DNA from: Aeromonas piscicola | Lineage (GTDB): Bacteria > Pseudomonadota > Gammaproteobacteria > Enterobacterales > Aeromonadaceae | DNA length: 64,000 bases | Assembly: GCF_000820005.1 (NCBI RefSeq) | Contig: NZ_CDBL01000073.1 | Location: forward strand, 62,001-126,000 | Reading direction: 5' to 3' | In this document: positions 1-64,000 of the stretch, piece after piece | How positions within the stretch are numbered: position 1 is the stretch's first letter | Layout of the letters: each line of letters starts with the position of its first letter | Translations under genes and position numbers: made by a program | The notes under the pieces: model-generated | Seen by the model: only the letters and a program-made list of their open reading frames with translations | Databases searched by the model: none | What the model was told of the DNA's origin: nothing

Positions 1-177
1 GAGCGGCGAGACGGTAAAGCTGTCGGTGGTGAAGGCGACGGGCCCGCTTACCGGCAGTAGGGCGGCATCTTCACCGCGCAGCAGGATCTCGTTGCCAAAG
101 TGGTGAAAGAAGAGCTGGTTGATCAGCTGGTTCATCTCCACACCACCGCCGCCGTGGCTTAACTGAATTTCTCTCAT
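1..177 (-). CDS. hypE: HypE, hydrogenase maturation protein (N-terminus only)
   Basis: The first 59 codons of hypE are present and the rest lies beyond the left edge. HypE is an ATP-dependent dehydratase that turns the HypF-loaded thiocarboxamide into a thiocyanate, the source of the CN ligands of the [NiFe] site. The visible residues begin MREIQLSHGGGGVEM and continue with the family's TTDSF segment, matching E. coli HypE closely. The ATG at 177 overlaps the TGA of a decayed upstream copy of its own start (ATGA), so coupling to the hyp operon is retained through a short extra reading frame. Last visible gene of the sel-hyp operon. Confidence 0.9.
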   Translation of the reverse strand, partial: MREIQLSHGGGGVEMNQLINQLFFHHFGNEILLRGEDAALLPVSGPVAFTTDSFTVSPL

Positions 178-266
178 CGGGTCTGGTTCTCCACAAGATT
201 GCCGAAACAGGCTGGTTCATCTCTCCTCATCACCCGACCAGCGTGGCTTAACTGAATTTCTCTCAT
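174..266 (-). repeat. Decayed tandem copy of the hypE start between hypD and hypE
   Basis: The 24 bases that open hypE (177 leftward) recur at 266 leftward, 89 bp upstream, and a second identical patch (GAGATGAACCAGC) follows in both. In the upstream copy the ATG overlaps the hypD stop (ATGA) and opens a 30-codon frame that ends in a TGA overlapping the real hypE ATG. The 89-bp offset is not a multiple of three, so the copy cannot extend HypE. I read this as a diverged partial duplication, or hybrid recombination product, of the gene start. Confidence 0.75.
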
Positions 267-1375
267 TGGATCCCCATATATCGGTAGTAGGCATTGCAGG
301 CCCCCTCGGAGCTGACCATGCAGCTGCCCATGGGCTGGGTCGGGGTGCAGCCCCGGCCAAAGACTTTGCACTGATTGGGCTTGGCTAGGCCGCGCAGAAT
401 ATCGGCGCACTGGCACGCCTTGTGGTCATCGATGGGGGTCTGATCAAGTTGGAAGTGACGCTCCGCATCGCGCTTGGCAAAGGCATCCCGCAGGCGCAGG
501 GCGGAGGCATTGATGTCCCCCAGACCTCGCCAGCGAAAATGCTCGCGGGTCTCGAAAAAGCGCTCGACCAGCCGCTGGGCGGCTTTATTGCCACTGGCAG
601 TGACGGCGCGGGTGTACTGCACCTCCAGCGCGTAGCGGCCTTCCACCTTCTGGCGCACCATCATCAGCAGTGCCTCCATCACATCCACCGGCTCGAAGCC
701 GCTCACCACCACAGGCACCTGATAGCGTTGGACTATGGGCAGGTAGATATCGGCGCCTGTGATGACGCTGACGTGAGAGGGGCCGATAAAGGCGTTCACC
801 TTGGCAACCCCGTCGGCCATCACAGCGTGAATGGCGGGGGGCACCAGCACATGGTTGATATGAAACAGCAGATTCTCGACCCCTTGCTCTTCAGCTGCTG
901 CCAAGAGCGCGGCCGTCATCGGGGTGGAGGTTTCGAAACCGATGGCGAAGAAGACCACGGTTTTCTCCGGGTTCTCTTTGGCGATGCGCAGGGCGTCGAG
1001 GGGGTCATAGACGGGGCGGATATCGCTCCCCCTGGCGCGCTGCTGGGCCAGCGTGCCTTTGGAGCCCGGCACCCGGATCATGTCCCCCAGGGTCACCAGA
1101 ATGACGTTGGGCTCTCTAGCCAGTTCGATGGCCTGATCGATGCGCTCCTTGGGCATGATGCAAACCGGGCAGCCGGGGCCGTGGACGAACTCTATGCTGG
1201 CCGGCAGCAACTGGGGCAGGCCGTATTTCATGATGGTGTGGGTATGGCCGCCGCACACCTCCATCACCCGCAGCGGCTCGGGGAGTAATTTGGCCTGTTC
1301 GGTGATCTGGGCGGCGAGGGCGCGGATGACGTCGGGCTGACGAAAGCCCTGAAACAGGTCATTCAAGGTCAGCAT
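263..1375 (-). CDS. hypD: HypD, [4Fe-4S] scaffold for Fe(CN)2CO assembly
   Basis: 370 aa, the usual length (E. coli 373). HypD together with HypC carries iron while the cyanide and CO ligands are added during [NiFe] hydrogenase maturation in the cytoplasm. The conserved CGGHTH and GPGCPVC motifs lie in the N-terminal third. The C-terminal cysteine set that holds the [4Fe-4S] cluster is visible in CQCADILRG, NQCKVFGRGC and GSCMVSSEGAC. The ATG at 1375 overlaps the end of hypC by seven bases, and its TGA overlaps the ATG of the decayed hypE start copy. Its position between hypC and hypE is the standard order. Confidence 0.97.
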   Translation of the reverse strand: MLTLNDLFQGFRQPDVIRALAAQITEQAKLLPEPLRVMEVCGGHTHTIMKYGLPQLLPASIEFVHGPGCPVCIMPKERIDQAIELAREPNVILVTLGDMIRVPGSKGTLAQQRARGSDIRPVYDPLDALRIAKENPEKTVVFFAIGFETSTPMTAALLAAAEEQGVENLLFHINHVLVPPAIHAVMADGVAKVNAFIGPSHVSVITGADIYLPIVQRYQVPVVVSGFEPVDVMEALLMMVRQKVEGRYALEVQYTRAVTASGNKAAQRLVERFFETREHFRWRGLGDINASALRLRDAFAKRDAERHFQLDQTPIDDHKACQCADILRGLAKPNQCKVFGRGCTPTQPMGSCMVSSEGACNAYYRYMGIQ

Positions 1376-1620
1376 GGCAAGATATCCTGATCGGGCATCA
1401 GGGCCACCATCTGGCGGAAGCTCTCGAGGCTGGCCTGCGCCTCCTCTTCGTCAATCTTGCTCATCACAAAGCCGATATGGAGCAGCACATAGTCGCCGAG
1501 GTTGAGGGGCTCTTCGAGCAGCATGCAGCTGACACGCCGCTGTACCCCCAGGGTATCGACGGTGACGCAGTTATCTTCGGGGTGCAGTTGCACCACCTGA
1601 GAGGGGATGGATAGACACAT
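1369..1620 (-). CDS. hypC: HypC, hydrogenase maturation chaperone
   Basis: 83 aa. A small chaperone of the HypC/HybG/HupF family that shuttles the Fe(CN)2CO unit from HypD to the hydrogenase large-subunit precursor, here most likely HycE. I place the start at MCLSIPSQV (ATG at 1620) because the family requires Cys at position 2; an in-frame extension upstream of it has no family similarity. The start lies five bases after the hypF stop and the end overlaps hypD, so it is embedded in the operon. Confidence 0.95.
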   Translation of the reverse strand: MCLSIPSQVVQLHPEDNCVTVDTLGVQRRVSCMLLEEPLNLGDYVLLHIGFVMSKIDEEEAQASLESFRQMVALMPDQDILPC

Positions 1621-1625
1621 GGATT

Positions 1626-4028
1626 TCAGGACTCCGACAAGGTGACACAACCGGTTGTGACAGGCTGATGCGTGGCAAGATGGTGGATGGCAAACCAGAG
1701 CTGACCGGCGGCGATGCCACCGTCATTGAGCGGCAGGTTTTCGCTGGTCAATACCTGCCGTTCTGCCGCTTCGAGAGCAGGCACCAGCAGATCCATCAGC
1801 ACCCGGTTTTGAAATACGCCGCCCCCGAGCGCCACCGGATAGCCGGGGAAGCACTCGGCCAGGGCGATCACCAGAGCGCTGACCGCGTGGATAAAACCGG
1901 CGGCCAGGCTGGCGGTGGAGGTGCCTTTTCGCTGCTCGTTGATAAGGGTGTTGAGCAACTCGGCCCACTCGATGTGCAGTGGCCCCTCTGCGCTCTGGTG
2001 CAGGCCAAAGGCGAGGGGGAAGGGTAATTCATCCGGTGTCAGCTGCAAGGCGGCTGCCTCCAGCAAGAGTCCCGCCTCTCCCTCGTAGTCGGGGGCATCG
2101 ATCAGCCCCAGCAGCGCCGCCACGGCATCGAACAGCCGACCGATGGAGCTGGTGTAGGGGGCGTTGCGACCCAGATGCCAGAGCTGGTGCAGGTTGCTGA
2201 TCCGCTCGATAGGTAGCTTGCTTACCAACGGAATATCGAGGGCGCGGATCTGCTCCAAGTCATAGGATTCGAACAGCAGTCCCAGCAGTTGGCGCACCGG
2301 CTCGCGGATGGCCGCCTCGCCGCCGATCAACTTGAAGGGTTTGAGGTGAGCGATCCGCTCAAATCCCTGAACGTCAGCGATCAGCAGCTCGCCGCCCCAG
2401 AGGGTGCCGTCATCGCCAAGGCCGGTGCCATCGAAGGCAACACCCAGCACCGGGCCTGTGATCTCATGCTCGGCCATCACCCCTAGCAGGTGGGCGTGAT
2501 GGTGCTGCACCTCGATATGGGTGGCGTTGTGCTCGCGGCAGTAGTCCCTGGCCCACTGGTGGCTGAGGTAGCCGGGGTGGCGATCCGACACCAGCAGTTC
2601 GGGCTTGAGCTCGTAGAGATCGCGAAAGGTCGCCAGGGTCTGCTCGAAGTGACCCTGCATCGGCAGGCTGTGCAGATCGCCGATATAGGGGCTGTAGATA
2701 CGCTGGCGGCCGAAGGCCAGCGCCAGCTGGTTCTTCTGCTGCGCCCCGACTGCCAAGAGCGGCACCTTGACCGCCTCTTTCAGGCTGGGGGTGCAGGGGG
2801 CATAACCTCGGGCTAGCCGCAAAGTCTGGCGTCGTCCGCCAGCCCACTGCACCAGACTGTCGTCGCAGGGGTGCAGTATGGGGCGGTTGTGATCCAGGAT
2901 GCCGTCAATCTCGCCCCCGAGTTCCCTGACCACAGCCTCGCATTCGATCAGAATGGGGCTGCCGCGACCATTGGCGCTGGTCGCCACCAGCGGTATGGCA
3001 CAGGCATCCAACAGCAGTTGATGCAGCGGGGTGTAGGGGAGCATGACCCCAAGGTAGGGGATGCCGGGGGCGATCCCCTCGGCCAGCGGCGCGGCTGACT
3101 GTCGGTTTTCTGAGAGCCGAGCATCGTTAATGCGCTTGCGCAGCAAGGTAATGGGTCTGGCCTGAGAGGCGAGCAGCTTCCACTCCGCCTCGCAGCCGCT
3201 CACATGCAATTTGGCCTCGGCAAGGGAGCCCATCATCACCGCCAGCGGCTTGCGCTCGCGCCGCTTGAGCTGGCGCAGCCGTGCCACGGCGGACTCGCTG
3301 CGCGCATCACACATCAGGTGATAACCCCCCATCCCCTTGACCGCAATCAGCGCGCCAGCTTGCAGGGCGCTTGCTGCTGCTTGCAGGGCATCCTCGCGCT
3401 CGGCCAGGGCATCGCCGTGGCCGGATCGCCAGCTGAGATGGGGCCCGCACTCGGGGCAGCTCACCGGCTGGGCGTGGTAGCGTCTGTCCAGCGGGTTTTC
3501 ATAGGCCGCAGCGCAGTGCGGGCACATGGCAAAGCCCGCCATGGCGGTGTGGGGGCGGTCGTAGGGGAGGTGGTGGATGATGGTGTAGCGCGGGCCGCAG
3601 TGGGTGCAGTTGGTAAAGGGGTACTGGTGGTGGCGATCTTTGGGGTTGGCCACATCCCGGGCGCACGCCTCGCACATCCCCTGATCCGGCGAGATGGCGA
3701 CCGTGGCGGCGCTCTGCTGCTGGCTGGCCTTGATATGAAACTGGCCGTCGTAGTCGGGATTATGTTCGGAGCCAGCGTCTCGGGGCTGTTCCCGCTCGCT
3801 GAAATGATCGATGCGGCTAAGCGGCGGCGCCAGTTCGCGCAGTTCGCGGGCAAAGGTGGCGAGCTGCTCGGGGGATCCCTCGGCACCTATGGTGACGCCG
3901 CTCGCGTCGTTCAGCACATAGCCGGTAAGGCCGTGGCGCAGTGCCAACCCATAGACGAAGGGGCGAAAGCCGACCCCCTGCACTATGCCGTTGATATGAA
4001 ATTCGCGGCGCAATCGGGTGGCCGTCAT
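1626..4028 (-). CDS. hypF: HypF, carbamoyltransferase for hydrogenase CN ligands
   Basis: 800 aa. HypF converts carbamoyl phosphate to a carbamoyl adenylate and passes the carbamoyl group to the C-terminal Cys of HypE. Domains in order: acylphosphatase-like (GIVQGVGFRPFVY near residue 14), two Zn fingers (CEACARD...CTHCGPRY, then CPHCAAAY...CPECGP), a YrdC-like domain in the middle and a Kae1-like domain with the metal-binding VQHHHAHLL segment. The start is the ATG at 4028, which overlaps the selB TGA as ATGA. E. coli places hypF with hydN, away from selAB, so direct coupling to selB is unusual. Confidence 0.96.
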   Translation of the reverse strand: MTATRLRREFHINGIVQGVGFRPFVYGLALRHGLTGYVLNDASGVTIGAEGSPEQLATFARELRELAPPLSRIDHFSEREQPRDAGSEHNPDYDGQFHIKASQQQSAATVAISPDQGMCEACARDVANPKDRHHQYPFTNCTHCGPRYTIIHHLPYDRPHTAMAGFAMCPHCAAAYENPLDRRYHAQPVSCPECGPHLSWRSGHGDALAEREDALQAAASALQAGALIAVKGMGGYHLMCDARSESAVARLRQLKRRERKPLAVMMGSLAEAKLHVSGCEAEWKLLASQARPITLLRKRINDARLSENRQSAAPLAEGIAPGIPYLGVMLPYTPLHQLLLDACAIPLVATSANGRGSPILIECEAVVRELGGEIDGILDHNRPILHPCDDSLVQWAGGRRQTLRLARGYAPCTPSLKEAVKVPLLAVGAQQKNQLALAFGRQRIYSPYIGDLHSLPMQGHFEQTLATFRDLYELKPELLVSDRHPGYLSHQWARDYCREHNATHIEVQHHHAHLLGVMAEHEITGPVLGVAFDGTGLGDDGTLWGGELLIADVQGFERIAHLKPFKLIGGEAAIREPVRQLLGLLFESYDLEQIRALDIPLVSKLPIERISNLHQLWHLGRNAPYTSSIGRLFDAVAALLGLIDAPDYEGEAGLLLEAAALQLTPDELPFPLAFGLHQSAEGPLHIEWAELLNTLINEQRKGTSTASLAAGFIHAVSALVIALAECFPGYPVALGGGVFQNRVLMDLLVPALEAAERQVLTSENLPLNDGGIAAGQLWFAIHHLATHQPVTTGCVTLSES

Positions 4029-5914
4029 GCCGGCTCCTGCAGCAAGGCATCTTGAGTTTGTGGCAAACGCAGCACCCGGCGCTCGTTCTCCTCGCGCCGC
4101 ACCCAGCCATCCATCTCCATGCGCAGGCAAAACGGAATGGCGTATTTACGCGACAAACCGGTGATCTCCTTGAGGGATGCCATGTCGATCAGATCTCCCA
4201 CCTGCTGGCCCGCCAGCACGGCGGCGACCATCTGGTTGTAGAGCACGGCGTCGTAGTAGATGGGGCCATCGAGCTGCACCAGATACTTGAGTCGCGCCAG
4301 GTTGCGCAGCTGCTTTTGCAACGCGCCTTTTTGTTGCAAGCCCTGCTGCAGGGCCGCGGGCAGCTTGCGGGTGATAAAGGGATCCAGCTCCACGCCGCCG
4401 GGGCCCAGTTTACCGGGCTCGTAACCCTCCTTGCCTTGATCTCGCACCACTTTGAGCACCAGCTGTGCCTCTTCCCCCAAATCATCTTCCGACTCGCCGC
4501 TGCCCGGTTGCCACTTGTCATGGTGCAGGCGAACAAGCTGCTCGCTCTTGAGCTGCTGGAGCAGGGCTTGCGTGACCGGCAAGGCGATGCCAAAGCGGGT
4601 CGCCAGCTCGGCGGCGCTGAGCGGTTCGCTTTTCAGCGTGGCGAGCAACTGATCGCGGCTCTGAGCCAGCCAGTGGCTATCCAGCAGCCAGTCACCGAGG
4701 GGGGTAACCTGCTCGGGCCGTGTGTCAAAGTGGCTGGCCAGTACATAGCCGTTGAGCCCCAGCTGCAGGGTGGCGGGGTTGTAGCGATCCAGCGGATCTG
4801 GCAGCTCGCCCAGCAGGGTGTGCAGCGTTTTGCGTCTGGCGGGGTGAATGTCGCCGCACCAGACGATGCGGGCGCCGTGCAGCAGCTCGCTGCTGCCGTG
4901 GCGGATAATGGCAAGCGGCTGGCCGAAGAAGCAGGGGATGGGGTTGGCAAAGAGCAGCCGTGCCAGCCGGGTGTCCTTGATGGGTACAAAGCGAGCCCGG
5001 CCATGCCAGCTGCCGAGGGCCACCTCGACCTCCTGTGTGCGTAGCGCCTTGCCGCTCAGGCTCTCGCCGTTGAGTCGTACGATAAGGTGGGTTGCCGCCT
5101 CGCACTGGCCAGCGGCGCTGGTGAGGCAGTGACCGCGTGCCACCTCCTTGTGGGGCACTTTTTTAAGGCCCACCGCCACCCGACAGACGGCGCCAATTTC
5201 CTCGACGCTCTGGTGATAGGCCTGCAGGGAGCGTACCTGCACCTCTCGATCGGCGGGGTAGAGGCGCAGCTTGTCCCCCACCTTTAGGCTGCCCTGTTGC
5301 AAGGTGCCAGTGAGCACGGTACCGGTGCCGTTGGCGGTAAAGACCCTGTCTACATACAGTCGCGGGGAGCCCTGTTCGCGGGCAGCGTGCGATGCTGGCA
5401 GATCGGCAAGCTGGCCCACGATGGCGGTGTGCAGGGCTGCCATATTCTCACCGGTCTTGGCGCTGATGCTGACGATATCGGGCACCATGCCGCTCTCGTC
5501 CATCACCCGCTCCAGCAGGCTCTCTTCGAGGAGTGCCAGCTCGTCGGGGGAGACCAGATCGCACTTGTTGATGCAGACCACCAGACGCGGCACCCCCATC
5601 GCCTTGAGCAGGCGCAGGTGATCGCCGGTCATCGGCATCCACCCCTCGTCGGCGGCAATCACCAGCAGCACCAGATCGAGACTCCAGAGCCCCGCCACCA
5701 TGTTGCGGATATAGCGCTCGTGGCCGGGCACGTCGATGACGCCTATGGTGTTGCCCTGACCGTCGTCGAAGTGGGCAAAGCCGAGATCCTGGGTCATGCC
5801 GATGGCCTGCTCGTGGGCGCGGGCGGTGGTGATGCCGGTGAGGGCCTTGATCAGCAGGGTCTTGCCGTGATCAACGTGGCCGGCAAGGCCGATAACGGCG
5901 CGATAGGGGGTCAT
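4025..5914 (-). CDS. selB: SelB, selenocysteine-specific elongation factor
   Basis: 629 aa (E. coli 614). SelB-GTP carries Sec-tRNA(Sec) to the ribosome and binds the SECIS hairpin downstream of an in-frame UGA. The N-terminal GTPase shows GHVDHGKT (P loop), DVPGHE and NKCD; the C-terminal third is the winged-helix SECIS-binding region. I choose the ATG at 5914, four bases after selA, because GGAG lies about ten bases upstream; the alternative at 5938 lies inside selA. In this window its evident client is fdhF. Its stop overlaps the hypF start. Confidence 0.97.
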   Translation of the reverse strand: MTPYRAVIGLAGHVDHGKTLLIKALTGITTARAHEQAIGMTQDLGFAHFDDGQGNTIGVIDVPGHERYIRNMVAGLWSLDLVLLVIAADEGWMPMTGDHLRLLKAMGVPRLVVCINKCDLVSPDELALLEESLLERVMDESGMVPDIVSISAKTGENMAALHTAIVGQLADLPASHAAREQGSPRLYVDRVFTANGTGTVLTGTLQQGSLKVGDKLRLYPADREVQVRSLQAYHQSVEEIGAVCRVAVGLKKVPHKEVARGHCLTSAAGQCEAATHLIVRLNGESLSGKALRTQEVEVALGSWHGRARFVPIKDTRLARLLFANPIPCFFGQPLAIIRHGSSELLHGARIVWCGDIHPARRKTLHTLLGELPDPLDRYNPATLQLGLNGYVLASHFDTRPEQVTPLGDWLLDSHWLAQSRDQLLATLKSEPLSAAELATRFGIALPVTQALLQQLKSEQLVRLHHDKWQPGSGESEDDLGEEAQLVLKVVRDQGKEGYEPGKLGPGGVELDPFITRKLPAALQQGLQQKGALQKQLRNLARLKYLVQLDGPIYYDAVLYNQMVAAVLAGQQVGDLIDMASLKEITGLSRKYAIPFCLRMEMDGWVRREENERRVLRLPQTQDALLQEPA

Positions 5915-5918
5915 GGGA

Positions 5919-7442
5919 TCAGGACTCCTCTGTTGCATTGATCGAGGCAGGTAGCAGCAGCTCGTTGAGCTGGGCGATCAGCAGTTCCATCTCGGTCGGC
6001 AGCAGGGTCGCCATATTGAGCTGCACCTTCTGCTGGCGTACGGTGGCAATCACCGGCACCGGCAGTTCGCGCAGGGCATCGAGCAGTTGCTGGGCCGGAC
6101 GCGGGTCTGTGCACTCCAGCGCCGGCGCCGGATAAAACTCGTCCGGCAGGGTGCCGCCGCCCACCACCAGCTGGGCGGGGACCGGCACAAAACAGCCGGG
6201 CAGGGCGGCCATCAGCTGATCTGCCCGCGCCTGCATGGCGGCAGGGTTGCTCAAAGTACGCTGGGCGATGCCTTCGCCGATGGGGGACTTGTTGAGCTTG
6301 TGGATGAGCAGGCGTTCCAGCAGGGAGTAGACGATGCGGCTCGGGCGGAAGGTGCGCATCATGGGGTGTTTTTCCAGCCGCTTGATGAGATCGCTTCGGC
6401 CGCTGATGATGCCAGATTGCGGGCCCCCCAGCAGCTTGTCACCTGAGTAGCAGACCAGATCCGCCCCCGCCTTGATGTACTGGCGCACCGAGGTTTCGTC
6501 CGGCGCAAACTCCTCTGTGGTCAAGCCCGAGCCCTGATCCACCGCCAGCACCACGTGTTCGGGCAGGGCGCGGGCCACCTCGCCAATATCGGGGGATTCG
6601 GTAAAACCGCGAATGGCGAAATTGGACTTGTGCACCATCAGCACCAGCGCGGTCTGATCGGTGATGGCATCGAGGTAATCTTTGGCGGTAGTGATATTGG
6701 TGGTGCCCACCTCCACCAGTTTGGCGCCGGAGAGGGCCAGAATGTCGGGGATGCGAAAGCCGCCACCAATCTGGATCTGTTCGCCGCGCGAGACGATCAC
6801 CTCGCGCCCCTTGGCTATCTCCTGCAGCAGCAGGAAGAGGGAGGCGGCGTTGTTGTTGACCACCAGCGAATCCTCGGCCTGGGTGAGGCAACGGAGCAGG
6901 GGAGCGATCAGCCCCTTGCGCCCGCCGCGCTTGCCGGTGGCGAGATCCAGCTCCAGATTGTTGTACCCGGTGTTGAGGTCACGCACCTCGTCCCACAGCT
7001 CATGACTTAACGGCGAACGTCCCAGATTGGTGTGCACCAGGGTGCCGGTGGCGTTGATCACCCGAGTCTGACGCTGGCGCAATTGCTGCTGGCAGCGTTT
7101 GGCAATCAGCGCCTCGATCTGCTCGGGGGCAACCCCATGCTGGCGAAAATCTTCGCTCTGGCGCAGTTCGCTCAGGGTGTCGCGCACCGCCTGTGTCACC
7201 AGCGGGCGGCTCAGCGCCTCGATAAAACCGGCGAGAAAGGGTTGCTGCAGCAGCTGTTCCACTTGCGGTAGACGGCGCGCTTGTTGCTGGCTGGGCTGTG
7301 GCAGTGAATCTGGCAGTGAATCTGGCAGTGAATCGTCGGCAGTCGGACATGATTCGGGCTGACTGTGAAAGTGGGCGATGGCTGGCGCGTGAGACGGGTT
7401 CGGCATGGGATTACCAGGGCAGAGCGTGGGTTTGACATGCAC
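5919..7442 (-). CDS. selA: SelA, L-seryl-tRNA(Sec) selenium transferase
   Basis: 507 aa from the ATG at 7442, or 495 aa from the ATG at 7406; neither has a strong ribosome binding site (E. coli SelA is 463 aa). SelA is a PLP enzyme that converts Ser-tRNA(Sec) to Sec-tRNA(Sec) using selenophosphate. GDKLLGGPQ holds the PLP lysine, and NATGTLVHTNLGR, NNNAAS and EVGTTN are family motifs. The first about 55 residues are a low-complexity extension with three DSLP units from a 12-bp repeat. The gene follows selC on the same strand and heads the selA-selB-hyp operon. Confidence 0.95.
   Translation of the reverse strand: MHVKPTLCPGNPMPNPSHAPAIAHFHSQPESCPTADDSLPDSLPDSLPQPSQQQARRLPQVEQLLQQPFLAGFIEALSRPLVTQAVRDTLSELRQSEDFRQHGVAPEQIEALIAKRCQQQLRQRQTRVINATGTLVHTNLGRSPLSHELWDEVRDLNTGYNNLELDLATGKRGGRKGLIAPLLRCLTQAEDSLVVNNNAASLFLLLQEIAKGREVIVSRGEQIQIGGGFRIPDILALSGAKLVEVGTTNITTAKDYLDAITDQTALVLMVHKSNFAIRGFTESPDIGEVARALPEHVVLAVDQGSGLTTEEFAPDETSVRQYIKAGADLVCYSGDKLLGGPQSGIISGRSDLIKRLEKHPMMRTFRPSRIVYSLLERLLIHKLNKSPIGEGIAQRTLSNPAAMQARADQLMAALPGCFVPVPAQLVVGGGTLPDEFYPAPALECTDPRPAQQLLDALRELPVPVIATVRQQKVQLNMATLLPTEMELLIAQLNELLLPASINATEES
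7299..7334 (-). repeat. Three 12-bp tandem repeats inside selA
   Basis: TGGCAGTGAATC (plus strand) occurs three times without interruption and encodes three DSLP tetrapeptides in the SelA N-terminal extension. The unit is a multiple of three, so copy-number change by slippage would keep the frame. Confidence 0.9.
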
Positions 7443-7673
7443 ACAGCTTCGCCGATAGAGAGGCCGAGTTGACGGGTTATTTCAGTGCTGGCTGATTACT
7501 TATTCTTGCAAATATCGCGCATAAATTAATGATGAATTGATGCTGATAAATTAATTTTTGGCCAGAACGACAACCTGTGGTCGGATTATATTGGCAAGCG
7601 GCAAGCACCGTTTTTAAACAAGCATCAACCGGCTTTGAAATGTGGTTGATTCGATTTGTCCAATATATGTAAT

Positions 7674-7765
7674 TGGCGGAAGAGGCAGGAATCGAACCTG
7701 CCAAAGCCTTCTCGGCTCACATCGGTTTTGAAGACCGAGGAGGCCACCAGACCCCATCAACTTCC
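7674..7765 (-). tRNA. selC: tRNA-Sec (UCA anticodon), selC
   Basis: 92 nt including encoded GCCA end. The UCA anticodon (7729-7731) sits in a CTTCAAA loop. The D stem is long (GGGGTC/GGCCTC), the variable arm is long with an AGCC/GGCT stem, and the T arm is GCAGG TTCGATT CCTGC. These mark a bacterial selenocysteine tRNA. The acceptor arm pairs cleanly only for the first five bases (GGAAG/CTTCC); positions 6-7 do not pair well and the 3' side seems one base short of the usual 8+5 pattern. Lies about 230 bp upstream of selA on the same strand. Confidence 0.93.
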
Positions 7766-7892
7766 GTGATGGCCGCCATTTTGTGGCAAATTTCTGTGAC
7801 TGGCAACGCTTTTTTTGTCATAAAAAATGGAGGCTTAGCGATTTTTTGAAAAATGCAAAGAACCTTGTTTTATATCAAGTTCAGCACAATTA

Positions 7893-7920
7893 GCCCGATG
7901 TTTTTAATTTAACATCGGGC
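7893..7920 (-). terminator. Hairpin downstream of the hyc operon
   Basis: GCCCGATGTT and AACATCGGGC form a perfect 10-bp stem with an 8-base AT loop. It lies about 60 bp beyond the hycI stop and upstream of selC. There is no clean U tract, so it may be a terminator or a 3' stabilising hairpin. The rest of 7766-7978 shows no gene. Confidence 0.5.
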
Positions 7921-7978
7921 CTCGATCACATTGCCGGAACCCTTGGTCAATAACGGTCGTTAACAACTCGATAAATAA

Positions 7979-8470
7979 TTATCGCTCGGCGTTGGTAATA
8001 TTCCACTGGTCCAGTCTTTCTATTAACAAGCTGGTATCTTTGGCGGCATCAAGGTGCTGATAAAGATAATCCATCGCCTCGCTCACCATCTCGGTCATCG
8101 GGAAGGAAAACGCAACGATGGCCGGTTGTACCCCGACAAAAATCACCTCGGGGACAAAGGTCTTGAGCTCGTCGATCAGGAAATTGAGCGGCATATTGTG
8201 GGTCGAGAAGATAAACATCTCGGCGATGGTTTCGGGGGGGATCACCTGCAGGGTGCCCGCCTTCTCGCCGATCTCGGCGGCATCCACCAGCACCACCCGC
8301 GCCGGTTGCAGCTCCCGCACCTTGTAGACCGCATTTTCCGGCGCTATGCCGCCATCGATGTGGATCCAGCCGGGCAGGGGGGCAGCTTGCAGTTTGTCCG
8401 CCAGATAAGGGCCGGCACCATCGTCCCCCATCATGGCATTGCCCACGGTCAACACGAGATTGCAGCCCAT
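7979..8470 (-). CDS. hycI: HycI, hydrogenase maturation endopeptidase
   Basis: 163 aa (E. coli HycI 156). This aspartic-type protease removes the C-terminal tail of the hydrogenase large subunit after nickel insertion. The nickel-sensing residues are present as Asp16 (GNAMMGDDGAG), Asp63 (LVDAAEIG) and His91 (FSTHNMPL). Its substrate here should be HycE, which keeps the DPCYSCTDR cleavage context. The ATG overlaps the hycH stop, so it is the last cistron of the hyc operon. Confidence 0.95.
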   Translation of the reverse strand: MGCNLVLTVGNAMMGDDGAGPYLADKLQAAPLPGWIHIDGGIAPENAVYKVRELQPARVVLVDAAEIGEKAGTLQVIPPETIAEMFIFSTHNMPLNFLIDELKTFVPEVIFVGVQPAIVAFSFPMTEMVSEAMDYLYQHLDAAKDTSLLIERLDQWNITNAER

Positions 8471-8883
8471 CAGCGGCTCCTTACCATCAGGTACATATGG
8501 GGATCGTTATAGAGGGCGGTGAGCTGATCCATAAAGGTATTGGTCCAGCTCAACTCCTGCTCATCGAGCACGCCTTCCGCTTTACGCAGTCGGTCGAAGG
8601 CACAGGCCAGCATATGGCAGTGCTCGCGATAGATGGTGATCTCGCCAAAGGTGAGAAACCCCTCCATCTTGCGGCGCGCCTCGCTGCCGGTCGGCAGCTT
8701 GGCGACCCAGTCGCGATAACCCGTTAGCGGGCAGACCAGATCGGCACTGAGGCAATCGACAATGCCGAGGTGATGGCCGATGGCGAGGCTGTAGTACATC
8801 ACCTCTTTCGCCTCCTCCGGCACATCGAACTGCTCATCCACAAACTTGCGCGAGAGGCGGTAGAAGAAAACCTGGTCAGCCAT
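8470..8883 (-). CDS. hycH: HycH/HyfJ family formate hydrogenlyase maturation protein
   Basis: 137 aa (E. coli HycH 136). HycH is needed for assembly or maturation of the HycE large subunit. The central block [16 protein letters not shown] followed by [10 protein letters not shown] matches the family. I place the start at [10 protein letters not shown] (ATG 8883), which aligns with the E. coli N-terminus and overlaps the end of hycG by eight bases; an in-frame extension into hycG has no support. Confidence 0.93.
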
Positions 8884-9691
8884 GCACGGCCTCTCCCTTG
8901 CCTGCTGCCCGGTTGAGGCAGGCGTTGGCCAGGTTGTTGACGATCTCCGACAGGCGCGGGTCGTCGTGCTGATCGAGGTAGCTCTGGATGCGCAGATCCA
9001 CATCCTGCTGGGTCGCCCCTTCGAGCAGTGCCATAAACTCGTCGGCGATGATCCGCCCCTGCCGGTAACCGGCCATGCGGCGCGCTTCGCGCTCGATCAT
9101 CACCCGAATTTCATTGGGGATGCCGGTGTGGCGCAGCTCGACCCGCTCACCCGGTTGCACCTCGTGGCTGGTGGCTTTGAGTTTTTGCTCAAGCAGACCG
9201 AGCGCCACCGCAAAGCCATAGATGGTAGCCGCGGGAGTGGGGGGGCAGCCGGGGATATAGACATCCACCGGCACGATTTTGTCGGTACCGCCCCAGACGC
9301 AGTAGAGGTCGTGGAAGATGCCGCCGTCACAGCCGCAGGCGCCGTAGGCGATGCAGATCTTGGGATCGGGGGCCGCTTCATAGGCGCGCAGGGCAGGCAC
9401 CCGCATCGCCCGGGTTACCGCGCCGGTAAAGAGCAGGATGTCGGCGTGGCGGGGGGAGGCGACCACCTTGATGCCGAAGCGCTCGGCATCGAACAGCGGT
9501 GTGATGGTGGCGAAGATCTCTATTTCGCAGGCGTTGCAGCCACCGCAATCGACCCGATAGACATAGGCCGAGCGGCGAATGTCTTTGAGCAGGGTTTTCT
9601 TGAGTTTGGTGATCTCGGGGTCCTGTGCCAGCGGCACGGCGCGGGTATGGGCATGGCCGACAACCGGTTCTATGCCTTTGATCTTGCTCAT
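8876..9691 (-). CDS. hycG: HycG-type hydrogenase small subunit
   Basis: 271 aa. The small subunit of the group 4 [NiFe] hydrogenase, related to complex I NuoB; it holds the [4Fe-4S] cluster that passes electrons to the nickel site. Cluster cysteines are visible in [18 protein letters not shown] and IPGCPP. The ATG at 9691 overlaps the hycF stop (TGATG) and has AGGAG eight bases upstream, which favours it over an in-frame GTG at 9700. Faces the cytoplasm as part of the formate hydrogenlyase complex. Confidence 0.95.
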
Positions 9692-10248
9692 CACATCCAC
9701 TCCTGTTGTGTGGTAATCGGTGTGGCAATTGGTGTGGCCAGGGCCGAGTCAGGCTGGTTCAGCATGCTCTGTTTTCGTTTGCAGTCGGGGCAGTGGTGCA
9801 GCCGCTCCGGGGTCGCCAGCGGCGTGCCCGCCTGCTTGAGGGTGTCCTCCACCAGCGCCACTAGCTTGCTCGGGGCAAAGTAGGTGCCGCACAGGGTGCA
9901 GGGGGCCAGCGCGAAGCGGGCCTCCTCATACAAGTCAGCCTTGTTGGTCACCGCCAGCTCGAACTCGGGGGAGAGGGCGATGGCGCGGGTCGGGCAGACC
10001 TCTTCGCAGCGGCCGCAGAAGATGCAGCGGGCCATGGAGATCTCCCAGCGTCGCTCGCCGGTTTCCATATCGACTTCCATCACCAGCGCGTTGGCCGGGC
10101 AGGCCTTGGTGCAGGCGGCGCAGGCGATGCACTGATCCGCCTGATATTTCGGTTTGCCGCGAAAATCCCGGTTCACCTCGTAAGGGGCGAAGGGGTACTT
10201 GGCGGTCGGTGTGCCAGCCTTGAGGATGGTCTTGAACAGCTTGATCAT
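9691..10248 (-). CDS. hycF: HycF-type ferredoxin subunit of hydrogenase
   Basis: 185 aa. An electron-transfer subunit with two [4Fe-4S] motifs ([12 protein letters not shown] near residue 40 and [12 protein letters not shown] near residue 75), homologous to HycF/HyfH and complex I NuoI. A second cysteine pair set (CTLCGTYF and CPDCKRKQ) suggests a small metal-binding site in the C-terminal third. The last 20 residues are low-complexity ([10 protein letters not shown]). Its TGA overlaps the hycG ATG, and it follows hycE after nine bases. Confidence 0.93.
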
Positions 10249-10257
10249 GATGACCCC

Positions 10258-11976
10258 TTACTTGAGCGGAGAGTTTTTGCGGTCGATACCGTAGCGCTCG
10301 ATCTCCTTGTAGGAGACCACGGTGGACTTGCCCTTCTTGGGGTCGACCAGGGTGACCCGATCGGTACAGGAGTAACAGGGATCCAGACTGCCGATAATGA
10401 GCGGCGCATCGGCGACGGTATTGCCGCGCAGCATGTAGCGCAGGGCGGGCCAGTTGGCGTAGGTGGCGGCGCGGCAGCGCCAGCGGAACAGCTTCTGGTT
10501 ATCCCCGGTCATGCTCCAGTGGACGTTCTCTCCGCGGGGCGCTTCGGTAAAGCCCAGCGCAAATTTGCCCGGCTGATAGGTGAACCCTTCGGTGAGCAGC
10601 GGCCCCTCCGGCAGGTGCTCAAGGCCGAACTCAATCATGTCAAGGGAGTCGTAGAGCTCGTGGATGCGCACCAGCACCCGGGATTGCACGTCGCAACCGG
10701 CTAGGGTCTGGATCTCCATCGGCAATTCGCGATAGGCGGCAAAGTCGTGGACCCGGCGCACGTCGCGCTTGAAGCCGCTGGCCCGCACCATGGGGCCGAC
10801 GCAGCTGAAATCGCGGGCGATTTGCGGGTCGAGGCGGCCTATCCCCACCAGACGGGAGGTGATGTTGGCGGTGTCGAGCAGCATGGCCACCAGCGGTTTC
10901 AACTCATCACGCAGTTCCCGCACCAGCTGGGCGCCCTTGATGCGATCTTCCTTGAAGATGTCGCGGCGCACCCCGCCAATCAGGTTGAGGCCGTAGGTCT
11001 TGCGGGCGCCGGTCAGCAGCTCGGCCAGGGTCATGGATTTCTCCCGCACCCGGAAGAACTGCATAAAGCCGGTGTCGAAACCGGTGAAGTGGCTCGACAG
11101 GCCGATGTTGAGGATGTGGCTGTGCAGGCGCTCTACTTCCAGCAGCACGGCGCGGATCATCTTGGCCCGCTCGGGCACCTTAATGCCCATGGCGTTCTCT
11201 ACCGAGGTGGTATAGGCCACGCTGTGGGTAAAGCCGCAGATGCCGCAGACCCGATCGGTCAGAAACGCCACTTCGTTGTAGCCCATGCGGGTTTCCGCCA
11301 GCTTCTCCATGCCGCGATGGACATAGAAGAGGCGGTAGTCGGCATCTATGATGTCTTCCCCATCGACGAACAGACGAAAATGCCCCGGTTCGTCCGAGGT
11401 GATGTGCAGCGGGCCGACCGGCACGATGCGGTTGGCATCACTGCCCAATTCGTTGACGAAGGGGTAGGTCTCGGTGTCGGTGGTGGGCATCGGGCGCTGG
11501 CGGTAATCCATGGCGTCCTTGCGCAGCGGGTGGATATCCTCCGGCCAGTCATCCGGCAGCACCAGACGGCGTTCGTCCGGCAGGCCGACGGCGCGCAGGC
11601 CGTACATGTCGCGGATCTCCCGCTCGCCCCACACCGCCGCCGGAATGGTCGGGGTGATGGAGGGGTACTCCTGCTCGATGGCATTGACCAGCACCTTGAC
11701 GGTGATCCAGCTCTTGGTGTCGCACTCCATGGAGAAGACGTGGTAGACGGCGAAGTGGCCGTTGAGGCTGCGCTCGTCATTGGCAAACGAAACCGAGAGC
11801 CAGCCGCCCTGCTTGTGGAAGATCAGGCTGGTGAGGGCCACTAGGCTGGTGGGCTTGACGGTCAGGGTGGCCTGATCGGCGGTCTGCCACTGCTCGTCGA
11901 TGATGGCGTGGGGCAGTTGCTGTCGCAGTTGCTGGATATAGTCGCAACCGATGCGATCCGAAATGGCGATGGTCAT
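10258..11976 (-). CDS. hycE: HycE-type [NiFe] hydrogenase large subunit
   Basis: 572 aa (E. coli HycE 569). The catalytic subunit that reduces protons with electrons from formate. Residues 1-170 are the NuoC-like domain and the rest is NuoD/large-subunit-like. Nickel ligands are in RVCGICG and in the C-terminal DPCYSC (532-537). Arg540 marks the expected HycI cleavage site, leaving a 32-residue tail ending KNSPLK, exactly as in E. coli HycE. A 65-bp gap precedes it, the widest in the operon. Confidence 0.97.
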   Translation of the reverse strand: MTIAISDRIGCDYIQQLRQQLPHAIIDEQWQTADQATLTVKPTSLVALTSLIFHKQGGWLSVSFANDERSLNGHFAVYHVFSMECDTKSWITVKVLVNAIEQEYPSITPTIPAAVWGEREIRDMYGLRAVGLPDERRLVLPDDWPEDIHPLRKDAMDYRQRPMPTTDTETYPFVNELGSDANRIVPVGPLHITSDEPGHFRLFVDGEDIIDADYRLFYVHRGMEKLAETRMGYNEVAFLTDRVCGICGFTHSVAYTTSVENAMGIKVPERAKMIRAVLLEVERLHSHILNIGLSSHFTGFDTGFMQFFRVREKSMTLAELLTGARKTYGLNLIGGVRRDIFKEDRIKGAQLVRELRDELKPLVAMLLDTANITSRLVGIGRLDPQIARDFSCVGPMVRASGFKRDVRRVHDFAAYRELPMEIQTLAGCDVQSRVLVRIHELYDSLDMIEFGLEHLPEGPLLTEGFTYQPGKFALGFTEAPRGENVHWSMTGDNQKLFRWRCRAATYANWPALRYMLRGNTVADAPLIIGSLDPCYSCTDRVTLVDPKKGKSTVVSYKEIERYGIDRKNSPLK

Positions 11977-12041
11977 GCAGTTCTCACTTTAAATTCGCAA
12001 ATGATGAAATCGAAAAAAGCAGCTGTGATGGCGGGCATGAG

Positions 12042-12995
12042 TTATACCCCGACCAGATAGGCGAGCAGCGCCAGCAGGGCCAGCCCCAAGCCATAGCGGG
12101 TGAGCTTGTGGGTGCGCACGAACTGGGTGCGGGCCATGGAATTCTCGATGATGCCCGCGAGTGAAAAGGCCACCAGCAGCTTGCAGAGCAGGATCAGGGC
12201 GGCCACCGCCAGCGCGGGCAGGCTCCAGTTCGCCGCCTTGCCGAAAGGCAGGAAGATCACCAAAAAGAGCTGCACCACCACTAGCTGCTTGAGGCCCATG
12301 CTGAGCTTGAGCAGTGCGAGACCTGCGCCCGAGTACTCGGTGAGCGGCCCTTCCTGTAGCTCCTGCTCGGCTTCGGCGCAGTCAAAGGGCAGCTTGCCCA
12401 TCTCCACAAACACCGCGAAGGCGCAGGCGGCCCCCGCCAACAGGGTAGCGATGGGCGCGGCCAGCGGCTGGGTGGCCACATAGCTGCTGATGTTGCCCAG
12501 ATCCGAACTGCCCACCATCATCGCCATGATGAAGCAGGCGAGCACCAGAATGGGCTCCACCAAAATCCCTAAGGTCAGCTCGCGGCGGGCACCGATCCCG
12601 GCAAACATGCTGCCGCTGTCCAGCCCCGCCAGGGAGAAGAAGAAGCGGAAGATGGCGAACAGGTAGATGTCGGTGATGAGATCCCCGGCGATGGGAAAGG
12701 GGGACTCGTGGGTCAGGGTCGGCAGCGCCATCGCCACCAGCAACAGGGCTGCGATCAGCAGCGCAGGCATCAGGTTGAAGATGATGCCGGCAGGCTCCGG
12801 GGTCACCTCCTGGCGGCGCAGGAGCTTCCCGATATCCCGGTAATCCTGCAGCAGGCCTGGCCCCTGACGGGAGTGCATCTTGGCCCGCAGCACCCGGTTG
12901 AAACCGGTGGCCAGCGGCGCCAGCGCCAGCATGGCGATGGCCTGGGTCAGGGCGAGGGCAACCATGCCCCAGCTCGGCATTTCAAGAACAGGCAT
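12042..12995 (-). CDS. hycD: HycD/HyfC-type membrane subunit
   Basis: 317 aa, hydrophobic, with about eight predicted membrane segments; homologous to complex I NuoH (ND1). It anchors the hydrogenase module to the membrane arm. The cytoplasmic loop NRVLRAKMHSRQGPGLLQDYRDIGKLL near residues 33-60 is typical. AGGAG lies six bases upstream of the ATG. It follows hycC directly, whereas a Hyf-type operon would have hyfDEF after this gene; hycE follows instead. Confidence 0.94.
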   Translation of the reverse strand: MPVLEMPSWGMVALALTQAIAMLALAPLATGFNRVLRAKMHSRQGPGLLQDYRDIGKLLRRQEVTPEPAGIIFNLMPALLIAALLLVAMALPTLTHESPFPIAGDLITDIYLFAIFRFFFSLAGLDSGSMFAGIGARRELTLGILVEPILVLACFIMAMMVGSSDLGNISSYVATQPLAAPIATLLAGAACAFAVFVEMGKLPFDCAEAEQELQEGPLTEYSGAGLALLKLSMGLKQLVVVQLFLVIFLPFGKAANWSLPALAVAALILLCKLLVAFSLAGIIENSMARTQFVRTHKLTRYGLGLALLALLAYLVGV

Positions 12996-12996
12996 A

Positions 12997-14880
12997 TCAG
13001 ACTCCTACAGCCATCAGGATAAAGAGCGCCAGCACCAGGCCGTGCAACAGCCAGCCAGCGGCAGAGGGAGACGCGCTCACCCCGTGCAGGGCGGTGGCCA
13101 GATCGAGATGCGGCTGCTTGCGATAGAGCGGCGCGCAGAGCTGGCGCAAGGTGTGGGTGACACCGCCGGAGGTGAGGCTCATGCGCTCCTCATAGGCGTA
13201 ACCGCAGGCCCACGGGGTACCGGCGTGACGACGACCCAGCTTGGGCCCCTTGAAGATGGCCACGACCAGCAGCGGGATCAGGAACAGCCCCAGCAGGGTG
13301 ATGGCAATCACCGGTGGGGAGAGGATCGCCTGTGAGCTGTCGAGCGGCAGCAGGGTCGCGCCAGTGGCCACGCTCATTTGGCCCATGAGGTGAGAAGAGA
13401 CGAGGGCCTGACCGTAGCCGCTGACAAAGGGGGCAATCCAGGGGGCGCCCAGACCCAGCACCAGACAGACGGCTGCCAGCAGCAGGGTGCCTGCCACCAT
13501 GGCGTTGGGTACTTCGCGGGCCTGACTCGCTTTTTCGCTGCGCGGGGCGCCGCAGAAGCAGATGCCATACACCTTGACGAAACACATCACCGCCATGGCG
13601 CCGGTCACCGCCAGCATCACCACTGCCAGCGGGGCAACGACAGAGGTGCCGAGTTTGGTCATGGAAAGCAGCGCCTGATAGATAAACCACTCGCTGACAA
13701 AGCCGTTGAGGGGCGGCAGCGCCGAGATGGCCATGGCACCGATAAGGAACGCCAGCGCGGTCCAGGGCATCAGTTTGGCCAAGCCACCCATCTTGTCCAT
13801 GTCACGGGTGTGCAGGCGGAACATCACAGATCCGGTGCCCATAAAGAGCAGGCTCTTGAAGATGGCGTGGTTGAGCAGGTGATAAAGCGCACCGAGCAGC
13901 CCCAGCACCACCAGCGCCGGTTGCTGGTTAGCGATGCCGATCATGCCGATCCCCATCCCCATCAGGATGATGCCGATGTTCTCTACCGTGTGGTAGGCGA
14001 GCAGCCGCTTGAGATCGTGCTCGGCCAGTGCAAACAGCACCCCGAGCACTGCCGAGCAGGCACCGAAGATCAGCACCATGTAGCCCCACCAGAGCTGGCT
14101 GGCGCCGAGAAAATCGATGCTGACTCGCAGAATGCCAAACAGACCGAGCTTCACCATGACGCCAGACATCAGCGCCGAAATATGGGAAGGGGCGACGGGC
14201 TCGGCTACTGGCAGCCAGCCGTGCAGCGGCACGAAACCGGCGCGCAGGCCAAAGCCGCAGAAGCTGAGCAGGAAGACCAGGGATGCCAATGCGCCCGCCA
14301 GATGGTGCTCGCGCAGCGCGGCGAACTCCAGCGAACCGCTGTCGCGGCAGAGCAGCCAGAAGGCGACCAGTACCAGCGCCATGCCGATATGGTTCATCAC
14401 CAGATAGAGGCGGCTCTGTTTGGCGGCATCGGGGTTGGTCTTGACCAGCCAGTAGGTGGTGAGGGTCACCAGCTCGTAGCAGAGCAAAAAGCCCAATGCA
14501 TTGTCGGCCAGCACCATGCCCACCATGGCGAACAGGAAGAGGTTCATCAGCACGCCAATGGCCACATCCCCCTTGCCCTGATACTCGCGGATATAGGCAA
14601 AGGAGTAGAGGGAGACAGCCAAGCCCACGAGCGTGATCACCAGCAGCATCAGGGCAGAGAGCATATCCAGATGCACCGAACCCAGCAGCCAGAGCTGGCC
14701 GTCGATGGGGGCACCTTGGGCCAGCGCCTTGATGGCGGCAACAACACCGGCGAGCGAGCCCAGCAGGGCAAAGCCGCTATTGAGGCGGTTGGCAAGCCAG
14801 GGCTGCTTTTGCAGCAGCAGACCGGCGGCTGCGCCCAATAGAAAGAGCACGAGCGTGCCCATAACAAGCGGGGACAACAT
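12997..14880 (-). CDS. hycC: HycC/HyfB-type proton-translocating membrane subunit
   Basis: 627 aa (E. coli HycC 608, HyfB 672). A large antiporter-like membrane protein related to complex I NuoL/NuoN, with roughly 14-16 hydrophobic segments. The proton_antipo core (GFVPLHGWLPVAEPVAPSHISALMS near residues 220-245) is clear. I choose MLSPLVMGT (ATG 14880), whose A overlaps the hycB TGA (TGATG). It is the only antiporter-like subunit in this operon, so the complex should resemble FHL-1 rather than the larger Hyf complex. Confidence 0.93.
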   Translation of the reverse strand: MLSPLVMGTLVLFLLGAAAGLLLQKQPWLANRLNSGFALLGSLAGVVAAIKALAQGAPIDGQLWLLGSVHLDMLSALMLLVITLVGLAVSLYSFAYIREYQGKGDVAIGVLMNLFLFAMVGMVLADNALGFLLCYELVTLTTYWLVKTNPDAAKQSRLYLVMNHIGMALVLVAFWLLCRDSGSLEFAALREHHLAGALASLVFLLSFCGFGLRAGFVPLHGWLPVAEPVAPSHISALMSGVMVKLGLFGILRVSIDFLGASQLWWGYMVLIFGACSAVLGVLFALAEHDLKRLLAYHTVENIGIILMGMGIGMIGIANQQPALVVLGLLGALYHLLNHAIFKSLLFMGTGSVMFRLHTRDMDKMGGLAKLMPWTALAFLIGAMAISALPPLNGFVSEWFIYQALLSMTKLGTSVVAPLAVVMLAVTGAMAVMCFVKVYGICFCGAPRSEKASQAREVPNAMVAGTLLLAAVCLVLGLGAPWIAPFVSGYGQALVSSHLMGQMSVATGATLLPLDSSQAILSPPVIAITLLGLFLIPLLVVAIFKGPKLGRRHAGTPWACGYAYEERMSLTSGGVTHTLRQLCAPLYRKQPHLDLATALHGVSASPSAAGWLLHGLVLALFILMAVGV

Positions 14881-15560
14881 CAGCGAACTCCCTCTGTGGT
14901 TGAAGCGTCGAGTGAAGGGGGCGTGGTCGTGGAGGTCGAACATGCAGAGGCCGAGAATGCGGGCGCACCTTCCGGGTGAGCGTTGGCGGCTTGCAGGCGA
15001 CGGTCGCGGGCAGCGTTGGCACAGGCCGTGTCGTTGACGATGCTCAGTGACTGGGAGGGGCAGGCCTCGATGCAGGCGGGGCCTTCGGCGCGAAACTCGC
15101 AAAGGTCACATTTGACCGCAATGCTGCGCACGCCCGGTTCCCAGCTCAGCAGATCCTCGCCAAAGCAGCGCAGACCGGCGGAGGTGGAGGGATTGCTGGA
15201 GCGGATGGAGCAGGGAATGTAGGTGTCGTAGCTGTTGGCCATGGCCACCGGCCGGCTGCCACCGCTCTGGATGGCGCCGAACGGGCAGGCCACGGCGCAG
15301 AGGTTGCAGCCGATGCAGAGCGACTCGTTGAGCTGCACGCAATCGCCGGTCTGGCGAATGGCCTCGACCGGGCACACCTTGATGCAGGGGGCATCGTCAC
15401 AGTGACGGCACTGAACCGGCATGGTCGCCTGCTCGTGTCGCATAACGGTTAAACGGGGGGCTTGCTGCAAACCTTGCGCCTTGTGAACCGTACTGCAGGC
15501 CGCCATACAGGTGCCACAGCCAATACAAAGCTTGGGGTCAGCGATAACGAAGCGGTTCAT
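14880..15560 (-). CDS. hycB: HycB/HyfA-type four-cluster ferredoxin
   Basis: 226 aa. An electron carrier linking formate dehydrogenase H (FdhF) to the hydrogenase. Four CxxCxxCxxxC-type clusters are visible, beginning CIGCGTCMAAC and including CIGCNLCAVACP. The sequence is closer to HyfA (VHKAQGLQQAPRL) than to HycB, although the operon has the Hyc subunit set. The last about 35 residues are Ser/Ala/Thr-rich and variable. First gene of the operon, 45 bp downstream of the sigma-54 promoter core, with AAGG just before the ATG. Confidence 0.92.
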   Translation of the reverse strand: MNRFVIADPKLCIGCGTCMAACSTVHKAQGLQQAPRLTVMRHEQATMPVQCRHCDDAPCIKVCPVEAIRQTGDCVQLNESLCIGCNLCAVACPFGAIQSGGSRPVAMANSYDTYIPCSIRSSNPSTSAGLRCFGEDLLSWEPGVRSIAVKCDLCEFRAEGPACIEACPSQSLSIVNDTACANAARDRRLQAANAHPEGAPAFSASACSTSTTTPPSLDASTTEGVR

Positions 15561-15605
15561 AGCCTACCTTGTCGTGTCGCGAACGGAGAGAATAGGGGCA
15601 GGATG

Positions 15606-15620
15606 GCAAAATGCGGGCCA
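15606..15620 (-). promoter_or_regulatory. Sigma-54 promoter of the hyc operon
   Basis: On the minus strand the sequence reads TGGCCCGCATTTTGC. It matches the -24/-12 consensus TGGCAC-N5-TTGC, with the invariant GG and GC at the required spacing. It points to hycB, whose ATG is about 45 bp downstream. FhlA, the expected activator, is encoded in this window. Confidence 0.85.
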
Positions 15621-15721
15621 GATTGGTTCTTGCAGATAAATTGGTTTTAAGTAGCTGTTTTTAAATGAATAAAAATCTTCGTGTGGTTGAGTGAACGCGC
15701 TGATGTGGCTGTCGAACTGTG

Positions 15722-15745
15722 ACCTTCGTCACTTGTGACGAAGGT
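15722..15745. promoter_or_regulatory. Perfect palindrome upstream of hyc: candidate FhlA enhancer or CRP site
   Basis: ACCTTCGTCAC and GTGACGAAGGT form a perfect 11-bp inverted repeat around TT. The arms contain TTCGT/ACGAA, the core of reported FhlA upstream sites. TGTGA-N6-TCAC (15719-15732) overlaps it and resembles a CRP box. The centre is about 125 bp upstream of the hyc sigma-54 element, a normal enhancer distance, with an AT-rich stretch between them. No gene is visible elsewhere in 15561-16067. Confidence 0.6.
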
Positions 15746-16067
15746 ATCGACAGAGAGTGTTGGCAGTGATCACAGAAATTTATTGAAGTTAGAGCTGTTG
15801 ATTGGCTCCTTATTGCTGAAACAGCGAGACTTGGTTCAAGCATAAAATGACTTGTGACATGGGGATAAATAACAAAATTGTTGATAGTTAGAATGGACAA
15901 GAAAGATATTTTCATATCTGAATAATTTGGATAGGATTCTTATGAGTGCCAATCGCTTTGTTTTGTGTAACTTTTGAGCATAAGTGGTGCACGTAGGGCG
16001 ATGCTTTAATAATTAAAGGATTTTTATTTAAAGCAGCCATAATAAGAAACAACTGAAGTTGATAAAA

Positions 16068-16676
16068 ATGATCAAAAAAATGAAAGCTTCCATAGCTACG
16101 ATTTTGTCGGTGATAAGTTTCAACGGTCTGGCTGCAGAATCAGGAATAACACATTTTTCAAATTGTGATGCATCCTTTTTTACTGCTGCGGCTAATAACC
16201 CACGGTTAAGAACAATTCCTGAAAGATTATACTCATCAGATTTAAAGAAAGATAAAAAGGTAAAGCTTGACTTGCATTACACAACACCGGAAGGAATAGA
16301 GGTATCCGGTTTTGTGGTAACATACACAGACTTTGATGCGTATAAAGAATATACGCCGATGGATGTGAGAGGACAGTTTTATTACTGGGGGTTTACATCA
16401 ACCCAACCCATCGAAACTGTGGTCGCTCTTATGTCGAAGACATTGAGTTTGCAAAAATTGGACGATGAGAATTATGTTTTCAATCCGATGATAAGAAATG
16501 AAGGCTCAAACTGGGTGAAGAATAACTCTGCCGTTACAGATATATCTCCTGCAGAGAAAACGACAGAAAAAGTATTTTTAATTGAGAAGGCAGATAACCA
16601 AACTGTAGAAATACTCTGCTCCCTGCAAGGTAGTGTTAGTCAGCAAGATTTATATGAAGCAGGAGTACAGAAATGA
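16068..16676 (+). CDS. Predicted exported protein of unknown function
   Basis: 202 aa. A lysine-rich N-terminus followed by a hydrophobic stretch ending FNGLAA-ES looks like a Sec signal peptide, so the mature protein should be periplasmic or secreted. I recognise no family. It has two Cys in the mature part. The start could be the ATG at 16068, or the one at 16080 or a TTG at 16059; GAAG lies about nine bases before 16068. It overlaps the next gene by ATGA, and both are AT-rich compared with the GC-rich surroundings, which suggests horizontal transfer. Confidence 0.75.
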   Translation: MIKKMKASIATILSVISFNGLAAESGITHFSNCDASFFTAAANNPRLRTIPERLYSSDLKKDKKVKLDLHYTTPEGIEVSGFVVTYTDFDAYKEYTPMDVRGQFYYWGFTSTQPIETVVALMSKTLSLQKLDDENYVFNPMIRNEGSNWVKNNSAVTDISPAEKTTEKVFLIEKADNQTVEILCSLQGSVSQQDLYEAGVQK

Positions 16677-17128
16677 CATCTAAATCATTTTTTATTGGAT
16701 TGCTGGCTGTACTTTTATCAGGTTGTGCTGGTGTAAAGAAAGATGAGCCTTTACCGAAAGGATATAGCTTGGCAAGCTCAAATGACTTGATGGATACATA
16801 TTTTGTCAAACCTGACTCATGGTTCTATAAAGGTAATAAAAATGTGCGTCAGTTAGAGGTGGTTAAAGCACTAAAAAAAGAAGATGAAGTGGAGGGGCAT
16901 AAATTTATTGCAATTAAAACGAAATATGTATTTGATTGCGAAAATAAAAATAAATACACAAAAATCCCAAGTGGCTTTTTTGACAATAAATATGCGATTG
17001 GGAAGCCTGTTGTCCCATTTCCTTTTAGCTCAAGCCGTTGGTTATTCGCTAAGGATGGATCATCAGAGGGTGTGATGTGGGATGTGCTTTGTGTTCAGCT
17101 AATGGCTGAGGTAGATGCGAAATCGTAA
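16673..17128 (+). CDS. Predicted lipoprotein of unknown function
   Basis: 151 aa. The signal peptide ends in the lipobox LLSGC (Cys18), so the protein is likely lipidated and anchored in the membrane. The family is not recognised. Two further Cys (CENKNK and VLCVQL) may form a disulfide. The ATG overlaps the TGA of the preceding exported protein, implying the two are made together and may interact. Base composition is as AT-rich as its partner. Confidence 0.78.
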   Translation: MTSKSFFIGLLAVLLSGCAGVKKDEPLPKGYSLASSNDLMDTYFVKPDSWFYKGNKNVRQLEVVKALKKEDEVEGHKFIAIKTKYVFDCENKNKYTKIPSGFFDNKYAIGKPVVPFPFSSSRWLFAKDGSSEGVMWDVLCVQLMAEVDAKS

Positions 17129-17211
17129 TGTCACTTTAACGTGTTATTTATATAAGCATAGAATTTTTGCTGGGTTTATATTTCCTCAAGTTCAGTAAGT
17201 AAAATGAATAT

Positions 17212-17251
17212 GCAAATAGAGAGGGAGGCCAATGCCTCCCTCTCTATTTGC
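17212..17251. terminator. Perfect 18-bp hairpin between convergent genes
   Basis: GCAAATAGAGAGGGAGGC and its exact complement flank a CAAT loop. The hairpin lies between the convergent lipoprotein gene and kup and should stop transcription from both sides. The runs next to the stem are short (TATTT), so termination would rely mainly on stem strength. Confidence 0.8.
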
Positions 17252-17290
17252 TGAGGTTTTCTATGCCATTACGAGGCCATCAACACGCCA

Positions 17291-19164
17291 TCAAATATCC
17301 ACCTGCGAGCCCAGCTCTATCACCCGATTGGGTGGGATCTCGAACTGATCCGGTGCGCGCAGGGCGTTGCGCTGCAGCAGCATAAACAGCTTGCCGCGCA
17401 GGTAGAGATACCAGGGGCGTTCCTTCATGATCAGTGACTCGTGGGCCATGAAAAACGAGGTTTCCATCATGCGGCAGCTCAGTCCCTCGGCGTTGCAGCG
17501 GTGGAAGATCTCCTCCATGTTGGGGGTCTCGCGCCAGCCGTAGCTGGCCACCACCCGCCAGAAGGTGGGGGAGAGCTGCTCGATGCAGACCCGGCGCACG
17601 TTGTGGACGTAGGGCACATCCTCCACCCGCAGGGTGAGCAGGATTATCCGCTCGTGCAGCACCTTGTTGTGCTTGAGGTTGTGCAAGAGCGCATGGGGGA
17701 TCACATTGACCACCCGCGACATATAGACGGCGGTGCCTGCCACCCGGGTCGGCGGGGATTTTTCAAGCGAGGCGATCATGGGCTCGAGCGAATTGCCGTG
17801 CTCGTTCAGGCGGCGAATGAGCTGGAAGCGCTCGCTCTTCCAGCTGGTCATCAGGGTGAACATGACGGCGCCCAGGGTGAGCGGCAGCCAGCCACCGGAG
17901 AAGATCTTGCCCAGGTTGGCGGCAAACAGCGGCACGTCGATGGCCAGCAGCAGGGCAAACAGGGCAGCCACCAGATAGGTGGGCCAGCGCCAGCTGTTCT
18001 TGGCCACTGAGCAGAAGAGGATGGAGGTGAGCACCATGGTGCCGGTGACGGCGATGCCGTAGGCCGCTGCCAGATTGCTGGAGTGCTCGAAGCTCATGAT
18101 GACGATCACCACAGAGATATAGAGCATCCAGTTGATGACAGGAATATAGATCTGGCCGGACTCCTGCTCGGAGGTGTGGACGATACGGATGGGTGAGAGA
18201 TAACCGAGCCGCACCGCCTGCCGGGTGAGGGAGAAGACCCCGGAGATCACCGCCTGGGAGGCGATCACGGTCGCCATGGTCGCCAGCACCAGCAGCGGCA
18301 GCAGCGCCCATTTGGGGGCGAGCAGGAAGAAGGGGTTGGCGATGGCCGCCGGGTTGTCCAGCAGCAGCGCGCCTTGCCCGAAGTAGTTGAGCACCAGGGA
18401 GGGCAGCACCACCACAAACCAGGCGAGCCGGATCGGGTTCTTGCCAAAGTGGCCCATGTCGGCGTAGAGCGCCTCTACCCCTGTGATGGCCAGCACCACG
18501 GCGCCGAGGGCAAAGAAGGACGTGGTCTGGTACTCGGCGAAGAAGCGCAGCGCCCAGACGGGGTTGAGCGCCCCCAGCACCTCGGGATTCTGGATGATGC
18601 TGCGCAGCCCCAGCACGGCCAGAGTCAGAAACCAGGTGAGCATGATGGGGGCGAACAGCTTGCCCACCATGGCGGTGCCATGTTTTTGAATGGCAAACAG
18701 CAGGGTCAGCACCAGCACCGAGAGCGGCACTATACTATATAGGGGTCTAGGGAGGGGGCCATCAGGCTCAAGCCCTCGATGGCCGACATCACCGACATGG
18801 CCGGGGTGATCACCACCTCCCCATAGAAGAAACTGCCGCCAATCAGCCCCAGGATGATCAGTACCGGCGTCCAGCGGGGAGAGGCGTTGCGGGTGGCCAG
18901 CGACATCAGGGTGAGAATGCCCCCTTCACCAGCATTGTCGGCCCGCATCACGAAAGAGAGGTACTTGACCGAGACCACCAGGATCAGCAGCCAGAAGATG
19001 AGGGAGAGAAATCCCAGGATGGCGGCGGGTTCGGCCCCGATCCCGAATTGACCCGACAGGCACTCTCGCAGGGTATAGAGGGGGCTGGTGCCGATATCAC
19101 CATAGACCACGCCAATCGCCGCCAGCGTGACGCCGGACAGGGCTTGTTTGTTATCACAGCTCAT
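17291..19164 (-). pseudogene. kup: Kup potassium uptake protein, broken by a 5-bp duplication
   Basis: Kup is a K+/H+ symporter of the inner membrane. The first 144 codons (19164-18730) match E. coli Kup from [11 protein letters not shown] to LDPYIV and then hit TAG. The remaining 479 codons (from 18730) continue the match from [10 protein letters not shown] to the end in another frame. At 18730-18739 the five bases CTATA (plus strand) are present twice in tandem; removing one copy restores a single frame of about 622 aa, the normal length. The rest is well conserved, so the break looks recent. The downstream part could begin at a GTG at 18730, but without the first membrane segments it is unlikely to work. 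Confidence 0.88.
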
Positions 19165-19665
19165 GAGGTTATCTTGTTACACGTTTGCCAAAGCACAAGG
19201 GCCCGAACGATCAGGAAAAATCCTGATATTCAATCGGGATAGCATTAAGAAATTGCGATGGGAAAGGGAGCTAACTGGATATAAAGGGGCTCATTATGGG
19301 ACACAGTCTGTTCATCTGCCGTTAAGCGTATGATGACACACACATCGTGGGTTTATGCTCTGGTATAAATAATCAAAAGGGACTTTTGAACGAAATCATT
19401 AATTAATCGTTGATTGAAATAACTCGTTGGGACGCGTGCAAGCGTTTGTTTTCTCTGAGTATCCATATTGGTCAGAGTTTTCAATCAGGCTGGCTGAAAA
19501 ATAGACGATAAAATGCTGACTAATAAATTGATGGCGCTGTGGGTAAAGAGGTCGAAATTGGGTGGCGATAGAGTCTTTATTTGGTCTGGGGCAGGGACGG
19601 AAAGAAAAAGGACATGGCCACCACAACAGCAGCCACTATCAAGTAAAACGAGAGTGGATAGATAC
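19165..19665. other. Intergenic region between kup and the RT island
   Basis: About 500 bp with no convincing gene. Short reading frames here have no recognisable similarity or ribosome binding sites. The kup promoter should be in the left part. Composition drifts to AT-rich. Confidence 0.5.
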
Positions 19666-19751
19666 GTAGGGTGCAATGAACAAAGTGAATTGCACCACTA
19701 ATTGAATGAGTAAAAGTAGAGGTGCAATGCGCTGCGCTTATTGCACCCTAC
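19666..19751. repeat. REP-like element of two GGTGCAAT hairpins
   Basis: The 86-bp element begins GTAGGGTGCAAT and ends with its exact complement ATTGCACCCTAC. Inside are two separate hairpins with GGTGCAAT/ATTGCACC stems (19670-19696 and 19721-19747) joined by an AT-rich linker. This is the layout of a bacterial interspersed palindromic repeat. It marks the 3' side of the reverse transcriptase operon. Confidence 0.75.
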
Positions 19752-19771
19752 CGAGCTATATGACTGATGAA

Positions 19772-20533
19772 TTAAGTTCCATATACTTCAATGAAGTTAT
19801 TTTCAACTATAAATTTCTCAATTTCAGAAAAAAGCTCTTGACTGCTCAATGCACTCAGATTTTTACAAAAACTCTCTACACTCTCTGAAAATGATATACC
19901 CATCCTTGGATTAAATAATTCAACCTTATCAATTTTGAATGGTTTTTTTGAAAAGTGATTTAGTGTTAGATAAGTAAGAACTTGCCTGACATCTATAGCA
20001 TTAAAACTCCGCTCGCCGGACTTTATTTCAACCAGAGTATTTCCATATAAAAAATCACCAGTTGACTCGTTGACAAATCCACAGCCATCGAATACCGGGT
20101 CGATAATCAATGTGATATTATCATCTATATATTTCTTGCGGCTGAGCATGTATCTAGAATAGATCATTTGAAAAAGTCGAAGAGTCTGCCTTTTTTCAAT
20201 GTCAGATAATGGTAAATCACAATCATTGCCGTAGCTAAATTTTGATAAATATTTAATAGATGCGTCTTGTAATTGAATGAAATCTAAACTTTCAAAAAAA
20301 GACGGGTTATTAAAATGATCAAAATCTAGTCTGTTATTACTTGCATGTCTGAACATGTTAAAAAACAGTACATTTACTAATGCCGTATTGTTTTTCCTTT
20401 CTGCTGGGGTAAAAGGTTCATATATCGGTTGCAGCAAGCCGCCATTGATTAATCGGACATAGTTTTTCGAGTTGGGTAACGTTTCATTCCAAAAAGAAGT
20501 GTACTTCTTGGAAAATGTAGCTTCAGAGATCAT
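19772..20533 (-). CDS. Putative PD-(D/E)XK nuclease partner of the reverse transcriptase
   Basis: 253 aa, no named family recognised. The C-terminal half contains IIDPVFDG (Asp145/Asp149), then LVEIKSGE (Glu169-x-Lys171), then RQVLTYL (Gln184-x3-Tyr188). This order (acidic residue, ExK, QxxxY) is the pattern of RecB/Cas4-like PD-(D/E)XK nucleases. The N-terminal half looks helical with no motif I know. Its ATG overlaps the RT stop (ATGA) with GGAGG upstream, so it is made with the RT. It is strongly AT-rich, unlike the surrounding core genes. The nuclease assignment rests on motifs read by eye. Confidence 0.6.
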   Translation of the reverse strand: MISEATFSKKYTSFWNETLPNSKNYVRLINGGLLQPIYEPFTPAERKNNTALVNVLFFNMFRHASNNRLDFDHFNNPSFFESLDFIQLQDASIKYLSKFSYGNDCDLPLSDIEKRQTLRLFQMIYSRYMLSRKKYIDDNITLIIDPVFDGCGFVNESTGDFLYGNTLVEIKSGERSFNAIDVRQVLTYLTLNHFSKKPFKIDKVELFNPRMGISFSESVESFCKNLSALSSQELFSEIEKFIVENNFIEVYGT

Positions 20534-22182
20534 AGAGCTTCCTCCAAATTTCTACTGGTTTTTCTTAACGTTCCCCATTCACTGTAAAGAGTGTCAATGA
20601 AATTAAATTTTCCTTTGTTGTGGCCACGCCAATGTTTTCCCTCATCACCTAGTAAGTAAGAGGTAACAATAAATAGTCTTCTTTGCCATGATGTCATCGT
20701 GGGGAAGGTTCTTCTGAGTTCCGATAGCCAGTAATGTGTATTCCATTTTGCCATTGCTTGGGTTATAGCAAGTGTAATAAGAATGCTATCGGTGTTTGAC
20801 TTGTATATTTCGGATAGTATAGTTTGTCCTTCTACACTATTTTGCTTGGCAAATACTTTGACGGTATATGCTAGATTGAGTTCCGTCTTTAAAATGAATG
20901 AATCAGTTTTAATTAATTCAATAAGTTTTGACCGAATTTTTGCTTGCGTTTCAGTGTTAAAACGCCCCCAGTTAGTTGCTGTTACTTGCATAATAGTATT
21001 GAAAATAGGGTATAGTTCACTAACTCCATCAAAAATAATATTAAATGCATTCGATAAAACTTGATCATTAGTTGCTGCAAAAGCTCTAACTAGCTGCTTG
21101 CTAAAAGGTTGGTTGATCTTTGACTTCTGTAATTCATTACTTAGCATCCCCAATAAATCAAAGTCACGGAGAGACTCTTTTACTTTATCGTATTGCTCAT
21201 ATGCATTTTCTGAATAAGGATCAAATCTTATTGGAAGACTCATGAATTTGGCTTTCATAGATGACCCCTCATCTTCATCCAAGCCCTGTAATTTAGTATT
21301 TGTCAATGAGGTGAATTCATCTTTTGATAGAATGTTTGTTTTATGTTTTTGAAGTGTGAGCCCTTCATTCTCCATCAATTTTCGACTGATTAATGTAAGA
21401 ATGGAATGAGCCTCTTCTTTGGTCTTACAAAAAATCAAAAAATCATCCACATATCTTTTATACCTAACGCCATTAATTAATAGTATATGATCTAATGAAT
21501 CCAAGGCAAGTTCAGCTAATATTCGTGCTGCTGGCCCTCCAACAGGAAGACCATAAGAGTTGGTTCCTGAAAATGTCTGAATTAGTTTCTTTATTTTTGA
21601 GGATATATCTTTCTGTGGATCTATTCTATCTAAAGCATTCTCTAAACGATGGTGATATATTCTTGTGTAAAAATCAGCAATGTCACATGTCAGTACATAA
21701 TTTATAGATGGGTCATTTTTTGCAAGTTCAAGACTGTCTTCTTGGAATTTCCTCCAGTTAATGTCTTTGTCAAATATTGAACCTTTACTAAAGTCTGGTG
21801 AGAAGCGATATGAGTAAACATTATCGTTAGTAACTCGGTTTTTTTCAATTTCATTGCTTACGAAAAGGACTATGCCTAGGAAATATGCATTCCAATAAGG
21901 ATCTATTTGTGTTGCCCAGCGATAACCATTATAACCTACAGTCGAACATGTACTTATATTTACTGGTGGACATTCATTTAATCTTTCATTGAAATTTGAA
22001 TGTGTTTCATCAAGTGATTCAATCATTTTACTAAATATGTCAGAGAACATTCTAGTTTCATAAGGAAATGGGAATATATCTGTATCACCGAACTTTGTAA
22101 TGTTTTTTAACGCAAGAGCAAAAGCTGACTTTAAATCACCTTCTTTATAACTGAAGGTTTCGGAGGTATATGGTTGTGCCAT
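20530..22182 (-). CDS. Atypical (Abi/UG-type) reverse transcriptase
   Basis: 550 aa. RT motifs are clear: CDIADFY (166-172, motif A), SYGLPVGGP (209-217, motif B) and RYVDDF (243-248, motif C, catalytic YVDD). The palm starts late, after about 160 residues containing FGDTDIFPFP. About 270 helical residues with no group II intron maturase or endonuclease domain follow it. I see no msr-msd retron unit. This layout fits the unknown-group/abortive-infection RTs used in phage defence (DRT systems); I cannot assign the exact group. AAGGA lies nine bases before the ATG. AT-rich, in an operon with a nuclease-like gene. Confidence 0.85.
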   Translation of the reverse strand: MAQPYTSETFSYKEGDLKSAFALALKNITKFGDTDIFPFPYETRMFSDIFSKMIESLDETHSNFNERLNECPPVNISTCSTVGYNGYRWATQIDPYWNAYFLGIVLFVSNEIEKNRVTNDNVYSYRFSPDFSKGSIFDKDINWRKFQEDSLELAKNDPSINYVLTCDIADFYTRIYHHRLENALDRIDPQKDISSKIKKLIQTFSGTNSYGLPVGGPAARILAELALDSLDHILLINGVRYKRYVDDFLIFCKTKEEAHSILTLISRKLMENEGLTLQKHKTNILSKDEFTSLTNTKLQGLDEDEGSSMKAKFMSLPIRFDPYSENAYEQYDKVKESLRDFDLLGMLSNELQKSKINQPFSKQLVRAFAATNDQVLSNAFNIIFDGVSELYPIFNTIMQVTATNWGRFNTETQAKIRSKLIELIKTDSFILKTELNLAYTVKVFAKQNSVEGQTILSEIYKSNTDSILITLAITQAMAKWNTHYWLSELRRTFPTMTSWQRRLFIVTSYLLGDEGKHWRGHNKGKFNFIDTLYSEWGTLRKTSRNLEEAL

Positions 22183-22413
22183 AATTAAATTCCTTTTTAT
22201 TTAGCTGGACTAATTTAAAAATTATTTGTTTAAAAAACAACAATAAAATATTTTGATAGGAACCCTTTTCATATTTTCTCTGTGAAAACATTGCATGCGT
22301 CTCCTATGAAGCTGGGTTGCCAAGCGAGCCATAGTAACCGGACAGGTGAAAAACAGAAGGAGCAGGGGCCTAAAACCCGCTCTGGTTCAATAAAATTGTC
22401 ACTAAATGACGAT
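22183..22413 (-). other. Leader region of the RT operon
   Basis: No protein gene. The part nearest the RT start (22183-22260) is very AT-rich and probably holds the promoter. Some defence RTs have a templating ncRNA upstream of the RT gene; this region could hold one, but nothing in the sequence proves it. Confidence 0.35.
22348..22382 (-). terminator. Terminator after the small ORF pair
   Basis: On the minus strand GAGCGGG and CCCTGCTC pair, with one bulged base, around an 8-base loop, followed by CTTCTGTTTTT. It lies 32 bp after the stop of the 51-residue ORF and supports a separate transcription unit there, insulated from the RT genes. Confidence 0.6.
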
Positions 22414-22569
22414 TTATCGTTCGGTCTTGCTTGATACAGCTGGGCTGGCTCGATAGTAAAGCCACATAACAGTCACTCCCGATATGGCGCCGTTTATCCC
22501 CCCGATAATCAGCAGGGGCAGAGGCCTGTCAGCCGGTGTCGAGCTCGTCACTTTTGTCGTGTCGATCAC
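22414..22569 (-). CDS. Small predicted single-span membrane protein
   Basis: 51 aa from a GTG at 22569, or 45 aa from a GTG at 22551. The middle, PLPLLIIGGINGAISGVTVM, is a plausible single membrane helix, followed by a basic tail ending SSKTER. The GTG at 22569 overlaps the stop of the upstream 17-residue acidic ORF (GTGA). A hairpin terminator follows. No family recognised. Codon use is GC-rich like the core genome, unlike the RT operon next to it. Confidence 0.45.
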   Translation of the reverse strand: MIDTTKVTSSTPADRPLPLLIIGGINGAISGVTVMWLYYRASPAVSSKTER

Positions 22570-22619
22570 AGTTCGGCGGAGCTGTCGTCATCGTCATCGG
22601 CCTGAAAGTCGTCGTCCAT
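22566..22619 (-). CDS. Very short acidic ORF
   Basis: 17 codons, MDDDFQADDDDDSSAEL, nine of them Asp or Glu. AAGGGG lies about 11 bases upstream of the ATG, and the stop overlaps the GTG of the membrane protein gene. It could be a real microprotein or a leader that couples translation to the next ORF. No homologue recognised. Confidence 0.35.
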   Translation of the reverse strand: MDDDFQADDDDDSSAEL

Positions 22620-22680
22620 GTTTCTGATTACCCCTTTGTTTTCAGTTGTTTGTGAACTTTATTTGGCCTGTTCCCGCTTT

Positions 22681-22695
22681 TGGTCTGATAAATGC
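22681..22695 (+). promoter_or_regulatory. Candidate sigma-54 promoter for hydN-fdhF
   Basis: TGGTCTGATAAATGC has the invariant GG and GC of a -24/-12 element at the right spacing, and the -12 part (ATGC) resembles enteric fdhF promoters. It is weaker than the hyc element, with three mismatches in the -24 block. It would give a leader of about 105 nt before hydN. Confidence 0.5.
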
Positions 22696-22814
22696 TTTGT
22701 GGGTGAGCCGGCTGCGTCGTCGGTGCTTGAGTGTATTGCCCCCTGAGGTGATGACACTTGGGCACGCCGGGCGATGCCAGTGCGGCAGTAACGAAACATT
22801 TAGGATCCCTCTCT

Positions 22815-23429
22815 ATGAACAGCTTCGTGATTGCAGATCCCAGTCTTTGTATTGGGTGTCGTACCTGTGAGGTGGCCTGCGCCGTGTCACACCAGTCAAC
22901 GTCCTGCGCGGGTACCGTTGAGCGGGAGGGCGGCCTGCGTCTTGCCATCGAGGATGGACATCTGGTCTCCAAGGACAGCTATTTCCAGCCGCGCCTGAAG
23001 GTGATCGTCGGCAGCAAGGTGACCACGCCTGTGCTCTGCCGCCAGTGTGAAGACAAGCCGTGTGCTGTGGCCTGCCCCAACAATGCCATTGTCAGCGAGG
23101 ATGGTTGCGTCAAGGTGCTGCAGGCGCGTTGCATCGGCTGCAAATCCTGCGTGGTGGCTTGTCCTTACGGTGCCATGGCGGTGGTGGTGAAAGAGGTGGC
23201 CCCCGCTGCCGATGCGCTGTTCAAGCGCCCGCAGACCAAGGCGCAAGCCTTGAAGTGCGATCTCTGCCGTCACCGTGAAGCGGGCCCGGCCTGCGTCGAG
23301 GTGTGCCCGACCCAGGCGCTGCGCTTGGTGACCCCGGAGTCGCTCGGCGAGCTGAACCGCCAGAAGCAGTTGGCCAGTGCCGAGGCGATGGCGGCCTGCC
23401 AGCGCCAGCCGGTGTTGGCACAGAGGTAA
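22815..23429 (+). CDS. hydN: HydN-like four-cluster ferredoxin
   Basis: 204 aa (E. coli HydN 175). An electron-transfer protein linked to formate dehydrogenase H. Four cysteine motifs are visible: CIGCRTCEVAC, CRQCEDKPCAVACP, CIGCKSCVVACP and CDLCRHREAGPACVEVCP. I start at MNSFVIADPSLC (ATG 22815) because it aligns with HydN; AGGA lies about ten bases upstream. An insertion of about 20 residues after the first cluster explains part of the extra length. It precedes fdhF by 135 bp, and the two are probably one transcript. Confidence 0.92.
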   Translation: MNSFVIADPSLCIGCRTCEVACAVSHQSTSCAGTVEREGGLRLAIEDGHLVSKDSYFQPRLKVIVGSKVTTPVLCRQCEDKPCAVACPNNAIVSEDGCVKVLQARCIGCKSCVVACPYGAMAVVVKEVAPAADALFKRPQTKAQALKCDLCRHREAGPACVEVCPTQALRLVTPESLGELNRQKQLASAEAMAACQRQPVLAQR

Positions 23430-23498
23430 AGCATCAGATGGCGTGCGCAGGCCCTTACTGGCCGCCGCTTGCGCCTCTGTACTCTCTACCCCTGACAA

Positions 23499-23548
23499 GC
23501 CATTTTCGTTAAAGGCCTTTTATCGTTAACAGCCTTTTACCGTTAACA
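23499..23548 (+). repeat. Three imperfect 17-bp repeats upstream of fdhF
   Basis: Units at 23499, 23515 and 23532 share the pattern GCCTTTTATCGTTAACA, with the first copy diverged. The second and third contain GTTAAC. They end 16 bp before the fdhF ATG, in the hydN-fdhF gap. Function unknown; a regulator site or mRNA element is possible. Confidence 0.7.
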
Positions 23549-23564
23549 AACAAGAGTGTGAGTC

Positions 23565-25709
23565 ATGAAAAAAGTCATTACCGTCTGCCCCTATTGCGGC
23601 ACCGGTTGCAAGATCAACCTGCTGGTTGAAAACGACAAGGTGGTGGGGGCCGAAGGCGCCAACGGCCGGACCAACGAGGGGCAGCTCTGCCTCAAGGGTT
23701 ATTACGGTTGGGATTTCCTCAATGACACCAACCTGCTGACCCCCCGTCTCAAGAGCCCGATGATCCGCCGCGAGCGCGGTGGCAAGCTCGAATCCGTCTC
23801 CTGGGATGAGGCGATCGACTTTGCCAGCAGCCGTCTGTCTGCCATCAAGGCGAAGTACGGTGCCGACGCCATCATGACCACCGGCTCGGCCCGTGGTCCT
23901 GGCAACGAAGCCAACTATGTGATGCAGAAATTTGCCCGCGCAGTGCTGGGGACGAACAACGTCGACCACTGCGCGAGGGTGTGACACGCACCCTCAGTCT
24001 CCGGTCTGGAGACAACTGTAGGCAACGGCGCCATGAGCAACGCCATTCCCGAAATTCAAGAGACCAAGTGCCTGCTGGTGTTTGGTTACAACGCTGCTGA
24101 CTCTCACCCCATAGTCGCCCGCCATATCCTCAAGGCGAAGGCGAACGGGGCCAAGGTGATTGTGTGTGATCCCCGCATGGTGGAAACCGCCCGTATCGCC
24201 GATCAGTGGCTGCCGCTCAAAAACGGCTCCAACATGGCGCTGGTCAACGCCTTCGCCAACGTGTTGATCAGTGAAGGGCTCTACAACAAGGAGTTCGTCG
24301 CCAACTACACCGAAGGGTTCGACACCTTCAAGGCGACAGTCGCCAAGTACACCCCGGAATACGTGGAGGGGATCACCGGCCTCAAAGCCGCTGATATCCG
24401 CGCCGCCATTCGCACCTATGCTGCCTCGCCTGCTTCCATGATCCTGTGGGGCATGGGGGTGACCCAGTACGGTCAGGCAGTGGATGTGGTCAAGGGGCTC
24501 GCCGGAATTGCGCTGCTGACCGGCAACTTCGGTCGCCGTGGCACCGGCTGCGGGCCGGTGCGCGGTCAGAACAACGTGCAGGGCACCTGTGACATGGGGA
24601 TGCTGCCGCACCAGTTCCCGGGCTATCAGTCGGTGAGCGATCCTGCGATCAGCGCCAAGTTCGCCAAGGCGTGGGGCGTACCGGCGCTCTCCCAAAAGCC
24701 CGGCTACCGTCTGACGGAGCTTGGCCACAAGGTCGAAGAGGGCAAGTGCAAGGCCTTCTACATCTTCGGCGAAGATCCGGCCCAGACCGAGGCCGACCTG
24801 GCCCAGTTCAGGCGCACCCTGGGCGGCATGGATCTGGTGATAGTGCAGGACATCTTCATGACCCAGACCGCCGAGATGGCGGATGTGATCCTGCCCGCCA
24901 CCAGTTGGGGCGAGCACGAGGGGGTTTACAGCTCGGCAGATCGCGGCTTCCAGCGCTTCTACAAGGCGGTGACGCCACCCGAGAACGTGAAGCCGGACTG
25001 GGCAATCTTCTCGCTGATGGCCACCGCCATGGGGTACCCCATGGAGTACCACAACACCCAGGAGATCTGGGACGAGATGCGCGCGCTCTGCCCGCTCTAT
25101 ACCGGGGTCAGCTACGACAAGATAGCGGATCTCAAGAGCGTGCAGTGGCCTTGCCCGACCGAGGATCACCCGGGCACCAGCACCCTGTTCGAGGGGAATG
25201 TGTTCACCACCCCGAGCGGCAAGGGTCAGCTGATTGCCTCCGAGTGGCGTGCGCCGCTGGAGCAGCCTTGTGCTAAGTATCCGCTGGTGCTCTCCACCGT
25301 GCGGGAGGTAGGACACTACTCCTGCCGCTCCATGACAGGCAACTGCTCGGCGCTGCAGACCCTGGCCGATGAGCCCGGCTATGTGCAGATCCACCCGAGC
25401 GATGCGCAAAAGCTTGGGGTGAAGGATCAGGCGCTGGTGTGGATCTCGTCGCGACGCGGCAAGGTGATCACTCGGGCCAACTACAACGAGCGGGTCAACG
25501 CAGGTGTGGTCTACATGACTTACCAGTGGTGGATCGGGGCGTGCAACGAGCTGACCATAGAGCACCTTGATCCCGTCTCCTACACCCCGGAGTACAAGTA
25601 CTGCGCGGTGAAGATTGAGCGTATTGAGGATCAGCCTGAGGCGGAAGTGTACGTCCAGACTGAATACAGCGCGCTCAAGGCGAAATTGCGCAGCGCCGCC
25701 AAGGGGTAA
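23565..25709 (+). CDS. fdhF: Formate dehydrogenase H, selenoprotein FdhF (TGA at 23982-23984 read as Sec)
   Basis: 714 aa reading through the TGA (E. coli 715). FdhF oxidises formate to CO2 at a molybdenum bis-MGD site and passes electrons to HydN/HycB-type proteins. The first part has the [4Fe-4S] motif CPYCGTGCKINLL. Codon 140 is TGA in the context NVDHCARV-U-HAPSV, the same position as Sec140 in E. coli. After it the match continues through SNAIPEIQETKCLLVFGYN to the C-terminus. selA, selB and selC in this window supply the decoding machinery. The ATG at 23565 aligns with the family start. Confidence 0.97.
23982..24018 (+). promoter_or_regulatory. SECIS element of fdhF
   Basis: Directly after the UGA codon, GTCTCC (23997-24002) and GGAGAC (24008-24013) form a stem with the loop GGTCT. 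The loop sequence and the 18-nt spacing from UGA to loop equal those of the E. coli fdhF SECIS, whose GGUCU loop is bound by SelB. Confidence 0.93.
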
Positions 25710-25726
25710 TCGTCGTTAAATAAAGT

Positions 25727-25772
25727 GGATCCAGGCTCTGTTCACAGGGCCCGGATCCCCTCATCCTTTTTT
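25727..25772 (+). terminator. Hairpin after fdhF
   Basis: GGATCC at 25727 pairs with GGATCC at 25753. Inner pairs (GGC/GCC, CTG/CAG) close on a TTCA loop, with single mismatches between the blocks. CCTTTTTT follows at 25765. This should end most fdhF transcripts before the small membrane gene. Confidence 0.65.
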
Positions 25773-25791
25773 CAGCTGGCAGGTGTCCTTC

Positions 25792-26190
25792 ATGAAAAAT
25801 GAATTAACTCTCTCATTCGGGATCTTTTATGTTTCCGCTTATTTTCTGGTGATGTTATTGGGGCTGGTCTGCTTCTGGTGGCACGATGAGTTGATATTTC
25901 TGCTGGGATTCGGTTTCTTCGGCTGTTTTATCGCCGCGCGCATCGCCATGGGCGCCGTGCTGGCGGCGCTGAGCGTGCAGGCGGCCTGGCTGATAGCCTT
26001 TCTCTCCACCACCCTGATCAATGGCCTGCTGGCGGGCTTGCTGGCGCTGGTGATCCTGCTCACCCATCAGGCGGTGTCTGCAGAAATAGCCGATAATATC
26101 AGTGGGTTATTGATTGCATTCCAACTGCTATCGGCCGGCTTCATCCTGGGTGGCCTCAAGCTCTACAACTACCAGCTCATCTCCTCCTGA
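25792..26190 (+). CDS. Predicted four-span inner membrane protein
   Basis: 132 aa, almost entirely hydrophobic with about four membrane helices and few charged residues. The start ATG at 25792 has AGG eight bases upstream; an in-frame GTG at 25783 is less likely. No family recognised. It lies between fdhF and fhlA on the same strand, so a role around formate hydrogenlyase (for example ion or formate handling) is possible but only by position. Confidence 0.7.
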   Translation: MKNELTLSFGIFYVSAYFLVMLLGLVCFWWHDELIFLLGFGFFGCFIAARIAMGAVLAALSVQAAWLIAFLSTTLINGLLAGLLALVILLTHQAVSAEIADNISGLLIAFQLLSAGFILGGLKLYNYQLISS

Positions 26191-26553
26191 CGCAGCGCAG
26201 GCATGGGCAACCGGCAGCTATCCAGTCAACCCATCACGCTACGCAATGCGGCAACGCAGACCGACAGCTTCTGGCGGATCGCGGCGATATATGTGCGCCA
26301 AAGTGGGCATATTTTGTGGCGATGGCGGGATATTGGCCCGGGCCTGTCTGGTTGTAATGGGGGTAGGGCTACCTTATTATGCGACAGGCAGTGAGCGGCT
26401 ATTTCAAGGCATGTTAGTTTTTATAATTAAGCGTTAAGTTTTTAAAAATTAATTATAACATCTGATGGATCTGGCTGACCTGTTGTTTACCGTCGTTGCT
26501 GACCGCAATGTGCCCGTAATCTTTTGCCCATATAGATGTAACGTGAGGCCAGA
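26191..26553. other. fhlA upstream region
   Basis: 363 bp without a supported gene. It contains a GGCCCGGGCC palindrome at 26335-26344 and an AT-rich block (26410-26460) that may hold the fhlA promoter. CATATAGAT at 26529 resembles a -10 box. I see no sigma-54 element. Confidence 0.4.
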
Positions 26554-28668
26554 ATGCTGAATGTGAGTGCCATTCCGTTAACCGACATCTCACCCATCTG
26601 GGATGACGGCTTCCTCTCTCTCTCCAAGAACCTGCTCTCCGCCGTCACTCTGGATGATTTCATCAAGAAGCTGAACCGGATCGACGCCTGCTTCGCCGGG
26701 GTGGCCCGGGTCAACCTGATCCTCAATCTGGGGGCGGGAGAGGAGGCCCTCTTCTACTTCATGGGGGAGAAGGGCCCCAAGCACCTGGTCTGCGCCAAGG
26801 CCGATCTCTATTTCTCCAGGGAGCAGGCCATAGTGCTGCCCGTGGCCCGCTTTCACAACCGCTGCGAGTTGCTGGCGGCGGCCGGAGTGTATGAGGGGTT
26901 GCACTCTTACTGCCAGCTGCCCATCACCACGGCCCGCAGCCATCTGGGCGGGGTGGAGTTCATCAGCCCGGCGGTCAATGCCTTCCCGATGGAGACCCTG
27001 GCCAAGCTGACCCAGCTGGCGGCCATCGTCGCCATCGCGCTGGAGAACGTGCTCGACAAGGAGCGTACCCTGGAGCAGGCCAACTCCCTGCGTCTGGAGC
27101 GCGACAGCTGCAAGATCCTGGTGGATGTCACCAATGCGGTGATTAAATTGGTGCGCATCGCCGAGCTGCCGAGGAGCCTCTTCTCCATACTGCAGCACCA
27201 CTTCGCCATCAGCAGCCTGTGTCTGGCGGAGTACAACGCCACCTCCGACAGCTTCAAGAGCTATCTGGTCAATCAGCAGCAGAGCGATCAGCCCGGCATC
27301 ATCAACCACTCCTGTTTCGAGAAGAACTGTCTGCAGGGGGCGCTCGGCCATAGCGAGCCCTTCTTCATCTATCGGGAGCAGGGCCACGGTTGCGATTCGA
27401 GCTGCCGCTTCAGCACCCAGATACTGCCGGCCGATGCGGACAGCTCCTGCATATTGCCGCTGCGTTATCGGGGCAATCTGCTGGGGGTCTTGATCCTCTC
27501 CCACCCGGATGCCGATTTCTTTGCCGACATCGACATCTCCCTGCTCGAACAGGTGGCGGCCCGCACCGCCATTGCCATGAACAACGTGCAGGCGCAGCAG
27601 GAGATCTCCAACACCAACGGTGCCAGGGAGAAGACGATCCGGGTGGCGGAGCTCGAGCCCAACGCCGATTTTTCCAGCATCATCTATCAAAGCGCCGCCA
27701 TGGAGAGCGTGCTGGAGAAGGTGAAACTGGTGGCCCAGAGCGATTGCTCCGTGCTGATCCTGGGAGAAACCGGCACCGGCAAGGAGCTGATCGCCCAGGC
27801 CATCCATCGGCTGAGCGATCGCCGCGAACAGGAGATGGTGAAGGTGAACTGCGCCGCCATTCCCACCGGCCTAATCGAGAGCGATCTGTTCGGCCACGAG
27901 AAGGGGGCCTTTACCGGCGCCCTGGCCCAGCGCATCGGTCGCTTCGAGCGGGCCCACAAGGGCACATTGTTCCTCGACGAGGTGGGAGACATGCCGCTGG
28001 ACTTGCAGCCCAAGCTCTTGCGGGTATTGCAGGAACACGAGCTGGAGCGGGTCGGCAACAGCAATCCCATCGCCATCGACGTGCGGCTGGTGGCGGCCAC
28101 CAACTGCGATCTGCTCTCCATGGTCAAGAACAAACGCTTCAGAAGCGATCTCTACTACCGGCTCAACGTCTTTCCCATCGAGTTGCCGCCCCTGCGCGAG
28201 CGGCGTGAAGACATACCGCTCTTGGTCAACTTCTTCATCAAGAAGATCGCCAAGCGGATGCGCCGCAACATCACCTCGATCCCGGCCGATGCCATGAAGA
28301 TGCTGGTGTCGCTCCCCTGGTACGGCAATATCCGCGAGCTGGAAAACATCATAGAGCGCGCCGTGGTGATGACCCGGGGCCATGTGCTCAACCTCTCCCC
28401 GGATGAACTGATGCCGCTCAAGGGCTATCACAAGATAGAGACCCTGGTCTATGACGAGCCCGAGCAGGCCTTGTTCAAGGGCGGCAACGGCCAGAGTGAC
28501 GGGGTGGAGGACGAGCGCCAGACCATCATAGACACCTTGCGCGAATGCAACGGCATAGTCGCGGGGGAGCGGGGCGCCGCCAACCGGCTCGGCATGAAAC
28601 GCACCACCCTGCTGTCGAAGATGAAACGGCTCGGTATCTCGGCGAAAGCCCCCCAGACCCTCAACTAA
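26554..28668 (+). CDS. fhlA: FhlA, formate-responsive sigma-54 activator
   Basis: 704 aa (E. coli FhlA 692). Activates hyc, hyp and fdhF promoters with sigma-54 when formate is bound. The N-terminal about 350 residues contain two GAF-type sensor domains, with several Cys in the second. The AAA+ domain shows GETGTGKE (Walker A, near 403), GAFTGA (near 450, sigma-54 contact) and LFLDEVGDM (Walker B). The C-terminal helix-turn-helix is ERGAANRLGMKRTTLLSKMK. It sits beside its likely targets and 12 bp before fdhD. Confidence 0.96.
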   Translation: MLNVSAIPLTDISPIWDDGFLSLSKNLLSAVTLDDFIKKLNRIDACFAGVARVNLILNLGAGEEALFYFMGEKGPKHLVCAKADLYFSREQAIVLPVARFHNRCELLAAAGVYEGLHSYCQLPITTARSHLGGVEFISPAVNAFPMETLAKLTQLAAIVAIALENVLDKERTLEQANSLRLERDSCKILVDVTNAVIKLVRIAELPRSLFSILQHHFAISSLCLAEYNATSDSFKSYLVNQQQSDQPGIINHSCFEKNCLQGALGHSEPFFIYREQGHGCDSSCRFSTQILPADADSSCILPLRYRGNLLGVLILSHPDADFFADIDISLLEQVAARTAIAMNNVQAQQEISNTNGAREKTIRVAELEPNADFSSIIYQSAAMESVLEKVKLVAQSDCSVLILGETGTGKELIAQAIHRLSDRREQEMVKVNCAAIPTGLIESDLFGHEKGAFTGALAQRIGRFERAHKGTLFLDEVGDMPLDLQPKLLRVLQEHELERVGNSNPIAIDVRLVAATNCDLLSMVKNKRFRSDLYYRLNVFPIELPPLRERREDIPLLVNFFIKKIAKRMRRNITSIPADAMKMLVSLPWYGNIRELENIIERAVVMTRGHVLNLSPDELMPLKGYHKIETLVYDEPEQALFKGGNGQSDGVEDERQTIIDTLRECNGIVAGERGAANRLGMKRTTLLSKMKRLGISAKAPQTLN

Positions 28669-28680
28669 GGGGCACTACAG

Positions 28681-29505
28681 ATGTTGCTCGAACTCGATAG
28701 CGATACCCCGCAGGCGCTTTGCGCCCACCGGGAGGTGGTCCATTACCAGCGCGACGGTGTCACCACGGACAGCGCCATGCAGCTGCCCTGCGAAACCCCG
28801 GTGGCGCTGGTTTACAACGGCATAGCCCACAGCGTCATGATGTGTTCGGCCGCCGATCTGGAGGACTTTGCCATCGGCTTTTCGCTCTCCGAGGGGATCA
28901 TCGATGGCCTGCAGGACATCCACGATATCGAGCAAGTTGACGGCTGTCAGGGGATTGAGCTGCATATCACCCTGGCCAACCGCTGTGTGTATCGCCTCAA
29001 AGAGAAGCGGCGCACCCTGGCCGGGCGCACGGGGTGTGGCATCTGTGGCAGCGAGAGCCTGGAGCAGGTGGTGCGCACCTTGGCGCGGCTGCCGGACAGC
29101 CAGCGCTTCGAGGTGACCCTGATCGACAAGGTACTGGCGGCGCTGCGGCCCTTGCAGTTGCTGGGGCAGAGCACGGGCGCCACCCATGCCGCCGTCCATG
29201 TGGACGGGGAGGGCAATATTCTCGCCATTCGCGAGGACGTGGGGCGCCACATAGCGCTCGACAAGCTGGTGGGGCACCTGTGCCGCACGGGGCGGTGCGA
29301 CGGCGCCATTCTGGTGACCAGCCGCGCCAGCTTCGAGATGGTGCAAAAGTGCGCCAGTGCAGGGGTGGAAATCCTGCTCGCCATCTCGGCCGCTACCGAA
29401 CTCGCGGTCGAGCGGGCGGAGCAGACCGGGCTCACCCTAGTGGGCTTTTGCCGCCCGGGGCGGGCCGAGATCTACAGCGGTCGTCAGCGCATTGGGCTGG
29501 GGTAG
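28681..29505 (+). CDS. fdhD: FdhD, formate dehydrogenase sulfurtransferase
   Basis: 274 aa (E. coli 277). FdhD moves sulfur from IscS to the molybdenum cofactor, which formate dehydrogenases need for activity. The active-site pair lies in GRTGCGICGSESLEQ. Other family blocks are FAIGFSLSEGI and NILAIREDVGRHIALDKL. Its client here is FdhF. It follows fhlA closely, so regulator and sulfurase are probably co-transcribed. Confidence 0.96.
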   Translation: MLLELDSDTPQALCAHREVVHYQRDGVTTDSAMQLPCETPVALVYNGIAHSVMMCSAADLEDFAIGFSLSEGIIDGLQDIHDIEQVDGCQGIELHITLANRCVYRLKEKRRTLAGRTGCGICGSESLEQVVRTLARLPDSQRFEVTLIDKVLAALRPLQLLGQSTGATHAAVHVDGEGNILAIREDVGRHIALDKLVGHLCRTGRCDGAILVTSRASFEMVQKCASAGVEILLAISAATELAVERAEQTGLTLVGFCRPGRAEIYSGRQRIGLG

Positions 29506-29567
29506 TGCAGCCATGGATGCCGGGTTATACGATCGGTGGTTTGCGAGGGCCGGCAGGCACAAGGCCA

Positions 29568-29597
29568 TTGGCGGACGGGGGGCGGCTCGGGTATAGT
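29568..29597 (+). promoter_or_regulatory. Candidate sigma-70 promoter and structured leader of recR
   Basis: TTGGCG (29568-29573), an 18-bp spacer and TATAGT (29592-29597). The resulting leader of about 100 nt contains the hairpin GCACCC-GCAAG-GGGTGC and an outer GC-rich pairing (CGGCCGGGCG with CGCCCGCCG). This gives recR its own start, which fits the absence of dnaX and ybaB upstream. Confidence 0.55.
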
Positions 29598-29701
29598 CCT
29601 GCGCCAACAAGATTGGTTCGGCCGGGCGAAGAGCAACCCGCACCCGCAAGGGGTGCCTGAGGTGGCCGCCCGCCGACACAGCGTCAAAGGATACTTAGCC
29701 C

Positions 29702-30304
29702 ATGAAATTCAGCCCCCTGCTGGATGAGATGATGAAGGCCCTGCAGGTGCTGCCGGGTGTCGGCCCCAAGTCGGCCCAGCGCATGGCGTTTACTCTGCTC
29801 GAGCGCGAGCGCAGCGGCGGCTTGCGTCTGGCCCAGCTGCTCAACCGGGCGCTGACCGAGATAGGCCACTGCAGCCACTGCCGCACCTTCACCGAGAATG
29901 CACTTTGCGAGATCTGCGCCAATCCCAAGCGCGAAGAGAGCGGCTTGCTGTGTGTGGTGGAGAGCCCGGCGGATGTGGCCGCCATTGAGCACACTGGCCA
30001 GTTCTCCGGCCGTTACTTCGTGCTGATGGGGCACCTGTCCCCCCTCGATGGCATCGGCCCGGAGGAGCTGGGGCTGGAGATCCTGGAGCGGCGTCTGAAG
30101 GCGGAGTCCATCAGCGAGCTGATCCTGGCCACCAACCCCACCATCGAAGGGGATGCCACCGCTTGGTATATCGCCGACATGGCCCGCGCCGCTGGCGTCA
30201 AGGTGAGCCGGATTGCCCACGGCGTGCCGGTGGGCGGCGAGTTGGAGCTGGTGGATGGCACCACGCTTTCTCACTCCTTGATGGGGCGTCAGCCCCTTAA
30301 TTGA
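29702..30304 (+). CDS. recR: RecR, recombination mediator
   Basis: 200 aa, standard length. RecR with RecO and RecF helps load RecA onto gapped DNA. Present are the helix-hairpin-helix region ([14 protein letters not shown]), a four-Cys zinc motif (CSHCRTF...CEICANPKR) and the Toprim domain ([13 protein letters not shown]). In most gammaproteobacteria recR follows dnaX-ybaB; here it follows fdhD. The stop codon lies inside the first unit of a 23-bp tandem repeat. Confidence 0.97.
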
Positions 30305-30355
30305 GGCCGCGTCAGCCCCTTAATTGAGGCCGCGTCAGCCCTTGAATTGAGTCCG
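30287..30355 (+). repeat. Three 23-bp tandem repeats across the recR stop
   Basis: Units start at 30287, 30310 and 30333 (CGTCAGCCCCTTAATTGAGG...). The first two are identical and the third has three changes. The first contains the recR stop codon, so the 3' end of recR has been copied downstream. A terminator follows 20 bp later. Confidence 0.9.
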
Positions 30356-30375
30356 CGCCAGGCTCACTGTTTCTT

Positions 30376-30398
30376 AAACCCGCTTCGGCGGGTTTTTG
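30376..30398 (+). terminator. recR terminator
   Basis: AAACCCGC-TTCG-GCGGGTTT with a stable TTCG tetraloop, followed by further T residues. Typical intrinsic terminator. Confidence 0.93.
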
Positions 30399-30471
30399 TT
30401 TGGCTGCTGTGCGGCGCATCGGGAGCGTTGGCGTAAAAATCGCCATTCGCACTGCCAAGATATTTTTCCCC

Positions 30472-30499
30472 CTTGAAATGGGGATCCACGGCCCCATCT
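30472..30499 (+). promoter_or_regulatory. Sigma-32 (heat shock) promoter of htpG
   Basis: CTTGAAA (30472-30478), a 13-bp spacer and CCCCATCT (30492-30499) match the RpoH consensus almost exactly. The htpG ATG is 46 bp downstream of the -10 element. Confidence 0.93.
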
Positions 30500-30544
30500 T
30501 GTATCAGGAATATGTTCAACCCGAATCGCCTGAGGATAGTGTCG

Positions 30545-32458
30545 ATGACCCAAAGCGTTCATGCCGAAACCCACGGGTTTCAGACTGAAGTCAAACAACT
30601 GCTGAGCCTGATGGCCCACAGCCTCTACTCCAACAAAGAAGTGTTCCTGCGCGAGCTGATCTCCAACGCCTCCGATGCGGCGGACAAGCTGCGCTTCAAG
30701 GCGCTTTCCGATGCCTCTTTGTTCGAAAACGACGGCCAGTTGCGCGTTCGCCTGGTGGTTGATAAAGAGAATCGGACCCTGACCATCTCCGATAACGGTA
30801 TCGGTATGAGCCGTGATCAGGTGATCGAGCATCTGGGCACCATCGCCAAGTCCGGCACCGCCGAGTTCTTCAAGAACTTGTCAGGTGATCAGGGCCGCGA
30901 CTCCCAGCTGATCGGTCAGTTTGGGGTGGGTTTCTACTCCGCCTTCATCGTCGCCGACAAGGTGACAGTGGTCTCCCGCGCCGCCGGTACTGCTCCAGAG
31001 CAGGGCGTGCAGTGGGAATCGGAAGGTGAAGGCTCTTTCACCGTGGCCGATGTGACCAAGGAAGGCCGTGGTACTGACGTCATCCTGCACCTGCGTGCCG
31101 AAGAGGAAGAGTTCCTCGATGACTGGCGTCTGCGCGCCGTGGTTGCCAAGTATTCCGACCACATCAGCGTGCCGGTGGAGATGTTCAAAGAGGGCACCCC
31201 GGATCGCGAAGAAGATGGCGAGACCGTCGTCGGTACCCCGGGCGAGTGGGAGCAGGTCAACCGCGCCACCGCACTCTGGACTCGCAATCCGAAAGAGATC
31301 AAGGACGAGGAGTATCAGGAGTTCTACAAGCACGTCGCCCACGATTTTGAAGATCCGCTCTTGTGGGGGCATAACCGGGTGGAAGGGGCGCAGGAGTATA
31401 CCAGCCTGCTCTATGTGCCGGCCCGTGCACCGTTCGATCTCTACAACCGGGATCAGAAACACGGCCTGAAACTCTACGTGCAGCGCGTCTTCATCATGGA
31501 CGACGCCGAGCAGTTCATGCCGGCCTACCTGCGCTTTGTCAAAGGGGTGCTGGACTCCAACGATCTGCCACTCAACGTCAGCCGTGAAATTCTGCAAGAC
31601 AACAAGGTGACCGTCTCCCTGCGCAAGGCCTGCTCCAAGCGGGTGCTGACCATGCTGGCCAAACTGGCCAAGGATGACAGCGAGAAATACGCCAAGTTCT
31701 GGAGCGAGTTCGGCAACGTGTTAAAAGAAGGCCCGGCCGAGGATTACGCCAACCGCGAAGAGATCGCCAAGCTGCTGCGCTTTGCCAGCACGGCGGGCGA
31801 GGGCGAAGCCCAGACCGTCTCTCTCGAGGATTATGTTGGCCGCATGAAGGAAGGCCAGCAGAAGATTTACTACATCACCGCCGACAGCTTCGCCGCAGCC
31901 AAGAACAGCCCGCACCTCGAGATCTTCCGCAAGAAGGGCGTCGAAGTGCTGCTGATGTGGGAGCGTGTGGACGAGTGGTTGATGAGCCACCTGTCCGAGT
32001 TCGATGGCAAGCAGCTGGTCTCCGTCACCCGTGGCGAGCTGGATCTGGGGGATCTGGAGGACGAAGCGTCCAAGCAGGCGCAGGAGGAGGCTGAAAAAGC
32101 CAACGCCGGCCTGGTGGAGCGGGTCAAGACCAGCCTGGGGGAAGCGGTGAAAGAGGTACGTGTCACCCACCGTCTGACCGATTCGCCGTCTTGCATCGTC
32201 ACCGATAACCACGGCATGAGCACCCAGATGATCAAGCTGATGCGTGCCGCCGGCCAGCCGGTGCCGGAGCAGAAGTACATTCTGGAGCTGAACCCGGAGC
32301 ACGCTCTGGTGAAGAAACTCGACACCATCGAAGACGAGGCGCTGTTTGGCGAGTGGGTCACCCTGCTGCACGAACAGGCCCAGTTGGCAGAGCAGGGCGG
32401 TCTGAATGATCCGGCGAGCTTCGTCTCCCGTATCAACCGTCTGCTACTCCAGGCATGA
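30545..32458 (+). CDS. htpG: HtpG, Hsp90-family chaperone
   Basis: 637 aa (E. coli 624). A cytoplasmic ATP-dependent chaperone induced by heat. The N-terminal GHKL ATPase shows [20 protein letters not shown] and [11 protein letters not shown]; the middle domain has the catalytic-arginine region and SREILQDN. The start [18 protein letters not shown] (ATG 30545) has GAGG nine bases upstream; an in-frame upstream start lies within the promoter and is rejected. Confidence 0.97.
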
Positions 32459-32465
32459 TGTTTGG

Positions 32466-32492
32466 GCCCACTGCGTGCAGTGGGCTTTTTTT
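32466..32492 (+). terminator. htpG terminator
   Basis: GCCCACTGC-GT-GCAGTGGGC followed by seven T. The following 220 bp up to adk holds no gene and must contain the adk promoter. Confidence 0.92.
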
Positions 32493-32655
32493 ATGTGGCG
32501 CTTGCCCGACAAGGAGCAAGCGCCTCTCTTCGTTATTGAGGGGCGCTGCATTTTCACTCATTTTTTCAGGGCAGCGTTGCGGCTTGAGTCGCCTCGCCGC
32601 TGCGGGAGCATGGTGAAAAATAAGCCACTCACACGGGGCAAGCTTGTGAAAATGA

Positions 32656-33360
<705 letters not shown>

Positions 33361-33463
33361 GCCCGACATTGCGAATGAGCAATGGCAATGTGCCAATAGA
33401 CAAGGGTCCATGCAGGGCCCTTTCTTGCATTCAGATAGAACAACAGAAAGACAGGAAGCAATC

Positions 33464-34438
33464 GTGACCACAAAAACCGGGATCTTGCTGGTCAATCTGG
33501 GGACCCCAGCCGCGCCAACCACGGCTGCCGTCAAGGCCTTTCTCAGCCAGTTTCTGCACGACCCGCGAGTGGTCGACTTGCCTCGCTATCTCTGGTGCCC
33601 GCTGCTCCACTTCATCATATTGCCAACCCGCTCCCCCAGGGTGGCCAAGCTTTATCAGCAGGTGTGGACCGAGCAGGGTTCGCCGCTGATGGTGATCAGC
33701 AAGCAGCAGCGCGCGGCGCTGGAGCAGGAGCTCAAGCGGGAAGGGGTCGAGGTACCGGTGGAGCTGGCCATGACCTATGGCTCACCCTCCATGGACGATG
33801 GCTGGCAGGCGCTCAAGGCCAAGGGAGTCAACCGGGTTATCCTGCTGCCGCTCTATCCGCAATATTCGGTCAGTACCACGGCCTCTGTATTCGATGCCTG
33901 GGCCAAGGCGATGAAGAAAGAGCGCAACTTGCCGGTGGTGCGGCTCATTCGTGATTACCATGCCCATCCCGAATACATTCAGGCACTGGCCATGAGCGTA
34001 CGCCGCCATTGGGAGCAGTACGGTCAGGGCGAGCACCTGCTGATGTCGTTTCACGGCATTCCGGAGCGTTACGAGAACGAAGGCGACCCTTATGGTCACC
34101 AGTGTCGTCGTACCGCCGCCCTGCTGGCCGAGGCACTCGGGCTCGAGGCCGGCCAGTGGACAGCCAGCTTCCAGTCCCGCTTTGGCAAGGAGGAGTGGCT
34201 CAAACCCTACACAGATGTGACCATCGCCGGTTTGCCGGCAGCGGGCATCAAGCGGCTCGACGTGGTCTGCCCGGCCTTCGCCGCCGACTGCCTCGAAACC
34301 CTGGAAGAGATCGAAGTGCAGAACCGGGAGATCTTCATGGACGCCGGTGGCGAGCAGTTTGAATACATACCTGCACTCAACAGCGATCAGGCCCACATCC
34401 GCATGATGGTCTCCCTCATCTGCCGCGAGCTGGCATGA
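33464..34438 (+). CDS. hemH: Ferrochelatase
   Basis: 324 aa from a GTG start at 33464 with AGGAAG upstream (E. coli HemH 320 aa). Inserts Fe2+ into protoporphyrin IX, the last step of haem synthesis. Family blocks include GILLVNLGTP, the catalytic His in SFHGIPERY, and CPAFAADCLETLEEI. Its position after adk is the same as in E. coli. Confidence 0.97.
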   Translation: MTTKTGILLVNLGTPAAPTTAAVKAFLSQFLHDPRVVDLPRYLWCPLLHFIILPTRSPRVAKLYQQVWTEQGSPLMVISKQQRAALEQELKREGVEVPVELAMTYGSPSMDDGWQALKAKGVNRVILLPLYPQYSVSTTASVFDAWAKAMKKERNLPVVRLIRDYHAHPEYIQALAMSVRRHWEQYGQGEHLLMSFHGIPERYENEGDPYGHQCRRTAALLAEALGLEAGQWTASFQSRFGKEEWLKPYTDVTIAGLPAAGIKRLDVVCPAFAADCLETLEEIEVQNREIFMDAGGEQFEYIPALNSDQAHIRMMVSLICRELA

Positions 34439-34508
34439 TGAGCACATTGCCCGCAGCGCAAGCTGACCTGGTTTTTTCCGCGTTCAAGATTCAAGGATAA
34501 GGAGTGTC

Positions 34509-34904
34509 ATGATGATGCATATCACGCTGATTTACGCCGGCCTGCTGGGGCTCTTGTTTCTGCTGCTCTCTTTCTGGGTGGTCAAGCGCCGCGCCCAGTT
34601 CAAGGTGATGATAGGGGAAGGGGAGGTGCCCGAGATGCGCTCCGCGATCCGTGCCCACGGCAACTTCGCCGAGTACGTGCCGCTGACCCTGTTGTTGATG
34701 GCCCTGTGTGAACTGGCGGGGGTCGGTGCGCTCTGGCTGCACCTCGGCGGCCTTTGCCTGCTGGTGGGGCGTATCCTGCACGCCATCGGTATCCAGATCC
34801 CCAAGGCCCCCAACATGCCAAGGCTGTTTGGTACCCTGTTGTTCTGGCTGGCACTGGGGCTTTTCTCCGTGCTGGCCCTGGTACAGGGGCTCTCGTTCGG
34901 CTGA
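34509..34904 (+). CDS. MAPEG family inner membrane protein (YecN-like)
   Basis: 131 aa with about four membrane helices. The block FKVMIGEGEVPEMRSAIRAHGNFAEYVPL is the MAPEG signature (membrane proteins related to eicosanoid and glutathione metabolism); E. coli YecN has the same length. Three consecutive Met codons make the exact start uncertain (34509, 34512 or 34515) after GGAG. Substrate unknown. In E. coli this slot between hemH and gsk holds aes. Confidence 0.85.
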   Translation: MMMHITLIYAGLLGLLFLLLSFWVVKRRAQFKVMIGEGEVPEMRSAIRAHGNFAEYVPLTLLLMALCELAGVGALWLHLGGLCLLVGRILHAIGIQIPKAPNMPRLFGTLLFWLALGLFSVLALVQGLSFG

Positions 34905-34928
34905 TTTCCTCATCGTTGCCGACTGAAA

Positions 34929-34957
34929 AACCACCTCCCTGCAAGGTGGTTTTTTTA
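34929..34957 (+). terminator. Terminator after the MAPEG gene
   Basis: AACCACCT and AGGTGGTT around a 7-base loop, followed by a run of T. Confidence 0.9.
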
Positions 34958-35089
34958 TGGGAGCGGGATAAACGTTTTCCTCTGCAGCCCTTGTCTATAC
35001 TGACGCCATATTTTAATCAGGCGACTTTTCGGCGCGGCGGATTGTGTTAAAATCCCGCCCCTCTTTCCCCCAGAGCACAGAACATTGCC

Positions 35090-36394
35090 ATGAAATTTCC
35101 CGGTCAGCGCAAGTCCAAACACTACTTCCCGGTCGACAGGCGTGATCCCCTGATCCCGCAAAACCCCTTGCTTACCGAACTTGGCAAAGCCTATGTGGTG
35201 GGAATCGATCAGACTCTGGTGGACATCGAAGCCCATGTGGATGATGACTTCCTGAACCGTTATGGCCTGAGCAAGGGCCACTCGGTGGTGATCAGTGACG
35301 ACGTGGCCGAACGGGTCTACGAAGAGCTCAAGACCAACAACATGGTGGTAAGTGAGTTTGCCGGTGGCACCATAGGCAACACCATGCACAACTACTCAGT
35401 GCTGGCGGATTCCCACTCCATCCTGCTCGGCGTCATGAGCCAGGACATCCGCATCGGCAGCTACGCCTACCGCTATCTGTGCAATACCTCTTCCCGTGTC
35501 AACCTTGACTACCTGCAGCCGGTCAACGGCCCGGTCGGTCGCTGCTTCACCTTCATCACCGAGTGTGGCGAGCGCAGCTTTGGCATCAACGCCGGCAAGA
35601 TGAACCAGCTGGATGTGCACCATGTGCCGGAAGAAGTGATCAAGGGAGCTTCCGCCCTGGTAATCACCGCCTATCTGGTACGCGGTGACGATGGCGATCC
35701 CATGAAAGAGGCCGCCATGGCCGCCGTGCGTTACGCTCGCGAGGCCGGTGTGCCCGTGGTACTGACTCTGGGTACCCGCTTCGTCATTGCCGACAATCCC
35801 CAGTGGTGGCGTGACTTCATCGCCGAGAACGTGACTGTGCTGGCGATGAATGAAGATGAGGCCGAGGCCCTGACCGGCATCGCCGATCCCCTCGGCGCCG
35901 CCGACAAGGCGCTGGACTGGGCCGACATGGTGCTCTGTACCGCCGGCCCCATCGGCCTCTATATGGCGAGCTACACGGAGGAAGACTACAAGCGCGAGAC
36001 CACCCATACCCTGCTGCCCGGTGTCATCCCCGAGTTCAACATGTATGAGTTCAGCCGTCCCATGGCCCGCGCCAAGTGCCGCAAGCCTGCCCGCATCTAC
36101 TCCCACATTTCCCCTTACATGGGTGGCCCGGAGAAGATCAAGAACACCAACGGGGCAGGGGATGGCGCGCTTTCTGCCGTGCTGCACGACATGGTGGCCA
36201 ACGCCTATCACCGCATGAATGTGCCTAACTCCGCCAAGCACATGTCCGAGTTCCTGACCTACTCTTCCCTGGCCCAGGTGTGCAAGTACGCCAACCGGGT
36301 CAGCTATGAGGTGCTGGCCCAGAGCAGCCCGCGCCTCTCCCGCGGTCTGCCCGAGAAGGAAGACAGCCTGGAAGAGGTTTACTGGGAGCGTTGA
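35090..36394 (+). CDS. gsk: Inosine/guanosine kinase
   Basis: 434 aa, the same length as E. coli Gsk. Phosphorylates guanosine and inosine to GMP and IMP for purine salvage. The PfkB-type fold is shown by FAGGTIGNTMHNYSVL near the N-terminus and the catalytic NTNGAGDGAL near residue 350. Start MKFPGQRKSKHYFP aligns exactly. Confidence 0.97.
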   Translation: MKFPGQRKSKHYFPVDRRDPLIPQNPLLTELGKAYVVGIDQTLVDIEAHVDDDFLNRYGLSKGHSVVISDDVAERVYEELKTNNMVVSEFAGGTIGNTMHNYSVLADSHSILLGVMSQDIRIGSYAYRYLCNTSSRVNLDYLQPVNGPVGRCFTFITECGERSFGINAGKMNQLDVHHVPEEVIKGASALVITAYLVRGDDGDPMKEAAMAAVRYAREAGVPVVLTLGTRFVIADNPQWWRDFIAENVTVLAMNEDEAEALTGIADPLGAADKALDWADMVLCTAGPIGLYMASYTEEDYKRETTHTLLPGVIPEFNMYEFSRPMARAKCRKPARIYSHISPYMGGPEKIKNTNGAGDGALSAVLHDMVANAYHRMNVPNSAKHMSEFLTYSSLAQVCKYANRVSYEVLAQSSPRLSRGLPEKEDSLEEVYWER

Positions 36395-36408
36395 TCCCGG
36401 CCATGGCG

Positions 36409-36434
36409 AACGCCTCCTTCGGGAGGCGTTTTAT
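36409..36434 (+). terminator. gsk terminator
   Basis: AACGCCTCC-TTCG-GGAGGCGTT followed by TTAT; a UUCG-type loop on a 9-bp stem. Confidence 0.9.
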
Positions 36435-36576
36435 CAGGCAAAACACGGCATTGGGCAGTTTTTTGTGCGAATAACCCCAAGACGCTTGAGTCCATGTCAC
36501 TTTTGCGACACCATTTGGCCACCGCATTGCCACTCGGCACTGCCGTGGCCGCAGCACCCGATAAAGAGAGAGCCCC

Positions 36577-36939
36577 ATGAGTAAGTTAACTGACAATCTT
36601 GACGCCAATTTCCAACTGTTCATCGAAGAAGTCCGCGAGTCGGGTCAGGTGTGGGGCTTGCGTTACGGTGAAGACTGGGTCGTCTGCCGCTCTGCCGAAT
36701 TTGAAGATGCCGATGTGATGCCGCTCTGGTCCGCCGAGGTAGATGCCCGCCTGCATTGCGTAGACGAGTGGGCCGACTACGAGCCGGAAGTGATCGAGCT
36801 GGAAGAGTTCCTCGACATCTGGATCAACGATCTGGACGAGGACGATGTGCTGATCGGCCCGAACTGGAATGCCGATCTGGAAGGCCAGGAGCTCGAACCC
36901 ATAGAGCTGGCCAAGGCACTGGTCGAACTGGACGCCTGA
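36577..36939 (+). CDS. DUF2750 family protein
   Basis: 120 aa, very acidic and rich in Trp. The block GLRYGEDWVVCRSAEFEDADVMPLWSAEVDAR and the later EEFLDIWINDLDEDDVLIGPNW are characteristic of DUF2750, whose role is unknown. Cytoplasmic, with no signal or membrane segment. AGAGAG lies just upstream of the ATG. Followed by its own terminator. Confidence 0.85.
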   Translation: MSKLTDNLDANFQLFIEEVRESGQVWGLRYGEDWVVCRSAEFEDADVMPLWSAEVDARLHCVDEWADYEPEVIELEEFLDIWINDLDEDDVLIGPNWNADLEGQELEPIELAKALVELDA

Positions 36940-36980
36940 ACCGTTCTGCATTGATGGCCACGGTCATCGGATGCCTGAAG

Positions 36981-37011
36981 AACCGATATCCGCGAGGATG
37001 TCGGTTTTTTT
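36981..37011 (+). terminator. Terminator after the DUF2750 gene
   Basis: AACCGATATCC-GCGA-GGATGTCGGTT with one internal mismatch, then a T run. Confidence 0.88.
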
Positions 37012-37108
37012 ATGGCCAGCTTGCAGAATACTGAATGAAAAGGCGATTTGGCTTTGCACCTGTGGGGGGGATGGTCCATCATCAACCTTTTGCCGAGCGG
37101 GAGGAGCC

Positions 37109-37603
37109 ATGTTTGTATTCGACGTAACCGGCATTGCAGGGGAGCGCGCCGAGATCCGGGTCCAGGCGTTGGACTGGGGGCAGACAGGCCCAGTCACCTT
37201 CAGCTGTGATGACGATCAACTGGCCGTGCTGCTGTTGACCGAGTGCCGCTGCGATGCGGTGGGTTTCTTCAATCTGCTGGCGGGCAGCAAGCCGCTTTAT
37301 CTCGAACAGTGGCTCGCCTATCTGCAGGAGACAGGCCGCATCGCCAAACAGAGCAGCCAGCTGGAGAGCCCGGCCCAGAGCGACTACCTCGCCAGAGCCG
37401 GCTTCGAGCACGAAGAGCTCAATGCCCTGCTGGGCCAGATCTATCAGGTGGCGGGTTTCAACCGCCTGCAGATCAACCGCTACCTCAAGAATCGCCACAA
37501 TCCCACCACCCTGGCGACCCGTTACGATCAGAAGGAGCTGGAACGTTATCGCCAGCTCAACGACATCATTCTGACCCTGCTGAAGTTGAAGCGTTCTCAG
37601 TAA
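37109..37603 (+). CDS. Hypothetical protein
   Basis: 164 aa, no family recognised. No signal peptide or membrane segment. The second half (HEELNALLGQIYQVAGFNRLQINRYLKNRHNP) looks helical and could be a small DNA- or protein-binding fold. The ATG at 37109 is preceded by GGGAGGAG. Its 3' end overlaps the convergent GGDEF-EAL gene by 38 bp. Confidence 0.75.
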   Translation: MFVFDVTGIAGERAEIRVQALDWGQTGPVTFSCDDDQLAVLLLTECRCDAVGFFNLLAGSKPLYLEQWLAYLQETGRIAKQSSQLESPAQSDYLARAGFEHEELNALLGQIYQVAGFNRLQINRYLKNRHNPTTLATRYDQKELERYRQLNDIILTLLKLKRSQ

Positions 37604-39206
37604 ACAGGCCAAGCTGGCTGATATCCGGCCGCAACTGCCGGGGCTTGGCGATGAGATAGCCCTGCAACCCGTCCACATACATGCCTTGCAGCAGCTGTTT
37701 CTGGCCAAGCTGCTCCACTCCCTCCGCTATCACCTGGCAGCCCATGCGATGTGATACGTCCACGATCATCCGCACGAACTGCTGATTGGTCAGATCCTGC
37801 TCCAGCCCTGTGATCAGGGCGGGATCCAGCTTGATGTAGTCGGGTTTGAGCTCGCGAAACAGGTTGAACGACCCTATCCCCTTGCCGAAGTTGCAGATGG
37901 CGGAGCGACTGCCGTTGCGCCTGAGCAGCTCGAACACCCGCTTGGCCCCCGTCATGTTGCGCTCCAGATGCTCTTCATCCAGCTCGAACACCAGGTTGGC
38001 GCTGGTGTTGGGATCCTTGAGCAATTGCCGGTCGAGCCAGATCAGAAAGGCGCTGTTTTGCAACAGGTTGCTGGAGAGGTTGATGCCCCAGCGACTCTGG
38101 TTGGATCCAAATGCCCGGTACTGGCGCATGACGTGGATGACCAGCATCTGCTCCAGCCGCATCACCATGTCCAGCCGCTGGGCCATGGCAAACAGGGTGT
38201 CGGTCGGCAATACAGTGCCGTCGGCGCCGCAGAAGCGGGTGTAGATCTCGTTGTAGGCCAGCATGCTGCGGTGCATGGGCTGGATCGGCTGATAGGTAAA
38301 GCTGATGCGCTCCTGCTCCAGCAGATCATCGAGCACCTGCTTCCAATGGCGCTGGCCCTGCAACTCCACCATGTCATCGTCCTGTTGAATAGCCCAGCCG
38401 TTGACCGTTTCTGTCTGGGCGCGGGCCAGCGCCAGATCCGCCCGCGCCAGAATTGCCTCTATCTTCTGCCCGCTACTCAGGCGCGTCAGCCCCGAGTAGG
38501 CGGCGCTCTCCAGCTCGTGCTGCTGCTGATAGTGATCGAAGGCGATTTTCAGATCCCGGCCGAGCAGGGGGGGCGGTATGTTGGCCACCGGCTGCACCAG
38601 CACGGCGAAGTCGGCTCCCGAGATGCGATAGACCTGATGACCCGGGAAGCGGCTGACCACCCGGGTGATGAGATTGGCGATATCCTTGATATAGGCATCC
38701 CCCGACTGGAAGCCGCGCTGGGCATTGAGCTTGCCAAGTTCGGTGGCGCGGATCAGCACCAGGGTGGCGGTCTGGGTATCCTGATCCCGCTGCAGCAGCT
38801 CCGTCATGTCGCGCCGAAACGCGTGGCGGTTCTGCAACTGGGTCAGCTCATCCTGGGTCGCCTGATTGTGCAGCTCGCTGATCTGACGGTGGGCATCTAG
38901 CTCGGCTTCATTGAACCTGGTCAGCAGTTGTTGCAATGCCTCCTGGGCTGCCGGGCTCTCCAGACAGGCGGGATCGCGCAGTCGCAGCGCCTTTAGCCAG
39001 ACTTGTTCCTGCTGTTCACGCTCGGCGTTGCGGGCACGATAGGCCAGCATGAGCAGCAGGCCAAAGCCGAGCAGGGTCGTGCCGACTATGAGGATCAGGG
39101 TGAAGGGGGTTGCCTGTACGACGAGCCAGATGCCTTGTAACAACAGCAGAGGAGCACAGGTGACGGCTGCGATCAGTAACAGGTTACTCCCGAGCTTGTT
39201 CAACAT
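37566..39206 (-). CDS. Degenerate GGDEF-EAL membrane protein (CsrD/MshH-like)
   Basis: 546 aa. Two N-terminal membrane helices, a coiled-coil-like linker, a GGDEF domain whose signature has become ISGADF, and an EAL domain. In the EAL domain Glu and Arg of ExLxR survive (NEIYTR), but the metal-binding DDFG is NFGK. Both activities are therefore probably lost. This resembles CsrD/MshH, which steers RNase E to CsrB-type small RNAs instead of turning over c-di-GMP; the protein is about 100 aa shorter than E. coli CsrD. Function inferred. Confidence 0.78.
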   Translation of the reverse strand: MLNKLGSNLLLIAAVTCAPLLLLQGIWLVVQATPFTLILIVGTTLLGFGLLLMLAYRARNAEREQQEQVWLKALRLRDPACLESPAAQEALQQLLTRFNEAELDAHRQISELHNQATQDELTQLQNRHAFRRDMTELLQRDQDTQTATLVLIRATELGKLNAQRGFQSGDAYIKDIANLITRVVSRFPGHQVYRISGADFAVLVQPVANIPPPLLGRDLKIAFDHYQQQHELESAAYSGLTRLSSGQKIEAILARADLALARAQTETVNGWAIQQDDDMVELQGQRHWKQVLDDLLEQERISFTYQPIQPMHRSMLAYNEIYTRFCGADGTVLPTDTLFAMAQRLDMVMRLEQMLVIHVMRQYRAFGSNQSRWGINLSSNLLQNSAFLIWLDRQLLKDPNTSANLVFELDEEHLERNMTGAKRVFELLRRNGSRSAICNFGKGIGSFNLFRELKPDYIKLDPALITGLEQDLTNQQFVRMIVDVSHRMGCQVIAEGVEQLGQKQLLQGMYVDGLQGYLIAKPRQLRPDISQLGLFTENASTSAGSE

Positions 39207-39393
39207 CTTCTCATCCTTGATGATGCGTGTGATGTTGAAATTCTAACCAAGCTCGGGATGTAAAGCATGGGATCCCGCTCAACTCCTGGAAAAGGGCCAA
39301 TTGAAATCGGTTAAATGTGAGTGAAACCACTTTCATGGGGACTTAAAAAGGCGAAGATGGGTTGAAAATAGATCAAACAAGGCAGAGGTAATT

Positions 39394-40668
39394 ATGTTGT
39401 TAGAACCCGTAAATACTGCCAAAGCACGGCAACTATTGAATCAGAGTATGGCCTTGGTGCTCGCGGGGGGACGGGGCAGCCGCTTGAAGCAGTTGACAGA
39501 CAACCGCGCCAAGCCAGCCGTCCATTTCGGCGGCAAGTTCCGCATCATCGACTTCGTGCTCTCCAACTGCATCAACTCGGGCATTCGCCGGGTGGGGGTC
39601 GTGACCCAGTACAAGTCCCACAGTCTGTTGCGCCACCTGCAATCGGGCTGGTCCTTCCTGCGCTACCAGATGAACGAATTCATCGACCTGCTGCCCGCTC
39701 AGCAACGGGTGGACGAGGTGCACTGGTATCGCGGCACCGCCGATGCCATCTATCAGAACGTCGACATCATTCGCGACTACGGCCCCAAATACATAGTGGT
39801 GCTGGCGGGTGATCACATCTACAAGATGGATTACGCCGCCATGCTGCTCGATCACGTGCGCCTCGGTGCCAAGGTGACAGTGGCCTGTATCGAGGTGCCG
39901 CGCGCCGAGGCCTCTGCCTTCGGGGTCATGGACATAGACGAGCAGCGCAAGATCCGCGCCTTCGTCGAAAAACCGGCCAACCCGCCGGCCATGCCGGGCC
40001 ATGAGGACAGATCCCTGGCCTCCATGGGCATCTACATCTTCGAGGCGGAGTACCTCTATCAGCTGCTGGAAGAGGACATCAACAATCTGGAGTCCAAGCA
40101 CGACTTCGGCATGGACGTGATCCCGCGCATCGTGGGAGAGGGCAAGGCCTTTGCCCACCCCTTCACCATGTCCTGTGTCGGTGCCAAGGAGGGGCAGAAA
40201 CCCTACTGGCGCGATGTGGGGACCCTGGATTCGTTCTGGGAAGCCAACATGGATCTCGCCTCCGTGGTGCCCGAGCTCGACATCTATGACGAGAACTGGC
40301 CCATCTGGACCAGCCAGACCATGACGCCGCCCGCCAAGTTCGTGCAGGACAGAAACGGTCAGCACGGCATGACCATCAACTCCATGTTCGCGGGGGGATC
40401 GATCGTCAGCGGCTCTTTCGTGCTCAACTCTGTGCTGTTTACCCATGTGCGGGTGCACTCTTTCTGCACTCTGGATCAGGCCATCATATTTCCCGGGGTC
40501 GAGATTGGTGCCGGTTGCCGCCTGCGCCGGGTGGTGGTGGACAAGGGCTGCGTGCTGCCCGATGGACTGGTGGTGGGGGAGAACGCGGACGAGGATAGCC
40601 GTCGCTTCTATCGCTCCGAGCAGGGAATCGTGCTGGTGACCAAGGAGATGCTGGCCAAACTGGGTTGA
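39394..40668 (+). CDS. glgC: Glucose-1-phosphate adenylyltransferase
   Basis: 424 aa (E. coli 431). Makes ADP-glucose for glycogen synthesis. Nucleotidyltransferase motif [13 protein letters not shown], sugar-phosphate sites WYRGTADA and FVEKPANPP, and the C-terminal left-handed beta-helix ([17 protein letters not shown]) are all present. Here it stands alone, without other glg genes beside it. Confidence 0.97.
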
Positions 40669-40702
40669 CGCCCCGCCATATTTGCCAGACGCCGCAAACA
40701 AG

Positions 40703-40728
40703 AAGGGAGCCGACATGGCTCCCTTTGT
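40703..40728. terminator. Bidirectional terminator between glgC and the exported-protein gene
   Basis: AAGGGAGCC-GACAT-GGCTCCCTT followed by TTGTT. Lies between the convergent genes and could serve both. Confidence 0.8.
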
Positions 40729-40744
40729 TCATTCAGTAGCTGAT

Positions 40745-42745
40745 TTATTTCTCGCTGACAATGGCCTTGGCTGCCATCACCATGGCGGTGCCATGCTTGC
40801 CTCCGGCGGCGGTGACTTGCGGCACGCCGTCTTCGTCCGTATCGCCGCCGGCTCCTTCGATGACGTTTTCACCGGAGTCGCCGATCCACTCGGCCATCTG
40901 CATGCCGCCGTTGACTGTGCCACGGAACCAGCTCACGTAGCGCTGGGTCAGTTGGGCCAGCTCCAGCGCGGGGGCCTTCTCTGTCCCTTCGTTGCGCAGG
41001 TTCAGCATTGCGGAACGCAGGGCACCGGAGATGGCGGCCTGGGTCCAGGGGGTGTATTCGCCCTGTTTGGCCGCGAGCCAGGTGCCGGCCTTGGCATTGA
41101 AGTAGGCCTTGTCGGTGGCGATGAACAGCTCGCGCGCGGCAGTGCGGTACTTGGCATCCGAGGTGGCCAGGAAGGCGGCCGTCAGACCCCGCACGGCGGC
41201 AAATTGCGCTTCTATGGATTGACCGGCATCGAGCTTGCCACCCAGGGTCAAACCGTCATGCACCAGACCGTTCTTGCCCTTGAGCTTGCCGAGGATGAAG
41301 TCAGCCTGCTGGCGAATGAGCACCAGCGCCTGCTGGCCTTGTGCGGTTTTCAGGTTCAGCTCGCCGTTGTCACCGGCGGCGTAGCCAACCGGCAGTGCAT
41401 CCTGGGCACGCTGGAAGATCTGCAGGGCGACCAGGGCGTAAGCGGCGTCGAAGGTAGTAACGTGCTTGCCCTGTTTGCCAGCCTGCCAGCTGTCGACCAA
41501 GGTGCCGGCCTTGGGCTCGAAGTGCAGGGCGTTGAGGTTCTTGAACACCATGCCGGAGAGGTTCAGGGCCAGGGAGAAGGCGTCGTCGCCGACCACCTGC
41601 TTGGCGCTCTGACTTTGGGTGTTGGCGGCCGGGGCTGCGGCAAACGGGGCACCGTCAAACACTGCGTGGAAGGCCGGGTTCTGGTTGGTGTTGGCCGTGC
41701 GTTGATCGCTGAAGGCGTAGAATTCGGAGAGCGGCCACAGCATCATCCAGGCATCGCGCAGCTGGGCTGAGCCATCCACCACCTCGAGCTTGCCGATGGC
41801 GCCCACGTCATTCTTGCTGGTTTCGGTCACTTTCACCTGATGGGGGAAGTAGACGATACCCTTGGACGGATCGTATTGCGGTGTGATGTTGGCGCCAAGC
41901 TGTTTGCCATCGAAGCCGAGCTGGCCCTGCATGATGGTCAGCTTGTCGATGGACTGCTCGGTCAGCATCATGCCGTTGAAGCCGTCGGCGGCAGAGACGC
42001 CGAGCTTGTGCTTGCCGTCCTGATCCATGGTGGCGGACGCGGCTTCCACCTCTTCATCGCTCTCGGCCACGTGCATGCCGCCGAGGAAGTCCTGGGACCA
42101 CATCACCTCTTTGAGCAGTATGCCGCCCACGGCTGCCGGGTTCAGCAGGTTGTCGGCACCGCTCCAGCGCAAGGTGGTGTAGTCACGAAAATAGGCCGGT
42201 ATCTGGGTCTTGACGGTTTTCTCTGTGCCCTTGGCGGTCTTGATGGTGATCTGATCGCCGTTGACCGGGGTGGTATTCACCGCTTGCGCAAACTCCGGAT
42301 TGGCGGAGGCGTAGGGCAGGGAGAGGGGATACATGCCCTGTGGCACTTCATCGGCCGGGAAGCCGACGGCCTCGGCCATGGCCAGCACCCGCTTGCCAAG
42401 ATCGGCCAGGGTGCCGCCGCGGGCCAGGTTTTGCGGCCCGTTCACCATATGGGGGCCCATGCCGGACTGATAGTTCAGCGCGTACATGGCCTCTTCGGAG
42501 TATTCATAGGATTCGATGCCGGCGGCGAAGTCGAACGGGGTCGGCTCATCGGCGCGGTTGGCATCCAGCACATCCAGATCCAGTCCCAGCGCTTCGGCCA
42601 GCGGCTCGCCGGAGAGCTCGAATTCGGTATAGGCCAGCATGTTGGCGGCGGTGTTGAATGTCTTGTCTTCCACCTTGACGGCAGCCTGTGCGGCGCCACT
42701 GAGCAGTGCGCAGGCGATCGCCTGTACCAGTACGGTTTTTCTCAT
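40745..42745 (-). CDS. Large exported protein of unknown function
   Basis: 666 aa from MRKTVLVQ (ATG 42745; an ATG five codons upstream is also possible). A clear Sec signal peptide ends SGAAQA-A. The mature protein contains no Cys after the signal and has several long Ala/Leu-rich helical stretches in the second half (residues 400-600), which may form an alpha/alpha toroid. Near the C-terminus, GDTDEDGVP resembles a calcium-binding loop. No family recognised. A Fur-like inverted repeat lies upstream, and the gene is next to the siderophore locus, so an iron-responsive periplasmic or secreted role is possible. Confidence 0.72.
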   Translation of the reverse strand: MRKTVLVQAIACALLSGAAQAAVKVEDKTFNTAANMLAYTEFELSGEPLAEALGLDLDVLDANRADEPTPFDFAAGIESYEYSEEAMYALNYQSGMGPHMVNGPQNLARGGTLADLGKRVLAMAEAVGFPADEVPQGMYPLSLPYASANPEFAQAVNTTPVNGDQITIKTAKGTEKTVKTQIPAYFRDYTTLRWSGADNLLNPAAVGGILLKEVMWSQDFLGGMHVAESDEEVEAASATMDQDGKHKLGVSAADGFNGMMLTEQSIDKLTIMQGQLGFDGKQLGANITPQYDPSKGIVYFPHQVKVTETSKNDVGAIGKLEVVDGSAQLRDAWMMLWPLSEFYAFSDQRTANTNQNPAFHAVFDGAPFAAAPAANTQSQSAKQVVGDDAFSLALNLSGMVFKNLNALHFEPKAGTLVDSWQAGKQGKHVTTFDAAYALVALQIFQRAQDALPVGYAAGDNGELNLKTAQGQQALVLIRQQADFILGKLKGKNGLVHDGLTLGGKLDAGQSIEAQFAAVRGLTAAFLATSDAKYRTAARELFIATDKAYFNAKAGTWLAAKQGEYTPWTQAAISGALRSAMLNLRNEGTEKAPALELAQLTQRYVSWFRGTVNGGMQMAEWIGDSGENVIEGAGGDTDEDGVPQVTAAGGKHGTAMVMAAKAIVSEK

Positions 42746-42782
42746 GTCCCTTCTCACCATATGTTTGATTTTATTATGACGC

Positions 42783-42804
42783 TTCTCATGAATCTAAATG
42801 AGAA
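42783..42804 (-). promoter_or_regulatory. Fur-like inverted repeat upstream of the exported protein
   Basis: TTCTCAT and ATGAGAA separated by eight bases, inside an AT-rich promoter region; further AATGAGA-like half-sites flank it. It resembles diverged Fur half-sites but does not match the full consensus. Confidence 0.4.
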
Positions 42805-42842
42805 TGGTGTGCATTATGAGACAAAGGGGGGAGCTTGAGAAG

Positions 42843-42883
42843 AAAAAACCGCGCCCCAGGGGTTGAAGAGAAGAGGGGCGCGG
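42843..42883 (-). terminator. Terminator of the yceB-like gene
   Basis: On the minus strand CCGCGCCCC and GGGGCGCGG form a 9-bp stem, followed by TTTTTT. Confidence 0.82.
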
Positions 42884-42891
42884 CCTGAGGG

Positions 42892-43443
42892 TCACAGCAG
42901 CTTGAAGGGGATGACCAGTCGACCCGGCTCCACCTTGAGTGCCTCTATCTTGTCTTTGATCCTGGCTTCGTTTTTGCGACTGCCATCCAGCCGGTAGACG
43001 GGGGTCTGGGAGAAGAACAAGGAGAGGGACTGGTTGAAGGTGGAGAGCAGGGGAGTGAGGGCTGCACCCACGTCGGCTGGCTCCGTTTTGACCGAGACGA
43101 GCTCCAGATCGCGCAGATAGATGGCACCCTGTTCGGCCACATAGTCGGGGCGGGCGCTGAGGGAGAAGCGGATCTTCATCTGCTGGCTGCCAAGGGGGCT
43201 GCTGACCTGCAGATCACCGGCAGCATCCAGCTCGATCCGATCGGCGCGGCTGCGGCCGATGCGGCTCTGCATCTCGTCCAGGCGGATCTTGCTCGACATG
43301 ATGCCGGGGATCCCCAGCTGTTTCTCGAAGGCGACCCTCTCTTTGAGGTATTGGTTGATTTCGCCTTCGCTGACGTTGTACTGGGTGAGCGAACAGGCTG
43401 CCAGCAGCAGGCTGAGGGGGAGCAGAAGCAGGTGCTTTAACAT
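42892..43443 (-). CDS. YceB-like lipoprotein (DUF1439)
   Basis: 183 aa (E. coli YceB 186). The lipobox LLAAC near residue 17 marks it as a lipoprotein. The pattern NVSEGEINQYLKERVAFEKQLGIPGIMSSKIRLDEMQSRIGR fits DUF1439, whose role is unknown; the fold is probably a lipid-binding beta sheet. The start is MLKHLLLLPL (ATG 43443); an in-frame upstream extension is not a signal sequence. Confidence 0.85.
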   Translation of the reverse strand: MLKHLLLLPLSLLLAACSLTQYNVSEGEINQYLKERVAFEKQLGIPGIMSSKIRLDEMQSRIGRSRADRIELDAAGDLQVSSPLGSQQMKIRFSLSARPDYVAEQGAIYLRDLELVSVKTEPADVGAALTPLLSTFNQSLSLFFSQTPVYRLDGSRKNEARIKDKIEALKVEPGRLVIPFKLL

Positions 43444-43768
43444 CGACAGTTCCGTGAGTTGAGAGAAGTGACCAAAAAGATGGCGCCATCTTAGGGGGAA
43501 ATGCCCCTGGCTGCCAGTCTGGGCACGCAGCTCCCATTTTTGTCGCAGCCTCATATGGGGTGTGGGCTGCGTCTTCATACGAGTAACCCCTTGGGTGCCA
43601 AGCATGGCAGGCCGCCAGTGGCGTGGCTTGCCCTATACCCACAGATAAGTTCCAGTTTTATCGATATAAAAATCCCATTGACCGGGTGATTTCAAAGCGA
43701 GTATTTTACCGCCGCACAAATACAAATTGATAATCATTATCATTTTGAATCATGTTTGAGGGTGTAAC
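43444..43768 (+). promoter_or_regulatory. amo promoter region with a perfect Fur box at 43728-43742
   Basis: TGATAATCATTATCA is a perfect 7-1-7 Fur palindrome located 26 bp before the amoC start. A possible promoter, TTGACC at 43678 and TATTTT at 43702, lies upstream of it. Fe2+-Fur should block amoCEBFAGH when iron is sufficient. No gene is seen in the rest of the region. Confidence 0.92.
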
Positions 43769-44962
43769 GTGGATACTCTTGTGATGGAAAATAGCGCGCC
43801 TGCCCAGGCTGCGTCCCCGCCCGATTTCTTGTTTACCTCAGGTCAGGGCACGATCAGTGCCTATGACCTGGGCAAGCCTATCACCACCCCCGCCTGTGAA
43901 TGGCCCTTGCTGGAGCGACAGATTGCCCGGGCGCTGGCGGCGGCCGAGGCCGCAGGGCAAGCCAATCCGCTGCTGATCGGAGCCTTCGCCTTCGATCCGG
44001 CCGAAGCCTCCTGCCTCTATGTGCCTGGTCGCTATGAACGGGGCGTACGCATGGCCTCCGAGCCGATGACGTTTGCAGCCAAAGCCGCCCTGGCCAGCGC
44101 ACCTGCGAGCAACCAGGTCATCTCGGTGCAGAGCACGCCGGCGGCGGCCGAATTTAAAGCCTCGGTCAGCTCGGCGCTGGATGCGTTTGCACAAGGTCGT
44201 CTCTCCAAGGTGGTGCTGTCGCGCAAGCTATCGCTCACGCTGCACAAGCCAGCCGATCCCGAGCAGGTGCTGGCCCGGCTGATGAGCCAGAATCCCCATG
44301 CCTTCCACTTCTCCCTGCCGCTCGGGCAAGAGCGCCGCCTGCTTGGTGCCAGCCCCGAGCTGCTGCTGCGGGTCAGCGGGGGAGAGGTGTTCACTCACCC
44401 GCTGGCGGGCTCTGCCAAGCGCGGTAACGAGCCCGAACAGGACAAACGGGTGGCCCGGGATCTGCTGGCCTCCCATAAGGATCAGCATGAACACCGCCTG
44501 GTGATCGACGAGATCCGCCGGGTGCTGACCCCCCACTGTCGCGAGCTGGCCATTCCCGCCAATCCTACCCTGATGAGCACGGATACCCTCTGGCATCTGG
44601 GCACGCCCATCGCCGGTCAGCTGCATGCGGGGCAGGCTTCTGTGCTCTCCCTGGCTTGCCAGCTGCATCCGACCCCGGCCCTGTGCGGTTATCCCACCGA
44701 GCTGGCGCGCCAGTTCATCCGCGAGCAGGAACCCTTCCGGCGTGCCCTGTTCAGCGGCATCGTCGGCTGGTGTGACAGCCAGGGCAATGGCGAGTGGGCC
44801 GTGGTGATCCGCTGCGGCGTGCTCGATGGTCATCAGGTGGAGCTGTTTGCCGGCGCCGGCATAGTAGCAGGCTCGGATCCCGCCATGGAGTGGGCCGAGA
44901 CCGGCACCAAGCTGGGTACCATGCTCAACGCTCTTGGTCTGGATCTGGAGGTGGCGCAATGA
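43769..44962 (+). CDS. amoC: AmoC, isochorismate synthase
   Basis: 397 aa, GTG start at 43769 with GAGGG seven bases upstream. Converts chorismate to isochorismate, the first step to 2,3-dihydroxybenzoate (DHB). Homologous to EntC; conserved blocks are [28 protein letters not shown], the [12 protein letters not shown]-type region ([11 protein letters not shown]), [10 protein letters not shown] and LFSGIVGW. First gene of the Fur-controlled amonabactin operon and coupled to amoE by ATGA. Confidence 0.96.
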
Positions 44963-46665
44963 CTCAGGCTAACCGCTTTCTGCCTTACACCCGCTGGCCA
45001 GCAGCGCTGGCCGAGTCGTACCGAGCCAAGGGCTATTGGTGCGGCGAGCCGCTGACCGCCATGCTGGATCGCCAGTGCGAAGTGGCGCCGGATGCCATGC
45101 TGGATCGCCAGTGCGAAGTGGCGCCGGATGCCACCGCCATCCTCTGCGGCGAACGCAGTTTCAGTTATCGCGAGCTGGACGCTGCCTCGAGCCGACTGGC
45201 CGGGCGCTTGGCCCTTCACGGCCTGGGTGTGGGGGATACCGCTCTGGTGCAACTGCCCAATGTGGCCGAATTCTATCTGGTGTTCTTCGCCCTGCTCAAA
45301 GCGGGCATAGCGCCGGTCAACGCACTCTTTAGCCACAACCGGCTGGAGCTGGCCTCTTACGCCGAGCAAATCCGGCCCCGCCTCTTTATCGGCTCGCTCG
45401 CCCATCCGCTGTTTGCAAGCGGGGATCGCCACAGTGATCTGCTGCGAGGCATAGGCGCTGAGCTGGTACTGCTCGATGGTGAGAGCGGGGAACTGGGGCT
45501 GGGTCATTGGCTGAGTGAGCTGGCCAAGAGCGAGGGATTGGCCGTCCCCGCCTATGGCCCGAGTCCGGCGGACGAGGTGGCCTTCTTCCAGCTCTCCGGC
45601 GGCAGTACCGGCACTCCCAAACTCATACCCCGCACCCACGACGACTACCTCTACAGCGTGCGCAGAAGCAATGAAATTTGTGAGCTGGGGCCCCACACCC
45701 GTTATCTGTGCGCCCTGCCTGCCCCCCACAACTTCCCCCTGAGCTCCCCTGGGGCGCTCGGTGTGTTCGAGGCGGGCGGCGCCGTGGTGCTGGCGCCGGA
45801 TCCCGGCCCCATGAGCTGCTTCCCGCTGATAGCCCGCCACCAGGTCAATCTCACCTCTCTTGTGCCGCCGGCGGTTTCACTCTGGCTACAGGCCGCCGAA
45901 TCTGACCCGTCCGTCCGCAGTCAGCTCGCGAGCCTCGACTTGCTGCAGGTGGGCGGCGCCAAGCTGGCCGAAGCGGTGGCCAGAAAGATCACCCCGCTGC
46001 TCGGCTGCCGGCTGCAACAGGTGTTCGGCATGGCGGAGGGGCTGGTCAACTACACCCGGCTCTCTGACCCCGACGAGAAGATCATTCACACCCAGGGCCG
46101 CCCCATGAGCCCGGATGACGAGGTGCGCATTCTGGACGAGGCGGGCAAGCCGGTCGTCCCGGGCCAGCCCGGCGCCCTGCACACCCGTGGTCCCTACACC
46201 TTCTGCGGTTACTACAAGAGCCAGGCCCACAACGCCCGAGTGTTCGATGCCGAGGGCTTCTACTGCTCCGGCGATCTGGTGGTGCAGGATGCCGATGGCT
46301 ACCTCACTGTCGTGGGGCGGCTAAAGGATCAGATTAATCGGGGCGGCGAGAAAATCGCGGCGGAAGAGGTGGAGAACCAGCTGCTGCACCACCCGGCCAT
46401 CACCCAGGCGGCCCTGGTCTCCATGCCCGACAGCGCCATGGGGGAGAAGAGCTGCGCCTTCATCGTCAGCACGGATCCCGGGTTGAAGCCGCTGGCCTTG
46501 CGCAAGTTTCTGCGTGAGCGCGGCGTGGCGGACTTCAAGCTGCCCGACCGTTTCGAAACTCTGGATGCCCTGCCCATGACGGCGGTGGGCAAGATTGACA
46601 AGCAGGGGCTGCGAGCGCGCATCGCGCAAGTCATCGCCGCCAACCAGCCCCTGACAACAGCTTAA
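44959..46665 (+). CDS. amoE: AmoE, 2,3-dihydroxybenzoate-AMP ligase
   Basis: 568 aa (EntE 536). Activates DHB and loads it onto the aryl carrier domain of AmoB. Adenylation motifs [16 protein letters not shown] (near 213), [12 protein letters not shown] and [14 protein letters not shown] are present. The N-terminal region contains the exact duplication [12 protein letters not shown] twice in a row, in a segment that occurs once in relatives. The start overlaps the amoC stop. Confidence 0.95.
45061..45132 (+). repeat. Exact 36-bp tandem duplication in amoE
   Basis: Two identical 36-bp units (45061-45096, 45097-45132) encode [12 protein letters not shown] twice. Frame is preserved. The absence of any difference points to a recent event. 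Confidence 0.95.
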
Positions 46666-46688
46666 AACTAAAAAGGAATCATGACGTT

Positions 46689-47588
46689 ATGGCTATCCCA
46701 ACCCTGAACAACTACGCCATGCCCAGCCAGTGGAAGGCCAACAAGGTCAACTGGACCCTGAACCCCAAGCGCGCCGCCCTGCTGATCCACGACATGCAGG
46801 AGTACTTCACCGCGTTTTATGGTGAGAACAGCCCGCTGATCGCCGCGCTTATTGAACAGCTGGTGGCCGTGCGCAAGCAGTGCAAGGCCCTCGGCATTCC
46901 GGTCTTCTACACGGCCCAGCCCAAGGATCAATCCCCCGAAGATCGCGCCTTGCTCAACGACATGTGGGGCCCAGGTCTGAACAAGAGTCCCGAGCTGCAA
47001 CAGGTGGTGGCAGGGCTGCGCCCGGAGCGTGATGACACAGTGCTGGTCAAGTGGCGCTACAGCGCCTTCCAGCGCTCCGAACTCGAACAGATGCTCAAAG
47101 ACCTGGGGCGGGATCAGCTCATCATAGGCGGCATCTACGGCCATATTGGCTGCATGATGACCGCCTGTGACGCCTTCATGCGCGACATCCAGCCCTTCTT
47201 CCTGGCAGACGGGATAGCGGACTTCTCCCTGGCCGATCACCAGATGGCGCTCGACTACGTGGCGACCCGCTGCGGCAAGGTGATCCCCTGCGAGGAGGTG
47301 CTGGCGCTTGCACCAGCTTCCGTCCAGACCCATCCGTTGCTGACGTATGAGGGACTCAAAGCGCGGCTGCTGAGCCATATCGATGAGGACGAAGGGGAGT
47401 TTGACCCGGACGAGAACCTCATCGACTACGGCCTGGATTCGGTGCGCATCATGTCTCTGCTCACCGAGTGGCGCGCCGCCGGGGTGGAGCTCGGCTTCGT
47501 GGACTTGGCCAAGCTGCCGACTCTCAATGGCTGGTGGCGTTTGATCGAGGCCAAGCTGGCAGCACAGGCGCTGGAGGTGACGCCATGA
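46689..47588 (+). CDS. amoB: AmoB, isochorismatase with aryl carrier domain
   Basis: 299 aa (EntB 285). The N-terminal isochorismatase makes 2,3-dihydro-DHB ([10 protein letters not shown] and [17 protein letters not shown]). The C-terminal aryl carrier domain holds the phosphopantetheine Ser in [10 protein letters not shown]. AmoE loads DHB here for transfer to AmoF. Its TGA overlaps the amoF ATG. Confidence 0.96.
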
Positions 47589-50500
47589 GCCGCTTCCCTC
47601 TGTCCATACCCCAGCAGGGGCTCTGGTCCGGTCATCTGCTCAACGACGACAAAGCCATGTTCAACACCGCTGAGTGTATCGCCTTTGATGGCAAGGTCGA
47701 CGCGGCCGTGCTGGTGGCCGCGATCACCCGGGCTGTGGGTGAGTGCGAGGCGCTCAAGGGCCACTTCGAAGCCGATGGGGAGGCGGTCTGCTTCGTCTCG
47801 GACGAGGCGCCACTCGCCTATGGCGAGGTGAACCTTGAAAGCGATGACGAGGCTGCTGCCCGCACCTGGGCATGGGCCGATCTGCGCCGCCCGTTCAAAC
47901 TGACCGAGGAGGCTCCCTGCCGCTTCGCTTTGCTGCGTGGCCCCGGCCGGGATTACCTCTACAGCTGCGTGCACCACATAGCGCTGGACGGCTTTGGCAC
48001 CACCTTGCTGTTCCAGCGTATCGCCGAGCTTTATGGCGAAGGGCTGGCAGGGGCTGTGCCGTCGCCATCGCCGTTTGGCCTGCTGGATGAGGTACTGGCC
48101 GAAGAGTTGGCCCGTGAGGAGAGCGGCAAGAACGCCGCCGCCCGCAGCTTCTGGCAGGAGCAATTGCAGGCCTGGCCCGAGGTGAAGTCCTTTGGCGAGA
48201 CCCGCGCCCCCATTGCCGCCGAATTTATCCGCGAGAGCCGTCCGCTGCCCGCGGCGCTGTGGCAATCCCTGACCGGCTTTGCCGACGAGCACAAGCTGGG
48301 TTGGCCCGATCTGCTGCTGGCCGGCCTCTCGGCCCAGCTCTCCCTTGCCAGTGGCCAGCAACAAACTTTGCTTGGCCTGATGATGATGAACCGCATCGGG
48401 TCTGCCTCCCTGACAGTGCCCTGCATGCAGATGAACATCACCCCGTTGGCGCTGGCGCTCGGTGAAGAACTGGATCTGGCGGGGGCGGCCGGCGCCGTGG
48501 CCAAGGCCAAGCGCGGCGTGCGCAAGCACCAGCACTACCGCTACGAACTGCTGCGCCGCGACCTTGGCCTGGTGGGGGGCGACAAGCGATTGTTCGGCCC
48601 CCTGGTCAACATCATGCCGTTCGATCACGCCCGCCGTTTCGGGCCGCTCAGTGCCCATATCCTCAACATCAGCGCCGGGCCTGTGGAGGATCTCACCATA
48701 GAGGTGCAGGTTGGCGCGGATGGCCAGCCCAGACTGGATCTGGACGCCAACCCCGGCTGTTACCAGCAGCAAGATCTGGCGACCATCGCCGATACCCTGT
48801 TCTCCCTGCTGGCCCGCTGGCTGGCCCAGCCCGCCCAGACCCTGGGGTCCCTCAAGGCCGATTGGCTGGCCGAGCAGCGGCTGGGAGCCATGATCACGGC
48901 TCCGGCTCACGAAGTGATCAAGGTGCGCCCGGTGCTGGACGCGCTCTGCCACTTCGCCGCCCAGACCCCGCACAAGATTGCCCTGATGCAGGGGGAGGCG
49001 AGCGTCAGCTACGAGGAGCTGCTGGCCCGCTGCGAGCAGATGGCAGCGGCCCTGCAGGCGTCCGGCGTGCAACCCGGGGACAGGGTCGGCGTCATGCTGG
49101 CCCGCTCTCCCCAGGCCATCTTCGCCCAGCTGGCGGTGCTGCTGGCGGGCGCCGTCTACGTGCCCCTCGACCCCGAGCAGCCGCTGGAGCGCCAGGGCCA
49201 TATACTGCGCCTTGGCGAGGTCAAGACCCTGATCACCCAGGCCGAGTATCGTCACAAGCTGGCCAGCCTGTTTGAGGGGCGCACTCTCTTGGCCGGGGAT
49301 CTGGTGAGCGACAACCGCTTAAACCAGCCAGCCGCCGGCCGCGCCGTCGCCTACCTGATGTTCACCTCGGGCTCGACCGGTCTGCCCAAGGGGGTGGCGG
49401 TCAGTCATGGGGCGCTGGATCACTTCGCCGCGGCCGCCCGCTGCCGCTATCACCTGAACGAGGGCGCGCGGATGCTGCAATTTGCCCCCTTCAATTTCGA
49501 CGCCAGCATAGAGGAGGTGTTCGCCACCCTGAGCGCCGGTGCCACCCTGGTGCTGCGCACCGACGCCCTGCTCGAATCCATGGCCGCCTTTGCGGCCGGG
49601 GTAGAGCAGATGGAAATCACCCACCTCGATCTGCCCACCGCGTTCTGGAACGAGTGGGTGGTGGCACTGACGGCGGGCCAGGCCCACATTCCGGCCTCCC
49701 TTGCCACCGTCATCATAGGCGGCGAGGCTGTCTACCCCGAGCAACTGGCCCAGTGGCAGCGCCAAGGTCGCCATGACGTGCGCCTGTTCAACACCTACGG
49801 CCCCACCGAGACCACTGTGGTGGTCACTACCCAGGAGCTGCAGCAGGAAGACCCGAACCAGGCCCAGCTGCCCATAGGTCTGCCGCTGCCCGGCATGCAG
49901 GCGCTCATTCTGGGGGCAGGGGAACAGCCTGCCAGCGAGGGGGAGCTGGTGCTGCTCGGCCCACAGCTTGCCAACGGCTATGTGGGTGGCGTGCAGGGGA
50001 GCTTTGAGACCCTTCGGGTGGGTGAGCAGGCGCTGCCCGTCTATCGCACAGGCGATCGGGTGCGGCTGGCGGCCGGCCGGCTGGTCTATCTGGGCCGGCG
50101 CGACAACGAATTCAAGATCAGCGGCTATCGCATCCAGCCCGGCGAGGTGGAGGCTCAACTGCTGGCCCTGCCCGGGGTGGACGAGGCCTGCGTGCAGGGG
50201 GTGAGCATCGGCAGCGTACGCCGGTTGGTGGCTTTCGTGGCGGGGCCGGAGCGCGACAGCCGCGTCATCAAGGCGCAGCTCGCCAAGGTGCTGCCCGCCG
50301 CCATGATCCCCACCGACTATCGCCACTATGACCAGCTGCCCCGCACCGGCTCCAACAAGCTGGATCGCAAGGCCCTGCTGGCTCAGTACCAGTCCACGGA
50401 TGAGGCACTGACCCTCGGCAGTGAAACCGAGAACCGGGTCGGCGCCATCTGGCAGCAGATCCTGGGGCTGGCCACCATGGCGCCGGCGGACAACTTCTTC

Positions 50501-50674
50501 GAGCTGGGGGGGCAGTCCCTGCAGACCATACAGATAGTGAACCGGCTCGGTGCCGAGTTCGGGGTGCAGGTCAAGGTATCCGATGTGTTCGACCACCCCC
50601 GTCTGGACGACTTCTGCCGCTTCCTCGACGGCAAGCTGACCGAGGATGAAGAGAGCGTGGAGATGGTGTGGTGA
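47585..50674 (+). CDS. amoF: AmoF, NRPS (condensation-adenylation-carrier)
   Basis: 1029 aa. Domain order: condensation ([10 protein letters not shown] near 130), adenylation ([16 protein letters not shown] near 592, NTYGPTE, YRTGDR) and carrier ([11 protein letters not shown] near 970). Unlike EntF it has no thioesterase. Aligning by eye, the binding-pocket residues read D-A-E-D-I-G-T-V-V, with acidic residues that suit lysine, a known component of amonabactin. It should join DHB from AmoB to this residue. Confidence 0.93.
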
Positions 50675-51444
50675 TGAGCAAGGAGCAACAAGCAATGGCC
50701 TTTGATTTCAGTGGCAAGCGGGTCTGGGTGACCGGAGCTGGCCGTGGCATAGGGCGCGAGGTGGCCGAGCAGTTCGTGGCCGCCGGCGCCGCCGTGGTGG
50801 GGCTGGATCTGGCGTTCCCCGAGGCAGACTACCCCTATGCCACCCGGCTGCTCGACATCGGCGATGCCGCAGCGGTGAACGCCTGCTGCTCCGCGCTGCT
50901 GGCGGACGGCGGGCTGGATGTGCTGGTCAACGGGGCCGGGGTGCTGCGCCTCGGCCCCACCGAAAACTTGAGCGACCAGGATTGGCACGACTGCATGACG
51001 GTCAACGCCACCGGCGTCTTCTATCTGCTGCGGGCCCTGGTGCCCCACTTCAAGGGGCAGCGGCGCGGTGCCATCGTCACCATAGGCTCCAACGCCGCCC
51101 ATGTGCCGCGCATGCAGATGGCGGCCTACTGCGCCTCCAAGGCGGCGGTCACCAGCCTGACCCAGACGGTGGGGCTGGAGCTGGCCCCCTTCGGCGTGCG
51201 GGTCAACCTGGTGTCGCCGGGCTCGACGGATACCCCCATGTTGCGCGGCATGCTGCCGGACGAGGGGGCCATGACCCGCACCATTGCCGGGCTGCCGGAT
51301 CAGTTCAAGCTCGGTATTCCCCTGCGCAAAATCGCCACCCCGGCGGAAATTGCCAATACCGTGCTCTTCCTGGCCTCGGACTTGGCCAGCCATATCACGC
51401 TGCAGGATCTGGTCGTCGATGGCGGCGCCACCCTGAGCGCCTGA
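50674..51444 (+). CDS. amoA: AmoA, 2,3-dihydro-2,3-dihydroxybenzoate dehydrogenase
   Basis: 256 aa from the ATG that overlaps the amoF stop (TGATG), or 249 aa from the ATG at 50695, which has AAGGAG nine bases upstream and aligns better with EntA (FDFSGKRVWVTGAG). Short-chain dehydrogenase that oxidises dihydro-DHB to DHB with NAD+. Shows TGAGRGIG, NGAG and the catalytic YCASKAA. Confidence 0.95.
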   Translation: MSKEQQAMAFDFSGKRVWVTGAGRGIGREVAEQFVAAGAAVVGLDLAFPEADYPYATRLLDIGDAAAVNACCSALLADGGLDVLVNGAGVLRLGPTENLSDQDWHDCMTVNATGVFYLLRALVPHFKGQRRGAIVTIGSNAAHVPRMQMAAYCASKAAVTSLTQTVGLELAPFGVRVNLVSPGSTDTPMLRGMLPDEGAMTRTIAGLPDQFKLGIPLRKIATPAEIANTVLFLASDLASHITLQDLVVDGGATLSA

Positions 51445-51452
51445 GGTAAGTC

Positions 51453-54400
51453 ATGAACAATATGATAACGCTGCTAAAACAGCTGGAACGCCAGGGTGTC
51501 AGGCTGGCCCTCAACGAGAAAGGGCAGCTGATTTCCCAGTCGAGCAAGGAGGCGGTGACCCCCGCCATCGGCGCCCAAATCAAGGCGCACAAGGATGAGC
51601 TGGTGCGCTGCCTGGCGGCCCGCGCCGCCTTCGAGGCGCCCATCGTCGCCCAGGGAGCCCAGAGCGGGCCGCTCTCGTCGTCCCAGAGCGGGCTCTGGTT
51701 TATCGAGCAGTACGAGGAGGCCTCCCACCTCTACAACATGCCGGTCTATTTTCGGGTGAGCGGCGAGCTGGACACAGCCGCCCTGGAGTTTGCCTTCGAC
51801 CACCTGTTTGCGCGCCACCCCAGCATGCGCACCCGTTTCGTCAAGGACGAGGCGGGCAGGGGGGCCCAGGAGATACTGCCCCACGCGCCCTTCAAGCTGC
51901 AGATAGAGGATGTGAGCGCAGAGCCCGCAGCCGAGCGCGAGTCCTATGTGGCCAGACGAGTACGTGAGGAGATAGGGAAGCCCTTCTCGTTGACTCAAGG
52001 GGACCTCAGCCGGGTGCACCTTATCCGGTTGGGGTCTCATGAACATGTGCTGCTTATTACCCAGCACCACATCGTCTCCGACGGCTGGTCGGTCAAGAAC
52101 ATGTTTGCCGACTTGAAGCGTGCCTTCCTGGCCCATCAGAACCGGGAGCCCTTGAGCGTGCCCGAGTTGCCGCTCACCTATCTCGACTATGCCCACTGGT
52201 TCAACTCGCCGCGCTTTCTTGACTATCACGCCGAGTTCAAGCCGTTCTGGGTCGACCGCCTCGGTGGCAGCCCCGAGGTGCACGGCCTGCCGCTGGACAA
52301 GCCCCGCCCCGCCCATCAGGCCAGCGGCGGCGAGCTGGTCTTTTCCACCATAGACAACGCCCTGTGGGAGAGCTTCAAGCGGCTGTGCCAGCGCCACAAC
52401 ACCTCCAACTTCATCGGCCTGCATGCCCTGTTTGCCCTGCTGATGGTGCGCCAGAGCGGCGAGAAGGAAGTCGTCATAGGCACGCCGCTCGCCTACCGCG
52501 AGCGCCACGAGATAGAGTCCCTGGTGGGCTTCTTCGTCAATACGCTCGTGCTGAGAACACAGCTGGAAGGGCGGCCCAACTTTATCGACTACCTGCAGCA
52601 GTGCCGGGAGGAGGATCTGGCGGCCTTCGATCACCAGCTCTACCGCTTCGAGGCGCTGGCCGAGGCCATAGGCGCCGATCGCACCACCGCCATCAACCCC
52701 ATCTTCCAGATCATGCTGGTCTATCAGGCCAAGGTGGATTTCAACGATCTCATCCCCGGCTGCCAGCTGGTGGAGGAAACCTCCCCCGTGCTGCCCGCCA
52801 AGACCGACATCTCGGTCAAGGTGACGGAGCTGATGGATTCCGTCAGGGTGGACTGGCTGTTTGCCACTGCCCTGTTCGAGCGAGATACCATCCAGGCTTA
52901 CGCCGATCGCCTGCTGCACCTGATGCGCGCCGTGGTGGCGGCCCCCGAGACCGAGATCTGGCAGCTGCCGCTGGAGGCGGGCACAGACCAGGCAGCGCTG
53001 GCCGCCGAGCTCGCCAGTCTGCCCCTGGATTACCCGAGCCGCGACACCCTGCTCTGCCACATCGAGCGCCGGGCCGCGCAGTTCCCCGATGCGCTGGCGG
53101 TGAGTGATGGCGAAGGCGCCCTGAGTTACGGCGAGCTGGAGGCGCGCGCCAACCGGCTGGCCCACTGGCTGCAGGCCCGAGGTGTAACGCCGGGGAGCGC
53201 CATCGGCATCCAGGCCAAACGGGATGTGGCCTTCGTGGTCGCTCTGCTCGCCTGCTGGAAGGCGGGGGCGGCCTATGTGCCGCTCGACCCCGCCTATCCC
53301 GCCGAGCGGCTGGCCCATATCCTGAGCGACGCCCGCATTGCGCTGGTGCTGGGGGGAGAGCCGGATGCCCGGCTCGCCGAGGCCATCAAGGGCACAGATG
53401 CCGGTTACCACAAGCTGCATCGGCTGGTGCTGGATGGGCTGCCAAGCAAGGCTCCCGCCATCCCCCGGGACGCGGCCATGCTGGCCCAGATCATCTACAC
53501 CTCCGGCAGTACCGGCTTGCCCAAGGGGGTTATGGTGGAGCAGGGCAGCCTGGTCAACCTGATGGCGGATCATGCAGAGCGCATCGCCCTTGATCACGAG
53601 GGGGCCATGTTCAACTGCATGTCTCTGTCGTTCGATGCGGGCAACATGACCACTCTGCTGCCGCTCTACTGCGGCGCGGCCCTGCACTTTGGCGAGCCGG
53701 GCGAGGTGGCCATCACGGCTGCGATCAACTGTGGCGCCAGCCACATGATACTGCCCACCGCCCTGCTGGCGAACCTGCTGCCACCGACCGATCTCGGTTC
53801 TCTGCGCGCCATCGGCTTTGGTGGCGAAGCCTGCCCGAGCAGCCTGGTGGAACGCTGGGGGGAGCGGGTGGCGCTCTACAACATGTACGGCCCGACCGAG
53901 TGCACAGTCACGGCGCTCTGCGCGCGGCTCATGCCGGGTCAGCCTATCACCATAGGCCAGCCCATCAGCAATTTAAAAGCGCTGATCCTGGACGAAGGGG
54001 GCAACCTCTGCCCCGTCGGTGTGCCCGGTGAGCTCTGCCTGAGTGGTCTGGGTCTTGCTCGTGGCTACCTCAATCTACCGGAGCGAACCCAAGAGGCTTT
54101 TATCGAGCTGGCTCTCGACGGTCGTACCCATCGCCTCTACCGCACCGGCGATCGGGCGCTGAGGCGCCGCGACGGCAACATCCAATATCTGGGCCGGATT
54201 GACGAGCAGATCAAGCTGCGGGGCTATCGCATCGAGCCCGGCGAGATAGAGACGCAAGTCGCCGCGCTGTGCCCGGCCATCCGCCAGATCAAGGTGGTGG
54301 TGCAGGAGGGTCGCCTGCTGGCGTACGCCTGCCTGCATGAGGGGGCGAGCGAGCCGGACGGCGAGGCCCTGCTACAACGGGCCGGTGAATGCCTGCCCGA

Positions 54401-57400
54401 ATACATGGTGCCGGTGCGCCTCTGCTGGCTGCCCGAGATGCCGCTCACCCCCAACGGCAAGCTGGACCTGCGCCGCCTGCCCGCCATTGATTGGCAGCAG
54501 AGCAAGAGCGAGCCACAAAGCGAGCTGGAGCAGACTGTGCTCGCCATCTGGCAGGGGGTGCTCAAGCAGCCCCTCGGGGTGGAGGATGACTTCTTCCGCC
54601 TGGGGGGTGATTCCATCCTCAGCATCCAGCTCACCACAAGGCTGCGGGATGCGGGGCTGCACTGCAGCGTCAAGGACGTGTTCGAGGCCAAGACGGTGCG
54701 CCGCCTCTGCCGCCAGCTCGGCCAGCAGCAGGCGGTCAGCCACCAGACCGAACAGGGCAATCTGACAGGGGAGTTCCCGCTCCATCCCATCCAGCACTGG
54801 TTCTTCGAGCAGGGCTTCGCCAAGCCCAGTCACTGGAACCAGGGGGTAATACTGCGCCTGCCTGCCGGGGTGGACGATGTTGCCTTGCATGGCTGGCTGA
54901 CTACCCTGCGCCAGCATCACGACGCCCTGCGTCTGGCGGTGACCCCGGGCGGCCAGCGCTATCTGGCCGAGCTGGCGCTGCCGCCCTTGCCGACCCTGGA
55001 TGCAGAAACACTCGGCGGGGCTGAACTGCAGGCCCGCCTGACCGAGTTGCAAGGGGATCTGGATCCTGCCAGCGGCCACACCCTGGCCTGGGCCCGCCTG
55101 CGCAACCTGGCCATCGAGGGTGTGGCAGAGCCGGTGGAGGGGCTTTTCCTCGCCTTCCACCATCTGGTCATCGATGCCGTCTCCTGGCGCATTCTGGCCG
55201 AGGATCTCGCCCGGGTGAGCAGGGGCGAGCCTCTGTCCGCCAAGGGCAGCAGCTATCGCCAGTGGGGCGAAGGGCTGGCCGCCTACGCCCTGCGCGAAGA
55301 GGATCAGATGGCGTTCTGGCTTGCCCAGGGGGAGGGTAACCAGCGAGGACTGCTGGAAGCACAGCGCGCCGAAGATGGCCGCGCCGCCGCCAGCCTGCTG
55401 CAATTGGACAAGGAGACCACGGCCCGCTTGATTGACCCGGCCAATCAGGCCTTCTTCACCCGGGTACCCGACTTGTTGCTGGCCGCCCTGACTCGCACTC
55501 TGAGCGAGCTGGGTTATGGCGCACGCCACTGCGTGATGCTGGAAGGGCACGGCCGGGAGGCCATCGATGCTGAACTCGATGTGAGCCGCACCCTGGGCTG
55601 GTTCACCAGCACCTATCCGCTGGCGCTGGCCGATGAGCCAGAGTGGGATGCGCTGGTGTGCGCCACCAAGGAGCGGCTGCGGGCCGTACCGGACAAGGGG
55701 GTAGGCTTCAACGCCCTTCGTCTGCACCATCCCCGTGGCTGGGAACTGCCCGAGGCCCTCATCGTCTTCAACTATCTGGGAGTCAGCCATCAGGGCGCTG
55801 CAGGTCAGCCCTGGCAGCCCCTGCCCATGGCGCCGGGGGCGCCTTCCTCACCGGACAACTTGCCACGCGAGCTCATCAGCCTGCACGGGGGCGTCTATGA
55901 CGGCTGCCTCACCCTGCGCCAGGTCGGCGCCCTCAACCAGCAAGGGAGCGACGCCCTGATGGTGAGATTGGCGGCCAACCTGCGTGCCCTGGTGGATCAC
56001 TGCTGTGGGGTGAGCGCCCCGCGCCACACCCCGAGCGACTTCCCGGGGCTTGGCCTCTCGCAAGCGGCGCTCGACCAGGTGCTGAGCGGGCGCGAGGTGG
56101 AGACACTGCTGCCCATGACGTCCTTGCAGCAGAGCATGCTCTATCACAGGGAGCTGGCGCCCCGTGACACGGCTTACCATCTGCAGACCGAAATGGCGTA
56201 TCGCCAGCCACTGGACCTGGCCGTCTACCGCCAGGCCTGGCAGGCGCAGATCGCTCGCTGGCCGGCCCTGCGCAGCGAGCTGGTGCTGGCGGATGGGGTG
56301 GCACTGCAGCGCATCCTGCGCCATGCCGAGTTGCCATTCCACTATCAGGATCTGGTGGGGGATGAGCAGGCCGAGGCGCGCATCGCGGCCTATCGCCAGC
56401 AGGATCTGGCCCGCCCGATCCCGCTCGAGCAGGCTCCCTTGCTGCGGGTCGCCTGTTTCAAACTGGCGCCCGATCACCACAAGGTCATTTTCAGTGCCCA
56501 CCATGGCGTGCTGGATGGCTGGAGCGGCCCCGTATTGCTGGGATCCCTGCATCGCTGCTATCAAGCCCTGATGAACGGTCTGCTGCCGCAAGCCGAACCG
56601 GATGGGGCCTGGCTCGAATTTGGCCGCCATATCGCGAGCCAAACCCGCGCCAGCGAGGCCTACTGGCAGGGGCGCGCCGAGCTGTTGGCCCGACCCAATG
56701 ATCTCTCCCGTCTGTTCGGGGTGGCGCTGGAGCCGCAGCTGACGCAGCACAAGCCTGCGGTGTGCGGCCAGACCCTGGCGCCGCACGTGTCGGCTCAACT
56801 GGAAGCCCGCGCTCGCGAGTTGGGGGTGACCACGGGCTTGCTGGCCCAGTATGCCTGGCATCGCCTGTTGGCCCGCTGCTGTGGCGACGACATCACCCTG
56901 GTGGGCAACGTGACGCCGGGCCGGAATTTCCCCATCGAGGGGATCACCCAGAGCGTCGGCCTCTATATCAACAGCCTGCCGCTTATCCTGGATTGGCGCA
57001 CCGAGGCGACCCTGGCCGAGCATATCGCCCGGCTGCAGTCGGATTTGATGGCCCTCAATGAGCACGGCACCCAGTCGCTCGCCGCGCTGACGCAGGGCAG
57101 GGCGCGCCTGTTCCAGAGCCTGTTCGTGTTCGAGAACTACCCTGTGCCGGCGCTGCCGGAGGAGCCAGAACCCCATCAGCTGGTGCCGCGCTTTGGCGCC
57201 GTGGTGGAGAAGGTAGAGCTTCCGCTCTCCCTGGTGGTGAACGCCCGCGGCGGCCGGCTCAACCTGCGCCTCGAGTTCGACGGAGATCTGATCCCCATGG
57301 CGAAGGCCGAAGCCGTGCTGGCCGCCTGGCTGGTCGAGCTCGGCTGGCTGGCGGGGGCGAGCCTTGCGCTGCCGGCCAGCCCCGATGAGATGAGCCTGCC

Positions 57401-57689
57401 TGCCCCCGTGGCCGCGCGCGTAGCGGCGCCAGTCGCTGAGCCCAGTCCGCCCGCGGCCCGTCCGCTGGTAGCCCTGTGGGAGCGCCAGTGCGGCGTGCCC
57501 GGCGTCTGGCAGCAGACCCTGTGTGAACTCGGGGTGGATTCGGTGCAGCAGCTCGCCCTGCTGGCGGCCCTCAATGCCGCCTTCGCCGGCGAGCGTGCGC
57601 CGCTCACTCTGCGGGATCTCAAGGCCCATTCATCCCCCAGCCGGCTCTATCAGCACTGGCTGGTGCGACTGCCCGAGGAGGTGCTATGA
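51453..57689 (+). CDS. amoG: AmoG, NRPS with docking, C-A-T-E-C-T domains
   Basis: 2078 aa. In order: a TubC-like docking domain (1-55, MITLLKQLERQGVRLALN), condensation (HHIVSDGWS near 205), adenylation ([11 protein letters not shown] near 682, NMYGPTE near 810), carrier (RLGGDSILS near 1050), epimerisation (HHLVIDAVSW near 1237), second condensation (AHHGVLDGWSG near 1683) and a terminal carrier (ELGVDSVQQ near 2027). The second module lacks an adenylation domain and there is no thioesterase. The E domain fits the D-aromatic residue (Phe or Trp) of amonabactin. Confidence 0.93.
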   Translation: MNNMITLLKQLERQGVRLALNEKGQLISQSSKEAVTPAIGAQIKAHKDELVRCLAARAAFEAPIVAQGAQSGPLSSSQSGLWFIEQYEEASHLYNMPVYFRVSGELDTAALEFAFDHLFARHPSMRTRFVKDEAGRGAQEILPHAPFKLQIEDVSAEPAAERESYVARRVREEIGKPFSLTQGDLSRVHLIRLGSHEHVLLITQHHIVSDGWSVKNMFADLKRAFLAHQNREPLSVPELPLTYLDYAHWFNSPRFLDYHAEFKPFWVDRLGGSPEVHGLPLDKPRPAHQASGGELVFSTIDNALWESFKRLCQRHNTSNFIGLHALFALLMVRQSGEKEVVIGTPLAYRERHEIESLVGFFVNTLVLRTQLEGRPNFIDYLQQCREEDLAAFDHQLYRFEALAEAIGADRTTAINPIFQIMLVYQAKVDFNDLIPGCQLVEETSPVLPAKTDISVKVTELMDSVRVDWLFATALFERDTIQAYADRLLHLMRAVVAAPETEIWQLPLEAGTDQAALAAELASLPLDYPSRDTLLCHIERRAAQFPDALAVSDGEGALSYGELEARANRLAHWLQARGVTPGSAIGIQAKRDVAFVVALLACWKAGAAYVPLDPAYPAERLAHILSDARIALVLGGEPDARLAEAIKGTDAGYHKLHRLVLDGLPSKAPAIPRDAAMLAQIIYTSGSTGLPKGVMVEQGSLVNLMADHAERIALDHEGAMFNCMSLSFDAGNMTTLLPLYCGAALHFGEPGEVAITAAINCGASHMILPTALLANLLPPTDLGSLRAIGFGGEACPSSLVERWGERVALYNMYGPTECTVTALCARLMPGQPITIGQPISNLKALILDEGGNLCPVGVPGELCLSGLGLARGYLNLPERTQEAFIELALDGRTHRLYRTGDRALRRRDGNIQYLGRIDEQIKLRGYRIEPGEIETQVAALCPAIRQIKVVVQEGRLLAYACLHEGASEPDGEALLQRAGECLPEYMVPVRLCWLPEMPLTPNGKLDLRRLPAIDWQQSKSEPQSELEQTVLAIWQGVLKQPLGVEDDFFRLGGDSILSIQLTTRLRDAGLHCSVKDVFEAKTVRRLCRQLGQQQAVSHQTEQGNLTGEFPLHPIQHWFFEQGFAKPSHWNQGVILRLPAGVDDVALHGWLTTLRQHHDALRLAVTPGGQRYLAELALPPLPTLDAETLGGAELQARLTELQGDLDPASGHTLAWARLRNLAIEGVAEPVEGLFLAFHHLVIDAVSWRILAEDLARVSRGEPLSAKGSSYRQWGEGLAAYALREEDQMAFWLAQGEGNQRGLLEAQRAEDGRAAASLLQLDKETTARLIDPANQAFFTRVPDLLLAALTRTLSELGYGARHCVMLEGHGREAIDAELDVSRTLGWFTSTYPLALADEPEWDALVCATKERLRAVPDKGVGFNALRLHHPRGWELPEALIVFNYLGVSHQGAAGQPWQPLPMAPGAPSSPDNLPRELISLHGGVYDGCLTLRQVGALNQQGSDALMVRLAANLRALVDHCCGVSAPRHTPSDFPGLGLSQAALDQVLSGREVETLLPMTSLQQSMLYHRELAPRDTAYHLQTEMAYRQPLDLAVYRQAWQAQIARWPALRSELVLADGVALQRILRHAELPFHYQDLVGDEQAEARIAAYRQQDLARPIPLEQAPLLRVACFKLAPDHHKVIFSAHHGVLDGWSGPVLLGSLHRCYQALMNGLLPQAEPDGAWLEFGRHIASQTRASEAYWQGRAELLARPNDLSRLFGVALEPQLTQHKPAVCGQTLAPHVSAQLEARARELGVTTGLLAQYAWHRLLARCCGDDITLVGNVTPGRNFPIEGITQSVGLYINSLPLILDWRTEATLAEHIARLQSDLMALNEHGTQSLAALTQGRARLFQSLFVFENYPVPALPEEPEPHQLVPRFGAVVEKVELPLSLVVNARGGRLNLRLEFDGDLIPMAKAEAVLAAWLVELGWLAGASLALPASPDEMSLPAPVAARVAAPVAEPSPPAARPLVALWERQCGVPGVWQQTLCELGVDSVQQLALLAALNAAFAGERAPLTLRDLKAHSSPSRLYQHWLVRLPEEVL

Positions 57690-59296
57690 CGACCCTGACC
57701 CAGATTGACCAGGCTCCCGTCAAACCGAAAGCCCATCGGGAGTTGAGCCCTCCGCAAGGCGGGCTGGCAACCGAACAGACCCTGGGCTCGCGCCTGGCCG
57801 ATTGCCTCGCCGCCACCCCGCTGGCCCCCGCCATCGGCATGGGCGGAGTCGGTGTGAATGAGCAAGGCATGAGTGAGCAAGGCACGGGCGAGGCCGGCCC
57901 CGGCGCCTGGCTCAACTATGGCGAGCTCAGCCTGCGGGTCGGTCAGATCGCCGCCCGCCTGCAGGGGCTGGCGGTGGGAGAGAGGGTCGGCCTCTATCTG
58001 GTGCGAGGCCCGGATCTGGTGGCCAGCCTGCTCGCCTGCCTGCGGCTCGGGCTCACCTTTGTGCCGCTCGAGCCGGATTTCCCGGTGGAGCGGCTGCAGG
58101 GTATCGCCCGGCAGGCCCGGCTCTCGGCGGTGATCTGTGATGGGCATGGCGATGTGCCCGCGTTTGGCTGTCCATTGCGATCTATCCCGGCTCTCGACCA
58201 AGAGGGGGAGCAACCGCCAGCTGTCGTCTCCTGGCCCAACGTGGACGATGCGCTGACGGCCTACATGATGTTCACCTCGGGCTCTACCGGCGAGCCCAAG
58301 GGGGTGGTCATCAGCCGGCGGGCCTTGCTCTGCTTCCTCGACGGGATCCGCGAGCGGCTTGGGCTATCACCTAACTGCCATTGGCTCTTTATCACCACCC
58401 CGGCCTTCGACATTTCCTTGCTGGAGATGCTGGGGCCGCTCTGGGGCGGGGGCCGCTTGACGGTGGCCGGCGGCGAGCACAACAAGGATCCGCTGGGAAT
58501 GATGGCGCTGCTCGAGGCGGATCCTTCCATCAACTTCCTGCAGGCCACCCCGGCCTGCTGGCGCATGCTGCTCAAAGCGGGCTGGCAGGGGCGCGAGCGC
58601 CTCACCGCCCTGTGTGGTGGCGAGGCGCTGGACTCGGGATTGGCCGAGCAGCTCTGTGCCCGCACCCAGCGGCTGTGGAACTGCTACGGGCCGACCGAGG
58701 CTACCGTCTGGTCTCTGGTGAGCGAGGTGCGCTGGCCACCGGCGGAGGGGCAGATCACCATCAGCCACAGCCTGCCCGGCTACCGCCACTGGGTGCTTGA
58801 CGAGGCGGGGTTGCCGGTATCTGAGGGGGAGTGCGGGGAGCTTTGCATCGAGAGCCCGGCCCTGTGTGAGGGGTACTGGCGCAAGCCAGCCTTGACGAGC
58901 GCCGCCTTCCTGAGGGTCGATACCCATCGGCTCTATCGTACCGGCGATCGGGTGCGCCGACTGGGGGCGGATCGCTTCCTCTATCTGGGGCGGCGGGACG
59001 ATCAGGTCAAGCTGCGCGGTTTTCGCATCGAGCTGGGGGAGGTAGAGGCGGGCCTTCGCCGCCAACCCGGGGTGCAGGAGGCGGCGGTGCGCCTGGTCGG
59101 CGAGGGGGACGAGGCCATGCTGGTGGGCTACGTGGAGGCCAAAGCCGGGGTGACCCTTAATCGCCTCGCCCTGCGCAAGGGGTTGCAGGCCACGCTGCCG
59201 CACTACATGGTACCGGCGCGGATCATCCTGCTCGATGCCCTGCCCAAGACAGGCAGCGGCAAGCTGGACAGAAAGGCGCTGCCACTGCCTGAATAG
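57686..59296 (+). CDS. amoH: AmoH, stand-alone adenylation domain
   Basis: 536 aa. Contains only an NRPS adenylation domain: [51 protein letters not shown] and the final TGSGKLDRK; no carrier or condensation domain follows. It probably charges the terminal carrier of AmoG in trans. Pocket residues read by eye are D-I-L-Q-L-G-C-V-W, close to the glycine code of DhbF. The ATG overlaps the amoG stop. The first 70 residues are variable and partly repetitive (NEQGMSEQGTGEAG). Confidence 0.92.
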   Translation: MTTLTQIDQAPVKPKAHRELSPPQGGLATEQTLGSRLADCLAATPLAPAIGMGGVGVNEQGMSEQGTGEAGPGAWLNYGELSLRVGQIAARLQGLAVGERVGLYLVRGPDLVASLLACLRLGLTFVPLEPDFPVERLQGIARQARLSAVICDGHGDVPAFGCPLRSIPALDQEGEQPPAVVSWPNVDDALTAYMMFTSGSTGEPKGVVISRRALLCFLDGIRERLGLSPNCHWLFITTPAFDISLLEMLGPLWGGGRLTVAGGEHNKDPLGMMALLEADPSINFLQATPACWRMLLKAGWQGRERLTALCGGEALDSGLAEQLCARTQRLWNCYGPTEATVWSLVSEVRWPPAEGQITISHSLPGYRHWVLDEAGLPVSEGECGELCIESPALCEGYWRKPALTSAAFLRVDTHRLYRTGDRVRRLGADRFLYLGRRDDQVKLRGFRIELGEVEAGLRRQPGVQEAAVRLVGEGDEAMLVGYVEAKAGVTLNRLALRKGLQATLPHYMVPARIILLDALPKTGSGKLDRKALPLPE

Positions 59297-59323
59297 GGCG
59301 ACCGGAAAGCGCCAAACGTCCAT

Positions 59324-59354
59324 AAAAAAAGCCCGCATGATGCGGGCTTTTTTT
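59324..59354. terminator. Bidirectional terminator between amoH and fepB-like gene
   Basis: A7-GCCCGCA-TGA-TGCGGGC-T7; symmetrical, so it can stop transcription from both convergent genes. Confidence 0.95.
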
Positions 59355-59371
59355 GCCATGTGAGCGCGGGC

Positions 59372-60316
59372 TTATTGGGTGATGGGGGCCGCGTCCGGTT
59401 TGGCGAGCAGCTGCTCGACGTCGTCGATCACCTTGAGGGCCGCCTGGGGCCCGCCGGTGGAGGTCCACAGCGAGCCGTCCACGGCGCCAAAGCGCTTGCC
59501 CTTGATGGCGTTCAGTTGCTGGAAGGCCGGGGTCTGCTCGGCCTGCTTCATGGCATCCACCGCATCGCCGCTGGCGCTCAGGGTGCCTATCACCAGCCAG
59601 TCACCGTCCAGCAGGTTGAGGGATTCGAGGCTCAGGGCCGGGGAGTGGGGGGTCTTGTCGCCGATCTGGTGGGTCGGACGGGCCAGCCCCATCTCTTCCA
59701 CCACGCTGCTGGCGAAGGTGCCGCTGTGCATGTAGCTTGGGCCCTTCGGGTTCCAGCGCACTATGCTCAGGCGCTCGCCCTGATGCTTGGCAAGCTTGCT
59801 GCGGGCCTCTTGCAGGCGGGCGTCATACTGGGCGAGGAAGGCCTTGCCCTCGGCGTCCCGGTTCAGCACGTGGGCGCTGCGATTGAAGATCTCCTTCCAG
59901 GAATCACCCCAGTTGCCGGTGACGACTGTGGGGGCTATCTCTTGCAGCAGGGTCAGCAGCTCGGGTTTGGTCTGGCCGGTCAGGATGAGATCCGGCTCCA
60001 GATCGATCAGCCGCTCCAGATTGGGGTTGTCCAGATCGCCGACCACGGCGATATCCTTGCCCGCCTTGTTCAGCAGGTAACGGGGCAATGTGCCCTGGCC
60101 ACGACCGTTGACGGTGCCGACCGGCTGCAACCCCAGGGTCAGGGCCGTATCCAGATCGATTTCGCTCAGCACCACCACCCGCTTGGGTTGGGCGGGCACG
60201 ACCTGGGTCTTGCCATCGGCATCGGTCACCTGACGGGTGTCGGTGCTGGCCTGGGCCTGAAAACCGACCAGGCTGGCCAGCATGAGCGCGGCGGCCAGAG
60301 GGGAGGAGATCTTCAT
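59372..60316 (-). CDS. Iron-siderophore periplasmic binding protein (FepB-like)
   Basis: 314 aa with a signal peptide (LVGFQAQA-S). Class III substrate-binding protein that passes ferric siderophore to the inner membrane ABC importer. RVVVLSEIDLDTALTLGLQPVG and LERLIDLEPDLILTG are typical of the FepB/FatB fold. Divergent from the PPTase gene across a Fur-like site. Location next to amo genes and fepDGC-type genes implies ferric amonabactin as cargo. Confidence 0.92.
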   Translation of the reverse strand: MKISSPLAAALMLASLVGFQAQASTDTRQVTDADGKTQVVPAQPKRVVVLSEIDLDTALTLGLQPVGTVNGRGQGTLPRYLLNKAGKDIAVVGDLDNPNLERLIDLEPDLILTGQTKPELLTLLQEIAPTVVTGNWGDSWKEIFNRSAHVLNRDAEGKAFLAQYDARLQEARSKLAKHQGERLSIVRWNPKGPSYMHSGTFASSVVEEMGLARPTHQIGDKTPHSPALSLESLNLLDGDWLVIGTLSASGDAVDAMKQAEQTPAFQQLNAIKGKRFGAVDGSLWTSTGGPQAALKVIDDVEQLLAKPDAAPITQ

Positions 60317-60391
60317 CGTTACATCCTTCTTGGTGAAATCAGCGAAAAACCGGGCCCCAAACGGGCGGACTTATGCTATCACAAATTAAAA

Positions 60392-60406
60392 TGATAAAAA
60401 TTGTCA
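60392..60406. promoter_or_regulatory. Fur box between the fepB-like and PPTase genes
   Basis: TGATAAAAATTGTCA within the symmetrical AAATGA...TCATTT context matches the 7-1-7 Fur pattern with a few changes. It lies between divergent starts and can control both. Confidence 0.78.
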
Positions 60407-60444
60407 TTTGCGTTTGTGGTGTTGGGAGGGGGTGATTTGCTACC

Positions 60445-61200
60445 ATGACCGCTCTCGAACCAAGGGCCTTTTCGATGCCAATCGCTTCCCTGGCTGCCGG
60501 ATCCCGAGGCAGTTTTATCCTGCATGCCGACTGCCTGCCGCTGCCCGGTGCGGCGCATATTGCGCTGCAGCGTGTCTGCTTCGATCCCGCCGCCTTCACC
60601 CCGGCCTGCTATGAGCAGGCCGGGATCCTGCTGCCCGCCAGCTTGCAGCGTGCGGCCCCCAAGCGGCTGGGGGAGTTTCTGGCCGGTCGGCTGGCGGCCC
60701 GTGAGGCTCTGCGCCGCGTTGGGCTGGGTGATCACGTGGTGGCCATAGGCTCGGCCCGCGAGCCGCGCTGGCCTGCGGGATTTGAGGGCAGCATCAGCCA
60801 CAGCCTGTTGCAGGGGCGCGGCATGGCCTTGTGTGCGGTGCGCCGAGGCCAGGCAGGGATGGGGCTGGATCTGGAAGCCTGGCTGGAGGATGAGCAGGCG
60901 TGCGAGCTCTGGCCCGGCATTGTGAATGATGAGGAGTGGGGACGGCTGCAGCGCTGTCCACTCGGTCCGGCCTTGGGGTTGACCCTGGTGTTCTCCGCCA
61001 AGGAGAGCCTGTTCAAGGCGCTCTACCCCAGGGTGGGGCGCTATTTTGACTTTCTCGATGCCCGTTGGCTGGCCATGACGGAGCAGACCCTCACCCTCGA
61101 ACTAAAAAGCGCGCTGACTCCGGTTCTGCCCGCAGGCTGGCACTGCACCCTGCACTGGCAGCCATTGCCGGGGGGCGTGCTGACCACGCTTGTGCTCTGA
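60445..61200 (+). CDS. EntD-type 4'-phosphopantetheinyl transferase
   Basis: 251 aa from the ATG at 60445, or 241 aa from 60475. Attaches phosphopantetheine to the carrier domains of AmoB, AmoF and AmoG. Motifs: GSISHSL, MGLDLEAWL (metal-binding D-x-E) and FSAKESLFKALYP. Possibly the gene called amoD or entD elsewhere. Convergent with the fepC-like gene. Confidence 0.93.
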   Translation: MTALEPRAFSMPIASLAAGSRGSFILHADCLPLPGAAHIALQRVCFDPAAFTPACYEQAGILLPASLQRAAPKRLGEFLAGRLAAREALRRVGLGDHVVAIGSAREPRWPAGFEGSISHSLLQGRGMALCAVRRGQAGMGLDLEAWLEDEQACELWPGIVNDEEWGRLQRCPLGPALGLTLVFSAKESLFKALYPRVGRYFDFLDARWLAMTEQTLTLELKSALTPVLPAGWHCTLHWQPLPGGVLTTLVL

Positions 61201-61231
61201 ACATGCCTCTGCCGCTCGGTGTCATGGGCCT

Positions 61232-61260
61232 AAAAAAACCGCCATCAAGGCGGTTTTTTT
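61232..61260. terminator. Bidirectional terminator between PPTase and fepC-like genes
   Basis: A-run, AACCGCC-ATCAA-GGCGGTT, T-run. Confidence 0.94.
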
Positions 61261-61269
61261 ATCCTGCGT

Positions 61270-62073
61270 TCAGGCCTGCTGCTGCATGGCAAAGGCCTGC
61301 GGGCGGCGGCGCGGCACTATGATGGGGGCGCCATCGCCGGGGGCGTGCAGTATGTCCACGTCCGTCTGGTAGAGGTGGTCGATGAGGGGCTTGGTCACCA
61401 CCTCGCGAGCCGGGCCCATGGCCTGGATCTTGCCCTCGCCGATGGCGATCAGCTCGTCGCAGTAGCGGGCGGCGGTGGCGAGATCGTGGATGACGATGAG
61501 CACCGTCTTGCCCTCGGCGGTGATCTGGTGGATGGCCTCCATCACCTCGGTCTGGTGGCCGATATCCAGCGCGCTGGTGGGTTCATCCAGCAATATGATG
61601 TCCGCGTCCTGGGCCAGCACCATGGCCAGCCACACCCGCTGGGCCTGGCCGCCGGACAGCGAATTGGCGCTCTGTTGCAAGATGTCGCCAAGTTGCATCC
61701 GCTCGCAGGCCCAGCGCACCATGCGGGCATCCTCTTCACTCCACTGATTGAACCAGCCCTGATGGGGATGGCGGCCGTACTGCACCAGCTGCTCGACCTG
61801 AATGCCGGCGGGCACCAGGGGGCGCTGGGGCAGGTAGGCGAGCTCCCGGGCCAGCGCCTTCATGCCGTAACTCTCCAGCGGTTTGCCCTTGAGCAGTATC
61901 TCACCGGATTGTGGCTGCTCCTGGCCGGCCAAGAGCTTTAGCAGGGTGGATTTGCCGCCGCCATTGGGGCCGACGATGCCGACCAGCTTGCCCTTGGGAA
62001 TGGTGAAGGAGATGTCGTTGAAGACGGGCTTTTGCTGATAGCCGAAGTGGAGGCGATTTAGGGTGAGGGTCAT
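61270..62073 (-). CDS. Ferric siderophore ABC transporter ATPase (FepC-like)
   Basis: 267 aa. Powers import of ferric siderophore. Walker A GPNGGGKST, signature LSGGQAQRVW, Walker B ILLDEPTSALD and the switch His in IVIHDL are intact. The start overlaps the permease stop (TGATG), so the two are coupled. Confidence 0.95.
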   Translation of the reverse strand: MTLTLNRLHFGYQQKPVFNDISFTIPKGKLVGIVGPNGGGKSTLLKLLAGQEQPQSGEILLKGKPLESYGMKALARELAYLPQRPLVPAGIQVEQLVQYGRHPHQGWFNQWSEEDARMVRWACERMQLGDILQQSANSLSGGQAQRVWLAMVLAQDADIILLDEPTSALDIGHQTEVMEAIHQITAEGKTVLIVIHDLATAARYCDELIAIGEGKIQAMGPAREVVTKPLIDHLYQTDVDILHAPGDGAPIIVPRRRPQAFAMQQQA

Positions 62074-63140
62074 CAGTCGGTTCTCTGTCTGTCTTTGATC
62101 AGAATAAACAGCAGCAGTATGCCGCCAAGAATACGGGTCATGATGCCGGTGGCGACCTCATGGGGGCTGGCCAGTACCCGCACCAGGGTGTCACTTGCCA
62201 GCAGCAGCAGGGCGCCACACAGGGCGGCAATCCACAGCGGCACTATGCGATCCCGGCTCATCCAGGAGGCGAGTATGGGGGCTGCCATGGCGATGAACAC
62301 CACAGGACCGCCGATGGCGGTGCCAAGGGCCGCTACGACGATGGCCTGGGCCAGTACGCCGAGCTGCACCCGGTTGACGTTCACGCCCAGGCTCTGTGCT
62401 GTGACAGGGCCCAGACGCAGCACGCCCAGGGCGCGGGAGAGATAAATGATCCAGGGGCAGACCAGCAGGATCAGGATCCCCACAGGCACTACTGTGCCGT
62501 AGCCCTGGCCGACGAAGTTGCCCATGTTCCACAGGTAGAGGCTGGTGAGGTGCACCAGCGACTGGGTGGACATGACGAACTGGCCGATGGCGTTCATCAG
62601 CTCGGAGACGCCGATGCCGATCACCACGAACAGATAGCCTTGTTCCCCCGGCTTGTTGCACAGGGCATAGAGCACGACGGCGGCAAACAGGGCGCCGAGT
62701 GGCGCGGCCCACCAGGGCCAGCTGCCCAGAGTGAGGTAGAGGGAGAAGGCGATGATGGCCAGCGACGCCCCCTCGTTGACCCCTATCATGTCCGGGGTGG
62801 CGAGGCGGTTGCGAATGAGGGTCTGCACCAGGCAGCCGGAGAGGCCCATGGCGGCGCCTGCCACCAAGACGGCGACGATGCGCGGCAGCCGGATCTTGAA
62901 GACAGTCACCTCATCGAGCCGGCTCCCCTCGCCAAGCAGGGTTTGCACTACCCCCAGCATGGTGAGTTTGCTTGATCCCAGGGTCAGCGCCAGCAGGGAG
63001 AGCAACGCCAGTGTGAGCACCAAGCCCAGCGTGATAAGCCAGGCGCGGCGGTGCAGCAGCAGGGTGCGTTCACCCAGTCGCAGGCAGAGGGTGCCGGAGG
63101 GGAGTGAAGCATTCAGCGATCTATTCATTGGATTGTTCAT
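62073..63140 (-). CDS. Ferric siderophore ABC permease (FepG-like)
   Basis: 355 aa from the ATG at 63140; ATG 63128 is an alternative and neither has a strong ribosome binding site. FecCD-family permease with about nine to ten membrane helices (LPRIVAVLVAGAAMGLSGCLVQTLIRNRLATPDMIGVNEGA, later AIGGPVVFIAM). Pairs with the FepD-like subunit as a heterodimer with two FepC ATPases. Confidence 0.92.
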   Translation of the reverse strand: MNNPMNRSLNASLPSGTLCLRLGERTLLLHRRAWLITLGLVLTLALLSLLALTLGSSKLTMLGVVQTLLGEGSRLDEVTVFKIRLPRIVAVLVAGAAMGLSGCLVQTLIRNRLATPDMIGVNEGASLAIIAFSLYLTLGSWPWWAAPLGALFAAVVLYALCNKPGEQGYLFVVIGIGVSELMNAIGQFVMSTQSLVHLTSLYLWNMGNFVGQGYGTVVPVGILILLVCPWIIYLSRALGVLRLGPVTAQSLGVNVNRVQLGVLAQAIVVAALGTAIGGPVVFIAMAAPILASWMSRDRIVPLWIAALCGALLLLASDTLVRVLASPHEVATGIMTRILGGILLLFILIKDRQRTD

Positions 63141-63154
63141 GAGGCAGGGCGACC

Positions 63155-64000
63155 TTATTTGACGGCCAGCAGGGAGCGGAAGCCACCGCTGCGTACCACC
63201 ATGATGAGCACGGGGGCGCCGATCAGCGCCAGGATCACGCCGTTGGGCAGCTCGAACGGCTGGATCAGCCAGCGGGCCAGTATGTCGGCCCCCAGCAGGA
63301 ACAGCACGCCAAACAGGGCGGAGAAACGCACCTGGATGGCGAGGCGCACCGGATCCACCAGACGGGCGCAGTAGGCGGCCAGAAAGCCGACGAAGCCGAT
63401 GGGGCCGGCGATGGCGATGGCGCAGGCGGTAAACAGGGTGGCGGCCAGCAGCACACCGATCCGCACCCGGGTCGGCCGTATGCCGAGGGCCTGGGCCTGG
63501 TTGTCTCCCATCTGCATCAGGGTGAGCTGGCGGCACAGGGCCAGGGTCAGCAGCAGACCGGCCAGGGCGAAGGGCACCACAGTGAGCACGGCGTCGAGAT
63601 CCGAGGCCGCCAGAGACCCCAGGTTCCAGAAGCGGAACTGCTCCAGCACCACCTTGTTGGAGAGCAGCAGGAAGTTGGAGAGGCCGCCAAAGGTGGCGGA
63701 GAGGGCTACCCCCACCAGGATGAGCTTGAGCGGATTGGAGCGACCCACCATCAGGCCCAGGCCCAGTACGATGAGGTTGCCAAGCAGGGCACCCATGCCG
63801 GACCAGAGCAGATAACCGTAAGCAGATTCAACGCCGAAATAGGTCAGCCCTATCACCAGGGCGAAGACGGCGCCGGCGTTGACGCCGAGCAGGCCGGGCT
63901 CGGCCAGCGGATTGCGGGTGGCGCTTTGCAGCATGGAAGCCGCCAGCGCGAGACAGACGCCCACCACCAGGGCACACAGGGTGCGGGGCAGACGCAGGGT
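63155..64000 (-). CDS. Ferric siderophore ABC permease (FepD-like), partial
   Basis: About 281 residues to the stop at 63155; the N-terminus lies past the right edge. The frame stays open to base 64000 and its first visible residues (LRLPRTLCALVVGVCLALA) are the conserved FecCD block. Further blocks: QSATRNPLAEPGLLGVNAGA and AIAGPIGFVGFLA. It precedes the FepG-like gene by 14 bp. The receptor for ferric amonabactin is not in the window. Confidence 0.93.
   Translation of the reverse strand, partial: TLRLPRTLCALVVGVCLALAASMLQSATRNPLAEPGLLGVNAGAVFALVIGLTYFGVESAYGYLLWSGMGALLGNLIVLGLGLMVGRSNPLKLILVGVALSATFGGLSNFLLLSNKVVLEQFRFWNLGSLAASDLDAVLTVVPFALAGLLLTLALCRQLTLMQMGDNQAQALGIRPTRVRIGVLLAATLFTACAIAIAGPIGFVGFLAAYCARLVDPVRLAIQVRFSALFGVLFLLGADILARWLIQPFELPNGVILALIGAPVLIMVVRSGGFRSLLAVK

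What the first reader, a model, noticed from the sequence alone, without database searches (positions are those of the whole stretch)
19772..22182. AT-rich reverse transcriptase + PD-(D/E)XK-like nuclease operon: candidate defence system
The RT has intact catalytic motifs (CDIADFY, YVDD) but no retron RNA, maturase or endonuclease domain, and a long helical C-terminus. A translationally coupled partner shows D...ExK...QxxxY, the RecB-like nuclease pattern. Both are much more AT-rich than their flanks and sit beside a broken gene and a repeat element. Abi/UG RTs are known phage-defence proteins; an RT with a dedicated nuclease in this layout is one I cannot match to a named DRT type.
Basis: partly seen in the sequence, partly recalled or inferred. 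Interest (0 to 1): 0.88.

Follow-up and report, generated by a model that had tools for sequence, protein, structure and literature searches.

The report
DRT8 phage-defence gene pair
Two overlapping bacterial genes, a DNA-making reverse transcriptase and a DNA-cutting nuclease, form a copy of the already named anti-virus system DRT8, whose way of working is not yet known; comparison with relatives suggests that it may need no RNA partner and that it carries its own RecB-type nuclease.

Summary
The reverse transcriptase (RT; window 20530-22182, minus) scores 546 bits to PADLOC Drt8 (next best family 124) and its partner (19772-20533, minus) 231 bits to RTasPDDEXK. Passages seen call DRT8 antiphage with its mechanism unresolved. 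Found here: (1) the nuclease-paired RTs form one clade in eight phyla, catalytic residues invariant in 42 of 42; (2) the nuclease model resembles RecB-family nucleases; (3) the RT model matches DRT4, DRT6 and AbiK over its whole length, DRT2 and DRT9 over the core only; (4) DNA similarity among DRT8 relatives ends within 45 nt of the RT start and 15 nt of the nuclease stop, while one DRT2 pair at like divergence extends 257-304 nt upstream, so no conserved flanking RNA is seen. Best guess: RNA-free, protein-primed DNA synthesis held in check by an on-board RecB-type nuclease (tentative; the nuclease as killing effector is nearly as likely). The site is a recurrent cargo spot in the genus, with some known defence genes.

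The parts
20530..22182 (-). Drt8 reverse transcriptase, 550 aa: RT core about residues 1-300, helical C-terminal domain about 327-550
   Evidence: PADLOC Drt8 546 bits, E 2.3e-164; Pfam RVT_1; model mean pLDDT 88.1
19772..20533 (-). RT-associated RecB-like PD-(D/E)XK nuclease, 253 aa
   Evidence: PADLOC RTasPDDEXK 231 bits, E 3.5e-69; model mean pLDDT 92.6; best Z 10.0, to AdnA
20530..20533 (-). 4-nt start/stop overlap coupling the two genes
   Evidence: the same 4-nt overlap is possible in 38 of 42 paired systems, not in L045, L046, L047, L055
21682..21684 (-). RT motif A aspartate D167
   Evidence: Invariant in 42 of 42
21442..21453 (-). RT YVDD motif (Y244-D247)
   Evidence: D246 and D247 invariant in 42 of 42
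21211..21222 (-). DPYS motif (321-324) in a low-confidence linker between RT core and helical domain; Y323 is a candidate priming tyrosine (inference)
   Evidence: D321, P322, Y323 invariant in 42 of 42; pLDDT under 50 at 320-327
19970..20056 (-). Nuclease active-site residues D160, E169, K171, Q184, Y188
   Evidence: All invariant in 42 of 42
19670..19747 (.). Paired palindromes (REP/REPIN-like, recalled term), a feature of the site and not of the system
   Evidence: own-genome copies; similar DNA next to the kup-like gene in several congeners that lack a close RT

Best explanation
The pair is a complete DRT8 phage-defence cassette (about 0.97). The RT is of the AbiK/DRT4 kind: an oligomeric enzyme that makes DNA without an RNA template, primed on one of its own tyrosines (about 0.65, inferred from fold and from the lack of a conserved flanking RNA). 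The partner is a RecB-family nuclease that removes this DNA in uninfected cells; a phage protein that blocks RecB-type nucleases or caps DNA ends lets the DNA pile up, which stops growth before phage is released (about 0.4). Shown here: family, pairing, intact active sites, folds of the models, absence of conserved flanking DNA. Inferred: DNA product, priming, oligomer, role of the nuclease, trigger. Antiphage activity of the type is taken from passages of reviews, not tested here.
For: Family. Pairing: the genome scan was made with RT patterns only; of 41 loci, 34 of 34 with 35% identity or more and an RT long enough to judge have the nuclease beside them, 5 of 5 others that are nearly complete do not, and 2 cut or partial loci are left out. 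The 42 paired RTs are one side of a branch with support 100/99. Fold: the RT aligns over 455-462 residues with DRT6 (Z 20.8), DRT4 (18.8), UG15 (16.9) and AbiK (16.5), but over about 250 with DRT2 (18.0) and DRT9 (17.6); Z itself does not separate them, since core-only intron RTs reach 20.9, so the argument is the aligned length. RNA: in 28 of 28 pairs of eight relatives, DNA similarity starts no more than 45 nt before the RT start and ends no more than 15 nt after the nuclease stop; the DRT2 control pair starts 257 or 304 nt upstream, by which of its two starts is used; no block of unusually conserved synonymous codons. In three of four E. coli records read, which are near-copies, the RT start overlaps the integrase gene's end; in the fourth, divergent one it starts 316 nt after it. 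Nuclease as control: DRT3 cannot be kept without host RecBCD and is set off by lambda Gam, and DRT9 cannot be kept without ExoI (PMC13174585 section 9; PMC12483538 passages).
Against: One relative (Brenneria, L136) has an open RT and a nuclease with an internal stop at 196 of 246 residues, which would be hard to keep if the nuclease were needed for survival. DRT4, DRT6 and AbiK have no partner nuclease in what I read, so host enzymes could suffice. The no-RNA result rests on one control pair, whose upstream stretch I did not check to be the DRT2 RNA, and would miss an RNA kept by structure alone or encoded elsewhere; the 13 pairs with L132 or L133 stop inside the genes and say little. No C-terminal priming tyrosine like Y666 of DRT3b is seen at the C-termini of the 16 RTs printed; Y323 is a guess. 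A review table lists another effector, the nucleosidase Cap17, with 'DRT8' (PMC10952713 passage); I did not look for it in the loci.
Confidence: 0.45

Rival explanations
1. The nuclease is the killing or phage-cutting effector: DNA made by the RT, or the RT complex sensing infection, switches the nuclease on, as effector domains work in retrons and in DRT1.
For: DRT1's nitrilase is activated by its own DNA adducts (PMC13275509, abstract and passages). The invariant nuclease active site and constant pairing fit an effector equally well. The two cassettes seen with a broken RT keep an intact nuclease (L158, L199), which an effector that is silent without its RT would allow. The RT-intact, nuclease-broken case (L136) would be harmless under this reading.
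Against: The best-scoring folds are RecB-family nucleases such as AdnA, MGME1 and Cas4-like ACE1, by established knowledge mostly exonucleases on DNA ends, which suit product removal at least as well.
Confidence: 0.35
2. The RT and nuclease together process phage DNA directly, for example the nuclease cuts phage DNA at places marked or copied by the RT.
For: Cas4 and AddAB/RecB-like nucleases work with other enzymes on DNA ends (established knowledge); fold match only.
Against: No further domain is found in either protein by Pfam above cut-off beyond the RT, and no RNA family at the locus.
Confidence: 0.12
3. A DRT8 system with an undetected non-coding RNA template, as in DRT2, DRT9 and DRT10.
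For: Several named DRT types need such an RNA (PMC12596737 and PMC12632851, passages and listing); similarity searches can miss RNAs kept by structure only; in one divergent E. coli record there is room upstream of the RT.
Against: No flanking conservation in 28 of 28 pairs while one DRT2 pair shows 257-304 nt; RT start inside the integrase gene in three near-identical E. coli records; whole-length fold match to RTs described as RNA-free.
Confidence: 0.12

Closest known systems
DRT8 (PADLOC Drt8 + RTasPDDEXK)
   Same: Both proteins score best to its two models; same gene order as the relatives seen; E. coli copy 60% identical in the RT and 43% in the nuclease
   Different: Nothing found that sets it apart; another host and insertion site
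AbiK / AbiP2 / DRT4 / DRT6 (class 1 UG/Abi RTs)
   Same: Whole-length fold match including the helical domain; no conserved flanking RNA seen
   Different: DRT4 and DRT6 are listed as single-gene systems (PMC13213688); by sequence the best hit is Drt8 at 546 bits, with Drt4 at 77, Drt6 at 70, AbiP2 at 67 and AbiK at 59
DRT3 and DRT9 with host RecBCD or ExoI
   Same: A nuclease keeps RT-made DNA low (PMC13174585 section 9; PMC12483538 passages)
   Different: There the nuclease belongs to the host; here a RecB-like nuclease is in the operon (role not tested)
RecB-family nucleases (AdnA, MGME1, ACE1/Cas4-like, AddAB, RecB, Dna2)
   Same: Fold (Z 10.0 to AdnA, 180 residues at 4.0 A; MGME1 9.4; ACE1 9.2) and D...ExK...QxxxY pattern
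   Different: Stand-alone 253-aa protein; 8-15% identity to these; no cysteine among the residues conserved at 90% or more, so no conserved Fe-S cluster is seen

Membership tests
DRT8 | RT of the Drt8 family | tested here: met
   PADLOC 546 bits, E 2.3e-164, profile 4-489 of 493. The model alone is broad: it also takes RTs without the nuclease
DRT8 | PD-(D/E)XK partner encoded with the RT | tested here: met
   RTasPDDEXK 231 bits over 1-248 of 253; fold; DRT8 described by a PD-(D/E)XK domain in PMC12596737 (passage)
DRT8 | Protection against phage that needs RT and nuclease activity | not testable with these tools
   Needs plating assays
Class 1 UG/Abi RTs (AbiK/DRT4 kind) | RT core followed by an alpha-helical repeat domain | tested here: met
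   455-462 residues aligned with DRT4, DRT6, UG15, AbiK
Class 1 UG/Abi RTs (AbiK/DRT4 kind) | No RNA template or scaffold | tested here: inconclusive
   No conserved flank in 28 of 28 pairs, with one positive control pair; RNA kept by structure or encoded elsewhere is not excluded
Class 1 UG/Abi RTs (AbiK/DRT4 kind) | Protein-primed synthesis from a tyrosine | not testable with these tools
   Y125, Y323 and Y331 are invariant in 42 of 42 outside the palm; needs biochemistry
RecB-like PD-(D/E)XK nucleases | Fold plus D...ExK...QxxxY | tested here: met
   Z 8-10, moderate
Retron | RT of the retron family that NCBIfam lists for it | tested here: not met
   retron_St85_RT 48.5 bits against a cut-off of 235; only this retron model came up
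Retron | msr-msd RNA next to the RT | tested here: inconclusive
   No Rfam match but tRNA-Sec at gathering scores; no conserved flanking DNA
Group II intron RT | Over-cut-off match to the intron RT/maturase model | tested here: not met
   group_II_RT_mat 71 bits against a cut-off of 300; Pfam above cut-off finds RVT_1 only

The most novel reading that the evidence does not exclude
DRT8 is a self-contained, RNA-free 'synthesise-and-destroy' cycle: a class-1-type RT makes DNA all the time and its own RecB-type nuclease destroys it, so that the cassette itself, not host RecBCD or ExoI, is the bait for phage inhibitors of such nucleases. The RT keeps acidic and arginine positions near those that set the base order in DRT3b (E42, E in 38 and D in 4 of 42; R220 in motif B, 42 of 42; that these correspond to E22 and R241 of the published DRT3b is my inference through the own genome's Drt3b), so the product may even have a defined, protein-set sequence.
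Probability: 0.25. Interest if true: 0.65.

Novelty: new member of a known kind. Interest (0 to 1): 0.35.

Why it matters
DRT8 is one of the DRT types whose mechanism is listed as unresolved (PMC13314766 and PMC13213688). If the nuclease is a built-in brake, DRT8 would hold both halves of the 'make DNA, degrade DNA' logic in one operon, and the question could be settled with a few point mutants in laboratory E. coli. The observation that the PADLOC Drt8 model also takes RTs without the nuclease matters for annotation.

Tried and rejected
Considered and dropped: (a) a new DRT type: both proteins fall in DRT8. (b) An RT-nuclease fusion in L015 (827 aa): I took it for one at first (my checkpoint note, says so), but its C-terminal part matches neither PADLOC nor my nuclease profile, and Pfam only below cut-off; it is not used. 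(c) DRT3 of the same genome as a positive control for the RNA test: relatives too distant. (d) DRT2 loci L201-L203: too distant. Of the 15 pairs of six DRT2 loci, only L204/L205 is alike enough for DNA similarity along the gene, and it served as control. (e) Using natural breakages to tell brake from effector: two RT-broken, one nuclease-broken, not decisive. (f) Phage records with the RT at E 1e-15 (none); single-protein viral scans with Drt3a and Drt2 (none). (g) phmmer of the nuclease against PDB sequences: one hit at E 0.44; Foldseek: no hit at or under 0.001, best 0.0018 to Dna2. The fold claim thus rests on VIA-align 2, where Z under 8 is common by chance and the best rows are 9-10.

Rows dropped before counts: from the 42-row set L051, L052, L054 (near-copies of L043 or L049), L158 (RT interrupted), L163 and L168 (cut or partial). 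L050 and L134 have identical RTs. One of 18 site intervals (L282) had no kup-side hit and is not counted as bracketed. In one search the starts used for L131 and L049 are approximate (not at a start codon).

Recalled or read by eye, from no call: that the host is Aeromonas; the names kup and formate dehydrogenase for the flanking genes; the term REPIN/REP; that the E. coli satellites are P4-like; that DRT2 RNAs lie upstream of the RT; that DRT8 comes from Mestre and colleagues 2022.

On checking this report against the calls I mended the following without changing odds: the overlap is 38 of 42, not all; cargo at the site is not all different; the E. coli overlap is three of four records; the DRT2 extension is 257 or 304 nt; the retron RNA test is inconclusive; the Cap17 passage was added.

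Full report
What is there. Two genes on the minus strand, RT 20530-22182 (550 aa) and partner 19772-20533 (253 aa), overlap by 4 nt. They are 31-36% GC in 600-base windows against 57-65% in the genes on both sides. The RT carries D167 (CDIADFY) and YVDD; the partner carries D160, E169-x-K171 and Q184-xxx-Y188.

What it is. hmmscan against PADLOC gives Drt8 at 546 bits for the RT (next best family RT_UG21, 124 bits) and RTasPDDEXK at 231 bits for the partner. NCBIfam gives only below-cut-off RT matches and Pfam only RVT_1 above cut-off for the RT; both give nothing for the partner. The pair is therefore a DRT8 system. Literature: a search for DRT8 with 'reverse transcriptase' found 4 papers, a wider one 11, of which 6 by their titles concern other subjects. 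A passage of PMC12596737 describes DRT8 by its PD-(D/E)XK domain. A passage of PMC13314766 and part 1 of 2 of PMC13213688 list it as antiphage with no mechanism established. A passage (table) of PMC10952713 lists the nucleosidase Cap17 with DRT8, which I did not look for. A search for 'defense-associated reverse transcriptase' with 'pddexk nuclease' found none. The paper that I recall as the source (NAR 2022) is not held, and neither is the DRT4 paper.

Relatives. In the genus, 7 of 37 genomes give a match to the RT, the own one included; the six others score 44 bits or less. In E. coli 105 of 5,426 genomes carry it, 104 at 99% or more identity to the copy used as query and one at 80-90%, all on chromosomes (60 rows seen). 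Of four E. coli records read with annotation, three near-identical ones have the cassette between an integrase next to tRNA-Thr and a phage polarity suppression gene, with the RT start overlapping the integrase end; in the divergent one the RT starts 316 nt after the integrase. A scan of GTDB genomes with RT patterns gave 41 loci. With my nuclease profile, 34 of these have the nuclease beside the RT, and they are the 34 with 35% identity or more and enough RT to judge (in one of them, L158, the RT is interrupted). Of the other seven, two are cut or partial (L163, L168) and five nearly complete RTs at 26-33% identity have none.

Conservation. Over 42 paired systems, RT D167, D246, D247 and nuclease D160, E169, K171, Q184, Y188 are invariant. 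The 4-nt overlap is possible in 38 of 42 (29 ATGA, 8 GTGA, 1 TTGA); the four others (L045, L046, L047, L055) are a distant branch. A maximum-likelihood tree of 57 RTs puts the 42 paired ones on one side of a branch (100/99) and the 15 without nuclease on the other; the paired clade spans Pseudomonadota, Bacteroidota, Bacillota, Cyanobacteriota, Myxococcota, Verrucomicrobiota, Thermodesulfobacteriota and Ignavibacteriota. Some nuclease-less branches are long and their place is unsure. All five nuclease-less RTs that I put to PADLOC (of 15) still have Drt8 as best hit, at 387-534 bits (L014, L015, L016, L048, L056), so the RT model alone over-calls the two-gene system. 'Without nuclease' means that no ORF of 60 aa or more in the DNA held matched my profile at E 0.001; for L014-L016 only about 1.5 kb or less on each side is held.

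Folds. The nuclease model has mean pLDDT 92.6. Foldseek gives no hit at or under 0.001; its first six rows are Dna2, AdnAB, a restriction-endonuclease-like protein and Cas4. VIA-align 2 gives AdnA Z 10.0 (180 residues, 4.0 A), MGME1 9.4, ACE1 (Cas4 family) 9.2, AddAB 8.7, RecB 8.4, Dna2 8.0. These are RecB-type PD-(D/E)XK nucleases, so the reading is consistent though each Z is moderate. The RT model has mean pLDDT 88.1. The hits that cover most of its length are UG15/DRT4, DRT6, AbiP2, AbiK and AbiA (398-462 residues aligned, Z 16-21), while DRT2, DRT9, retron and intron RTs align over the core of about 190-270 residues with Z 13-21. Aligned length, not Z, tells them apart.

Is there an RNA? 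In eight relatives (28 pairs) DNA similarity covers the two genes and stops: earliest start 45 nt before the RT start, latest end 15 nt after the nuclease stop. The 13 pairs with L132 or L133 stop inside the genes and say less; the informative ones are the 15 pairs of the six closest (69-82% DNA identity). A DRT2 pair (L204/L205) with 68% identity in protein and 69% in DNA, a type with an upstream RNA (recalled), starts 257 or 304 nt upstream under the same settings; I did not check that this stretch is the RNA. Synonymous codons show no conserved block (25-codon windows 0.30-0.57 around a mean of 0.47 in the RT; 0.39-0.56 around 0.50 in the nuclease). Rfam finds nothing at the locus at gathering scores. 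This argues against a conserved flanking RNA; it does not exclude one.

Mechanism. According to passages of PMC12632851 and PMC13275509 and the PMC13174585 summary, class 1 UG/Abi RTs make untemplated, protein-primed DNA. PMC13174585 section 9 reports that DRT3 cannot be kept without RecBCD and is switched on by lambda Gam; PMC12483538 passages report the same logic for DRT9 and ExoI. From fold and absence of RNA I infer the first for DRT8; from the RecB fold of the partner I infer that DRT8 may carry its own version of that nuclease control. The rival, nuclease as effector, is nearly as likely; DRT1 offers a precedent for DNA-activated effectors. Natural breakages do not decide: L158 and L199 have interrupted RTs and intact nucleases, L136 an open RT and an interrupted nuclease; the last speaks against a strict need for the nuclease.

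Site. The stretch between the kup-like gene and the formate-dehydrogenase-like genes (names by eye) holds cargo in other species of the genus too. Of 18 intervals fetched, from 36 congeners searched, 17 are bracketed by both flanks and all 17 hold ORFs of 100 aa or more in AT-rich DNA. The cargo is mostly but not always different: L267 and L277 share theirs, and L271, L272 and L276 share one gene (by eye). Of the cargo proteins, 20 were put to Pfam and 10 to PADLOC: PtuA-like ATPase with HNH (L274), PtuA (L281), LmuB (L278), weak NucS/Shedu-like (L284) and a KAP NTPase fragment (L268); many gave nothing, among them 6 of the 10 in PADLOC. DNA like the palindrome pair lies next to the kup-like gene in several of these species, so the repeat belongs to the site.

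Verdict. A real, intact DRT8 cassette: a new member of a known kind, at a recurrent cargo site that includes defence genes. The added value is evidence that DRT8 has a class-1-type RT with no detectable conserved flanking RNA and a constantly paired RecB-type nuclease, and a sharp test for what that nuclease does.

Noticed in passing
window about 19200-22600; L267-L284: The gap between the kup-like gene and the formate-dehydrogenase-like genes is a variable cargo site in the genus: 17 of 18 fetched intervals are bracketed by both flanks and carry ORFs in AT-rich DNA, mostly different, among them PtuA/HNH, PtuA, LmuB and a weak NucS/Shedu-like protein.
   Followed up: partly
window 19670-19747; G000:C12:17501-17642 and other places: Paired palindromes (REPIN-like, recalled term); 13 matches at ten places in the genome; a pair also lies beside the genome's DRT3 genes.
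   Followed up: partly
L177 6353-10230 (G000:C12): The same genome holds a DRT3 system: Drt3b 696 bits, Drt3a 439 bits, and a SLATT-domain partner.
   Followed up: partly
window 17291-19164: The kup-like transporter gene is split into two abutting ORFs by a frameshift at about 18730; whether congeners have it whole was not tested.
   Followed up: no
L048, L056, L014, L015, L016: RTs that PADLOC calls Drt8 but that have no nuclease in the DNA held; they lie on the other side of the tree. L015 is an 827-aa protein with an unidentified C-terminal part.
   Followed up: partly
window 15700-17200: Another AT-rich block (36-39% GC) with two ORFs at 16059-16676 and 16673-17128 (+), just beyond the kup-like gene.
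   Followed up: no
L014 3782-4489: Downstream of the nuclease-less Drt8-type RT lies a gene that reads like a REP-associated transposase (by eye only).
   Followed up: no
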